Of a stretch of DNA of 48,527 nt, positions 1-48,527 are shown piece by piece (within the stretch, counting starts at the first letter, position 1; the number at the start of each line of letters is the position of its first letter). Under the pieces are notes generated by a model that worked only from the letters and a program-made list of their open reading frames with translations, did not search any database and was not told the DNA's origin. The stretch covers positions 14,742 to 63,268 of the forward strand of contig JALTBO010000098.1 of assembly GCA_027075275.1 (NCBI GenBank), given 5' to 3'. The translations under genes were made by a program, and so were the position numbers. The DNA comes from Desulfurobacteriaceae bacterium (GTDB lineage: Bacteria; Aquificota; Aquificia; Desulfurobacteriales; Desulfurobacteriaceae).

Positions 1-437
1 ATAACGTTGGGGAGCTCCTTCGGGCCCGGGGCCACGAGTACGGCTCAACAACGGGAAGGCCGAGGCGCTGCGGCTGGTTAGATCTCTTTGCAGTTAAGTT
101 CTCCGTTATGGTGAACGACCTTGACGGAGTTGTCATCACAAAGCTTGACGTTTTAGACGCCTTTGACGAGATAAAGGTCTGCGTAGGATACGAGCTTGAC
201 GGCGAGGTTATAGATAGGTTCCCGTCAACAGCTAAGGAGCTCTCCAGTGTTAAGCCGATATACGAAACTCTGCCTGGATGGAAAACTGAAACTACCCACG
301 TGAAGAGGTGGGATGACCTGCCCAAAGAGGCTCAGAACTTTATAAGGTTCATTGAAGACTACCTCGGAATTCCCGTTCCAATGGTTTCAACGGGGCCGCA
401 GAGGGACGAAACGATTACCTGCTGCGAGCTCTGGTAG
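1..437 (+). CDS. purA: Adenylosuccinate synthetase, C-terminal part (5' end outside window)
   Basis: Frame 3 is open from the window edge: NVGELLRARGHEYGSTTGRPRRCGWLDLFAVKFSVMVNDLDGVVITKLDVLDAFDEIKVCVGYELDG...ISTGP-like VSTGPQRDETI, typical PurA C-terminus. The ORF track starts only at the internal Met at 108. Confidence 0.95.
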   Translation, partial: NVGELLRARGHEYGSTTGRPRRCGWLDLFAVKFSVMVNDLDGVVITKLDVLDAFDEIKVCVGYELDGEVIDRFPSTAKELSSVKPIYETLPGWKTETTHVKRWDDLPKEAQNFIRFIEDYLGIPVPMVSTGPQRDETITCCELW

Positions 438-1365
438 CTTCCAGCACTTTAAACTTTCTTCCCATGTCAACAAGGAGCATTAAGGCCTGGGGAGCTCCCC
501 CGGGCTCTAAAATTTTTTCAATTCCGTTTTCAAGAAGAAAGGAGCTCTGGTGAGTTAGCTTTTCAACTGTAAAACCTGTTCTTTCAAGGGTAGAGCTCAG
601 GTAGTCAAAGTCAACAAGGGCTGTTAGGTCTGTCTCTCCTGGGTAGCTCAAGTAGTCTTCAACCAACCTGTTTCTCCTGAAGGCCCTGAAGCTCTTTCTT
701 CCTGAGATTTCTCTGCACTTTCCGCCGTAGTCAAAGGTTATGAACAGCCCTCTTTTCAGTTTTTCAGAGAGCTCCCTCAAAAACTCCTCCCAGCCGATAA
801 AAAAGCAGTATTCTTCGCCCTCTCCTATCTGACAGGGAATTTCTCCGCTGAAAGGTACTGCATCCTCGTAGAGCTCCCCATTCTTCTCTCTTACTACAAC
901 CTCGCGGAGCTCCCCGTTCAAATTTTTAATTCTCTTAAAGGGAAATGCATCAAAGAACTCGTTTGAGATAACAATTCCCTCAAAAGGTTCAACTTCTTTC
1001 AGGCTTTTAACCCAGTTTATACCTTTGAGCCAATCAGGTTTTTCCCTTACCTCTAAGATCGTGTAGCTCTCAGGATTTAGCGTTTCAACAATATCCTTTG
1101 CCAGGAATCCCTTTCCGCCGCCGAGCTCTAGGATTTTTAAAGGCAGGGAGAGTTCCTCTGCCCTCCTTTTCAGGTAATCTGCAACAGTTTTCCCGAAGCT
1201 CTCTGAAACCTCTGGAGCCGTTACAAAGTCTTCTGCAGGGTTAGCTCCGGTTCTCTTTCTTGTGTAGTAGCCGAACTCTGGGTCGTAAAGGCAGATTTCA
1301 ACGAACCTGTCAAATGGTATGAAGCCTTTTTCTCTTATCTCTTTAACTATCTTCTCCTTCAACAT
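415..1365 (-). CDS. SAM-dependent methyltransferase, MidA/NDUFAF7 (DUF185) family
   Basis: FIPFDRFVEICLYDPEFGYYTRK and ILELGGGKGFLAKDI motif I; family architecture. Confidence 0.85.
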   Translation of the reverse strand: MLKEKIVKEIREKGFIPFDRFVEICLYDPEFGYYTRKRTGANPAEDFVTAPEVSESFGKTVADYLKRRAEELSLPLKILELGGGKGFLAKDIVETLNPESYTILEVREKPDWLKGINWVKSLKEVEPFEGIVISNEFFDAFPFKRIKNLNGELREVVVREKNGELYEDAVPFSGEIPCQIGEGEEYCFFIGWEEFLRELSEKLKRGLFITFDYGGKCREISGRKSFRAFRRNRLVEDYLSYPGETDLTALVDFDYLSSTLERTGFTVEKLTHQSSFLLENGIEKILEPGGAPQALMLLVDMGRKFKVLEATRARSR

Positions 1366-2369
1366 GCCATATATGTTGCTCCTTCCCGTTTTACAAGGTT
1401 TTTAAGCTCAAGCTTTGTGAGGATAATGGAGATTTTCCGGGGGTCTCTTCCTGTTATCTGTGAAATCTGGTCTGCCGTTAAAGGTTTTTCTAAAAGAAGC
1501 TGGTAAACTTCTCTGAGTTCCTCAGGAATTTCTCTTTCGGTTTTCGCCTTTTTGAGCTGTGGAACTATCTCAAAAATCTCGTTGAAGTCTGTTAAGGGAG
1601 GAGCTCCCTCCTTTATCAGCCTGTTTGTTCCCCTGCTGAAAGGAGAGTCTATACTTCCCGGAACGGCTAGAACCTCTTTTCCCTGCTCTAATGCGTAGTT
1701 AACGGTTATAAAAGTTCCGCTTTTCTCTGCCGCCTCAACTACAACCACGCATTCTGAGAGGCCGCTTACTATTCTGTTCCTCCTGGGGAAGAACTCCTTT
1801 CTGGCCTTTGTCCCGAGAGGAAACTCAGAGATAACAGCTCCACCTTTCTCTACTATTCTTTCTGCTAAGGATTTGTTTTCAAAGGGGTAGACCATATCAA
1901 CGGAGCTCCCAAGAACCGCCACAGTGTTTCCGCCGCCGGAGAGAGCTCCCCTGTGTGCGGCGCTGTCAATTCCCAGCGCAAGTCCGCTTACAACGGTTAT
2001 TTCGTTTTCCGAGAGGAACTTTCCGAGCCTGAAGGCAACGCTCCTTCCGTATGAGGAACACCTCCTTGAGCCTACAACTGCAACTGCCGGTTCCTCTTTC
2101 AGCTCTCCCCTGATGTAGAGAACTACAGGTGGTTGAGAGATGTTGAGGAGCTTTTTGGGGTAGTTTTTAGACGTAAACGGAACGATTTTGACTCCTAATT
2201 CCTCGGCCTTTTTTATCTCTTTTTCTGCCAGTTTAACTTCCTGGGAAATCTCTATTTTTTCTCTCTCTATTCCCTCTTTTAATGAACCGTAGTCATCAAT
2301 TAGCTTTTTAATTCTGTGAAAACCATAACCTTTTTTAAGTGAGAGAGCTAAAATTAAAAGGAGCTCCAT
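1359..2369 (-). CDS. dprA: DNA-processing protein DprA (Smf)
   Basis: VAVVGSRRCSSYGRSVA, VVSGLALGIDSAAHRGAL, Rossmann fold plus C-terminal winged helix. Confidence 0.95.
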   Translation of the reverse strand: MELLLILALSLKKGYGFHRIKKLIDDYGSLKEGIEREKIEISQEVKLAEKEIKKAEELGVKIVPFTSKNYPKKLLNISQPPVVLYIRGELKEEPAVAVVGSRRCSSYGRSVAFRLGKFLSENEITVVSGLALGIDSAAHRGALSGGGNTVAVLGSSVDMVYPFENKSLAERIVEKGGAVISEFPLGTKARKEFFPRRNRIVSGLSECVVVVEAAEKSGTFITVNYALEQGKEVLAVPGSIDSPFSRGTNRLIKEGAPPLTDFNEIFEIVPQLKKAKTEREIPEELREVYQLLLEKPLTADQISQITGRDPRKISIILTKLELKNLVKREGATYMAC

Positions 2370-2971
2370 CAGATTAACCTTATGGCAGAGAGAGTTCGCT
2401 TATCCGTTTTCTCTTTCCTGTAAGAGAAGAACCTGTCGTTGTTGCAGAAAGAACAAAGATTTAAGTCTTCAATTTCAGGAACACCTGCGGCTTTCAACTG
2501 TAGTTTGTTTGCTTTCTTTAAGTCAAACAGGAATTTTCCCCCTCCTATCTCCTGAAAACACCTCTTATACTCATTAGGGAAGAGTTTATAAACGTCTTCT
2601 CCTACTTCATAACACTTTCCGCAGATTCCCACTCCTAAAATGGCCTTTTTCACTCTGGAAAACCTGTTTATGTAGGAAACTGCGTTGAAAGTTATCCCCT
2701 TTAGCGTTCCTCTCCATCCAGCGTGAACTACTCCCGCAACCCCCTCTCCTATCAGGAAAACTGGAAGACAGTCTGCTGTCAGAACCCCTATCCAGAGGTT
2801 CTTTGTGTCTGTTATGAGCCCGTCTGCTACAGGGGGTCTTTGCGGAACGGAACCTACAAAGGATACGTTGGCCTCGTGAACCTGAACGGGAGTAATTACG
2901 GGAAACCCTTTTATTTCCTTTATTTCTCTGCCGTCCTCTGGTTTTTCTGATATGAAAATTTCGTATTCCAT
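2369..2971 (-). CDS. pgeF: Peptidoglycan editing factor PgeF / YfiH-type laccase-domain protein
   Basis: LTADCLPVFL, AGVVHAGWRGT, CSFCNNDRFFSYRKEKTDKR. Confidence 0.92.
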   Translation of the reverse strand: MEYEIFISEKPEDGREIKEIKGFPVITPVQVHEANVSFVGSVPQRPPVADGLITDTKNLWIGVLTADCLPVFLIGEGVAGVVHAGWRGTLKGITFNAVSYINRFSRVKKAILGVGICGKCYEVGEDVYKLFPNEYKRCFQEIGGGKFLFDLKKANKLQLKAAGVPEIEDLNLCSFCNNDRFFSYRKEKTDKRTLSAIRLI

Positions 2972-2988
2972 AGTGATAAAATTTTATC
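2972..2988. promoter_or_regulatory. Compact divergent promoter: perfect palindrome GATAAAATTTTATC between two start codons
   Basis: Read directly: cat-agtGATAAAATTTTATC-atg; TAAAAT -10-like element on each strand within 6-9 nt of each start codon. Confidence 0.5.
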
Positions 2989-3387
2989 ATGGCTGTTCTG
3001 GTTTTAAGGGTTGAGAAGAAAAGAAGAAAAGTGCCCCCTCTCTATTTCCTCACACCTTTACAGCAGTTCTGTCTGTTTGAGGAAACTTTCTCACAAATGC
3101 TGGACTCTTTAGACAGAAAAAGAATTACCAACAGGGCTCTTGTTGAGCTTATTGACAGGAAGGGCTGGAAAAAGCTGAGGGTTTTGAGGAAAAAGTTTGA
3201 AAAACTTGATGGAGCTTCCTTAAAGAAGCGTAAGGCCGTTTACAACGCTTTTTACAGGGTTTTCCAGAGGCTCCAGTGGGCACTTGATTCCGGGAGTGAA
3301 AGGGAGATTGAGCTGAAGGTTTGGCTCACCTCCTCTTTAGACTACCTCTGTGAGTTTGTTGAAGTTTTAGAGGGAATGGATGACTGA
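2989..3387 (+). CDS. Hypothetical basic helical protein
   Basis: ORF 132 aa, overlaps next ORF by 8 nt; no family recognised. Confidence 0.75.
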   Translation: MAVLVLRVEKKRRKVPPLYFLTPLQQFCLFEETFSQMLDSLDRKRITNRALVELIDRKGWKKLRVLRKKFEKLDGASLKKRKAVYNAFYRVFQRLQWALDSGSEREIELKVWLTSSLDYLCEFVEVLEGMDD

Positions 3388-3730
3388 AGTTTCAAGCAGA
3401 TGGGTTCTTCAGGAGGTTTTTGTTGACCCCTCTATAGAAGGGGTTAGTGAGTGCACTCTTAACCTCTCTGTGGTTTCAGAGGTTCTTGAGGGGAGTGGAA
3501 ACAGGTATAAGGTTGCCGTGGAGCTCTCCGGATCAGTGGTTGGAGACCAGTTTCAGGTTGCCAACCTGCGGTTTGTAAACGTCTCTGTTGTTGAGGTAAA
3601 GCCGGGAACGAGGAAGAAGACAGTTCTGAATAGAGTTGAAAAGGCAAAGGAGGGGGAGCTCCTCTCATTTCTTCCTGTCTACCTTTTAAAAGCCGGAATC
3701 TTTTTAAAGGAAGTTCACCGTGAGCTGTAG
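3380..3730 (+). CDS. Hypothetical protein, weakly SecB-like in pattern
   Basis: ORF 116 aa translationally coupled to neighbours; alternating beta pattern (LNLSVVSEVL..YKVAVELSGSVV), SecB resemblance weak. Confidence 0.7.
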   Translation: MTEVSSRWVLQEVFVDPSIEGVSECTLNLSVVSEVLEGSGNRYKVAVELSGSVVGDQFQVANLRFVNVSVVEVKPGTRKKTVLNRVEKAKEGELLSFLPVYLLKAGIFLKEVHREL

Positions 3731-4418
3731 CTGCAGAGATGGAAAGAGGCTCTCTTCACTCTTAACGGAGGAGATTGAGGAATTTTTGGGAGCTCTCTCC
3801 AAAAACCCTAAAGCTTTTTCCCTTCTCCTTGAAGTTGTAAACAGCTTCAGACCAACAGATTCTCTGCAGGTTAAGGCTGAAAGGGTCTTCCTGGCAGTTA
3901 AAGATATGGTTGAGCTTGGACTTATAAGTTTTTCGTCTGCCGAGAGAGTTTTGAAAACCCTTAAAGCATTTTTCCTCTCGGGAGACCGCAGGAGGGGAGA
4001 CCTTTTAGAGGTTCTGGTTTCAAAGCTTGGTCCTTTCACCTTTAAAGGTAGGTATAGGAGAGTTAATCAGTGTAAAGTTTATAGGAAAAGAAAAAAGCTC
4101 TCAGACAAAGAGATAGACGTTGCCTTTTCCGGGAAAGAAGTTTTAGAGCTCCACGAGTGTAAGGCAAACATGGTTCGCCAGTGGAGAGACCCGTTAAGGC
4201 GGGGAAAGAGAGGAGGCAAGCTCAAGTTTCTCAACTCACTTCCTCAGGAATGTAAAAACGGCAGGAAAATAGTTCCCTGCTGCAGCGGTTTAGACGGGGA
4301 GTTTGCCTGCCAGTACGTTCAGATGGTCTTAAAGTTTTACAACTACCGACGGATTAAGGTTTTCGGGAGGAGGGAGCTCCTTCAGAAGTTCAGAGAGAAA
4401 CTCTCCCGAAAAGGTTAA
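3720..4418 (+). CDS. Putative PD-(D/E)XK-superfamily nuclease-like protein
   Basis: KEIDVAFSGKEVLELHECKANM resembles the D-x(n)-ExK core; Cys-rich; overlaps previous ORF. Confidence 0.5.
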   Translation: MSCSCRDGKRLSSLLTEEIEEFLGALSKNPKAFSLLLEVVNSFRPTDSLQVKAERVFLAVKDMVELGLISFSSAERVLKTLKAFFLSGDRRRGDLLEVLVSKLGPFTFKGRYRRVNQCKVYRKRKKLSDKEIDVAFSGKEVLELHECKANMVRQWRDPLRRGKRGGKLKFLNSLPQECKNGRKIVPCCSGLDGEFACQYVQMVLKFYNYRRIKVFGRRELLQKFREKLSRKG

Positions 4419-4450
4419 AATTTCTCCTCAAACTCTTTAGAGAGAGAACT

Positions 4451-4543
4451 GTGGATACGAAACTCTTAGAGCTTATTGTTATATTTATCGTCGGATTTAC
4501 AGGGTCAATGGTATTTCTCTACTTTGTTCTGAAGAAACTCTAA
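4451..4543 (+). CDS. Candidate 30-aa single-TM microprotein (not in ORF track)
   Basis: GTG-start frame MDTKLLELIVIFIVGFTGSMVFLYFVLKKL*, purine-rich agagaga upstream, immediately before guaA. Confidence 0.4.
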   Translation: MDTKLLELIVIFIVGFTGSMVFLYFVLKKL

Positions 4544-4555
4544 TCGGGAGAGGTT

Positions 4556-6112
4556 ATGGCCGTTAAAGACATCCACGAGAGCAAGATACTCATCTTAGAC
4601 TTCGGCTCACAGTACACTCAGCTAATAGCCAGAAGGCTCAGGGAGAAGCACGTTTACTGCGAGATCCACCCCTACAACACTCCTATTGAAAAGATTAAAG
4701 AGTTTAATCCAAAGGGAATTATCCTCTCAGGAGGGCCTGCAAGCGTTTACGCTCCAGATTCTCCAAAAGTGAGCAAAGAACTTTTTGACCTTGGAGTTCC
4801 CGTTTTAGGAATCTGCTACGGAATGCAGCTCATAACATACCTTTTCGGCGGAGAAGTTGTAAGGGCTGAGAGGCACGAGTATGGAAGGGCGGAGCTCCAC
4901 GTTTTAGACAGCTCAGACCTCTTCTACGGCCTGCCGGACAGGTTTACAGTCTGGATGAGCCACGGAGACAGGGTTTTAAAAATACCGGAAGGATTTGAGC
5001 CGATAGCGGAAACTGAGAACGCCCCCTACGCTGCAATTAGGAATAAAGAGAGAAAAATCTTCGGAGTCCAGTTCCACCCCGAAGTAAAACACACACAGTT
5101 CGGAGACAGAATCCTTGAAAACTTCGCCGTCAGGATCTGCGGCTGCGAGCAGACCTGGACGATGCACAACTTCATTGAGTATGAGATAGAGAAAATCAGG
5201 AAAACCGTTGGAGATAAGAACGTAATCTGCGCCCTCTCAGGAGGCGTTGACTCATCAGTAGTTGCAGCGCTTCTCCACAGAGCTATTGGAGACCAGCTCT
5301 ATCCGATTTTTGTTGACACAGGTCTTTTGAGGAAAGGAGAGAGGGAGTCTGTAGAGAGGACTTTTAAAGAGAAGTTCCACATGAAAAACTTTAGAGTTGT
5401 TGATGCTTCAGACCTCTTTTTAGAGAGGCTGAAGGGAGTTACAGACCCGGAACAGAAGAGGAAGATAATCGGCCACACCTTTATTGAGGTATTTGAGCAA
5501 GAGGCGAAGAAAATACCAAACGCAGAGTTCTTAGCTCAGGGAACGCTCTACCCGGATGTAATTGAGAGCGTTTCTGTTAAAGGACCATCAGCAACGATTA
5601 AGTCCCACCACAACGTTGGAGGGCTTCCCGAGAGGCTCAACTTTAAGCTGATTGAACCACTGAGGGAGCTCTTTAAGGACGAGGTAAGGGAGCTCGGTAA
5701 GGAGTTAGGCCTTCCAGATGAAATCATTAAGAGGCAGCCTTTCCCCGGCCCCGGCCTTGCAATCAGGATAATCGGAGAGGTTAAGCCTGAGTACCTGAAG
5801 ATACTGAGGGAGGCAGACGCCATCGTTTTAGAGGAGATAAAGAAAGCAGGCCTCTACGACAAGATATGGCAGTCCTTTGCCGTTTTCCTGCCCATCCAGA
5901 CTGTTGGAGTTATGGGAGACGTGAGAACCTACGACTACGTAATAGCCGTTAGAGCAGTTGAGAGCACAGACGGAATGACTGCAGACTGGGTAAAGCTTCC
6001 CTACGACCTTTTAGAGAGGATATCAAACAGGATAATCAACGAGGTTGAGGGAGTTAACAGAGTTGTCTACGACATTACCTCAAAACCACCCGGAACAATT
6101 GAGTGGGAGTAG
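4556..6112 (+). CDS. guaA: GMP synthase (glutamine-hydrolysing)
   Basis: GATase [24 protein letters not shown]-terminal KPPGTIEWE. Confidence 0.98.
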
Positions 6113-6114
6113 TT

Positions 6115-7017
6115 ATGGACGTTCTAGATAGGATAAAGGAGCTGAAAGAGGAGAAGAACGCTGTAATTCTTGCTCACTACTACGTTGACGGAGCCATTCA
6201 GGACGTTGCAGACTTTGTTGGAGACTCTTTAGAGCTTGCAAGGAAGGCTAAGGAAACAGAGGCAGACATTATCGTCTTCTGCGGCGTCTACTTTATGGCC
6301 GAAACGGCAAAGGTTTTAAACCCCAACAGAAAAGTTCTGATTCCCTACTACAAGGCCGGCTGCCTCATGGCAGACATGGCAATAGCTGAAGAAATCAAAG
6401 AATTCAGAGAGAAGAACCCTGAATACGCCGTTGTAACCTACGTAAACAGCTCTGCAGACGTTAAGGCCGTTTCAGATATTTGCTGTACCTCTGCAAACGC
6501 CATGAAGATCGTTGAATCTTTAGACGCAGAGAAGATTCTCTTCGTTCCAGACAAAAACCTTGGCTCCTACGTTGCAGAAAAGGTTAAGGGAAAAGAGATA
6601 AAGCTCTGGAGCGGCTACTGCCCCGTTCACCAGAAACTCACTCCGGAAGAGGTGAAGAGGGTTAAGGAGGAGAACCCCGACGCCGTTTTCGTTGTCCACC
6701 CCGAGTGCAGAAAAGAGGTAAGAGATCTGGCAGACTTTATAGGGAGCACCTCACAGATTGTCAGGTTTGTTAAAGAGACAGATGCAAAGAAGGTTATTGT
6801 TGGAACAGAGAAAGGAACGATTCATCAGCTTAAGAAACTGAGGCCGGACGTAGAGTTTATTCCCGCCTACAGCGAGTTTGTCTGCGACCAGATGAAGATG
6901 ATTACAGTTGAGAGGCTCCTTAAAGCCCTTGAGAGGGAGCAGTTTGAGGTTCACGTTGACCCTGAGGTTGCTAAAAGCGCCAGGAGGGCCATTGAGAGGA
7001 TGCTGGAGGTTAGATAG
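6115..7017 (+). CDS. nadA: Quinolinate synthase
   Basis: NAVILAHYYVDGAIQDVADFVGDSL, conserved Cys residues, VGTEKGTIHQL; ORF track start 6103 adjusted to ATG 6115. Confidence 0.97.
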   Translation: MDVLDRIKELKEEKNAVILAHYYVDGAIQDVADFVGDSLELARKAKETEADIIVFCGVYFMAETAKVLNPNRKVLIPYYKAGCLMADMAIAEEIKEFREKNPEYAVVTYVNSSADVKAVSDICCTSANAMKIVESLDAEKILFVPDKNLGSYVAEKVKGKEIKLWSGYCPVHQKLTPEEVKRVKEENPDAVFVVHPECRKEVRDLADFIGSTSQIVRFVKETDAKKVIVGTEKGTIHQLKKLRPDVEFIPAYSEFVCDQMKMITVERLLKALEREQFEVHVDPEVAKSARRAIERMLEVR

Positions 7018-7472
7018 TGGAGAAGAGGGAGTTTAGAGTTAAGCAGGATATTCTCTTTATTGCAGTTCCGCTGATTTTTGACTTTCTGTTTCTGATTGGA
7101 GCTCTCTTCCTCTCCTCGCCGTGGAAGTGGATTCTCTCTGCTTTAGCCCTCATCTTTGCTGGAGTTGTCATCTGGCAGTCAAGACCTTTCCTCAAAAACT
7201 TTGAGCTTATTCTCACTCCAAAAGGTCTGAAAATCAGGGATTTTAGAGGGAAAACGGTTAGAGAGGTTGAGTGGAAGAAGGTTGAGGCGGCCGCTGCTGG
7301 CTACAAGAAGACCTGGCTCATCTACACCTACAGTTTCTACTTCAGGGTTAGAGGAGACGAGGACGTTCTCTTCGGCCTTGTTACGAGAGAGCAGGGATTG
7401 ACAGGGAAGTTCCAGCAGTTTATGAAGGTCTTTGTAAGGAAGAAGATTCCAGTTCAGGTTGTTAAGGCATGA
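7017..7472 (+). CDS. Hypothetical membrane protein (two TM helices plus PH-like soluble domain)
   Basis: Hydrophobic N-terminus, GTG start overlapping nadA stop. Confidence 0.7.
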   Translation: MEKREFRVKQDILFIAVPLIFDFLFLIGALFLSSPWKWILSALALIFAGVVIWQSRPFLKNFELILTPKGLKIRDFRGKTVREVEWKKVEAAAAGYKKTWLIYTYSFYFRVRGDEDVLFGLVTREQGLTGKFQQFMKVFVRKKIPVQVVKA

Positions 7473-7528
7473 TTTTCAGGGTATATTTGAGATATATTGA
7501 TAACGATTCTCAGGAAGAGGTGGGTTAA

Positions 7529-7945
7529 TTGAAAGAGACCTCTACAAGGTTGGTTCTCCACTTTCCAAAGGAGACGTGGGACAAACCGGTTATCTACAAA
7601 TTAGTTAAGGACTACGACTTAGTTGTTAATATCTTGAGAGCCGAGATACTTCCAAAGATGGAAGGCTCCGCCGTTGTGGAGCTCCGCGGAGACAGAAAGA
7701 AAATAGGTGAAGCCGTAAAGTTCCTGCGGAGCCTCAAGATAAAGCTGAAACCCTTGGAGCTTGACATATTCAGAGAAGACGAGAAGTGCGTTCACTGTGG
7801 AGCCTGTATAGCTCCCTGCCCAACAAACGCCTTCTACTTAGACCCTAAAACCTACAGGGTTGAGTTCAACAAAGATAAGTGCGTAGGCTGCGGCCACTGC
7901 ATCCCCGCCTGCCCTCTAAGAATCATCTACTCGGCAGAGTTTTAA
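7529..7945 (+). CDS. NIL-domain plus 2[4Fe-4S] ferredoxin protein
   Basis: CVHCGACIAPCPTNAFY and CVGCGHCIPACPL; N-terminal NIL-like domain; TTG start. Confidence 0.9.
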   Translation: MKETSTRLVLHFPKETWDKPVIYKLVKDYDLVVNILRAEILPKMEGSAVVELRGDRKKIGEAVKFLRSLKIKLKPLELDIFREDEKCVHCGACIAPCPTNAFYLDPKTYRVEFNKDKCVGCGHCIPACPLRIIYSAEF

Positions 7946-8042
7946 TTTCATCTGATTTTTGGTTTATCCGCCTGCCTTTACTCAATTTGATAATTAACTG
8001 CTGAAGTCATAAGTTGATTTTCGAACCTATCTGGAGGCAAAT

Positions 8043-8285
8043 TTGAGAACCTATACAATTCGGCTGGACGACCGGTTCTTTGAGTTGCTTGAAGAACTTT
8101 CAAGGAAAACGAGAGCTCCCAAAAGTTCTGTTGTGAAGAGAGCTCTTCTTCTTTATAAACAAGAGCTTGAGAAAGAGGAAATGCTAAGGAATTTAATTGA
8201 ATCTGCTGAAGAACTTTCCAATGACCCTGAAAATCTGAAAGATATTGTAGAGTTAGAGGGAACGGTATCTGATGGGCTTGATTAG
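8043..8285 (+). CDS. Ribbon-helix-helix antitoxin
   Basis: RTYTIRLDDRFFELLEELSRKTRAPKSSVVKRAL RHH pattern; GGAGG upstream of TTG start. Confidence 0.85.
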   Translation: MRTYTIRLDDRFFELLEELSRKTRAPKSSVVKRALLLYKQELEKEEMLRNLIESAEELSNDPENLKDIVELEGTVSDGLD

Positions 8286-8622
8286 GGGAGGTATTTACTT
8301 AGCAAAACTCAGTCCTACAAAGGGAGCAGAACCTGGAAAGATAAGACCTGTAGTTATTGTTCAGAGGCAGGAAATTCTTGAAATATATCCTACTGTTCTT
8401 GTAGTTCCTTTAACCTCAAACTTAAAGGGTAAGTATCCTATGAGGCTTTTTATTAAAGCGAGGGAAAGACTTGAGAAAGATTCGGCTATTATGGTAGACC
8501 AGATGAGAGCCATTGACGTATCAAGGCTTATCCCGGATAGGATAGCTTCTCTTACGGTGGAAGAGATGGAGAAGTTGGAAAAAGCTATTTGCTTTTTTAT
8601 CGGATCTGATGACAGAATTTAA
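8272..8622 (+). CDS. MazF/PemK-family endoribonuclease toxin
   Basis: RGGIYLAKLSPTKGAEPGKIRPVVIVQ...VVPLTS...DQMRAIDVSRL; overlaps antitoxin ORF. Confidence 0.93.
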   Translation: MGLIRGGIYLAKLSPTKGAEPGKIRPVVIVQRQEILEIYPTVLVVPLTSNLKGKYPMRLFIKARERLEKDSAIMVDQMRAIDVSRLIPDRIASLTVEEMEKLEKAICFFIGSDDRI

Positions 8623-8624
8623 AG

Positions 8625-8644
8625 AGACCGGCAAAAGCCGGTCT
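8625..8644. terminator. Hairpin AGACCGGC-AAAA-GCCGGTCT between convergent genes
   Basis: 8-bp perfect stem read directly; no strong U-tract. Confidence 0.6.
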
Positions 8645-8653
8645 GGATTTCAG

Positions 8654-10234
8654 CTATCTGCTTAAGAGAACTATCAGCTGAACCATAATTCCAACAAAGA
8701 GGGTTAAGGCCAGAACGGGCAAAATCAGGGTTTTGAGGAGCTCCCCCTCTTCTTTCCCCTTAACTCCAACCAAGGCGGCAGCGTTTGTCACCTTAGAGGG
8801 AGTTATTGCGCTTGCGATTCCCCCTGCAACTGCGTGGGCTCCGTAGATGGCCATGAAAGCGGGAGCTCCCACCGTTGAAACAACAGCTCCGTACTGAATC
8901 TTTGCAAAGAGAACGTTTGATGCAGTTTCACTTCCCCCTACGAAAGCCCCAAGGAGCCCTAAGAACGGAGAGATCAGCGGGTAGAGGTTTCCAAACCAGT
9001 CGGCAAAGGTCTTTCCGATTATGAAGTCCATATTGAGCTCTTTAAAGTTTGCCATTGGGTGGAGCTTTCCACCTACAAATTCCATTCCAGACCATGCCAT
9101 TATGAACGCAACTGCAAAGAAGAGGGAATAGGCAAGGAAAGGCCCCCAAACTCTCTTTATCCAGACGTTCAGGGCTCTGCTGAACTGCTCCTTTGTGGGC
9201 TTCAGGAAAGGAATTGAGACGATTATTGAAACGAAGATCCAGAAGTAGACGTGGGCCAGGACGTTCAGATCAACCTTCTTTCCTGCAACTGTGAAAACTT
9301 CTAAGTTCCCCGGTAGGGAGGCCAGGAACTTCTTAACGGGCGGGTAGTTTGTTATGAGTGAGAAGAAAAAAAGGAAAATCCAAGGAGAGGCGGCCTTCAG
9401 GAAATCGGAGTCTAACTTGACCTTTCCTTCTCCGTTCTTCCTATACATGTAGTAAGAGACAACCATTGTTGTAAGGCCTGCAATTATTCCTATAACCTCA
9501 ACGGGAACGATTTTCGTAAAGGCCAAAAAGAGGGCAGTTAGCGATAGAACGAGGCCTGCGACTGTTGCCCCCAACCAGTGCTTCCTTATTGATCTCCACC
9601 CGCCGACGAAGTAGAGCATCATAAAGGCAAATCCTACAGAGACCACCGGCAGGAATACTGTTATGTGTTGCGTGAAGCTCCAGATGAAGTGGTCAAGGTT
9701 CTTTATTCCCGGAGGGTGAATTCCAAAGGGCCCCCAGGCAACGTGGGCAGGCAGGGTTATTGGGATTGAGAGGAGTGCAAAGGATGTTAGAGGGTCGTAG
9801 CAGAGGACTGAGATTGCAACGGCCGCCAACGGTGTAAACCCTAAAGCTACGAAAACGGGAGGAAACAGGGCAGGAGTTACAACCCCTAAGGATGTAGCTA
9901 AAGAGCCGAACCCCATTCCTATGAAGAGTGTCTGCTGGACTTTGTCCTTCGTTATTGAAAGGATCGTTTTTACGATTTCGTCTAAGGCTCCGGTCTCTTT
10001 CATGAGGAATATCATGAACATAGTAAAGGCAACGGCGAACGTTATTGCAAAGGCCTTAACTATTCCGTAAACGCTCGCTCCCCAAACAACTGAAAGTGGC
10101 GTCTTGAAGTAGAGCCAGGCAACAAGCCCTGCGAATATCCAGCCGACAACTGACATAAAGACCCCTGAACGGGAAAAGAGGAGCATTCCAATTAGAACTA
10201 TTAGAATGGGGAGAACTGCCATGAGGAAGTCCAT
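8654..10234 (-). CDS. lldP: L-lactate permease family transporter
   Basis: Polytopic; GGSETASNVLFAKIQ, AITPSKVTNAAALVG. Confidence 0.9.
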   Translation of the reverse strand: MDFLMAVLPILIVLIGMLLFSRSGVFMSVVGWIFAGLVAWLYFKTPLSVVWGASVYGIVKAFAITFAVAFTMFMIFLMKETGALDEIVKTILSITKDKVQQTLFIGMGFGSLATSLGVVTPALFPPVFVALGFTPLAAVAISVLCYDPLTSFALLSIPITLPAHVAWGPFGIHPPGIKNLDHFIWSFTQHITVFLPVVSVGFAFMMLYFVGGWRSIRKHWLGATVAGLVLSLTALFLAFTKIVPVEVIGIIAGLTTMVVSYYMYRKNGEGKVKLDSDFLKAASPWIFLFFFSLITNYPPVKKFLASLPGNLEVFTVAGKKVDLNVLAHVYFWIFVSIIVSIPFLKPTKEQFSRALNVWIKRVWGPFLAYSLFFAVAFIMAWSGMEFVGGKLHPMANFKELNMDFIIGKTFADWFGNLYPLISPFLGLLGAFVGGSETASNVLFAKIQYGAVVSTVGAPAFMAIYGAHAVAGGIASAITPSKVTNAAALVGVKGKEEGELLKTLILPVLALTLFVGIMVQLIVLLSR

Positions 10235-10258
10235 ATCGACACCCCCTAATAAGGTCTT

Positions 10259-10702
10259 TTAGGTGTAGAACTCGGCAGCTTCAACCAACTTGTGGCCTTC
10301 GTCTGAGAGAAGCTTTAAAGCCCTCTCAAACTCTGAATCTGGAACTTTAAAGAAAAGAATTGCCCTGTTTGAGGCTCCAGCAAAGGCGTAGGTGTACTCA
10401 ACGTCTATTCCGTTCTCAGATAGGGTTTTAACTACCCTGTAGAAACCTCCGGGCCTGTCCTCAACCTCAACTGCAAAGACGTCTGTTTCACTGGCTGCAA
10501 ACCCTTCTGCAGAGAGAACTGCCCTTGCCTTCTCAGGGTTGTTCACAACCAGCCTCAGTATTCCAAACTCAGATGAATCTGCTAAGAAGAGTGCTCTTAT
10601 GTTTACTTCCGCCTCTGAGAGCGCCCTTGCAACGTCTGCAAGCCTTCCCCTCCTGTTCTCTAAAAAGACAGATATCTGCTTAACGGCGAACTTTCCCCTC
10701 AT
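10259..10702 (-). CDS. Tandem ACT-domain protein
   Basis: KQISVFLENRRGRLADVARALSEAEVNIRAL and VEVEDRPGGFYRVVKTLSENGIDVEYTYAF. Confidence 0.9.
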   Translation of the reverse strand: MRGKFAVKQISVFLENRRGRLADVARALSEAEVNIRALFLADSSEFGILRLVVNNPEKARAVLSAEGFAASETDVFAVEVEDRPGGFYRVVKTLSENGIDVEYTYAFAGASNRAILFFKVPDSEFERALKLLSDEGHKLVEAAEFYT

Positions 10703-12009
10703 TATCTCCCTCCTTCAAGCTGTCTTCTGTCAACGATTCTCTTTGCCTTACCCATGCTCCTCTCAAGGGTTTTGGGCTCAACAAGTTTCACTTTGGCGTT
10801 AATGTAGAGGTTGTTGAGGAGCTCCTCCTCTAACTTCCTCTGGAGCCTTTCCAGCGTTCCAACACCGTCCTTTAGGATACTCTCGTCAACCTCAACCCAC
10901 ACTTCTAACTTGTCTAAAACTCCTTTCTTATCAACAACTATCACGTAGTTTGGAGTAACCCCTTCAACTTTTGCGATAACGTGCTCAACCTGAGACGGGA
11001 AGACGTTTACGCCGTTGACTATCAGCATGTCATCTGCCCTTCCCTTGATGCTCTCTATGTAGAGAATCGTTCTTCCGCAGGGGCAGGGCTCTCTGTGGAT
11101 TACGGTAATGTCCTTTGTTCTATATCTGATCATCGGGAGGGCCTGCTTTGTTAGAGTTGTTAAGACAAGCTCTCCCTCCTCTCCATCTGGCAGGACTTCC
11201 CCCGTTTCAGGGTCTATGACTTCCGGGATGAAGTGGTCTTCAAAGACGTGGAGATTCCCGTGTTTACAGCTTGCAGCAACGCCGGGGCCGATTATCTCTG
11301 AAAGGCCGTATGCCTCTACATATTGAATTCCCCACTCCTCTGCAACTGTTTCCTTCAGCGCCTTAGATGCAGGCTCTGCTCCAAAAAATCCTGCCCTGAG
11401 CTTGAAATCCTCTTTAAGATTGTAGCCTTCTTCCTTCGCTACCTCTGCAAGGTGTAGTGCGAAAGAGGGCGTGCAGCAGAGGACGGTTGCTCCAAAGTCT
11501 TTCATGAGCATGAGCTGTCTTTTTGTGAAACCGCCGCTTGCAGGAACAACGGAAGCTCCGATTGCCTCTGCTCCGTAGTGAAAGCCCAGCCCTCCTGTAA
11601 AGAGGCCGTAGCCGTAGGCGTTGTGGACGATATCCTTCTCGTTCACATCTGCCATCAGGTATGTTCTTACCATTACCTCTGTCCAGACCTTGAGGTCGTG
11701 TCTGGTATAGCCTACAACTGTTGGCTTTCCCGTTGTTCCAGATGAGGAGTGGATCCTTACTACCTGCTCAAGTGGAACTGCAAAGAGACCGAATGGGTAG
11801 TTGTTTCTTAGGTCCTGCTTTGTTGTGAATGGAAGTCTCTTCAGGTCTTCTAAACTCTTGATGTCTGACGGTTTTACTCCTGCCTCGTCAAACTTTTTCC
11901 TGTAAAAAGGGACAAGGTGGTAAGCCCTCTCTACCGTCTCTTTCAGTCTTTTAAGCTGGAGTGACTGGAGCTCCTCCCTCGGCATGTAGTCCTTTTCCTT
12001 TAAGGACAT
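10702..12009 (-). CDS. paaK: Phenylacetate-CoA ligase family protein
   Basis: [19 protein letters not shown]-binding motif, [20 protein letters not shown]. Confidence 0.93.
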
Positions 12010-12091
12010 TCCCTACCTCCCTTTCAGTTGAGTATGAAAATATTGTATAAAATTTAGCTATTATTAGATTTTTCAAAATCTTGGAGGAGGG

Positions 12092-13354
12092 ATGTTCCAG
12101 AGGCGCCTTGAGACGTTAGAGAGGGAGCTCCTTGAGAAAATCCAGCTTGAAAGGCTCAGGAAAACGGTTCAGAGGATAAAGGAGAAGAACGAAAAATACT
12201 GGGAGAAGATTGGAAGAGTTGAGCCTGAGGATATAAAGAGTTTAGAGGATCTGAAAAGACTACCCTTTTTAACAAAGGAAGACTTGAGGCAGAACTACCC
12301 CTTTGGCCTTGCCTGCGGTGAAAAGTGCGAGTTTGTCAGGTTTCACATGTCCTCCGGAACTACTGGAACTCCGGTAGTTAACCCCTACACTCCAAACGAC
12401 GTTGAACAGTGGGGAGAGGTTATGGCAAGGTGCCTCTCCGCTGCAGGCCTTAGCTATACAGATGTTCTTCAGATTACCCCTTCCTTTGGCCTCTTCAACG
12501 GAGGTTTCGGCTTCCACTACGGAGCAGAGAAGATTGGCTGTTTTGTGGTTCCCATTGGCCCCGGAAGGAGCCTCCTTCAGCTGAAGTTCATGCAAGACTT
12601 CGGGACTACAGCCCTTGCAGGTATAGCCTCTTACGCCATAAGGCTCTTAGAGGTTGCTAAAGAGGAAGGGTTTGACTTCTCAGAAACGAACCTTAAGGTG
12701 GGAATTTTCGGCGCTGAAGTCTGGGGCAACGAGATGCGCCGCTACATAGAGAGAGAGATGGGGATTGAGACCTTTGACATTATTGGGATGACAGAGACAG
12801 GTGGAGTTGGATTGGGTATAGACTGCAGTGCCCACTCGGGAATCCACGTGTGGGAAGACCACTACATCGTTGAGATCATTGACCCTGAAACAGGTGAGGT
12901 TCTGCCAGACGGAGAGGAAGGAGAGCTTGTTGTAACAACTCTAACGAGGGAAGGGCTTCCACTTATCAGATACAGGACGAGGGACATAACCAAGGTTGTT
13001 TCAAGGGAGAGGTGCGACTGCGGAAGAACTTACCTGAGGCTTGACAGGATAAAGGGAAGAACAGACGACATGCTGAAGGTTAAGGGCGTCTGCTTCTACC
13101 CCAGGCAGGTTGAAGAAGTGATAATGAAGTACCCTGAAGTCCTTCCAAACTATCAGATAATCATCGGAAAGGTTGAGGGTAAAGATACTGTTGAGGTTGT
13201 TATTGAGTCTGAGAGGCAGGACGAGAGCCTGAAGGAGAGAATAGAGGAGGAAATTTACAGCCTTTTAGGCCTTCACATAAAGGTAACCCTCAAGAAGAAG
13301 GGAGAGATACCGAGGAGTGAGGGGAAGGCCGTGAGGGTTAAAAAGTTCAATTAG
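12092..13354 (+). CDS. Phenylacetate-CoA ligase family protein (second paralog)
   Basis: HMSSGTTGTPVVNPYT, GRTDDMLKVKGVCFYPRQVE; divergent from 10702-12009. Confidence 0.93.
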   Translation: MFQRRLETLERELLEKIQLERLRKTVQRIKEKNEKYWEKIGRVEPEDIKSLEDLKRLPFLTKEDLRQNYPFGLACGEKCEFVRFHMSSGTTGTPVVNPYTPNDVEQWGEVMARCLSAAGLSYTDVLQITPSFGLFNGGFGFHYGAEKIGCFVVPIGPGRSLLQLKFMQDFGTTALAGIASYAIRLLEVAKEEGFDFSETNLKVGIFGAEVWGNEMRRYIEREMGIETFDIIGMTETGGVGLGIDCSAHSGIHVWEDHYIVEIIDPETGEVLPDGEEGELVVTTLTREGLPLIRYRTRDITKVVSRERCDCGRTYLRLDRIKGRTDDMLKVKGVCFYPRQVEEVIMKYPEVLPNYQIIIGKVEGKDTVEVVIESERQDESLKERIEEEIYSLLGLHIKVTLKKKGEIPRSEGKAVRVKKFN

Positions 13355-13370
13355 AGGAGGAGGTTGGGAA

Positions 13371-14813
13371 ATGAGGAGAGCTCTGCTTCTAACAACTGCC
13401 GTTCTACTCTCTACTTCCTTAGTTCCTGCAAGGGCTTCAGATCCAGAGGTTGAACAGCTGAAGCAGATGGTTGAACAGATGAGACAGGAGCTCCAGCAGG
13501 TTAAGGAGGAGAACAGGGAGCTCAAGCAGGAGGTTCAGATTTTAAGGAGTAAATTGGGGGGAGCTCCTGTAAGAGTGGGAAAGGGAGCTCCATCTTTTAA
13601 GAGCAAAACAGGAAAGGCTGTTGACTTCTACGGCTACTTCAAGATTGACGCTGCTTACTCAGACTCAAAGGCTGTTGGAAAGGACTTTATCCTCTTTGCC
13701 CTTCCAGAAAACTCAAAAGGCCCTGTTATTAACAGTGCATTCCCTTACCTGAAGCACAGCAACGATAACGACTTCAACATCAACTTCAAGCACAGCCGTT
13801 TTGGATTCCTCATAAGGACTAAAGAGGGAGACTACAACATACTTGGAAACTTTGAGTTTGACTTCTACGGTAATCTTGACGAGAACGATGATAACCCCAA
13901 CCACGCAGGCATCAGGGTAAGGAAGGCCTGGGTTCAGTTTGGAAAAGAGGACTGGAACGTAAGGGCCGGTCTTGATTGGATGCTCTTAACTCAGCTCTAC
14001 CCACATCTTTCAAACTTTCCCTCCGGTGCCATGATGGGTAACATCGGTTACCGTATTCCCCAGATAAGATTTACAAAGCTCTTCAAATTTGAGGAGAGCA
14101 AGTTAACTACACAGTTAGCTCTTGATAAGGTCTGGGGAGACCCTGACCCAACACTTAAACCCTGGATTGATACAGGTTCAAACTCCGGAAGGCCTGATGT
14201 TCAGGGAAGGCTGGCTTACGATTTCAACCTTGGGGGTGTGAAACTCCACGTTGGAGCTATAGGCCACGTTGGAAAGGAACAGGTCACCCTCTCTGATGGA
14301 AGTGAAAAAAACCTTGATACCTACTCTTACGGTCTGGAAGGAGCTGTTTCTCCAACCGGCTGGTTGACGATTTCTGGAAAGATCTGGAAGGGAAGGAACC
14401 TCGGAGGATGGTATACGGGCGGTGTAGGTCAGGGAGTTCTCTACGTTTACTCTGATGGAAAGGTTGATACGAAGTTAAAAGGTTATCCTGTTGACGCAAA
14501 AGAGATTGACGCTGAAGGTGGATGGGTAGAGGTGACCTTAAAGCCAGATCCCAAATGGGTTTTCCACTTAGGTTACGGTGTTGACAACCCGGATAACGAT
14601 GACCTTCAGTATAACGGCAAGTATCCCGTTCTTGCAAGGCTTAAAAACACAATGTACTACGCCAACGCCTTCTACAGGCTCACACACTCTTTAGGTTTTA
14701 TGGGAGAGTATTTAAGGGTTAAGACTGAATATCCAGATACAGATTTTGCCGGAGACTCCTACGGAGACGGAACGGTTAACAGGTTTCAGGGAAGCGTTCT
14801 CTACTTCTTTTAG
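13371..14813 (+). CDS. Outer-membrane porin-like beta-barrel with N-terminal coiled coil
   Basis: Signal peptide, heptad region EVEQLKQMVEQMRQELQQVKEENRELKQEVQILRSKL, beta-rich body ending SVLYFF. Confidence 0.85.
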   Translation: MRRALLLTTAVLLSTSLVPARASDPEVEQLKQMVEQMRQELQQVKEENRELKQEVQILRSKLGGAPVRVGKGAPSFKSKTGKAVDFYGYFKIDAAYSDSKAVGKDFILFALPENSKGPVINSAFPYLKHSNDNDFNINFKHSRFGFLIRTKEGDYNILGNFEFDFYGNLDENDDNPNHAGIRVRKAWVQFGKEDWNVRAGLDWMLLTQLYPHLSNFPSGAMMGNIGYRIPQIRFTKLFKFEESKLTTQLALDKVWGDPDPTLKPWIDTGSNSGRPDVQGRLAYDFNLGGVKLHVGAIGHVGKEQVTLSDGSEKNLDTYSYGLEGAVSPTGWLTISGKIWKGRNLGGWYTGGVGQGVLYVYSDGKVDTKLKGYPVDAKEIDAEGGWVEVTLKPDPKWVFHLGYGVDNPDNDDLQYNGKYPVLARLKNTMYYANAFYRLTHSLGFMGEYLRVKTEYPDTDFAGDSYGDGTVNRFQGSVLYFF

Positions 14814-14827
14814 GGGGGGCCTGGAGT

Positions 14828-15211
14828 ATGGAGGAGTGTTTCTGGAGGACCTGCCTCTACCTATCATCCGTTGATAGGGCAGGGGAGCTCCTTAAGTTTG
14901 ACCTTGGCAGGCGTATGAGGAGGCCATTCTTAACTTTAGGTAAATACACCTTTGGGAACTCCCTCATTGCCGTGTTTCTGACAGCTCAGGAGAGGAAGGG
15001 GAGGCCCTCTGTTAACATTGATAAGTGTGATAAATCTAAGTGCAAAGATTTCCACTGGAAGGAGAGGGCTTACGTTTATGAGAACAGGGGAAGGAGATAT
15101 CTCCTTATCCCTGTAGAGTTCCTGAAAGACGACGATGCGTTTAAGTTCTGCGGTTACTGTAGTATAGACAACTCTGAAGAGGTAAGGAAATGGGCAAGGG
15201 TGAGGGGTTAA
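14828..15211 (+). CDS. Small putative MazF/PemK-fold protein, first gene of the SAVED cassette
   Basis: RRPFLTLGKYTFGNSLIAVFLTAQERKGRPSVNI resembles RP-x-x-V...PLTS of PemK/MazF; CX4C and CX2C pairs; overlaps next ORF by 22 nt. Confidence 0.45.
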   Translation: MEECFWRTCLYLSSVDRAGELLKFDLGRRMRRPFLTLGKYTFGNSLIAVFLTAQERKGRPSVNIDKCDKSKCKDFHWKERAYVYENRGRRYLLIPVEFLKDDDAFKFCGYCSIDNSEEVRKWARVRG

Positions 15212-16164
15212 GGCTCTCTGAGTCTGAGTTCTTGGAACTCCTAAAAAAAAGGGAGGGGGTTCTGTGGGAAAGGCTGAAATCTCACCTCTCCAACTTCTTA
15301 AAGGATAAAGCCTGTCTGAGGAAGGTTATAGGGGATAAGACGTTAGACTCTCTGCTTTTGGAGGTTCTTGAGAGCCTGACTCCTCAGAAGGTTGGTAGAA
15401 GAGACCTCAACTACCTTCTGGAATCTGCCCTGTTTGACACGTACCTTGAGTCGGTAGCTCAAGACATAGTTTCAGGAAAGTGCAATGGGGAACTCTTCTG
15501 GCTCTTAAGCAGGGCTACAGGCTACATCAAAAAGGAGCTTTTAAGGGTAAAGAGGGAGAGTAAGGATACTTTTAGAAAACTCTGCTCATTTTTAGGAATT
15601 GATGAATCTCTTGAGGGGGAGGAACTCCAGTCTCTCCTCTTCCCCGTGGTGAAGGAGAAGCTCTCCCTCTTCATAGAGAGGGGCTACAGCAACTACATGA
15701 GGCCCCTCTACAGTGCCCTTAAGAACTGGCTCAAAGACCAGATAGAGGCCTCTCTGGCGGCGAAGAGGACTGAAGGGGTTAGGGAAATTCTTTCCCTTGA
15801 TGAATATCTAATGGGAAACGAAGAGGAAGGTGGCTTAATGGTAGAGGACGTTTTATCAGATGAGGATGTTCCTGAAGAGCCCATCAGGTTTATCTGGGTT
15901 GATGATGCAGTTGATGAGCTCTGCCAGGCACTCACCGAGGACGAGCAGAGGCTCCTCTGCTCCATTCTGAGGTGGGAGAACTGCGGGCTTTCGCTCTCTC
16001 AGGATGCTTACTACCAGAGGCGTTCCCGTTTTCAGAGAGGGAAACTGAAGAAGATCCTGAATGGCTGGAAGGATAGAGGTTTTACAGAAGAAGAGATACT
16101 GGAAATTCTTGATTCCTTCTCAGGGTCTGTTTGCAGACGGCTGTGTCAGAAAATTAAGGTTTAA
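15190..16164 (+). CDS. Divergent sigma-70-like protein (CalpS-like candidate)
   Basis: YMRPLYSALKNWLKDQIEAS...REILSLDEYLMGNEEEGGLMVEDVLSDEDVPEEPI followed by DELCQALTEDEQRLLCSIL..LSLSQDAYYQRRSRFQRGKLKKIL, a region 2 / region 4 layout. Confidence 0.55.
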   Translation: MGKGEGLRLSESEFLELLKKREGVLWERLKSHLSNFLKDKACLRKVIGDKTLDSLLLEVLESLTPQKVGRRDLNYLLESALFDTYLESVAQDIVSGKCNGELFWLLSRATGYIKKELLRVKRESKDTFRKLCSFLGIDESLEGEELQSLLFPVVKEKLSLFIERGYSNYMRPLYSALKNWLKDQIEASLAAKRTEGVREILSLDEYLMGNEEEGGLMVEDVLSDEDVPEEPIRFIWVDDAVDELCQALTEDEQRLLCSILRWENCGLSLSQDAYYQRRSRFQRGKLKKILNGWKDRGFTEEEILEILDSFSGSVCRRLCQKIKV

Positions 16165-16200
16165 GCCGTTATCCTTTTTGTGAGATCTCCGGAGGAGAAA

Positions 16201-17031
16201 ATGGGATTGATGAAATACTTAATTGATGATTACAGGCGTTGGGTTTCCGGTGAGGCTTATCGGGAACTTGGTGTTCGAGAGGGAGCTCCTGGTGGCAAGG
16301 TCAGGAAGCTCCGTCCAGAAGTTGGAGATATTTTTGCTCTCTACACAGGAACCCTGCCCCTTTACGTTATGGTTGTTGAGGAGGATGAAGAGTTCCCAAC
16401 TGCTGTAGTTGTTACTCCCCAGTACGAGTTTGCAGGGAAGGAGGACGTTATTTTTAAGTTTGATAACCCCGAGAGCTCCCGCTGGGCTGCAGTTAAAAGT
16501 CTGGTTTTTTCCATCTATAGACCCTTTATTTCTGCCTCCTTTTACCTTGGCAGACCCTCTGAGGAAGAGGTTGGAATAGTTCTTAAGGGTCTGAAGGGAG
16601 AAGAGGTTCCGGCGGGGAGAACTGGTATTGATACAGAGTATGCCAGGGAGTTCAGAGAAATAGAGAAAGAGAGAGTAAAGCCTTTCTTACTTGCAACTGT
16701 TTCAACTTTTACGGAAGAGGTGAGCTCTATTGCCCTGCCTGAGCCCTTTCTTCTGACCATTGAAGAGGCCGGCAAGGTTCCTATGGCTGCAGCTGCCAAA
16801 GAAAGGGTTGTTGATACGCCTTTTGGCTACGTGGTTGAAGAAGGGAACAACGTTACCCTTGTCTTCAAAGAGGAGATTGCAGGTAAGGTAGGGGTTATTA
16901 AAGTTCCTACAGATAGGGGAGACCTTCCCATCTACTACGGGGAGCTCCGTCCCATTGAGTTTGTCAACCTCCCTGAAAGGGTCAGGAAAGCCATGAAGAA
17001 CCTGAAAGTGGAGGTAGAGGGTGAAGTTTGA
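16201..17031 (+). CDS. CalpT-like candidate: MazF-like N-domain, Ala4 linker, C-domain
   Basis: GDIFALYTGTLPLYVMVVEEDEEFPTAVVVTPQYEFAGKEDVIF SH3-like pattern; PMAAAAKERVV linker; SD GGAGGAG before ATG 16201 (track start 16180 is GTG); position between sigma-like and Lon-SAVED genes. Confidence 0.5.
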   Translation: MGLMKYLIDDYRRWVSGEAYRELGVREGAPGGKVRKLRPEVGDIFALYTGTLPLYVMVVEEDEEFPTAVVVTPQYEFAGKEDVIFKFDNPESSRWAAVKSLVFSIYRPFISASFYLGRPSEEEVGIVLKGLKGEEVPAGRTGIDTEYAREFREIEKERVKPFLLATVSTFTEEVSSIALPEPFLLTIEEAGKVPMAAAAKERVVDTPFGYVVEEGNNVTLVFKEEIAGKVGVIKVPTDRGDLPIYYGELRPIEFVNLPERVRKAMKNLKVEVEGEV

Positions 17032-18445
17032 GGTTGAGGAGCTCCTCCGTTTGGGGAAGTTTTCAACGGCCTCTGAGCTCCTGAAGAGTAGGGGAAAGAA
17101 CCTTTCAGGGAAAGATATCGTCTCTCTTCTCAGCAGGGCTTTAGGGAAACCTCTCACTGAAGAGGAGGAACGGTTCTACTTTCTCCTTTTGAAGGAGCTC
17201 CTTTCCAGGCCCAACTGGAAGAAACTCCTCTCAGAGATTGCAGGGATTGGAGATAGGGAGTTTAAAAACTGGTACCTGTTCCGTTTTCCCGTTGTGAACG
17301 ACAGGGGAGAGGGAAGAATTGTAGAGGGTATTCTCATCAAACATACAGGGAAAGGGGGTAGAGTCCTCTTCGGTAAGAAGGTCGACCTGTCGAGGGTTGA
17401 GTCTGCAGCAGGTGAGGGTTTCTTCGTGGTTTTTGAGAGTGGGGAGTTTAAGGGAAACTCCTTTGAGGCTCCTCTCCTCTACACAGTCCTCTACGGTCCC
17501 GTTCCAGAGCCCTTTCTCCTTTCAGGGGTTTTAAAGGGGAACGGGTTTGAGGCCGATGAGGAGGAGGCAAAGAGGAGGCTTGCCCTGAGTGAGGGCAAGG
17601 TTCTCATATCCAGGTCCCGGGATATTTCAAGGCTCAGAGAACTCCTTGAAACGGATGAGGTTCAACTTCCCCTTTTAACTGTAAGGAAGAGTGGACAGCA
17701 GCTAAAACTCTTCTCCAAGGAAGTGTTTAAGGGCTGTAATTACGGTTTGGAGGAGCTGAAATCTTTAGGGCTGACCGATAGGGATTTAACTTTTCAACTC
17801 CCCTCAAACATTCCACCGGGGAACTGGATGGAGTACGTGGTCGGTTTCTCCAAAAAGTTGAGGAGGCTTTCAGATTTTGCCTCAAATCTTGGTAAGAGGT
17901 TCCGATTCCACCTCGGTTTTGACGGCCCTGCCTCCCTGTTTCTGGGTTTTGGTGTTGCAACGGGAATGGTTCCCTTCACTGTCTACCACTACAGGAAGGA
18001 GACTTCAGATTACGTGAGGGTAACCGATTGTACCAGGGACTACAAGGAGAGGACTGAAGAGTTTAGAGAGCTCCGTTTTAGTCTCCTTGAAGGGAAAATG
18101 GAAGAGGCCTGTATAGAGGTTAAGCTGGCTTCACACGAACCATTCTTCCCCAACTGCTCCAGCGTTTTAGAGGTTGAAATTAAGACAAAGAGGGGGAACA
18201 TAGAGCTGGAAAAGTTTGTAGATGTGGTGAGGGAACTCTACAGCTTCTTCAACCTGCTCTACGACAGGGGAGTTAGGAAGTTTAAGGTGATTTTGAGCGT
18301 TCCCGTTGTTGTTGGCTTTCTCCTTGGAACGGCCATTGGAAACTATTGGGACATTGAAGTTTATCAGTACTTTAAACCTGAGGAGAAGGTACTGCCTGTT
18401 TTAAACCTCAGGGAGATAGAAACCTTTGACCGGATTTCTATGTAG
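17021..18445 (+). CDS. Lon-like protease domain fused to SAVED domain (CalpL-like)
   Basis: GEGFFVVFESGEFKGNSFEAPLL...PFLLSGVLKGNGFEADEEEAKRRLALSEGKVLIS (Ser147/Lys184 spaced like a Lon dyad) and SAVED repeats FHLGFDGPASLFLGFGVATGMVPFTVYHY / VILSVPVVVGFLLGTAIGNYWDIEVYQY. Confidence 0.75.
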   Translation: MKFEVEELLRLGKFSTASELLKSRGKNLSGKDIVSLLSRALGKPLTEEEERFYFLLLKELLSRPNWKKLLSEIAGIGDREFKNWYLFRFPVVNDRGEGRIVEGILIKHTGKGGRVLFGKKVDLSRVESAAGEGFFVVFESGEFKGNSFEAPLLYTVLYGPVPEPFLLSGVLKGNGFEADEEEAKRRLALSEGKVLISRSRDISRLRELLETDEVQLPLLTVRKSGQQLKLFSKEVFKGCNYGLEELKSLGLTDRDLTFQLPSNIPPGNWMEYVVGFSKKLRRLSDFASNLGKRFRFHLGFDGPASLFLGFGVATGMVPFTVYHYRKETSDYVRVTDCTRDYKERTEEFRELRFSLLEGKMEEACIEVKLASHEPFFPNCSSVLEVEIKTKRGNIELEKFVDVVRELYSFFNLLYDRGVRKFKVILSVPVVVGFLLGTAIGNYWDIEVYQYFKPEEKVLPVLNLREIETFDRISM

Positions 18446-18454
18446 AGGAACTGA

Positions 18455-19078
18455 TTACCAGTTAATTTCCGGTCTTCTCTCAACTTCCTCTCCAAACTTC
18501 AGGTACTCCATCTTTGTAAAGCCAAAGAGTTTTCCTACAAGGCCTGAGGGGAACGTATCAAGGGAGATGTTGAACTCCTGAACGATGTTGTTGTAAGTGT
18601 ACCGAAGCCTTGCTATTTCATCCTCAACTTCCTGGATACTCCTGTTTAAGTCTTCTGCAAGGTCTGAAGTTTTGAGTTCAGGGTAGTTCTCAAATGTTGC
18701 AAGAACGTTTCCAAGGATTGCCCGGGATTCTGCTTCCGCTTTTTCAATTTCTTTCGGTGAACTGGTTTTGAAGATGGAGGTGCGGAGCTCCGTCACCTTC
18801 GTCAGCGTCTCCTTTTCAAAATTTGCATAGCTCCTAACAGACTCAACCAACTGACTTATAAGGTCTAACCTCTTTTTGAGGGCAACCTTTACCTGGTTCA
18901 GCGTAGCCTGTGCCCCGTTCTTTAAGGTCTGAAACCTGTTGTAGACAGAAATGGTGTACAGGATAACCAGAACGAAAACTCCTAAAATAATCAGTAAAAC
19001 TATCTTTCCCAACGTTTCCTCCTTATTCGGTTTACCTTCCGCCGGCTCCTCCGCCTCCGAAGCCCCCTCCGGAGCCAA
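18455..19078 (-). CDS. LemA family protein
   Basis: [53 protein letters not shown]. Confidence 0.93.
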
Positions 19079-20825
19079 AGCCGGAGCTCCCCGACGGGCT
19101 TGCCTGAGAGATACTGCTTGAGAGGGTTGAGCTGAAAGATGAGAAATTCCCTCTCACAGCGTTAAGAGTTTTAACCTCTGGAATTTCAACTTTAGCAAAC
19201 TTTTTGAGTGCCTCCTCAACTTTTTCTGCAACTCCGAGGGCTGTTCCGTAAACCAGCCACTCCTTCCAGATTACCACATCTTCAGGGGCGTATTTTTTTA
19301 TAAGTGCAAAGTCTGAGAGGAATTTCTTAAACGCCTCCCATTGAAGTTTCTCCATGTAGTAGTTCTTCTTCCACCTTCCAAAAATCTGAGACGGAGAGGC
19401 GGCGGCTATAAGGCTCGCAATAAAAAGGGTAAGCGAGAGAATAAAGACGGAGTAGCCGTTGAACGTGGAGAAGAACCTGAGGAAGAAAAGGAGAGAGAAA
19501 GAGATGATGATGAAAAGGAAGAAAGAGAACCTGCCAAAAGTATCAGCAATTTTCACTCCCTTTAAGTTTAAGTGCCGGTTAACGAGCTCATCGTTTTCAT
19601 ACTTTAACAGAGAGTCCAGTTCAGCCTTCAAGCTCTTTAGATAGGAGATGTTCTTCTCATTCCTCGCCCACTCTACCCTGTTTTTAAGGGCTTTTAAAGA
19701 GAAGATGCCGTTAACCGAGTGGCGTTTAAAAAAGTCTGTAACCTTTTTTTCGTAAGGGTCTTCCGGCTCTTTCAGAACTTTAATCAAAAGGTCATCTCCT
19801 TCCGGTTTTACGCTGATAAACTCTCTCCTCATAAGGTCTAAAACCGTTGCGTAGAAGCCGTTCTCGTTGCCCTGTGCTGCATCTCCTGTAAAGAGGAGGT
19901 TAACCTCGTAGGGTTTCCTTTCCGGGTTGGGAATAAAGCTAAGGAACCTGGGAACTGTAAAATCCTTCTCTCTTCCGAACTTCAGGTAGATAAAGACAAG
20001 GGCTGGTGGGAGAAGAATCAGAAGGGTTTTAAGGAAAAGTATAAGGACGTTGCTGAGGGTGTGGAGGAGCATCGGAATCCTGTTTGCTCTTTCTGTTTTC
20101 CCTTTAACGTCTGAAACGTGCCGGGGAAAGCCGTAGGTGCTGAAAGGCAGGGTGAGGAGCTCCACTTCAACCAGGGAGTTCTGGGGAGCTCTCCCCCTCA
20201 CAACGACCTTTCCGTTTTCCCTTTCTACCGAAAACTCCTTCATATGGGAAAAGACTTCTACAATTTTGGTCTTTTCCGGAACAATCTCTATTACAACGTT
20301 TCTGTATGGAACGTGGAAGCCGGCCAGCTTGAAATTGAGATGGTAGAACCTTCCGTCTGTGTGGATGGGAGGGTAGAGATTGTATGTGGCGTTGAGTTTA
20401 TAGTCTCCCGGCGGGAATATATCTGGGTCAACAATTCCAACTTCGTTGGGCCTGCCGTAGAAAAGTGCTGTTTTTCTTGACCTTTCGCTTGTAAATTTCC
20501 CGTAGAGCTTTCCCCTGAAGTCTTTTACGTAGGAGTCTGAGGTTCCATTTTCGTTAATAACTTCAACGAACGGTTCAGAGAGTTTCTCTTTAAGAGTTAG
20601 CGGCACTTCCCAGTTCCTGAAAAGAACGTGGAACCTTCTATCTTTAACGTGGAACCTGTAGGTTTCGGAGAGCTCTATGGGAGATGAGAGGGTTATCCTG
20701 TAGTAAACGTCTGCCGTAAGGGGTTTAAAGAGGAGTCTCAGGTCAAACTCGGAAAGGAAAAGCCCCAAAAGGGAGATAATAGTAACAACGGCTATGATAA
20801 TTCCTGCCTTTTTACTTTCCATGGC
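19032..20825 (-). CDS. DUF2207-family membrane protein
   Basis: TM segments and [19 protein letters not shown] tail typical of LemA partners; start adjusted to MESKKAG. Confidence 0.88.
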
Positions 20826-20868
20826 AGGACTTAATTTATACCGGCAAATTCCTAATAAAGGGAGAGAT

Positions 20869-22176
20869 ATGAAAGTCATTAACGTTATAGGTGGAGGACT
20901 TGCAGGGGTTGAGGCGGCTTACAGGGCTGCTAAAGAGGGGAAGAAAGTTCGTCTCTTTGAGATGAGGCCGAAAAAGACAACTCCTGCCCATAAAACCGAC
21001 AAACTGGCGGAGCTGGTCTGCTCAAACACTCTGGGTGGTATAGACATTACAACCCCGAGAGGACTGTTAAAGGCTGAGATGGAGAAGTTGGGTTCTTTGG
21101 TTGTTGAGGCTGCAAAGAAGACTTCCGTTCCTGCCGGGGGAGCTCTGGCTGTAGACAGGGAGAAGTTTGCCGACTACATAACCGAGAAGATAGAGAGTAA
21201 TCCCAACATAGAGGTTGTAAGGGAAGAGGTTGCAGAGATTCCTGAAGAGGGAATAACCGTTGTTGCAACAGGTCCTTTAACCTCAGATAAGTTTTCCCGG
21301 TTCTTGAGGGAATACCTTGGAGAGGAGGAGCTCCACTTTTACGACGCCATTTCTCCCATCGTTTACGCCGATACTATTGACTACTCAAAGTGTTTCTGGG
21401 GCTCCCGTTACGGGAAGGGTGGAGACGACTACCTTAACTGCCCGATGACTGAGGAAGAATACGAGCGGTTTTACAACGCCCTTATGGAGGCTGAAAAAGT
21501 TCCCCTTAAAGACTTTGAGAAGGCCTGCTATTTTGAGGGGTGTATGCCGATAGAGGAGATGGCAGAGAGGGGAAAACAGACGCTGTTGTTTGGTCCTTTA
21601 AAACCTGTTGGCCTTATTGATCCGAGAACCGGGAAACAGCCCTTTGCTGTTGTTCAGCTGAGGAAGGAGAACAGGGAGGGAACCCTTTTAAACCTTGTTG
21701 GATTTCAGACGAAACTTAAATACCCTGAACAAAAAAGGGTCTTCAGGCTCATTCCCGGCCTTGAGAACGCAGAGTTTGCCCGTTACGGAAGCATTCACAG
21801 GAACACGTTTATAAACTCCCCGAAGCTTCTTCTCAGAACCCTTCAGCTGAAGAAGAACCCGAAAGTCTTATTTGCCGGCCAGATTACGGGAGTAGAGGGG
21901 TATCCTGAGTCTGCAGTTACCGGGATAATTGCGGGGCTTAACGCATCAAAGCTCTCCGATGGCGGGGAGCCGGTCTACCCTCCAGAGACTACAATGGTTG
22001 GAGCTCTCCTTAAATACATCACAACAGCAGACCCTAAAACATTTCAGCCAATGAACGCAAACTTTGGCCTCCTTCCACCTCCCGAAAGGAGAATAAAGGG
22101 TAAACTTAACCGTAGAAAATACCTTGCCGAAAGAGCACTGAGGGATCTGGAAAAATGGTTAAGAGAACTTTCCTAA
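20869..22176 (+). CDS. trmFO: Methylenetetrahydrofolate-tRNA-(uracil-5-)-methyltransferase TrmFO
   Basis: [49 protein letters not shown]; start adjusted from 20794. Confidence 0.96.
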
Positions 22177-23366
22177 TAGTTTCTTTAATGGCTTCTACAG
22201 TTTACGGTGCAACTTACCAGATAAACGTCATTAAAGAGCAGGTTTCTCCAAAGGTAGAGAAACGATTTGTTCTTTACAAAATAAAAAAAGGGGATACGTT
22301 GTTAAAAATAATGAAACGCTTTAAAATTCCCCGCCGTTTACTCTATAAAGTTGCCAGACTTAACAACATAAAGAACCCGAACTTAATTTACGCTGGCCAG
22401 GTTATAAGGCTTCCTGTAGGAGAGGGAACGTCTGTTGTAAAAACTGCCCGGAAAGTTCCTAAGAGATTGAATGAAGAAAGGGAGCTCCAGCTGATTCAAC
22501 AGCTGGGAGGAAGGGTAAACAGAGACGGTTACCTGTTTATCGGAAGTAGGAAGATTTCATTTAGACAGAATCCACTTGTAACAGTTGGAGAGAAGAGGTT
22601 TCTGATAGATTTTTCAAACCTTCCGGGAAGTGTGAAGAAAGCCCTATCAGAAGTGGGAATTTCGGTTGTAAATGGGAGCTCCCTTAATACCGTTCTTGAG
22701 TCTGCCATCTCTGCCAACTTCTCATCCCTTCAGAGGAACGGAACGCTCATTATGGGAGAGAACGACGTTCTAACTTACCACTACGACTACCTTGCCTACA
22801 ACCGGTTTACAGGTCAGAGAACCGTAATAAACACATCACCCGATACTCCTCCTCCTTTAAAGAACCTGCTCTCTGCCTATGGAATTGCTGTTGTTGAACC
22901 GCAGTTTAAAGTTCCAGACGATAGTGAAGGGTGGGGAGAGCTGAAAATTCTAACTGGAGGGGGATTAAACAAGATTTCTCAGCTTATCTACCTCCTGACA
23001 GGGAAAAAAGGACAGCAAATTCCGGAAGGTATGGTCTTTCCGGATCTAAAACTGGCAGTTGTTTACGATTACATCACTCCCGAAAAGAGAACCGGCTTAG
23101 AACTTCAGGGCTACAAAGTGTTCATTCTTACGGGAAACTTCCTCAGCGATGTAGAGTCAATCCTTTCACTTGTTCCCATGGCAAATAAGTTTGTAAAGCT
23201 TGTTCTCTACGAACCTCCGGGAACTCAAGGAAAAAGGTCAAAGTTTGTTATAGAAGGACTTTTGATCTCCACTCCCAAAAAAGATTGGTTTATGGTAGAT
23301 ACGTTTGATAAACAGGAGGAAATTCCATATCTCCGCTACAGGGGAGTAAACCTGATTGTTTATTAG
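22155..23366 (+). CDS. LysM-domain exported protein
   Basis: Signal peptide; [47 protein letters not shown]. Confidence 0.85.
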
Positions 23367-23440
23367 AAAACTTGATAATAGATGATTTGCTATAATATCG
23401 CTTAAAATTTCCCGCTGTTTTCCTTTCAATTAAAGGGAGG

Positions 23441-23467
23441 AGTGCGGGGTTCAAACCCCGCACTCGG
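23441..23467. terminator. 10-bp perfect hairpin GAGTGCGGGG-TTCAAA-CCCCGCACTC
   Basis: Read directly, just past the convergent gene ends; no good U-tract. Confidence 0.5.
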
Positions 23468-23472
23468 TACCG

Positions 23473-23529
23473 CTACTCGTCATCAGGTTGCGGTTTAGGT
23501 TTGGGTTTTCCTTTTCCCCTGCCAGCCAT
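23473..23529 (-). CDS. Candidate 18-aa microprotein MAGRGKGKPKPKPQPDDE (not in ORF track)
   Basis: ATG preceded by AAGGAGGTGCCAG, TAG stop followed within a few nt by the strong hairpin. Confidence 0.5.
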   Translation of the reverse strand: MAGRGKGKPKPKPQPDDE

Positions 23530-23562
23530 CTGGCACCTCCTTGTAGAGATGTAGAAGAAAAA

Positions 23563-23907
23563 TTATTTTTTACTTTCTGAATTAGATGAGATCTTCGCTT
23601 CTTTCCACAATTTGTGGATCTTTTTGTATAGCTCCTTTTCAGCAATCCTTGCTTTTTTCTTACAGTTCCACAGTTGTTTTGTATCTTTTGCACTCTCTAT
23701 GCAGGCTTTTTCATCTTGGTAGATTTTAATTTCGCCGTTGATTTTTTCCAGTTCTATCTCTTTTCTCTTATCAAAAGAGATAGAGGCGTGTTTTTTGTGC
23801 CAGAACTTGTGTTTATGAACGGTTTCATGTTTAGTTGGTGTTCCAGCAGCAAAAGTGTTTGTTCCTAATAGACTGACGAGTACTGTTAGTAAGAGCCCTT
23901 TTCTCAT
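23563..23907 (-). CDS. Small exported His/Lys-rich hypothetical protein
   Basis: GGAGGTAAACATG start; signal peptide MRKGLLLTVLVSLLGTNTFAA; mature HETVHKHKFWHKKHA. Confidence 0.7.
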   Translation of the reverse strand: MRKGLLLTVLVSLLGTNTFAAGTPTKHETVHKHKFWHKKHASISFDKRKEIELEKINGEIKIYQDEKACIESAKDTKQLWNCKKKARIAEKELYKKIHKLWKEAKISSNSESKK

Positions 23908-24225
23908 GTTTACCTCCATTAGTAGTAGTCTTCCTCTTAGTTTAGCGCGGTAAATTTTAAAGTCAATGGGTAAAAATTGCTTATATATCAATACTTTGAG
24001 GAAAGTATCTGCTGGAAAGCTTGAATTTCAATCAGTCTGTATAGGAAAAATGGGTATTTAGATAGTATTTTTTGGAAAAATTGCAACTAATGTTGATTAT
24101 TGATTAAGGAACCCCACTTCTATCTGTTAAGTTTAAAGTGTTTTAATTTAGGAGTACCTATTTTTTCTGTAGAGTTTAGAAGCAACTTTCTTTTAATTGA
24201 GAAACCCTGTTATTTTCTTAACCTT

Positions 24226-24249
24226 AAAGGGGTGGTAAACCACCCCTTT
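24226..24249 (-). terminator. Hairpin AAAGGGGTGG-TAAA-CCACCCCTTT downstream of pgk
   Basis: 10-bp perfect stem read directly. Confidence 0.75.
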
Positions 24250-24253
24250 GAAT

Positions 24254-25441
24254 CTACGCTTTATCTGTAAGTGCCATTACTCCGGGGAGCTCCTTCCCTG
24301 CGAGGAACTGGAGGAAAGCACCGCCGCCTGTTGAAACGTGGTCTATCTCGTGTTCCAGGCCCAGCATCTCAATTGCTGCAACGCTGTCTCCACCACCAAC
24401 TATCCTTAGAGCCTCTTTGTGTTCAGCAACGATCTTTCCTATTGCCATCGTTCCAAAACGGAATTTTTCAAACTCAAATACACCCATGGGGCCGTTCCAC
24501 AGGATTGTTTTGGCGTCTGAGAGGGCTTCTTTAAAGAGCTCAACAGTTGCAGGGCCGATGTCTAACCCCATCATATCGTCTGGAATCTCCTTGTAGGTTG
24601 TAAGCTTTGTGTGGGCATCCTCTGCAAACCTGTCGGCATTGTTGCTGTCTACCGGTATGTAGAACTTAACGCCGTTCCTGTCGGCTTCTTCCATAATCCT
24701 CTTTGCCGTTTCTATAAGGTCGTCTTCAACCAGGGATTTCCCTACGCTGTAGCCGGCGGCCTTTAAGAATGTGTAGGCCATTCCGCCGCCTACAAGCATC
24801 TTGTCAACAATTTTCAGAAGGTTCTCAATTACTTCTAATTTCCCGGAAACCTTTGACCCGCCGATAATGAGAACTAAAGGCCTTTCAGGGTTTTCAAGGG
24901 CCCTCTCCAGATACTTTATCTCCTTTTCTAACAGAAAACCTGCAACTGCAAGTTTTACGAACTTTGTTATTCCGTAGGTTGAGGCGTGCTTCCTGTGGGC
25001 TGTTCCAAAGGCGTCGTTGACGTAGATATCTGCAAGAGCTGCAAGTTTTTTAGCAAACTCAGGGTCGTTTTTGGTCTCTTCAGGGTAGAACCTGACGTTT
25101 TCAAGGAGTGCTACCTCTCCTGGCTGGAGCTCCGCCACACCTTTTTCTGCAACCTCTCCAACGCAGTCTGGAATGAACTTTACCTCTTTCTCAAAAAGCC
25201 TTGAGAGCCTTTCTGCAACTGGCTTAAGAGAGAGCTTCGGGTCCCAGCCTTTTGGCCTGTCTAAGTGGGAGCAGAGGATTACCTTAGCCCTGTGGTCTAA
25301 CAGGTAGTTGATCGTTGGAAGGGCTGCCCTGATGCGCTTGTCGTTTGTGATAACGCCGTCTTCAATGGGAACGTTGAAGTCAACCCTTACAAAAACTCTT
25401 TTTCCCTCAAGCTCCTGTGGAGGAATATCCCTTAAGGTCAT
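24254..25441 (-). CDS. pgk: Phosphoglycerate kinase
   Basis: VFVRVDFNVPIEDG, LENVRFYPEE, GGGDSVAAIE; start adjusted to MTLRDIPP. Confidence 0.98.
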   Translation of the reverse strand: MTLRDIPPQELEGKRVFVRVDFNVPIEDGVITNDKRIRAALPTINYLLDHRAKVILCSHLDRPKGWDPKLSLKPVAERLSRLFEKEVKFIPDCVGEVAEKGVAELQPGEVALLENVRFYPEETKNDPEFAKKLAALADIYVNDAFGTAHRKHASTYGITKFVKLAVAGFLLEKEIKYLERALENPERPLVLIIGGSKVSGKLEVIENLLKIVDKMLVGGGMAYTFLKAAGYSVGKSLVEDDLIETAKRIMEEADRNGVKFYIPVDSNNADRFAEDAHTKLTTYKEIPDDMMGLDIGPATVELFKEALSDAKTILWNGPMGVFEFEKFRFGTMAIGKIVAEHKEALRIVGGGDSVAAIEMLGLEHEIDHVSTGGGAFLQFLAGKELPGVMALTDKA

Positions 25442-26087
25442 CTTTCTGAACATTGCTCTGTAAGGCATCTTCCCGCCACCTCCTTATTGTTTCTTCAACC
25501 TTTTCCGGAACCATATAGGAAATCGGTTTCCCGGATTTTAACCTTTCTCTTATCTCTGTTGAACTGATTTCAATTAGCCTTCCCTCGTAAAGGGCAACTC
25601 TCCAGCCCTCAAGACTTGCCTTTCTCCGTTTAAAACGGGCAACAGGAGTCTTCAGGTTCAGCTTCTTCAGTACCTCTTCCGGGTTAACCTCCTCTCCCGG
25701 TCTTGAGACAATGAGAATTCTGGAGAGCTCCAGGATCCTCTCTGGTTTTCTCCAGAGGTGAAAGCTCTTAAACGAATCTGTTCCCATCATAAAAACCGGT
25801 TCTTCGCCGTAAACTTTGTGGAACTCCTCCAACGTCTGGTAGGTGTAGGAGATTCCCCCCTTTTTTATCTCGTAGTTCCACACTTTAAACCGAGGTTCTG
25901 GTTCTACTGCGGCTTTCAGGGCTTCAAGTCTGATCTCTGAAGGGATGAGGAGCTCCCCCTTTAGTGGCTGGACGTTTGCCGGAACAAAGAGAACTTCTTC
26001 AAAACCAAAGTCCTCTAAAACGTCTCTTGCAATAAGCAGGTGGCCTATATGAACCGGGTTAAAGCTCCCTCCAAAGAGCAGTTTCAA
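25407..26087 (-). CDS. nadD: Nicotinate-nucleotide adenylyltransferase
   Basis: LLFGGSFNPVHIGHLLIARDV, ISSTEIRERLKSGKPISYMVP. Confidence 0.95.
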   Translation of the reverse strand: MKLLFGGSFNPVHIGHLLIARDVLEDFGFEEVLFVPANVQPLKGELLIPSEIRLEALKAAVEPEPRFKVWNYEIKKGGISYTYQTLEEFHKVYGEEPVFMMGTDSFKSFHLWRKPERILELSRILIVSRPGEEVNPEEVLKKLNLKTPVARFKRRKASLEGWRVALYEGRLIEISSTEIRERLKSGKPISYMVPEKVEETIRRWREDALQSNVQKDDLKGYSSTGA

Positions 26088-26191
26088 GGTTTCCTCCCTT
26101 CAGTCTGAATTCTACCGTTTTCAAAATCTGGATAAACTTTAACCGCTGCTATAATTTGAAACCCTAAAACTCCACTTTAAGGAGAGAGAGA

Positions 26192-27466
26192 ATGGGAATG
26201 ACGATAACCCAGAAAATACTTGCAGACCACGCCGGGAAGAAAGAGGTCTACCCCGGCGAGTTAGTTATGTGTAAGGTTGATATCGCCCTTGCAAACGACG
26301 TTACAGCTCCCATAGCCATCAAGCAGGTTAAAGCCATTGGAGCCAAAAACGTCTGGGACAGAGAGAGAATTGCATTAGTTCCCGACCACTTTGTTCCTGC
26401 CAAAGACATAAAGGCTGCCGAACAGGTTAAGATGATGAGGGACTTTGCAAAGGAGTTCGGGATTAAACACTTCTGGCCTGAGGGAAGGGTTGGAATTGAA
26501 CACGCCCTTTTGCCTGAGCAGGGAGTTGTGGTTCCGGGAGACGTTGTAATCGGAGCAGACTCCCACACCTGCACCTACGGAGCTTTAGGCGCCTTCTCAA
26601 CGGGTGTCGGGTCAACAGACATGGCCTACGCTTGGCTTACAGGAGAGGTCTGGTTTAAGGTTCCCGAGCAGATGAAGTTCATCTACTACGGTAAGCGCCA
26701 GAGGTGGGTAGGTGGAAAGGACATCATCCTCTACGTTATTGGGATGATCGGCGTTGACGGAGCTCTCTACAAAACGATGGAGCACACCGGTGAGGCCATA
26801 AGGGAGCTCCCCATGGACGACAGGTTTACAATCTGCAACATGGCCATTGAGGCTGGAGCTAAGAACGGAATTATTGAGCCAGACGAGGTAACCCTTGAGT
26901 ACGTTAAGGGAAGGGCAAAGAGGCCCTACAAGCTCTACAAGTCCGACCCCGACGCAGAGTACTCAGAGGTTTACGAGATAGACGTTTCCAAAATTGAGCC
27001 TCAGGTTGCGTTCCCATACCTTCCCTCAAACACAAGGCCTGTAACAGAGGCTACTCACGTAACCATAGACCAGGTTGTCATAGGCTCCTGCACAAACGGA
27101 AGGATAAGCGACCTGAGGGTTGCAGCTCAGATACTCAAAGGGAAGAAAGTTAACCCCAACGTTCGCTGTATTATCATTCCGGCAACTCAGGAGATCTACA
27201 GGCAGGCACTGAAAGAGGGGCTCATTGATATCTTCCTTGATGCTGAGTGTGTGGTTTCTACTCCAACCTGCGGTCCGTGCTTAGGCGGGCACATGGGAAT
27301 CCTTGCCAAAGGCGAAAGGGCTGTTGCAACCACAAACAGGAACTTCGTTGGCCGTATGGGTCATCCTGAAAGCGAAGTCTACCTTGCCTCCCCTGCCGTT
27401 GCTGCCGCTTCTGCAGTCCTTGGAAGGATTGCCCACCCAGACGAAGTTGTCGGCTCAGAAAACTGA
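26192..27466 (+). CDS. leuC: 3-isopropylmalate dehydratase / homoaconitase large subunit
   Basis: [49 protein letters not shown]. Confidence 0.93.
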
Positions 27467-27470
27467 TTTT

Positions 27471-27490
27471 TGGGGGAGCTCCCTCCCCCT
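27471..27490 (+). terminator. G/C-rich inverted repeat containing GGAGCTCC, possible terminator
   Basis: ttttGGGGGAGCTCCCtccccctttcac just after leuC stop. Confidence 0.4.
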
Positions 27491-27516
27491 TTCACAAAAG
27501 TTTAAGGAAGTTCAAG

Positions 27517-28131
27517 ATGGATCTCTTTGAAATCAGGAACTGGTTTGCCCACAACCTCTGTGGCTATTTGAGGGAAAAGGAGGAACAGGACTTTTTAAAA
27601 CTAAAAGCCGTTATTTCTTCCGTTTTTTCTGAGAATTCGGATATACCAGAAGCCGTTTTAGAAGAAGTAGTTTCGGAATTTCCCCTCTTTGAAAGGGAAG
27701 GAACTTTTCTGAAGTTTGTCCCCGACGACCCGGTTACAGAGGAGTATGTAAGGGAAAAGGCGGAAAAGTACAGGGAGTTTTTGAGGGAGCTCCCAGCCGA
27801 TTTTGAACCTGTTGAGGAGGATATAGAGAAGAACGTCCAAATGGCACGCCTCCTGTTTGAGAAAGGACTCTACTTTGAAGTTCATGAGATTTTAGAAGAA
27901 ATCTGGATGGGAGAATTTGGAAGGGAAAGGGACTTCCTCCAGGCCTTAATCCAGATAGGGGTTGCCTACTACCACCTCTCAAACTACAACACCCGAGGAT
28001 TTAAACTCCTCCTTGAGAACGCTTTAGAGCTCCTTGAGAACTATTCTGGAACGGTTCACACTGTCAACGTTGATAAACTTAAAGAGGATATTAAGAAAGC
28101 TATGGAGACTGAAGAGATTATCTCCTTTTAG
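27517..28131 (+). CDS. DUF309-family protein
   Basis: ARLLFEKGLYFEVHEILEEIWMGEFGRERDFLQALIQIGVAYYHL. Confidence 0.85.
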   Translation: MDLFEIRNWFAHNLCGYLREKEEQDFLKLKAVISSVFSENSDIPEAVLEEVVSEFPLFEREGTFLKFVPDDPVTEEYVREKAEKYREFLRELPADFEPVEEDIEKNVQMARLLFEKGLYFEVHEILEEIWMGEFGRERDFLQALIQIGVAYYHLSNYNTRGFKLLLENALELLENYSGTVHTVNVDKLKEDIKKAMETEEIISF

Positions 28132-28136
28132 GGGAA

Positions 28137-28454
28137 ATGATGGGAGTTCTTGCTGTTCTAACAACCTTTCCGGACAGGAAGTCTGCAGAATCTATACTGA
28201 AAACCCTTGTGGAGGAGAGGCTTTCAGCCTGCGCTCAAGTTGCTGGAGAGATAAAGAGCTTCTACTGGTGGGAAGGGAAAGTTGAGGAGGGGAAGGAGTA
28301 TCTGGCCATTTTGAAGACAACAGAAAAGACTTACCCGGAGCTTGAGAGGAGACTGGCGGAGCTCCACCCCTACGAGGTTCCACAGATAGTTGCCCTTCCA
28401 TCCTTTGCCGTTTTTACCCCTTACCTGAAGTGGTTAGAAGAAGAGGTTAAGTAG
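28137..28454 (+). CDS. cutA: Divalent-cation tolerance protein CutA
   Basis: VLTTFPDRKSAESILKTLVEERLSACAQV, LHPYEVPQIVALP. Confidence 0.95.
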   Translation: MMGVLAVLTTFPDRKSAESILKTLVEERLSACAQVAGEIKSFYWWEGKVEEGKEYLAILKTTEKTYPELERRLAELHPYEVPQIVALPSFAVFTPYLKWLEEEVK

Positions 28455-28455
28455 C

Positions 28456-29244
28456 TTGGAAGTTTACATTCTCCTCTTTACTGCCGGGATAGTTGCCGGT
28501 TTCGCCGCCGGTCTTTTCGGAATAGGAGGAGGAGTAATACTTGTTCCCTTATTTAACTATTTCTTTACTTCCTACCTTGGGGTTCCTGAGGAAATAGGTT
28601 TTAAGATTTCTGTAGCTACAAGCCTTGCTGTTATAACGGTTTCAACTCTATTTACATCGGGTCTTCACGTAGTAAGTGGGAAGGTTGACATTAGAGAGCT
28701 CCTCAAACTCCTTCCCTGGATATTTGCCGGTATTCTCTTTGGTGTTCTCTTTTCCCACTTCGTTTCAGGCCACGTTTTGAAAAAGATATTCGGCCTTTTC
28801 CTGCTCCTGCTGAGTGTTAAGCTGATTACAGATAGGGGGGGAGCTCCCAAATTCTCATTCAAAGAGAACGTTCTCCTTCCTGCTGTCCTCCTATTATCTG
28901 CCTTTTCCAGCGCCCTTTTGGGAATAGGTGGTGGAGTTGTTGTTAACACCCTTCTTTTCAGCCTCTCTCAAATTGAAACTAAACGGGTTGTTGCCCTTGC
29001 ATCTGTTATTTCATTTATAAACGCCTTCCTTGGGACTATTCTCTACATGGTTGTTCCAGCCCATAGAGTTCTGAGCTGGCAGGTTGGCTACATCTACATT
29101 CCGGCAGCTCTTTTTGTTGCCCTTGGGGGAATTATCGGAAGCAGGTTTGGGGTTAAGCTCCTCCACAGGATGAACCAGCATCTTTTAAGAAAACTTTTCG
29201 GCCTTCTCCTTGTTCTTATTGGACTGAAGATGTTGATAAAGTGA
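28456..29244 (+). CDS. TauE/SafE family permease
   Basis: GFAAGLFGIGGGVILVPLF and ALLGIGGGVVVNTLLF repeats. Confidence 0.92.
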   Translation: MEVYILLFTAGIVAGFAAGLFGIGGGVILVPLFNYFFTSYLGVPEEIGFKISVATSLAVITVSTLFTSGLHVVSGKVDIRELLKLLPWIFAGILFGVLFSHFVSGHVLKKIFGLFLLLLSVKLITDRGGAPKFSFKENVLLPAVLLLSAFSSALLGIGGGVVVNTLLFSLSQIETKRVVALASVISFINAFLGTILYMVVPAHRVLSWQVGYIYIPAALFVALGGIIGSRFGVKLLHRMNQHLLRKLFGLLLVLIGLKMLIK

Positions 29245-29261
29245 AAGGGAAGGAACCCTCC

Positions 29262-30521
29262 TTAGAAGGTTCCTCCTCCGTGGGAGTGGCACGTTACACA
29301 GGCGCCGCTGTAGTGTCCCTGAACGTCTATAGGAAGACCAAGGCCGTTGACTTGAGAGTAGCTTACCGTTCCTCCGTGGCAGGCAGCACAGAGAGATGGG
29401 ACAGTGCTCCTGTTGGCATCAATTGAGGAGTCATCATTTTTAACAGGAAGGTTTACATAAGCCTTCAGGTCTTCGGGGTTGGAAAGGTTGTAGCGTCTAT
29501 TTTGAGCGTAGATTCCCCCGGAGTAGCTCAGGTCTGTAAAGAAAGCTGTAGTTTGGGGATCTACCAGTGCGTATTTGATCTCTGATGAGTTGTCTACCTG
29601 TTTAACCTGTTTTACGACTGTTAAGGTCTCTCCTACTTTTTCAACAATCAGCTTGTCGTTGTTGCTTCCGTGGGGGTTGTGGCAGTCAACACATTCAAGG
29701 GCTGCGTGTTTTGTGTGGAAGAGGAGCTCCCCAGATAGAGTTATGTTCTTAAACAGTTTGTCTCCAGCTGAGTAGGTTCCTTCTCCGTGCCAGTTTCCAC
29801 TCCAGAAAGTTGCAATGTCCGGTGGGTTTTCCGGAGGTGTTACTTTTGTATCGGCCTGTCCGTCTCCGTTTGTATCTGCTAAGGGTTCTTCTGATACAGT
29901 TCCCCAGCCGTTTGAGTGGCAGGTTAGACAGAGTTCCTGAGAGTTTCTCTTAAACGTTCCACCAAGTTTTCCAAAATCGGTTTCAGGTTCAACAATTCCG
30001 TCCATATCCGGCTGCCAGTGGCAGACAACACAGTCAAAGTCATCAATCTTTCCGTTTCCGTTAAAGTCGTGGAAGTGTTTTCTTCCGGAAGTTCCTCTGT
30101 AGAAGTGAAGTCTCTCAAAGTTGTCGTGGCAGACTAGACATTTCCTCTCTACAGGCTCTCCTGTTCCCGTTTTTGTGGCTCCGTTTGTTCCGTGGCACGC
30201 AGAGCAGACGAGGATTGAATTGTTCCTGCCTACTTTCTCTACAGCATTATCAATGAGAGTCTGGTACCTATCTGCCGGCATATCCGGAGTTGCCATAGTG
30301 TGCTTAAAGTTCTGGTGACATCCAAGACAGTCGCTCTGCCCCCAGCCGTCTTTGTGGTTTTCGGGGGTTAGGTAAGGAGCGCTTCTCTTTGCAACGTTTA
30401 TTCCAAAGTCTCTGTAGTGGACGTCTGGTTTAGCAATTCCTCCGCCACCCCCACCGCAGCCTGCGGTTAAAAGGAGAGCTCCCGCCACAAGAAGCAGCCT
30501 TCTCACAGTTCCCTCCACCAA
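29262..30521 (-). CDS. Octaheme c-type cytochrome lipoprotein
   Basis: Eight CxxCH motifs counted; lipobox LLTAGC; Ca-loop-like DFNGNGKIDDFD and DTNGDGQAD. Confidence 0.92.
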   Translation of the reverse strand: MVEGTVRRLLLVAGALLLTAGCGGGGGGIAKPDVHYRDFGINVAKRSAPYLTPENHKDGWGQSDCLGCHQNFKHTMATPDMPADRYQTLIDNAVEKVGRNNSILVCSACHGTNGATKTGTGEPVERKCLVCHDNFERLHFYRGTSGRKHFHDFNGNGKIDDFDCVVCHWQPDMDGIVEPETDFGKLGGTFKRNSQELCLTCHSNGWGTVSEEPLADTNGDGQADTKVTPPENPPDIATFWSGNWHGEGTYSAGDKLFKNITLSGELLFHTKHAALECVDCHNPHGSNNDKLIVEKVGETLTVVKQVKQVDNSSEIKYALVDPQTTAFFTDLSYSGGIYAQNRRYNLSNPEDLKAYVNLPVKNDDSSIDANRSTVPSLCAACHGGTVSYSQVNGLGLPIDVQGHYSGACVTCHSHGGGTF

Positions 30522-30564
30522 TTGAAAAAGAAGAAAATAAACGATTCAAAATCGTATTATACGA

Positions 30565-31227
30565 TTATCCTTTTAGCGTGTAAATTGTTGCCATACCAAA
30601 CATGAGAGGTTTGTAGCTTCCTCCTTTAAATCCCACTGTTCTGGCAAGATTGAGGAGTTCTTCATAGTGGGGAAAGTTTACAATTGTCTCGTAGAGGTGC
30701 TTTGTTACGTCTGCCTTAGACCGGAGCTTTCCCAATGGAAGCATTATCCTCTTTAAGAACTGAAGGAATAAAAACTTCAGCGCCGGGTTTTTTGGAATTG
30801 AAACCTCTAAAATCCTTGCTTCTCCTCCACTTTTAAGAACCCGTCTGATTTCAGACAGCCCTTTCTCCGGGTTCTCAAAGTGCCTCAGGCCTAAAGAGAC
30901 TATAACGGTGTCAAAGGTTTTATCGGGGAAAGGTGTGTTCAGTGCGTCTCCCCTAACAAAGAGCATTTCAGGATATTTCTCTTTTGCTACTTTCAGCATG
31001 GGAAGTGAATAGTCAAGCCCTACAACCGATTCTGCTTTATTTAGGAGGAGAGCTCCCGCATCACCCGTTCCGCAGGCAAGATCTAAAACTTTGCCAGGTT
31101 TTTCCAGACCTTTAACCAGTTCCCTTTGCCACTTAGGGATAATTCCTAAAGAGAGGAACCTTGAGATTGAGTCATACCTGTGTGCAATCCTGTCAAATAT
31201 TTCAACTCCTACCGGTTTTTTCTCCAA
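30565..31227 (-). CDS. ubiE: Demethylmenaquinone methyltransferase / UbiE
   Basis: FDRIAHRYDSISRFLSLGIIPKWQRELV, VLDLACGTGD, SLGLRHFENPEKGLSEIRRVL. Confidence 0.93.
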   Translation of the reverse strand: MEKKPVGVEIFDRIAHRYDSISRFLSLGIIPKWQRELVKGLEKPGKVLDLACGTGDAGALLLNKAESVVGLDYSLPMLKVAKEKYPEMLFVRGDALNTPFPDKTFDTVIVSLGLRHFENPEKGLSEIRRVLKSGGEARILEVSIPKNPALKFLFLQFLKRIMLPLGKLRSKADVTKHLYETIVNFPHYEELLNLARTVGFKGGSYKPLMFGMATIYTLKG

Positions 31228-31293
31228 CCTGATAACCTCTAACGGTTTTAGATAACTATTTTAGAATAGCCAAAACGTTAGCTGGAGAGAGAG

Positions 31294-33264
31294 ATGGTTA
31301 TCGTAGGCGTTGATACAGGGGGAACCTTTACAGACTTTATCTACCTGAAGGACGGTAAGTGGCAGGTTTTAAAACTCCTCTCAACGCCCCACAACCCTGC
31401 AGAGGCCGTTCTTAAAGGCCTTTCAGAGATTGGAGGAGAGGAGAGGAGAATAACCCACGGAACAACCGTTGCAACAAACGCAGTTCTTGAGAGGAAGGGG
31501 GCAAAAACGGCCTTCATAACAAATAGAGGTTTTGAAGACCTTTTAGAGATAGGGAGGCAGAACAGGGAGGAGCTCTACTCCTTCAGGGTAAGGAAGGTTA
31601 AACACCTTGTTCCCGGGGAGCTCACTTTTGGCCTTTCGTGCAGGCTCAACTCTAAAGGGAAGCACGTTGAAACTCTTAAAGAGGAAGAGGTTGAAGAGCT
31701 TGTAGAGAAACTGAAATCTTCAGGTGTTGAGTCTGTTGCTGTTTCTTTCCTCTTTTCGTTCTTAAACCCTGAAGACGAGATTAAAGTGAAGGAAATCCTT
31801 GAGAGGGAGGGATTTCCCGTCTCCGTCTCCTCAGAGATAGTTCCAGAGTTCAGGGAGTTTGAGAGGGCTTCAACGGCAGTTGTAAACGCCTACGTTATGC
31901 CGAAAATGAAGGGATACATCAGCTTCTTAGCTGAGAACCTTAAGGAGAAGGATACTCTCAGGATTATGCAGTCAAACGGAGGTGTTATCTCTCCGAAAAC
32001 TGCCGTTAAAGAGCCTGTTAGAACGGTTCTCTCAGGCCCTGCAGGTGGAGTTGTTGGAGCATGGAAGGTAGGGAAATTAGCAGGCTTTGAGAAGCTCATA
32101 ACCTTTGACATGGGTGGAACCTCAACCGACGTTTCGCTGATAGACGGAAGGCCTAAGCTCTCCGTTGAGTCAAAGATAGCAGGTTTGCCTGTAAAGGTTC
32201 CGGTAATTGAGATACACACCGTTGGTGCCGGTGGAGGTTCAATCGCCTGGGTTGACAGCGGGGGGGCTCTCCAGGTGGGCCCTGAGAGTGCCGGCGCAGA
32301 CCCGGGTCCAATATGCTACGGAAAGGGAGAGAGAATAACCGTTACAGACGCCAACCTCTTTTTAGGCCGTTTAGACCCGGAACACTTCCTTGGCGGGAAG
32401 ATGAAGCTCTACCCGGAAAGGCTTAAACCTTACTTTGAGGAGATGGCTAAAAGGTTAGGGATAACACCTATAGAGCTCGCTGAAGGTATTTTAGAGATAG
32501 CAAATACAAAAATGGCGAAGGCCTTAAGGGTAATCTCCGTTGAGAGGGGATACGACCCTGAGGAGTTTACCCTTCTCTCCTTTGGCGGTGCTGGTGGAAT
32601 GCACGCAGCCTACCTTGCAAGGGAGCTCTCCATACCCCGTGTCCTTATTCCCAAAAACCCTGGGATTCTCTCGGCCCTCGGAATGGTTCTCTCAGATGTT
32701 GTTAAAGACTACTCCAGAACCGTTATGCTGAAAGAGGAGGAAGCGACGGCCGAAATCCTTGAGGAGCACTTCAAAGAACTTGAGGAGAGGGCTAAAGCAG
32801 AGATGGAGAAAGAGGGTTTTGAGGGGGAGCTCCTCTTAGAGAGGCACTTAGACCTCCGCTACAGGGGGCAGTCTTTTGAGATAACGGTTCCCTACTCAGA
32901 GGAGTTTAAGAAATCGTTTGAGAAGGCCCACGAGAAACTCTACGGATACAGACACAGCAGAGACGTTGAAGTTGTTAACGTTCGGCTAAGGGCAGTTGGG
33001 ATAACGGAAAAGCCCTCTTTTGAGCCCTTAAAGGAGTGTGGAGAGGGATTCCCGGAGGGAGCTCTCTTAAAGTGCAGAAAGGTTTACTTTGACGGTGAGT
33101 GGATAGAAACTCCGGTTCTTAACAGGGAAAAGCTCCTTCCAGGCCACCAGTTTAAAGGCCCTGCAGTTATTGTTGAATACAGCTCAACAACGGTTGTTCC
33201 ACCCTTTGCTGAAGTGAGAGTTGACAGCTTTGGAAACCTCATCTTAGAGGTGGAGAATGGTTAA
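31294..33264 (+). CDS. hyuA: Hydantoinase/oxoprolinase subunit A
   Basis: GVDTGGTFTDF, HGTTVATNAVLERKGA, FDMGGTSTDVSLI. Confidence 0.95.
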   Translation: MVIVGVDTGGTFTDFIYLKDGKWQVLKLLSTPHNPAEAVLKGLSEIGGEERRITHGTTVATNAVLERKGAKTAFITNRGFEDLLEIGRQNREELYSFRVRKVKHLVPGELTFGLSCRLNSKGKHVETLKEEEVEELVEKLKSSGVESVAVSFLFSFLNPEDEIKVKEILEREGFPVSVSSEIVPEFREFERASTAVVNAYVMPKMKGYISFLAENLKEKDTLRIMQSNGGVISPKTAVKEPVRTVLSGPAGGVVGAWKVGKLAGFEKLITFDMGGTSTDVSLIDGRPKLSVESKIAGLPVKVPVIEIHTVGAGGGSIAWVDSGGALQVGPESAGADPGPICYGKGERITVTDANLFLGRLDPEHFLGGKMKLYPERLKPYFEEMAKRLGITPIELAEGILEIANTKMAKALRVISVERGYDPEEFTLLSFGGAGGMHAAYLARELSIPRVLIPKNPGILSALGMVLSDVVKDYSRTVMLKEEEATAEILEEHFKELEERAKAEMEKEGFEGELLLERHLDLRYRGQSFEITVPYSEEFKKSFEKAHEKLYGYRHSRDVEVVNVRLRAVGITEKPSFEPLKECGEGFPEGALLKCRKVYFDGEWIETPVLNREKLLPGHQFKGPAVIVEYSSTTVVPPFAEVRVDSFGNLILEVENG

Positions 33265-34795
33265 CCCGATAAAGCTTGAGGTGATAAAGAACGCCCTTAT
33301 CTCAGTTGCCGAGGAGATGGGGGCGGTTCTCCAGAGGACCGCCTTTTCACCCAACATAAAGGAGAGGAGGGACTTCTCCTGTGCTATCTTTGACCGCCAC
33401 GGTCGGATGGTTGCTCAGGCTGCCCATATCCCCGTCCACCTTGGCTCAATGCCTATGTCTGTAAGGAGTGTTGTTGAAAACGTTAAGCTGAAAGAAGGAG
33501 ATATGGCCGTTGTCAACGACCCCTTTAAAGGGGGAACACACCTTCCAGACATAACCGTTGTTGCTCCCGTTTACTTTAAGGGGGAGCTCCTCTTCTACGT
33601 TGCAAACCGTGCCCACCACTCAGACGTTGGTGGAATAACTCCCGGTTCAATGCCCCTCTCAACTTCAATTTTCCAGGAAGGTTTAGTAATTCCGCCGGTT
33701 AAGTGCGTTGAAAACGGAGAGGTTTTAACCGATTTCCTGAACCTTTTAAAGGCCAACACAAGAACTCCCGATGAGAGGGAGGGAGACTTTAAAGCTCAAA
33801 TTATGGCAAACAGAATCGGGATGAGGAGATTAAGGGAGCTCCTTGAGAAGTACGGTTCAGAGTTCCTTGAAGCCTACTCTGAAGCCCTCTTAGACTACTC
33901 AGAGAGGATGATGAGGAAGGTAATCTCCGAAATCCCCGACGGCGTTTACACCTCTGGAGACTTCTTAGACGACGACGGAGCGGGAAACAGGAATGTAAGG
34001 ATAAGGGTTGTTCTTACCGTAAAAGGAGATGAGGCAACAGTTGACTTCTCACCATCAGACCCTCAGGTTCGTGGCTGTTTGAACGCAGTTCGCTCAATAG
34101 TTGTCTCGTCAACCCTCTACGTTTTCAGGTGTCTGGCAGGAGAGGAGATACCCACGAACGAGGGAATATTAAGGCCGATAAAGGTTATAACGAAGCCGGG
34201 AACCGTTGTTGACGCTGAGTTCCCTGCGGCAGTTTCAGGTGGAAACGTTGAGACCTCTCAGAGGATAACAGACGTTTTACTCGGAGCTCTCTCAAAAGCC
34301 GTTCCTGAGAGAATCCCTGCAGCCTCTCAGGGGACGATGAACAATCTGACCTTTGGAAACGAGAAGTTTACCTACTACGAAACAATTGGAGGGGGAGCTG
34401 GAGCGGGGAACGGCTTTGACGGAGCAAGCGCTGTCCACACCCATATGACAAATACCCTCAACACTCCCGTTGAAGCCCTTGAGTTCCAGTTTCCCGTTAT
34501 GGTTACCCGCTACGGTGTGAGGAGAGGTTCCGGCGGAAGCGGAAGGTGGAGAGGGGGAGATGGGATTGTGAGGGAAATCCTCTTTTTAGAAGAAGTTGAC
34601 GTTACGGTTATATCGGAGAGGAGAGTCCACAGCCCCTACGGTTTAAACGGCGGAAAGCCGGGAAAGAGAGGAAGGAACGTTCTTATAGAGCCGGAAGGGG
34701 AGGAGGTGGAACTTCCTGCCAAGTTCACCCGCCGCTTTCACCCCGGTGAGAAACTGAGAATAGAAACTCCCGGAGGCGGCGGCTGGGGAAGTTAA
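33257..34795 (+). CDS. hyuB: Hydantoinase/oxoprolinase subunit B
   Basis: KERRDFSCAIFDRHGRMVAQAAHIPVHLGSM, NDPFKGGTHLPDIT, GGGGWGS end. Confidence 0.95.
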   Translation: MVNPIKLEVIKNALISVAEEMGAVLQRTAFSPNIKERRDFSCAIFDRHGRMVAQAAHIPVHLGSMPMSVRSVVENVKLKEGDMAVVNDPFKGGTHLPDITVVAPVYFKGELLFYVANRAHHSDVGGITPGSMPLSTSIFQEGLVIPPVKCVENGEVLTDFLNLLKANTRTPDEREGDFKAQIMANRIGMRRLRELLEKYGSEFLEAYSEALLDYSERMMRKVISEIPDGVYTSGDFLDDDGAGNRNVRIRVVLTVKGDEATVDFSPSDPQVRGCLNAVRSIVVSSTLYVFRCLAGEEIPTNEGILRPIKVITKPGTVVDAEFPAAVSGGNVETSQRITDVLLGALSKAVPERIPAASQGTMNNLTFGNEKFTYYETIGGGAGAGNGFDGASAVHTHMTNTLNTPVEALEFQFPVMVTRYGVRRGSGGSGRWRGGDGIVREILFLEEVDVTVISERRVHSPYGLNGGKPGKRGRNVLIEPEGEEVELPAKFTRRFHPGEKLRIETPGGGGWGS

Positions 34796-34827
34796 GGTTT
34801 CTTTTTAAAACCAAATCGGATATATTT

Positions 34828-34901
34828 CCCGTTGAAAACTCACCGGCCAGACTCCGGAAGGGGTGCCCTTTACGGGTTCTTCCGGAGGATGAAGGCTCGG
34901 G
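34828..34901 (+). promoter_or_regulatory. Candidate structured mRNA leader upstream of rpsB
   Basis: Nested pairings CCCG/CGGG, GCC/GGC and CTCCGGAAG/CTTCCGGAG (9 bp) with an inner CCC/GGG hairpin. Confidence 0.5.
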
Positions 34902-34928
34902 AGGAAAAACCCATATCAGGAGGTAGAA

Positions 34929-35795
34929 ATGTCTGAAGAGATGAAAGAACAGCAGCCTCAGGAAACTCAGGAGGCTCAGGAAGTTCAGCAGGAGCAGACT
35001 CAGGAAGTTCAGGAGCAGGAGACCTTTAAGCCAAGGCCGCCGGGCCAGAGAGTTACGATGAAGGAGCTCCTTGAGGCCGGCGTCCACTTCGGCCACCAGA
35101 AGGAGCGCTGGAACCCCAAGATGAAGAAGTTCATCTTCACAGAGCGTAACGGCATCCACATCATTGACCTTCAGCAGACCATCAAGTACTTTGAGGAGGC
35201 CTACGACTACATTGCAGACCTTGTTGCAAACGGCGGAACAGTTCTCTTTGTCTGCACAAAGAAGCAGGGTCAGGACATTGTAGAGGAAGAGGCCAAGCGC
35301 TGTGGAATGTTCTACGTTAACAAGAGGTGGTTAGGTGGAACCCTCACAAACTTCCAGACCATCAGGAAGTCTGTTTACAAACTGAAGATGCTCAAGAAGA
35401 TGGAAGAAGAAGGGGTTTTAGAGCAGCTTCCTAAGAAAGAGGCTGTAAAACTCCGCAGGAAGAAGGAGAAGCTTGAAAAGTACATCGGTGGTATTGAGAA
35501 CATGAACCGCCTTCCTGATGCCCTCTTCATCGTTGACATCGTTAGGGAAGAAAACGCCGTTAGGGAGGCAAGGAAAGCAGGAGTTCCTATCGTTGCCCTC
35601 GTTGATACAAACGCAGACCCGGATCTCGTAGACTACCCGATTCCTGCAAACGACGATGCCATCAGAGCTATTAAACTTCTCACATCAAGAATTGCAGATG
35701 CGGTTCTTGAAGGAAAGATGAGGAGAGATGCGATAAAACTTGCTGAAGGTGAGGAAGCTGCCGAAGAAGAACTTGACTTCCTGCCAGAAGAGTAA
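34929..35795 (+). CDS. rpsB: 30S ribosomal protein S2 with Gln/Glu-rich N-terminal extension
   Basis: [41 protein letters not shown]; extra N-terminal ~40 aa. Confidence 0.98.
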
Positions 35796-35810
35796 TTAAA
35801 GGAGGGGAAA

Positions 35811-36407
35811 ATGGCTGAAATAACAACTCAGATGATAAAGGAGCTCCGCGAGAAGACTGGAGCTGGAATAGTTGACTGTAAAAAGGCCCTCCAAGAGGCC
35901 GGCGGAGATATAGAGAAGGCCGTAGAGATACTCAGGAAGAAGGGTGCTGCTAAAGCTGCAAAGAAAGCTGAAAGGGCAACTGCCGAAGGAATCGTTGTCT
36001 CTTACATCCACGCAGGTGGTAAGGTGGGAGCTTTAGTTGAGCTCAACTGTGAAACAGACTTCGTTGCAAGAACGGAGGACTTTAAGAACTTAGGCCACGA
36101 GATAGCAATGCAGGTTGCCGCAATGGCTCCTGAGTACGTAAGCAGAGAGGAGGTTCCTGCTGAGGTAGTTGAAAAAGAGAAAGAGGTTCTCAAAGAGCAG
36201 GCACTTGCCGAGGGCAAGCCTGAGCACATAGTTGAGAAGATCGTTGAGGGAAGACTTTCCAAGTTCTTCTCCGAAAAGTGCCTCTTGGAACAGCCCTGGA
36301 TTAAAGATGACAGCAAAACAATAAAAGACCTTCTAACAGATTACATTACCAAGCTCGGCGAGAACATCAAAGTTAAGCGTTTCTGCCGTTTTGAAGTTGG
36401 CAAGTAA
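35811..36407 (+). CDS. tsf: Elongation factor Ts
   Basis: [38 protein letters not shown]. Confidence 0.98.
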
Positions 36408-36412
36408 TTCCC

Positions 36413-36432
36413 GGGGCGTTCTGCCCCCTTTT
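36413..36432 (+). terminator. GGGGC-gttct-GCCCC hairpin plus T-run, followed by TATAAT
   Basis: Read directly downstream of tsf. Confidence 0.7.
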
Positions 36433-36439
36433 CGTATAA

Positions 36440-37746
<1,307 letters not shown>

Positions 37747-37759
37747 GGAGGTGAGTAGA

Positions 37760-37936
37760 ATGGCTCACAAGATTGATCCTGAACTCTGCATCGGCTGTGG
37801 CGCATGTGCATCTGTATGCCCAACAAACGCCATCAGCCCAACTGACGATGGAAAATACTACATCAACCCAGACGACTGCATTGACTGCGGCGCCTGCGTG
37901 GAGGTCTGCCCAACAGACGCGATCTCAGCCGAGTAG
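37760..37936 (+). CDS. 2[4Fe-4S] ferredoxin
   Basis: CIGCGACASVCPTNAI and CIDCGACVEVCPTDAI; start adjusted to MAHKID. Confidence 0.95.
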   Translation: MAHKIDPELCIGCGACASVCPTNAISPTDDGKYYINPDDCIDCGACVEVCPTDAISAE

Positions 37937-37948
37937 TCGGCAACCATC

Positions 37949-37977
37949 GGGGGCGTTTGGCCCCCTTTTTAATTTTT
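37949..37977 (+). terminator. Rho-independent terminator GGGGGC-gtttg-GCCCCC-ttttt
   Basis: Perfect stem plus T-run. Confidence 0.85.
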
Positions 37978-38008
37978 TGATTTTGATAAGGATGGGTAAG
38001 GGGAAAAT

Positions 38009-39322
38009 TTGCTATCAAACTTAGGTTATTACTACAATGTATCAAAACTTCTTACTGAAATTACAAACTTAAGTGCGGTTTTTGATTCCTCTCTCAGGGG
38101 GCATAATCTCAGGGTATCTCTAATATCTCTGGCGCTGGCTACCAAACTCTCCTTTTCCCGAGAGTTTTTACTTAACGTTTTAGTTGCCTCTCTTTTCCAC
38201 GACATAGGTATTCTTTTTTTTAAGGAAAAAGAGCAGATTTCCCTTTTAAAGGAGGAGAACTATAGAGATAAAGCTATACATCTTCACGCAATAATTGGAT
38301 ATAAGCTCCTGAGTAGATCTCCTTTTTTTAAAGAGCCGGCAAAGATTATAAGGGACCACCACAGAACCTATGCTGAATTTATTTCTTCGCCCAAAAAATA
38401 CTCTTTTCCTTCTCAGATAATTTTTCTTGCAGACAGAATTGATGTATGGATAACCAATAAACTATCTCGGGGACATTCTCTTTTAGATGTATTAAGCTCA
38501 CTGAAAGCTAAACTGGAGAGGGGGAGAGGTACTCTTTTTAATCCTAAATTGCTTGATATTCTGGCAAATTTTTATTTTGATAGAGAGGCTTTCTGGTTTA
38601 ACGTTTATACTGAGGAAGATTATGTGAAGGAAACGGTTCTTGAGTGGCTGGACCGTCTTGATTTTACGATGAGCATTGAGGAGCTCCTCAAAACTGTTAA
38701 TCTTTTCGGTTTTATAATTGATTTTAAAAGCCCTTTCACTGCAACCCACTCCTCGGGAGTTGCTCAGACTGCAACCCATCTGGCCTCTTACTTTCATTTC
38801 TCTCAGGAGGAGCTCCGGAAAATGAAAATAGCCGGTTTCCTTCACGATATCGGGAAAATTCTTATCCCGGTTGAAATACTGGAAAAGCCGGCCCGTTTAA
38901 ACGATGATGAGTTTTTCCTGATGAAATCTCACGTTTATCACACTTACAGAATTCTAAAGCGGTTTATAAACGATGAAGATATTGTTAAATGGGCTTCTTA
39001 TCACCACGAAAAGCTTAACGGAAAAGGTTATCCTTTTAAGTTAAAGGCAAATCAGATACCTTTAGGTGCGAGAATTATGGCAGTTGCCGATATGTTTACC
39101 GCCCTTACCGAGGAGAGGCCTTACAAAAGGGCTATGACAAGTTCAGAAGCTCTAAGAATAGTGATTCAGTCTTCTGAGAAAGGGGAGCTGGATAAACAGG
39201 TTGTTTCTGTGCTTGCCAGAAACCTTTCTACAATTGATAAAAGCAGAAAAGTTGCACAGGAAAGGGCATCGGAGCTCTACCGGGAACTTGAAAGGGTAGT
39301 GAAGAATTTTGATTTAAAGTGA
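38009..39322 (+). CDS. HD-GYP domain protein with a second N-terminal HD-like domain
   Basis: N-half HDIGILFF..HLHAIIGYKLL..DHHRTY; C-half HDIGKILIPVEIL..HHEKLNGKGYP; start codon uncertain (TTG). Confidence 0.9.
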   Translation: MLSNLGYYYNVSKLLTEITNLSAVFDSSLRGHNLRVSLISLALATKLSFSREFLLNVLVASLFHDIGILFFKEKEQISLLKEENYRDKAIHLHAIIGYKLLSRSPFFKEPAKIIRDHHRTYAEFISSPKKYSFPSQIIFLADRIDVWITNKLSRGHSLLDVLSSLKAKLERGRGTLFNPKLLDILANFYFDREAFWFNVYTEEDYVKETVLEWLDRLDFTMSIEELLKTVNLFGFIIDFKSPFTATHSSGVAQTATHLASYFHFSQEELRKMKIAGFLHDIGKILIPVEILEKPARLNDDEFFLMKSHVYHTYRILKRFINDEDIVKWASYHHEKLNGKGYPFKLKANQIPLGARIMAVADMFTALTEERPYKRAMTSSEALRIVIQSSEKGELDKQVVSVLARNLSTIDKSRKVAQERASELYRELERVVKNFDLK

Positions 39323-40033
39323 TTCCTCAATTTCTGAAATAATCTTTTCTGCTGCCTCTTTTGGGTTGGGAGCTCCCGTTATCGGCCTCCCTATCACCAT
39401 GTAGTCTGTTCCAAGTTTAACAGCGTCTTTTGGGGTTACAACCCTCTTCTGGTCGTTCTTTGCAGCCCAGGTAGGTCTTATTCCCGGCGTAACCGTTATG
39501 AAGTCCTCTCCGAGGTTCTCCTTTATGAGCCTTACCTCTTTTGCAGAGCAGACAACTCCGTCAAGTCCTGCTTTCTTAGAGAGCTCCGCAAGCCTCAAAA
39601 CTTCATCTTCAACTGAAGACTCTATTCCAATACTTTTTAGGTCTTCTTCGTCCATACTCGTTAGAACGGTAACAGCTATGAGGAGTGGCCTCTCAACACC
39701 GATTTTTTCAGCGTATTCTCTGTTAAACTCTGCAACCTGTTTCAAGAACTCGTAGCCTCCGAGGGCGTGGACGTTGAACATCCAGACTCCAGCCTCTATA
39801 CCGACTCTGGCTGCAGACTTAACCGTATTTGGAATGTCAAGGTATTTGAGGTCTAAAAAAACTTTTTTTCCTCTCTTTGAAATCTCTTTAACAACCTCTA
39901 TTCCGCACCGGGAGAAGAGCTCTAGACCAACTTTGTAGTGGTTTACCGTATCTCCAAGTGTGTCAACTAAGTTAAGAGCCTTTTCGCACCTGTCAAAGTC
40001 AAGGGCTACGATTACCATCTCAGAGCTCCTCAA
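39314..40033 (-). CDS. pyrF: Orotidine 5'-phosphate decarboxylase
   Basis: VFLDLKYLDIPNTVKSA, VTPGIRP, YMVIGRPI. Confidence 0.96.
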   Translation of the reverse strand: MRSSEMVIVALDFDRCEKALNLVDTLGDTVNHYKVGLELFSRCGIEVVKEISKRGKKVFLDLKYLDIPNTVKSAARVGIEAGVWMFNVHALGGYEFLKQVAEFNREYAEKIGVERPLLIAVTVLTSMDEEDLKSIGIESSVEDEVLRLAELSKKAGLDGVVCSAKEVRLIKENLGEDFITVTPGIRPTWAAKNDQKRVVTPKDAVKLGTDYMVIGRPITGAPNPKEAAEKIISEIEESL

Positions 40034-41309
40034 TCATGCAGATGAAGGTGGGTTTTACTATCACGTCCAGCCTGTCTATTTCGGCTATTGCCCTATCTAT
40101 CTGCTCTTTTCTGGCAGGGTGGGTTGTCATAACTATCGGGACTCCACCCTCAAAGTCTAAACTCTTCTGGAGAGCACTCTTTATGCTTATCTGCTCTTTT
40201 CCAAGTATCTCTGCAATTTTTGCCAGAACGCCAGGTCTATCAACGGCTGTAAACCTTAAGTAGAAACTTGAAGTGAACTGATTTGGGGGTTTCAGGGGGA
40301 ACTCCTCCCTAACCTCTATCAAACATTCGGGAACATCGTAGGTATTTCCCAGAGCAACATCAACTATGTCTGAAACTACTGCGCTTGCCGTTGGCCTTCT
40401 ACCTGCACCTTTACCGTAGTAAAGGGTATCTCCCACAAAGTCTCCCTCTATCAGGCAGGCGTTGAATACTCCGTTAACGCTTGAGAGGATGTTCTCCTCT
40501 GGAATCATCGTTGGGTGAACCCTTACTTCAAGCTCTCCGTCTGTAGCTTTTGCTATTGCAAGGAGCTTAACAGAGTAGCCGAACTCCTCACGGGCTATCT
40601 CTATGTCTAAGGGGGTGAGCTCCCTTATCCCTTTAACAAAAACGTTTTCCGTTTTTACCCACCTGCAGTAGGCAAGGCTTGAGAGAATTGCGATTTTATG
40701 GGCTGCATCAAAACCTTCAACGTCTAGCGTCGGGTCTGCCTCTGCAAATCCTAACTCCTGAGCCTCTTTCAGGGCCGTTTCAAAACTTACCCCCTTCTGG
40801 CTCATCTCTGTAAGAATGAAGTTTGCCGTTCCGTTTATGATTCCGTAGATGGCTTCTACTCTGTTTCCTACAAGTCCTTCCCTTAGAGCCTTTATTACCG
40901 GTATTCCCCCTCCAACGCTTGCCTCAAACTTCAGCGAAACGCCGTTTTCCCTTGCCAGCTTAAAGAGCTCCTCTCCGTAGTCTGCAAGGAGTGCTTTGTT
41001 TGCCGTTATAACGTGTCTCTTCCTTTTTAGAGCTTCCTCTATTACCCTCTTTGCTACTCCCGTTCCCCCAATCAGCTCAACAACAGCATCGCATTGAACG
41101 TCAAGGGCTTTCAGGCCGTCGTTAAATATCTTCTCTTCTGGAACACCGAGGGCTTTCACTTTTTCGGTATCTCTATCTGCAACGAAGGCTATTTCAATAG
41201 GCTTTCCAATTCTTTTTCCTATCAGTTTTCGGTTTTTGAGAAGGAGCTCCACAACGCCGCCGCCAACAGTTCCGCAGCCGACGATTCCAACCTTGAAACT
41301 CTCCACCAC
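40020..41309 (-). CDS. hom: Homoserine dehydrogenase
   Basis: VGIVGCGTVGGGVVELL, FEASVGGGIPVIKALREGL, ACT domain at C-terminus. Confidence 0.97.
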   Translation of the reverse strand: MVESFKVGIVGCGTVGGGVVELLLKNRKLIGKRIGKPIEIAFVADRDTEKVKALGVPEEKIFNDGLKALDVQCDAVVELIGGTGVAKRVIEEALKRKRHVITANKALLADYGEELFKLARENGVSLKFEASVGGGIPVIKALREGLVGNRVEAIYGIINGTANFILTEMSQKGVSFETALKEAQELGFAEADPTLDVEGFDAAHKIAILSSLAYCRWVKTENVFVKGIRELTPLDIEIAREEFGYSVKLLAIAKATDGELEVRVHPTMIPEENILSSVNGVFNACLIEGDFVGDTLYYGKGAGRRPTASAVVSDIVDVALGNTYDVPECLIEVREEFPLKPPNQFTSSFYLRFTAVDRPGVLAKIAEILGKEQISIKSALQKSLDFEGGVPIVMTTHPARKEQIDRAIAEIDRLDVIVKPTFICMIEEL

Positions 41310-41320
41310 CTCCTCCGGAG

Positions 41321-42538
41321 TTAGACGTTGATGTTCCTCAAGCCATACTTTTCAAACGCCCTTTTAATTCCTCTAACAGCCTGCTTTATTCTCAGTTCGT
41401 TTTCAACCAGCGCAAATCTTACGTATTTATCTCCGTATTCCCCGAACCCTATTCCCGGAGAGACGGCAACCTTTCCGTCTAAAAGGAGCATCTTCGCAAA
41501 TTCCAGAGAGCCCATAGACTGGAACTTCTCAGGGATCTTTGCCCAGACGAACATCGTTGCCTTCGGCTTCTCAACGTGCCAACCTATACGGTTGAGGCCT
41601 TCAACAAGTGTATCTCTCCTGCTCTCATAGATCTTCCTGTACTCCTCAACACAGGACTGGTCTCCTTTCAGGGCTATAATCGCCGCTATCTGAATGGGCT
41701 GAAACATCCCGTAGTCCAAGTAACTCTTCATTCTGTATAGGGCATGGATTATCTCCTTATTTCCGGCGGCAAAACCTACCCTCCAGCCTGCCATTGAGTA
41801 AGTTTTTGAAAGGGAGTAGAACTCAACGGCAACTTCTTTTGCTCCTTTTACCTGAAGGATGCTTGGGGGAACGTAGCCGTCAAAAGCTATTTCTGCGTAG
41901 GCAAGGTCCTGAATTACTATCAGTTTGTTCTCTTTCGCAAAGTCAACGATCTTTTCAAAGAAAGGAAGTTCAACGGTTGCCGTTGTAGGGTTGTGGGGAA
42001 AGTTCAAAATTAAGACCTTTGGCCTTGGCCAGCTCTCTTTGTAAGCCTTCACAATGGATTCAAAAAATGCCTCTTCGTCAAAACCTTCGTCTGTAAGGAT
42101 GGGAACGCTCCGGACGTCTCCACCGGCGATGATTATTGAGTAGGGGTGAATCGGATACGCCGGAGTTGGAACTATTGCTACGTCTCCCGGGTTTATGAGT
42201 GTAAGCGCTAAGTGGGCAAGTCCCTCTTTTGATCCAATTGTTGTAATAACTTCAGTTTCAGGGTCTAAGTCAACGTCATACTTCCTCTTATACCAGAGGG
42301 CTAAGGCCTCTCTCAGTTTGAAAAGGCCTTTTGTCTGGGAATACCTGTGGTTTTTCGGGTTCTGTGCAGCTTCACAGAGCTTGTCAACGATGTGCTGGGG
42401 GGTAGGAAGGTCAGGGTTTCCCATTCCAAGATCAACGATGTCCTCTCCTGCCCTCCTTAACTTCATCTTAAGGTCGTTGACAACTGCGAAAACGTAAGGT
42501 GGAAGTCTGTCTATTCTTGCAAACTGGAACTGAGGCAT
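41321..42538 (-). CDS. Class I/II PLP aminotransferase (AlaC/LL-DAP-aminotransferase-like)
   Basis: [37 protein letters not shown]. Confidence 0.93.
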
Positions 42539-42586
42539 TTTTTTACTCCTACCTTTGAGTAAGACCTAATTATACAGCCCTTTTGT

Positions 42587-42783
42587 TAGAATTTGGCTGC
42601 ACGGGTGAACGGGAAGTCCGGTGAGAGTCCGGCGCTGTCCCCGCAACCGTGAGCAGGGAATAACCGGGCCTTTGCCACTGGAGCAGAGAGGTTAAAAGCC
42701 GCTGCTCCGGGAAGGTACTGGCCTTTAAGAACCCTGCGAGCCGGGAGACCGGCCCGTGCGAAAACTCATCTGCCCTGCGGGGG
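42587..42783 (+). ncRNA. Cobalamin riboswitch
   Basis: acgGGTGaacgGGAAGTCCGGTGAGAGTCCGGCGCTGTCCCCGCAACCGT and B12-box-like GCCACTGG...GGGAAGG; directly upstream of btu genes. Confidence 0.95.
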
Positions 42784-42802
42784 TTCGGGGCAGGGAGGTG
42801 GA

Positions 42803-43558
42803 GTGAGAAGGGTATTCTTTTGCCTTTTAACGGTTTTCCTCCTTACGCTGAACAGTTTTGGGTTTGACAGGGTTGTTTCCCTCTCTCCGGCCCTTACCGA
42901 CATTATCGCTTACGTTGGAGCAGAGAAGAAGTTAATCGGCGTAACAGTTTTCTGTTCGGGAAAGGTCTGTAAAGGGAAGGAGAGGGTTGGAGGAATTGTA
43001 AACCCGAATATTGAGAGAATTTACAGTCTCCATCCAGATCTGATTGTTGCTACAACGATGACTCCCAAAAGGAACATTGAAGCCTTAAAACGCTTGGGTT
43101 TAAAGATTCTTATTTTCAGACTTGTTTCCCTTGAAGATGTAGTTGATGCTACCGGGAGACTGGGGGAGCTCCTTGAAGGAGATGGGGCAAAGGGGAGGGA
43201 ACTTTTAAGAAGAATAAGAGAGGGAGCTCTCCCTCTCTCCCGGTGTTTAAAGGGAAAGAAGGTTGTTGTCGTTATCTCTTTAAGGCCTTTGTATGTAGCA
43301 GGGAGCAGGAGCTATTTAGGTGAAATCCTTGAGCTGGCTAAAGCAGAGGTTGTTCCAGATACAACGTTTTCCGCTATCTCTTACGAAGCCCTTATGAGGC
43401 TTAAGCCAGACCTGATTCTCTATATAGGGAAGGAAAATTTCCAGTTTCCGGAAGAGTTTAAAGTGGTAGGAGTTAGCCCGTCTGATTACCTTCTCCATCC
43501 GAGTCCTCAAATCCTTAAGGGTATTGGGGAGCTCCGGAGGGCAATTTGCGGAAAGTAG
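42803..43558 (+). CDS. btuF: Cobalamin-type ABC transporter substrate-binding protein
   Basis: DRVVSLSPALTDIIAYVGAEKKLIGVT; riboswitch context. Confidence 0.9.
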   Translation: MRRVFFCLLTVFLLTLNSFGFDRVVSLSPALTDIIAYVGAEKKLIGVTVFCSGKVCKGKERVGGIVNPNIERIYSLHPDLIVATTMTPKRNIEALKRLGLKILIFRLVSLEDVVDATGRLGELLEGDGAKGRELLRRIREGALPLSRCLKGKKVVVVISLRPLYVAGSRSYLGEILELAKAEVVPDTTFSAISYEALMRLKPDLILYIGKENFQFPEEFKVVGVSPSDYLLHPSPQILKGIGELRRAICGK

Positions 43559-44448
43559 TTCTTTCCCTTTTAATGGTTCTTCCTCCTCTCCTTCTCCTTT
43601 TTTGGGGTTCCCCACCGAAGGAAATTGTTGTATCCCTTAGATTTCCTGAACTCCTGCTCTCTTTTGGTTTTGGTGGTTCCCTTGCCGCCGCCGGAGCTGT
43701 TTTTCAGGGAACGTTGAAAAATCCACTGGCAGAACCTTATACTCTGGGAACTGCTGCCGGGGCTGCCCTTGGAGCAGCTGTGGCCTCGGTTATGGGATTT
43801 CCTGTTGAGTGGGGAGCTCTCTCTGGAGGCCTCTTTTCCGTTCTTCTCATACTTCTCTCTTTCAGGCTCTTTAGCGACCCTCTTTCCGTTCTCCTCTTTG
43901 GTGTCGGTTTAACTGCGTTCTTCTCAGCCTTAATCCTGTTTCTTTACGCCCTTTTTCCTGTCTATACCCTTCAGGAGGCGCTTCTCTTTACCCTTGGCTA
44001 CATTACGCCGGTTGAAATTTCAGTTGCCCTTTTCCTCTTTCTTGTCTCGCTTGTTTTTCTGTTTCTCCTTACTGCCCGTTCAAAGAGTTTAGACCTTCTC
44101 TCTTTGGGAGATGAAACGGCCTTCTTCTCAGGAATCAATCCGGGAAGGGAGAGGTTTCTCCTTCTGGTTCTCTCCTCTTTCCCCGTTTCACTTTTTATAG
44201 CCTACTGCGGAGTTGTCGGCTTTGTGGGAATTGTCATTCCCCACGCTGTTCGGTTTTTAGGTTACAGGACAGGAAAACTCCTTCTTCCCGTCTCTTTCCT
44301 TGTAGGTGGTAGTGTTTTAACGCTCTCACAATGGCTTGCAAGAACGCTCCTCTACCCGACGGTTCTTCCGGCCGGAGTTGTTACAGCCCTTTTAGGAGTT
44401 CCCCTCTTTCTCTACATCCTCTGGAGGTATACAGGTGGTAGAAGTTAG
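43546..44448 (+). CDS. btuC: FecCD/BtuC-family ABC permease
   Basis: LAAAGAVFQGTLKNPLAEPYTLGTAAGAALGA, VGFVGIVIPHAVRFL. Confidence 0.93.
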   Translation: MRKVVLSLLMVLPPLLLLFWGSPPKEIVVSLRFPELLLSFGFGGSLAAAGAVFQGTLKNPLAEPYTLGTAAGAALGAAVASVMGFPVEWGALSGGLFSVLLILLSFRLFSDPLSVLLFGVGLTAFFSALILFLYALFPVYTLQEALLFTLGYITPVEISVALFLFLVSLVFLFLLTARSKSLDLLSLGDETAFFSGINPGRERFLLLVLSSFPVSLFIAYCGVVGFVGIVIPHAVRFLGYRTGKLLLPVSFLVGGSVLTLSQWLARTLLYPTVLPAGVVTALLGVPLFLYILWRYTGGRS

Positions 44449-45136
44449 GGAGCTCTCCTTCGGTATTCTGAAAGATGTCTCCTTTACCGTTCCAGAGGGT
44501 TCCGTTGTTGGAGTTGTTGGGAAAAACGGAGCTGGAAAGACGACTCTTTTAAAGTGTTTGGGTGGTTTCTACAGCTATTCTGGGAGTGTAAAGGTTAACG
44601 GAAAAGAGGTGAGGGAGCTCCCACCGGAGGAGCGAGTAAAAGCAGTCAACTACCTGCCTCAGGACTTCTACCACCCGTTTCCATTTACAGTTTACGAGTT
44701 TCTCTCGTCTACAACAGGAAAGAGAGATGAAGAGATAGAGGAAGTTCTCAGCCACCTTGGAATTTCAGCTTTCAGGAACAGGCTCTTAAACGGCCTGAGC
44801 GGAGGAGAAAAGGTTAAGGTTCACCTTTCAAGGCTCCTTCTGATAGACCCTGAAGTTTACCTACTGGACGAGCCCGTTGCTTACTTAGACGTTTCTGTTG
44901 TTCCTTTAATCGGAGAGCTTGTCAGGGAAATCTCTAAAAGGGGAAAAACTGTCTTTATTACTTCACACGATATCGGTTTCCTCTACGAACTCTGCCAGCT
45001 GTTTGTGGGGGTAAGAGAGGGGGAGCTCCGTCTGTTTGGAAGTGGAGGGGAGCTCCTTAGAAAAAGCCGTGAAATTTTTGGCGTTGAACTGAGAGCCTTT
45101 GAGTGCAACGGAGAGACTTTCATAAAAACCGTTTAA
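44435..45136 (+). CDS. btuD: Cobalamin/iron-siderophore ABC transporter ATPase
   Basis: VGKNGAGKTTLLKCL Walker A, LSGGEKVKVHLSRLLLIDPEVYLLDEP. Confidence 0.94.
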   Translation: MVEVRELSFGILKDVSFTVPEGSVVGVVGKNGAGKTTLLKCLGGFYSYSGSVKVNGKEVRELPPEERVKAVNYLPQDFYHPFPFTVYEFLSSTTGKRDEEIEEVLSHLGISAFRNRLLNGLSGGEKVKVHLSRLLLIDPEVYLLDEPVAYLDVSVVPLIGELVREISKRGKTVFITSHDIGFLYELCQLFVGVREGELRLFGSGGELLRKSREIFGVELRAFECNGETFIKTV

Positions 45137-45147
45137 GGAGGTGAAAA

Positions 45148-46950
45148 GTGAGGAGATTTTTAACTGTTGCAACTCTTTTAGCCCTGTCGGTTCCTGCTTT
45201 TGCCCAGAGTAATGAACCGGAGGTAACGGTAACCGCCACAAGGGTTTCAGTTCCAGTTGAAAACGTTGGAGACGACGTTGACATCATTACACAGGAACAG
45301 ATAAAAGAGATGGGCTTTACCTCAATAACAGATGTTCTTAAATACGTTGCTGGATTAACTATCTCATCAAATGGAGGCCCCGGTCAAACAACGAGTCTTT
45401 ACATGTTAGGTCTTCCAACAAAGCACATTCTTTTAATGATTGACGGTGTTCCTGTTTACGATCCATCTACGACAAACGGTCAACCAAATTTGGCATATAT
45501 AGATTTAAGCAACGTTGATAGGATAGAGGTTTTAAAGGGACCTCAGGGAGCTCTCTACGGCTCCGATGCAGTTGCCGGTGTGATAAATATCATTACAAAA
45601 AAACCTAAAAAAAGCACGATTTCTTTGAATTTTGAGGGAGGTAAGTATAAAACTTTTAAAGAGCGTATTTACTCGGCTTTAAAACTTAAAAATGGTTTTC
45701 TTTCTTTCACCGGTGAAGGTTTTAAGACAAACGGTTTTAGTGCTACTAATAAGAAATCTTATTCCTACGAGCCTGATAACGACGGTTACAGATATAAAAC
45801 AGGCTGGTTTAGTTTCGGATGGAATCCCATTTCCAGAGTTAAGATAACAGGAAATCTGAAGATGAAAGGGGGTTCTGCAGATTATGATTCTTCTTCTGTT
45901 TCGGCAGCTAAAACATCTTTTAATCAGTTCTTTGCTAATTTAAAGGTGGATACCATTCTAACGGATAAGCTTACTGTTTCTACGCTACTGGGAAATAATA
46001 GAGAGTTAAGAAATTACGGAAGTGATTATATAGGTATTGTTAGATACTTCTCATTTCAACCTGTTTACTACCTGACAGATAATCTTTTCATTACCGGTGG
46101 AGCTAACTACAGACAGGAGAAAGCAGAAATACCATCAAAACATGCAGTAAACTTGAAATCCCTCTTTTTAGAGGCGCACAGCGAATACTACGGTTTTTAT
46201 CTGACCGGAGCTGTAAGAAGGGATTTTCACAGCACCTTTGGAGATAAGACAACCTATAAAGTTTCTGCAGCTTACGGAGTTGAGAAGACGAGAACGACTT
46301 TTAAGGGAGAGTACGGAACAGGATTTAGAGCTCCCTCTATCTTCCAGCTTTACGGCTACGGTGGAAATGAGAATCTTAAAGCTGAAACAAGTGAAGGCTG
46401 GATTGTAGGTATTAAACAGTCTGTTCCAGAAGTTCATGGAGTTGAAACCTCTTTTGAAGTTGATTACTTCAAGAACCACGTCTGGAATATTATTGATTGG
46501 GATTTCAACCTTCCTGTAACTTCCTGGGGAGGTTATAGAAATTACAAGAAAGCCATTACTGAGGGTGTAGAAATAAAGCTTAACGTTAAACCCTGCAGGT
46601 ATTTCTCCATTTTTGGTAACTATACCCATACAAGGGCGAAAGAGTTTGATGGCGTTACCTGGAGTAGGCTTGCAAGAAGGCCGAAGTTCAACTATACCGT
46701 TGGTCTAAAAAGTGGGTATAAAAATATTAAGTTCTCTGTATGGGCTCTTCATTACTCCGATAGAGAAGATACAAACGGTAAAACTCTTGGCGGATTCACA
46801 ACCTACAACTGCTACGTTTCCTACGCGCTCAACGACAGGGTTAACATCTACGCTAAAGGTGTAAACCTTACAGATAAAGACTACGAGCTTGCCTACGGCT
46901 ACAACACTATGGGGAGAGCTCTCTTTATCGGAACCGATTTCAAGTTTTAA
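45148..46950 (+). CDS. btuB: TonB-dependent outer-membrane receptor, BtuB-like
   Basis: VTVTATRVSVPVENVGDDVDIITQEQIKEMGF, LKGPQGALYGSDAVAGVINIITKK; ends in Phe. Confidence 0.93.
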   Translation: MRRFLTVATLLALSVPAFAQSNEPEVTVTATRVSVPVENVGDDVDIITQEQIKEMGFTSITDVLKYVAGLTISSNGGPGQTTSLYMLGLPTKHILLMIDGVPVYDPSTTNGQPNLAYIDLSNVDRIEVLKGPQGALYGSDAVAGVINIITKKPKKSTISLNFEGGKYKTFKERIYSALKLKNGFLSFTGEGFKTNGFSATNKKSYSYEPDNDGYRYKTGWFSFGWNPISRVKITGNLKMKGGSADYDSSSVSAAKTSFNQFFANLKVDTILTDKLTVSTLLGNNRELRNYGSDYIGIVRYFSFQPVYYLTDNLFITGGANYRQEKAEIPSKHAVNLKSLFLEAHSEYYGFYLTGAVRRDFHSTFGDKTTYKVSAAYGVEKTRTTFKGEYGTGFRAPSIFQLYGYGGNENLKAETSEGWIVGIKQSVPEVHGVETSFEVDYFKNHVWNIIDWDFNLPVTSWGGYRNYKKAITEGVEIKLNVKPCRYFSIFGNYTHTRAKEFDGVTWSRLARRPKFNYTVGLKSGYKNIKFSVWALHYSDREDTNGKTLGGFTTYNCYVSYALNDRVNIYAKGVNLTDKDYELAYGYNTMGRALFIGTDFKF

Positions 46951-46960
46951 CTCCTTTTTG

Positions 46961-46974
46961 GGGGCTCCTGCCCC
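46961..46974 (+). terminator. GGGGC-TCCT-GCCCC hairpin abutting a TATAAT box
   Basis: Read directly: GGGGGCTCCTGCCCCGCTATAATTTTCCCTATG. Confidence 0.45.
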
Positions 46975-46989
46975 GCTATAATTTTCCCT

Positions 46990-47781
46990 ATGGGAAAGAG
47001 AGTTCTGATTGCAGGGGCTTCAGGTTTTATAGGTTCCCACACGGTTAAAGCTTTATCTGAAAGGGGTTATAAGCCCATTCTCATCTCAAGGAACCCTGAA
47101 AAACTTAGAGGAAAATTTCCAGAGTTTTCCGTCTTCTCCCTTTCAGAGCTTGAAAAGGCCTTTTCGCTTAAACCCTTTGCAGTTGTTAATTCCGTTGGGA
47201 TTTTAAAAGAGGAAGGCTCAACCTACGAGGAAGTTCACGTTGAGCTCACAAGGAAACTTGTGGAGCTCTCTAAGAAGCACAGCGTTGAGAAGTTCGTCCA
47301 GATTTCAGCCCTTGGAACGTCGCCGGAAGAGAAGAGCCGCTACTTTAAGACGAAGTGGGTAGCTGAGGAGATTGTTAGAAATAGTGGAATTCTATACGCA
47401 ATCTTAAGACCTTCAATAGTTCTTGGAAAAGGGCAGAAGCTCTACGACGATTTAAGGAAGCTTTCACGGTTTCTTCCGATTCTGGGAGTTCCCCGTATGA
47501 AAGTCCAGCCCGTTAAAGTAGAGAAAGTTGTTGAAGCAGTTTTGAAAGCCGTTGAGTGTCAGATATCCGGAACCGTTGAACTCTGCGGAGATGAGGTTCT
47601 TACAATGGGGGAGCTCTTCAGGAGAGTTTTGAAAGAGATGGGGATAAAGAGACCTGTTGTTGAAGTTCCAAAAGTTTTCCTGTTTCCTTTTGCCGTTTTG
47701 GGAATTGGAGGCCTTGACTTAGAGCAGTTTAAGATGATTAAAGACAACACCTGTGGAGGAAAAGTTGGAAAGGTTAGATGA
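46990..47781 (+). CDS. NAD(P)-binding atypical SDR (NDUFA9/complex-I-like family)
   Basis: VLIAGASGFIGSHTVKALSERGYKPILISRNPEKL. Confidence 0.9.
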   Translation: MGKRVLIAGASGFIGSHTVKALSERGYKPILISRNPEKLRGKFPEFSVFSLSELEKAFSLKPFAVVNSVGILKEEGSTYEEVHVELTRKLVELSKKHSVEKFVQISALGTSPEEKSRYFKTKWVAEEIVRNSGILYAILRPSIVLGKGQKLYDDLRKLSRFLPILGVPRMKVQPVKVEKVVEAVLKAVECQISGTVELCGDEVLTMGELFRRVLKEMGIKRPVVEVPKVFLFPFAVLGIGGLDLEQFKMIKDNTCGGKVGKVR

Positions 47782-48527
47782 GCTCTTTGATACTGCAGAG
47801 AGGGTTTTAGAGGGAGAAGAGAGCGTAGAGAAATTAAAGGAGTTCCCCGAGGGGAAACCGGTAAGGAAGCCTGTTGAGAACCCCTTTAAAAGGTCTGCAC
47901 TCATCGTTTCAGGAGACAGGGTTAAACACCTGAGAAAAGTTCTCTCAAGGCCTGCCGATGTAATCATCTTCAACGTTGAGGACGGGGTTTCAGACGAGAG
48001 GAAGCCCTTTGCGAGGCTCTTAATCAGAAAGCTCCTTCTGAACACCGATTTTGACGGAAGTAAGGAGATAGTTGTCAGAATTAACCCGATAGATTCCTGG
48101 TTTTTCTACGATGATTTGACGGAGCTCCTTCCTACCCTTCCCCACGGAATCCGCCTCAGTAAAGTCCGCTCTCCCGAAGACGTTGTTGCTTTAGACAGGC
48201 TAATTTCCGCCTTTGAAACTGCGAGGGGAATTGAAAAAGGATTCATAAAGATTCAGCTTTCTATAGAGACTCCGGAGGCCGTTGAGCGTTTAGCTGAAAT
48301 CCTTTCAGCTTCAGAGAGGATTAACGCCGTTTACCTTGGAATTTTAGATCTCTTTGGAGAGCTCTCCCTTCCCCAGAAGTTCCAGTCTGGAAAACTTGGG
48401 GAGTTCGTAAGGGAGTTTTTTGTCCTCCGCTCCCGTTCCCGCGGGGTTTACCCTATAGCCCCTGCGTATCAGGACTATAAAGACCTTGAGGGCTTTGAGG
48501 AGGAGGCAAAAGCCGAGAGAGAGATGG
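47753..48527 (+). CDS. HpcH/HpaI aldolase / citrate-lyase-beta-like protein (3' end outside window; missing from ORF track)
   Basis: GTG frame MEEKLERLDELFDTAERVLEG...RSALIVSGDRVKHLRKVLSRPADVIIFNVEDGVSDERKPFARLLIRKLL..EIVVRINPIDS..IKIQLSIETPEAVE. Confidence 0.85.
   Translation, partial: MEEKLERLDELFDTAERVLEGEESVEKLKEFPEGKPVRKPVENPFKRSALIVSGDRVKHLRKVLSRPADVIIFNVEDGVSDERKPFARLLIRKLLLNTDFDGSKEIVVRINPIDSWFFYDDLTELLPTLPHGIRLSKVRSPEDVVALDRLISAFETARGIEKGFIKIQLSIETPEAVERLAEILSASERINAVYLGILDLFGELSLPQKFQSGKLGEFVREFFVLRSRSRGVYPIAPAYQDYKDLEGFEEEAKAEREM

Follow-up and report, generated by a model that had tools for sequence, protein, structure and literature searches.

A probable Calp signalling operon with a PemK-like fourth gene, away from CRISPR genes in a Desulfurobacteriaceae draft genome

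Four coupled genes between a porin gene and lemA

The window analyzed here is a 48,527-nt stretch from a Desulfurobacteriaceae bacterium (GCA_027075275.1, JALTBO010000098.1:14742-63268). Four coupled ORFs on its + strand, named P, S, T, and L, together span positions 14828-18445 (Table 1). P and S overlap by 22 nt and T and L by 11 nt; S and T abut, with 15 nt between the two frames. The T ORF opens at a GTG codon at 16180 (16180-17031, 283 aa), and an alternative ATG at 16201 yields a protein of 276 aa. This ATG is preceded by a ggaggag Shine-Dalgarno-like sequence and is probably the T start. The first gene, P, begins 14 nt from the stop codon of the porin gene, which leaves scant space for a promoter, and no sigma-70-type promoter was found on the + strand ahead of P by a consensus scan.

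Table 1. Positions of the four genes, their key residues, and flanking features in the window
Feature	Position	Strand	Basis or remark
Inserted segment, porin to lemA	14813-18455	.	blastn vs loci L240, L243; junction sequences
Porin gene	13371-14813		named from translation; no family match obtained
Gene P	14828-15211	+	127 aa; PemK/MazF-like with Cys4 motif; PADLOC C3a162 family
P R32-P33	14921-14926	+	invariant; aligns with PemK/MazF catalytic Arg loop
P T52	14981-14983	+	Thr/Ser in all members; aligns with T of PemK 'P-hydrophobic-T-S' strand
P cysteines C67, C72, C108, C111	15026-15160	+	predicted metal (zinc) site
CalpS-like sigma factor (S)	15190-16164	+	324 aa; family HMM and hhalign to sigma factors
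CalpT-like anti-sigma factor/protease substrate (T)	16201-17031	+	276 aa; PADLOC CRISPR-T, Unk_02; CalpT10 match
Predicted CalpL cut site A-A|A in T	16786-16794	+	equivalent to CalpT A195|S196
CalpL-like Lon-SAVED protease (L)	17021-18445	+	474 aa, GTG start; Pfam/PADLOC/phmmer matches, tree
Lon dyad S147 (17459-17461), K184 (17570-17572)	17459-17572	+	equivalent to CalpL S152/K193
SAVED domain of L	17789-18376	+	NCBIfam SAVED 3e-14; R339, K342, H372, S426 mapped
lemA	18455-19078	-	operon's other flank

The window contig was found by blastn to be colinear with two congeners, G119 (86% identity) and G116 (90%), up to position 14812, and colinearity resumes at 18456. The flanks in each of these congeners lie ~26 nt apart, separated by a spacer bearing a GGGGAGGGTTCTCCCTCCC-type hairpin; in the window this spacer between the porin gene and lemA is replaced by ~3.64 kb carrying exactly these four genes. 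The operon is an insertion that is absent from these two congeners. No transposase gene was noticed inside the inserted segment, no repeats were obvious by eye at its two junctions, and no phage or plasmid carrier was found with the queries used. The insertion had been missed in the earlier reading of this DNA, as had the presence in the genome of type I-B cas genes without detectable type III genes.

Assignment of L, T, and S to the Calp proteins

Calp is a known bacterial antiviral alarm in which a nucleotide-activated protease frees a gene-switching factor from its inhibitor, and the copy described here lies away from CRISPR genes. The original prediction described L as a 474-aa protein with a Lon-like N-terminal half and a SAVED C-terminal half. 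This architecture was recovered in matches to the Pfam SAVED family (1.6e-7), to the PADLOC model SAVED_LON_TM over residues 86-467 (3.4e-60), and to the crystallized CalpL 7qda (1.9e-19, phmmer); both a Ser-Lys Lon protease domain and a C-terminal SAVED domain were found in L. Residues of CalpL were mapped onto L through an alignment of 44 homologues, in which CalpL S152, K193, R361, K364, H392, and S451 correspond to L S147, K184, R339, K342, H372, and S426, with all six identical. We take S152 and K193 of CalpL to be the Lon protease dyad, and these positions are invariant in the homologue alignment (Ser in 43/43, Lys in 42/42).

Two papers (PMC11417357, PMC12751052) assign roles in cA4 handling or ring-nuclease activity to R361 and H392 of CalpL, and also describe roles for the counterparts of R361, K364, and H392 in AcrIII-2, a viral relative, along with one of its serines. 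The correspondence of this serine to CalpL S451 is our own assignment. The four predicted cA4-binding/ring-nuclease residues (R361, K364, H392, and S451 in CalpL numbering) are all kept in L. As judged from these alignments, L is a CalpL homologue of the Lon-SAVED type, and the protease and putative ring-nuclease residues that were checked are intact. In a tree of CalpL proteins, the copy from the window groups as sister to the other Desulfurobacteriaceae copies (support 100/99) and sits on a long branch of 1.5 changes per column.

T matched the PADLOC models CRISPR-T (3e-5) and Unk_02 (6e-9), and the T family profile matched the solved CalpT10 fragment (8b0u) at 1.4e-15. Since the CalpT10 chain begins at S196, the cut in CalpT is placed at A195|S196. 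The mapped position in T reads A204|A205, and the P1 residue is Ala in 32 of 41 aligned sequences. By these matches T is CalpT, with the C-terminal CalpT10 domain and a predicted cut site present. The MazF/SH3-like N-terminal domain originally proposed for this protein was not seen by sequence, with the T profile reaching only 0.8% against PemK; the proposal stands through the published similarity in fold between CalpT23 and MazF (PMC9704534).

S had been proposed to have a sigma region 2/region 4 layout in its 324 residues, and this layout was confirmed at the profile level. When the S family profile was aligned with sigma factors of Aquificota, the match extended over 144 columns and took in regions 2 and 4 (p 1.6e-5, hhalign), scoring 40.3 compared to a maximum of 18.9 over 100 column shuffles. 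The best PDB profile match of the S family was a sigma-H factor, at a weak 0.057, and S had no direct match to a Pfam sigma model. PADLOC 'HTH' matches 20 of 24 members of the family but not the window copy, which itself matches the family HMM with 56 bits from residue 112 to residue 319. The first 110 residues form an extension peculiar to the window copy that has no family match; the idea that it is a duplicated region 2 was unsupported, with fragment scores close to those of shuffled controls. AlphaFold modeling of S gave a pLDDT of 54 overall. The model reached ~85 over residues 241-320 and was poor outside the C-terminal 90 residues, and it returned no Foldseek match; structure prediction of the sigma protein did not provide a usable fold. 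S is, on the strength of its profile relationships, a divergent CalpS sigma factor with an odd N-terminal extension of ~110 aa. It is possible that this unmatched extension and the long L branch reflect drift or decay.

With L, T, and S assigned by sequence or profile, the original view of a homologous Calp signaling-protease/sigma module is upheld. The locus is very probably a complete Calp signaling operon, P-calpS-calpT-calpL, with an action that can be predicted from the Sulfurihydrogenibium system.

Conserved gene order and the source of the signal

Relatives of CalpL were present in 61 of the 136 Aquificota genomes searched. A single-sequence scan of the genome contigs found nothing, and an alignment query was needed to recover homologues. 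P was directly upstream in all 33 first-round loci with an S gene. With the addition of six loci (L246-L251) and one Persephonella locus (L094), P was found in 40/40 Aquificota operons carrying CalpS. The neighbours of these genes are the same elsewhere, in the order P-S-T-L common to the 40 Aquificota operons, so the four-gene arrangement is not a chance one, and the overlapping or nearly abutting + strand ORFs of the original prediction are real.

One genome (G100) has a CalpL that does not differ from the crystallized protein over residues 2-496 and is therefore the reference Sulfurihydrogenibium or its equal. In its operon the order is P(181)-S(244)-T(271)-L(496), and cas10 follows ~2.5 kb downstream. 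Two elements of the original prediction do not survive this comparison: the gene order in the window is not a rearrangement of a calpL-first operon, as the reference operon has the same order, and the 127-aa gene is not an addition. P was also present in operons of Calditerrivibrio (L101) and Caldimicrobium (L105), and no recognizable P was found in two Thermodesulfobacteriota operons (L097, L102). Gene P is a regular, uncharacterized component of the operon, the reference organism included.

The window resembles the type III-associated Calp of Sulfurihydrogenibium sp. YO3AOP1 in its L, T, and S proteins, in the cut site and the protease and predicted ring-nuclease residues, and in gene order, with P upstream of calpS. 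It differs in that the window copy is not beside cas10 and its CalpS carries the 110-aa extension. Two Thermovibrio-like congeners within the Desulfurobacteriaceae (G117 and G118) share the CalpL clade and the gene order with the window; however, their Calp operons lie at another site, ~4.5 kb from cas10, and their CalpL proteins have 35-36% identity to that of the window.

Given the Calp mechanism described in PMC11417357 and PMC12751052, a cA4 alarm would bind the SAVED half of CalpL. CalpL would then self-assemble, and its Lon half would cut CalpT at the conserved Ala-Ala site, yielding a CalpT fragment that would release the sigma factor CalpS and redirect transcription. Degradation of cA4 by the predicted ring-nuclease residues of CalpL would reset the system. 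Our preferred guess for P is an RNA-binding or RNA-cutting partner that the CalpT/CalpS complex may hold or release. The lack of Cas10 and RAMP in the draft, the long L branch, the poor S model, and a pLDDT of 41 for P weigh against this full model.

The genome carrying the window is a draft, 87% complete in 136 contigs. Within this draft, no Cas10 (PF22335, palm2), no RAMP (PF03787), and no SMODS cyclase were found; a CBASS origin was rejected on the last result. A full type I-B operon is present on contig C24, and an array on contig C33 has a repeat identical to that of the type I-B array of G117. That the window itself holds no CRISPR, as originally noted, was borne out, and the operon has no adjacent cas10. 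Among the 61 CalpL-positive Aquificota genomes, a strong Cas10 was found within 15 kb in 30, elsewhere in 20, and not at all in 11; across the family, the usual association of Calp with type III loci is upheld. RAMPs are present in some of these 11 genomes, which indicates that absence of Cas10 can be due to assembly loss. In the closed genomes G058, G036, G037, and G098, Calp is located at least 140 kb from strong Cas10 hits, and the G058 copy is embedded in a type I-B operon, flanked by cas6 and cas7. Because Calp is far from Cas10 in these closed genomes, it is plausible that Calp acts in trans. The most likely producer of cA4 is a type III complex missing from the 87%-complete draft; otherwise the operon is an orphan.

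An orphan operon would mean a genome truly lacking type III, with another cyclic nucleotide source or none and with Calp drifting. This reading concerns the source of the signal and not the identity of the operon, and we consider it somewhat less than evenly probable. It is consistent with the lack of Cas10, RAMP, and SMODS cyclase in the draft, where the CRISPR repeats found belong to the type I-B system, with the long branch of the window CalpL, and with the insertion of the operon between housekeeping genes at a site that is empty in two congeners. RAMPs among the congeners occur only in G117 and G118, both with Calp beside cas10, and none were found in G115, G116, and G119. A second CalpL-positive genome, G024, is 99% complete and also has no strong Cas10 or RAMP, and its operon lies beside feoB and glmS. 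However, CRISPR loci assemble badly and the assembly is only 87% complete, Cas10 is present in most CalpL-positive genomes, and Calp and a distant Cas10 coexist in the four closed genomes. That every catalytic residue is kept and each of the four frames is intact also argues against an orphan in decay. A solo inserted operon with only type I-B detectable raises the question of whether Calp can be driven by a source other than a resident Cas10.

Gene P and its possible roles

The P family corresponds to PADLOC C3a162, listed as 'unknown function', with 7 of 26 members matching and the best at 2.3e-60; the window P alone scored only 0.044. In the passages searched of CalpL papers other than the founding one (Nature 2023), no mention of gene P was found. 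The P family was compared by hhalign to a profile of 18 PemK proteins of the same phylum, giving a probability of 59-62% (p 8e-5 to 9e-5, score 31-32) over 73 columns. The score of 30.8 compares to a maximum of 14.8 over 150 column shuffles. P R32-P33 and T52 align with the R-P and T-S positions that are of catalytic type in PemK; in the family, R and P are each conserved in 39/39, and position 52 is T in 28 and S in 11 of 39. The MazF/PemK-like character first suggested for this small gene is therefore supported by the profile and by the kept catalytic-type Arg and Thr/Ser. No Pfam family was a good fit to the P members, and no PF02452 match was listed for any single member; for this reason we call P PemK-like and not a PemK member. 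A relationship between P and T was rejected, as the P profile reached <3% against the S, T, and L profiles.

P adds to the PemK/MazF toxins (PF02452) four cysteines, C67 (38/38), C72 (38/38), C108 (38 plus one His), and C111 (39/39), which suggest a bound metal at a predicted zinc site. P also sits in Calp operons and not beside an antitoxin. Searches of the PDB with the P family or with its most PemK-like member returned nothing. The AlphaFold model of the 127-aa protein (pLDDT 41) gave no confident structure from which to judge an SH3-like barrel.

P may be a non-catalytic zinc-ribbon regulator or scaffold that shares the PemK barrel, for example a helper binding DNA, RNA, or CalpS. The four near-invariant cysteines, low overall conservation, and translational coupling to calpS are in line with such a role, to which we give a little under half of our confidence; however, the residues kept are of the PemK catalytic type and not fold residues alone. 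It appears unlikely, though not markedly so, that P is a MazF-type ribonuclease silenced by CalpT/CalpS and freed by the same cleavage, which would couple transcriptional and RNA responses. This role would fit the PemK-like profile with its catalytic-type residues, the constant partnership with CalpS in the 40 Aquificota operons, and the tandem P copies observed in several genomes. The lack of a confident P structure, the replacement of Thr by Ser in 11 of 39 members, and the operons L097 and L102, which have no recognizable P and show that it is not strictly needed, argue against it.

A broader proposal would make Calp a four-component system, in which P, a metal-binding protein under CalpT/CalpS control, is either a MazF-type ribonuclease or a partner that binds RNA. 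Cleavage triggered by cA4 would then bring about responses at the levels of both transcription and RNA, and in lineages like that of the window the whole operon would have relocated to sites away from CRISPR, working there in trans or free of type III. We regard this combination as improbable, more so than a ribonuclease role for P by itself. The Calp cascade has been described as three proteins, and the calpS-coupled fourth gene of the Aquificota operons has a toxin-like catalytic signature; an active P would leave the textbook pathway scheme incomplete. Specialist interest would center on gene P and the isolated position of the operon, and the known Calp scheme is not overturned yet. Lastly, three of the four proteins have no direct Pfam match, which might suggest a toxin-antitoxin or generic sigma/anti-sigma unit that is unrelated to Calp and only resembles it; this reading is highly improbable given the homology of CalpL and CalpT, the conserved cut site, and the operon order.

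CRISPR-Cas loci and the Calp operon

In the closed genome G058, the four-gene Calp operon (P, CalpS, CalpT and CalpL) lies within a type I-B operon, with cas6 on one side and cas7-cas5-cas8b-cas3 on the other; Cas10 is found at 270 kb from it. In the draft genome of the window, one contig carries a complete set of type I-B cas genes in a single operon (cas6-8b-7-5-3-4-1-2), and another contig has a CRISPR array.

Locations of the features discussed
Feature	Location	Strand
Ribbon-helix-helix antitoxin	window 8043-8285	+
PemK toxin	window 8272-8622	+
CalpS-like N-terminal extension	window 15190-15519
Type I-B operon enclosing the Calp operon, G058	L065 3065-12975
Type I-B cas operon	L133 (G000:C24) 2657-10890
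CRISPR array, repeat GTTTTATCTGAACTAGTGGGATTTAAAC	L142 (G000:C33) 1-540
Tandem P	L078 7403-8340; L079 5159-6096; L090 6807-7744; L246 3331-4265
CalpT/CalpL frame	L079 6737-8659
S-T-L operon	L102 7752-11461
Lone SAVED domain	L109 3195-3956

Toxin-antitoxin pair and CalpS extension

The ribbon-helix-helix antitoxin and PemK toxin genes form a canonical type II toxin-antitoxin pair, and this region (window 8043-8622) is colinear in two congeners, G117 and G119. For the 110-aa N-terminal extension of the window's CalpS-like protein, no match was detectable among other CalpS proteins.

Variant operons and a viral SAVED domain

P, the small PemK/MazF-like gene, is duplicated in tandem at four loci, all in one genus (g16) of family f3. 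At one of these, a single 640-aa frame appears to hold parts of both CalpT and CalpL; the two genes may have fused naturally and lost sequence, or the assembly may be at fault. An S-T-L operon lacking P was observed in Thermodesulfobacteriota, directly downstream of a putative hisH-like gene named from its translation. A CalpL-type SAVED domain stands alone on a viral contig, resembling AcrIII-2, a published ring nuclease that is also viral.

Follow-up and report, generated by a model that had tools for sequence, protein, structure and literature searches.

The CalpL/T/S system is an established case of a CRISPR response that acts through the protease-triggered release of a sigma factor. For CalpL of Sulfurihydrogenibium (structures 7qda, 8b0r and 8b0u), mutation tests assigned roles to residues H392, H345, R361, K364 and S391 of the cyclic tetra-adenylate (cA4) site in the SAVED domain, with H392 as the key ring-nuclease residue (PMC11417357). 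Its partner CalpT is cleaved into pieces of 23 and 10 kDa (PMC9704534), and the 23 kDa fragment has also been described elsewhere (PMC11417357). Two further proteins of known structure are related to this enzyme, namely CCaCalpL from Candidatus Cloacimonas acidaminovorans (9eyi-9eyk), likewise a SAVED-Lon filament protease, and AcrIII-2 (9r8s), a viral inhibitor whose SAVED domain is close to that of CalpL but which lacks a protease domain.

A further relative of this published family is encoded in the DNA analysed here (the window, a stretch of 48,527 nucleotides from a Desulfurobacteriaceae bacterium). The open reading frame at 17021-18445 of the forward strand, with a GTG start at 17021 and its stop at 18445, specifies 474 residues and is, judged by sequence and predicted fold, a CalpL orthologue, in which a Ser/Lys protease of the Lon type is joined to a SAVED sensor. 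The initial annotation had described these elements correctly; what goes beyond it is the family name CalpL and the link to the neighbouring genes for CalpT, CalpS and a protein referred to here as X. The main interest of the locus lies in this operon, with its strict fourth gene beside calpS and its compact cassette away from cas genes.

The window protein consists of a helical N-terminus, a Lon-like protease at approximately residues 80-200 and a C-terminal SAVED sensor at approximately residues 257-462. A phmmer search against PDB sequences returned CalpL (7qda/8b0r) with an E-value of 1.9e-19 over residues 77-461, the viral SAVED protein 9r8s with 1.1e-10 and, as a weak match, CCaCalpL (9eyi) with 4.6e-4. 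The Lon-SAVED models of PADLOC also matched (SAVED_LON_TM, 3.4e-60; CRISPR-Lon, 5.2e-53), and the SAVED domain first proposed by eye was recovered with both Pfam PF18145 (1.6e-7, above cut-off) and NCBIfam NF033611 (3e-14, residues 257-450). An AlphaFold2 model built from 8 sequences had a mean pLDDT of 76, the protease half being good and parts of SAVED poor, and its best match in a Foldseek search of the PDB was again CalpL 7qda (E 6.9e-24), followed by the CCaCalpL filament structure. The domain order, the Ser/Lys dyad and most cA4-site residues are shared with Sulfurihydrogenibium CalpL, whereas identity over the structural alignment is only about 21%; nine CalpL relatives from other Desulfurobacteriaceae are 23-33% identical to the window protein. 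No CalpL was found in the viral contigs and phage records searched.

Within the protease domain, Ser147 (codon 17459-17461, forward strand) and Lys184 (codon 17570-17572, forward strand), at the very positions given in the initial annotation, are the predicted nucleophile and general base. In the phmmer alignment they fall on S152 and K193, which we take to be the catalytic pair of CalpL, so the Lon-type dyad is more than a by-eye coincidence. The near-Lon spacing noticed earlier also holds, with 37 residues between the two positions against 41 in CalpL. Conservation among orthologues, on which the dyad was said to depend, is complete in all sampled sets: both residues are invariant in 10 Desulfurobacteriaceae orthologues (the window protein and its nine relatives) and in a second set of 8 sequences that includes an Aquificaceae bacterium and Persephonella.

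Most residues of the SAVED site are kept as well. According to the phmmer residue map, H345, R361, K364, S391, H392 and S451 of CalpL are retained as H323, R339, K342, S371, H372 (codon 18134-18136, forward strand) and S426, while K366 is replaced by Arg. Three further positions are changed, from S325 to A304, R338 to V317 and H474 to Q449; in CalpL itself, the S325A and H474A mutations left the nuclease unaffected (PMC11417357). The two-fold repeat that had been suggested within SAVED (residues 296-334 and 422-460) fared unevenly. In the single sequence it did not rise above chance, with 283 of 1000 shuffles scoring equally well, whereas comparison of the two halves as profiles over the 10 orthologues (hhalign) supported it with 94% probability and an E-value of 1e-7, in the same register as originally named.

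Upstream of calpL, and all on the same strand, lie gene X, calpS and calpT, where X and calpS overlap by 22 nt, calpS and calpT are separated by 15 nt, and calpT overlaps calpL by 11 nt. The CalpT orthologue (16180-17031, forward strand, 283 aa), predicted to act as an anti-sigma factor with a MazF fold and to be cut by the protease, was matched by the PADLOC models Unk_02 (6e-9) and CRISPR-T (3e-5) and aligns with the calpL-linked genes of 8 relatives, with blastp E-values down to 1.6e-22. Residues Ala203-Ala206 (AAAA; 16786-16797, forward strand) form the predicted CalpL cleavage region, in which A204 is invariant in 9 of 9 CalpT sequences; a cut here would release an N-terminal piece of some 23 kDa. 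The putative CalpS orthologue (15190-16164, forward strand, 324 aa), predicted to be a divergent sigma factor, was recognised by its position and by its C-terminal half, which aligns with the genes at the calpS position in relatives. The window copy is unusually divergent, carrying about 100 extra N-terminal residues compared with its family relatives, and by itself gave no family match in Pfam or PADLOC. Sigma70_r2 was detected in two CalpS relatives only (best 2.8e-5) and not in the window copy, which is also the exception among nine CalpS proteins, the other eight matching the PADLOC 'HTH' model PDLC01153. An internal duplication in CalpS suspected by eye was rejected, with 398 of 1000 shuffles scoring as well. 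Compared with the Sulfurihydrogenibium locus, the S-T-L order, the Ala-rich CalpT cut region and the presence of X are all shared, whereas the window CalpS is about 80 residues longer and no type III locus was found in the window's assembly.

The reading we favour, with a probability of roughly 0.88, is that the open reading frame encodes CalpL and belongs to an antiviral Calp signalling operon with the gene order X-calpS-calpT-calpL. By analogy with characterised CalpL, from which ligand, polymerisation, cleavage and sigma release are all carried over, Cas10 of a type III CRISPR system would make cA4, which SAVED would bind. The cA4-bound CalpL would polymerise, its Ser147/Lys184 protease would cut the anti-sigma factor CalpT in the Ala-rich linker, and CalpS, once freed, would redirect transcription. 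Degradation of cA4 by the same SAVED site may then reset the switch. To this the window itself contributes homology, a conserved dyad, the ring-nuclease residues, a cleavage region and an operon.

The cassette occupies 14814-18454, from the stop codon of a porin gene to the 3′ end of lemA. In two congeners (G005 and G002), whose porin and lemA genes share 73-90% identity with the window copies, the same interval is only about 30 bp long and holds a terminator-like hairpin (L039, approximately 12336-12366; L040, approximately 9812-9843), whereas the window carries the full four-gene cassette without the hairpin. The four genes stand together as a compact unit in a chromosomal location devoid of cas genes. 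Housekeeping genes flank them, and the contig continues for at least 29 kb to the left and for about 30 kb to the right. The base composition of the cassette equals that of its surroundings. The CalpL proteins of the two congeners that possess one are only about 33% identical to that of the window, which favours lateral acquisition of the cassette. A sigma70-like promoter was sought before X and none was seen; transcription by read-through from the porin unit is therefore possible.

The source of the signal requires closer consideration. In the assembly from which the window derives (1.48 Mb in 136 contigs, with 87% completeness), no Cas10, no type III RAMP match and no SMODS cyclase, the last sought as an alternative signal source, was detected. 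Matches to TIGR02578 were rejected as Cas10, all being below cut-off and covering the N-terminal part of the model. What the assembly does have is a type I-B set that looks complete and includes Cas1. On contig C24 (L027), this set comprises Cas6, Cas8, Cas7, Cas5, Cas3, Cas4 and Cas1, the names other than Cas1 having been given by eye. All nine other Desulfurobacteriaceae genomes with calpL have Cas10, encoded within 4 kb of calpL in eight of them and on another contig in the ninth (G016). The cassette of the window lies amid housekeeping genes, whereas every family relative whose contig is long enough has cas10 at most 4 kb away, and this, together with the site left empty in the two congeners, would suit a host without type III CRISPR, in which the cassette senses another messenger source or cA4 from a mobile element. 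Such a self-sufficient cassette appears unlikely, however, as the assembly is fragmented and incomplete and unlinked calpL is common in Aquificota. Outside the family, calpL often lies far from cas10, and all single-contig genomes with calpL have cas10; in four of these (G057, G058, G079 and G119) calpL is 0.14-1.2 Mb from any cas10. The Calp system may therefore often operate at a distance from the type III locus. In addition, three of the ten calpL genomes without a Cas10 match carry RAMPs, indicating that a missing match often reflects an assembly gap. Weighing the missing 13% of the genome against how rarely near-complete genomes have calpL without type III parts, we judge it improbable that the present host truly lacks Cas10.

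The lack of a nearby cas10 and of a recognisable promoter could also be taken to mark the operon as a defunct remnant of a type III locus. Four intact reading frames with short overlaps, the retention of catalytic and binding residues, and a cassette that is compact and intact where congeners have an empty site make such decay very unlikely. Free-standing viral SAVED domains are able to degrade cA4 (PMC12751052), and by this precedent CalpL might be a protease-dead scaffold or a pure cA4 sponge in which SAVED alone works; with Ser147 and Lys184 invariant in every sampled orthologue and the substrate gene calpT retained, we regard this as highly improbable.

Gene X (14828-15211, forward strand, 127 aa) lies directly before calpS, with its stop inside the overlap between the two genes, and homologues are found at the equivalent place in eight Desulfurobacteriaceae loci. 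A survey of 136 genomes from Aquificota gave 42 X matches, of which 35 were located 1.4-2.1 kb upstream of calpL on the same strand. For six of the remaining seven, the contig breaks off just past X or inside the operon: one retains calpS, calpT and the start of calpL (L044), two retain calpS (L045 and L048), and two others, L046 with two X matches and L047, end too soon after X to tell. The seventh (G055) is weak and has internal stops. A renewed search with a broader profile, applied to the upstream DNA of 20 calpL loci without an X match in the first pass, revealed X in 15 (once at a contig end), each time directly before calpS; among the rest, three offered too little sequence for a verdict and two (L080 and L086) had neither X nor calpS.

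In total, 33 distinct loci carry both calpS and X, one of them (L033) with X recognised by position and motif and not by the first profile, and no locus carries calpS without X. Three calpL loci have neither (L019, L080 and L086). L019 is a solitary calpL that is also without calpT, and L080 and L086 retain a calpT-like gene. The 33 include the locus of the crystallised CalpL (L042), which has the order X-S-T-L with X at L042:2292-2837 and whose CalpL matches 7qda with 1064 bits over residues 2-496. The fact that X tracks calpS in every examined locus, including the one from which the structures were derived, points to a missing part of the system. We infer from this co-occurrence and from the gene overlap that X is a partner of CalpS.

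Searches with X against PDB sequences gave nothing meaningful, and clues to its nature come from conserved residues and from modelling. In an alignment of 42 rows, a few of which are duplicate loci, R32, P33 and a Thr/Ser at position 52 (T52 in the window) are present in 42 of 42, and the zinc-knuckle-like cysteines C67, C72, C108 and C111 in 40-42 of 42. By motif, the Arg of the RP pair and the Thr presumably correspond to active-site residues of MazF. MazF, PemK and CcdB belong to one fold superfamily. A provisional model of X from seven sequences reached a pLDDT of 88 in one of five AlphaFold2 runs, compared with 39-51 in the others, and its top two Foldseek matches in a viral library were PemK/MazF proteins (E 0.022, probability 0.99; E 0.12, probability 0.90); against the PDB, CcdB ranked top with a non-significant E-value of 1.6. 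A PemK/MazF-like fold is thus a lead of moderate strength from modelling, which sequence profiles did not confirm. In comparison with the PemK/MazF and CcdB toxins, X shares RP and Thr/Ser with MazF, whereas it has four extra conserved cysteines and shows no significant sequence match to them. Part of the X family, 7 of 24 X proteins, is covered by the PADLOC family C3a162 (best 2.3e-60; a weak 0.044 for the window X), which gives no function, fold or operon role; a text search of the literature for the name C3a162 found no paper.

Taken as a whole, X may be an overlooked obligate fourth component of Calp, a zinc-knuckle protein with a PemK/MazF fold whose gene is closely coupled with calpS. 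Its part would be to guard CalpS or to act as an RNase that the response sets free. On this view, CalpT would be a degenerate member of the MazF fold, with X keeping the Arg and the Thr/Ser. This proposal is tentative, and we put its chances slightly below even.

Two other relationships of X were considered and set aside. As a paralogue of CalpT, X found no profile support (hhalign probability of about 1%), and comparison by profile with the window's own MazF gave a probability of 1.7%, the aligned stretch being the RP/Thr region. The latter gene, a MazF/PemK-type toxin by sequence, is located at 8272-8622 of the window and is 92% identical in the congener G005. Several genomes of genus g16 carry tandem X copies upstream of calpS (L046, L052 and L067), and the Persephonella-type X (L033:5442-6125, L077, L078 and L082) has an added N-terminal stretch resembling a coiled coil.
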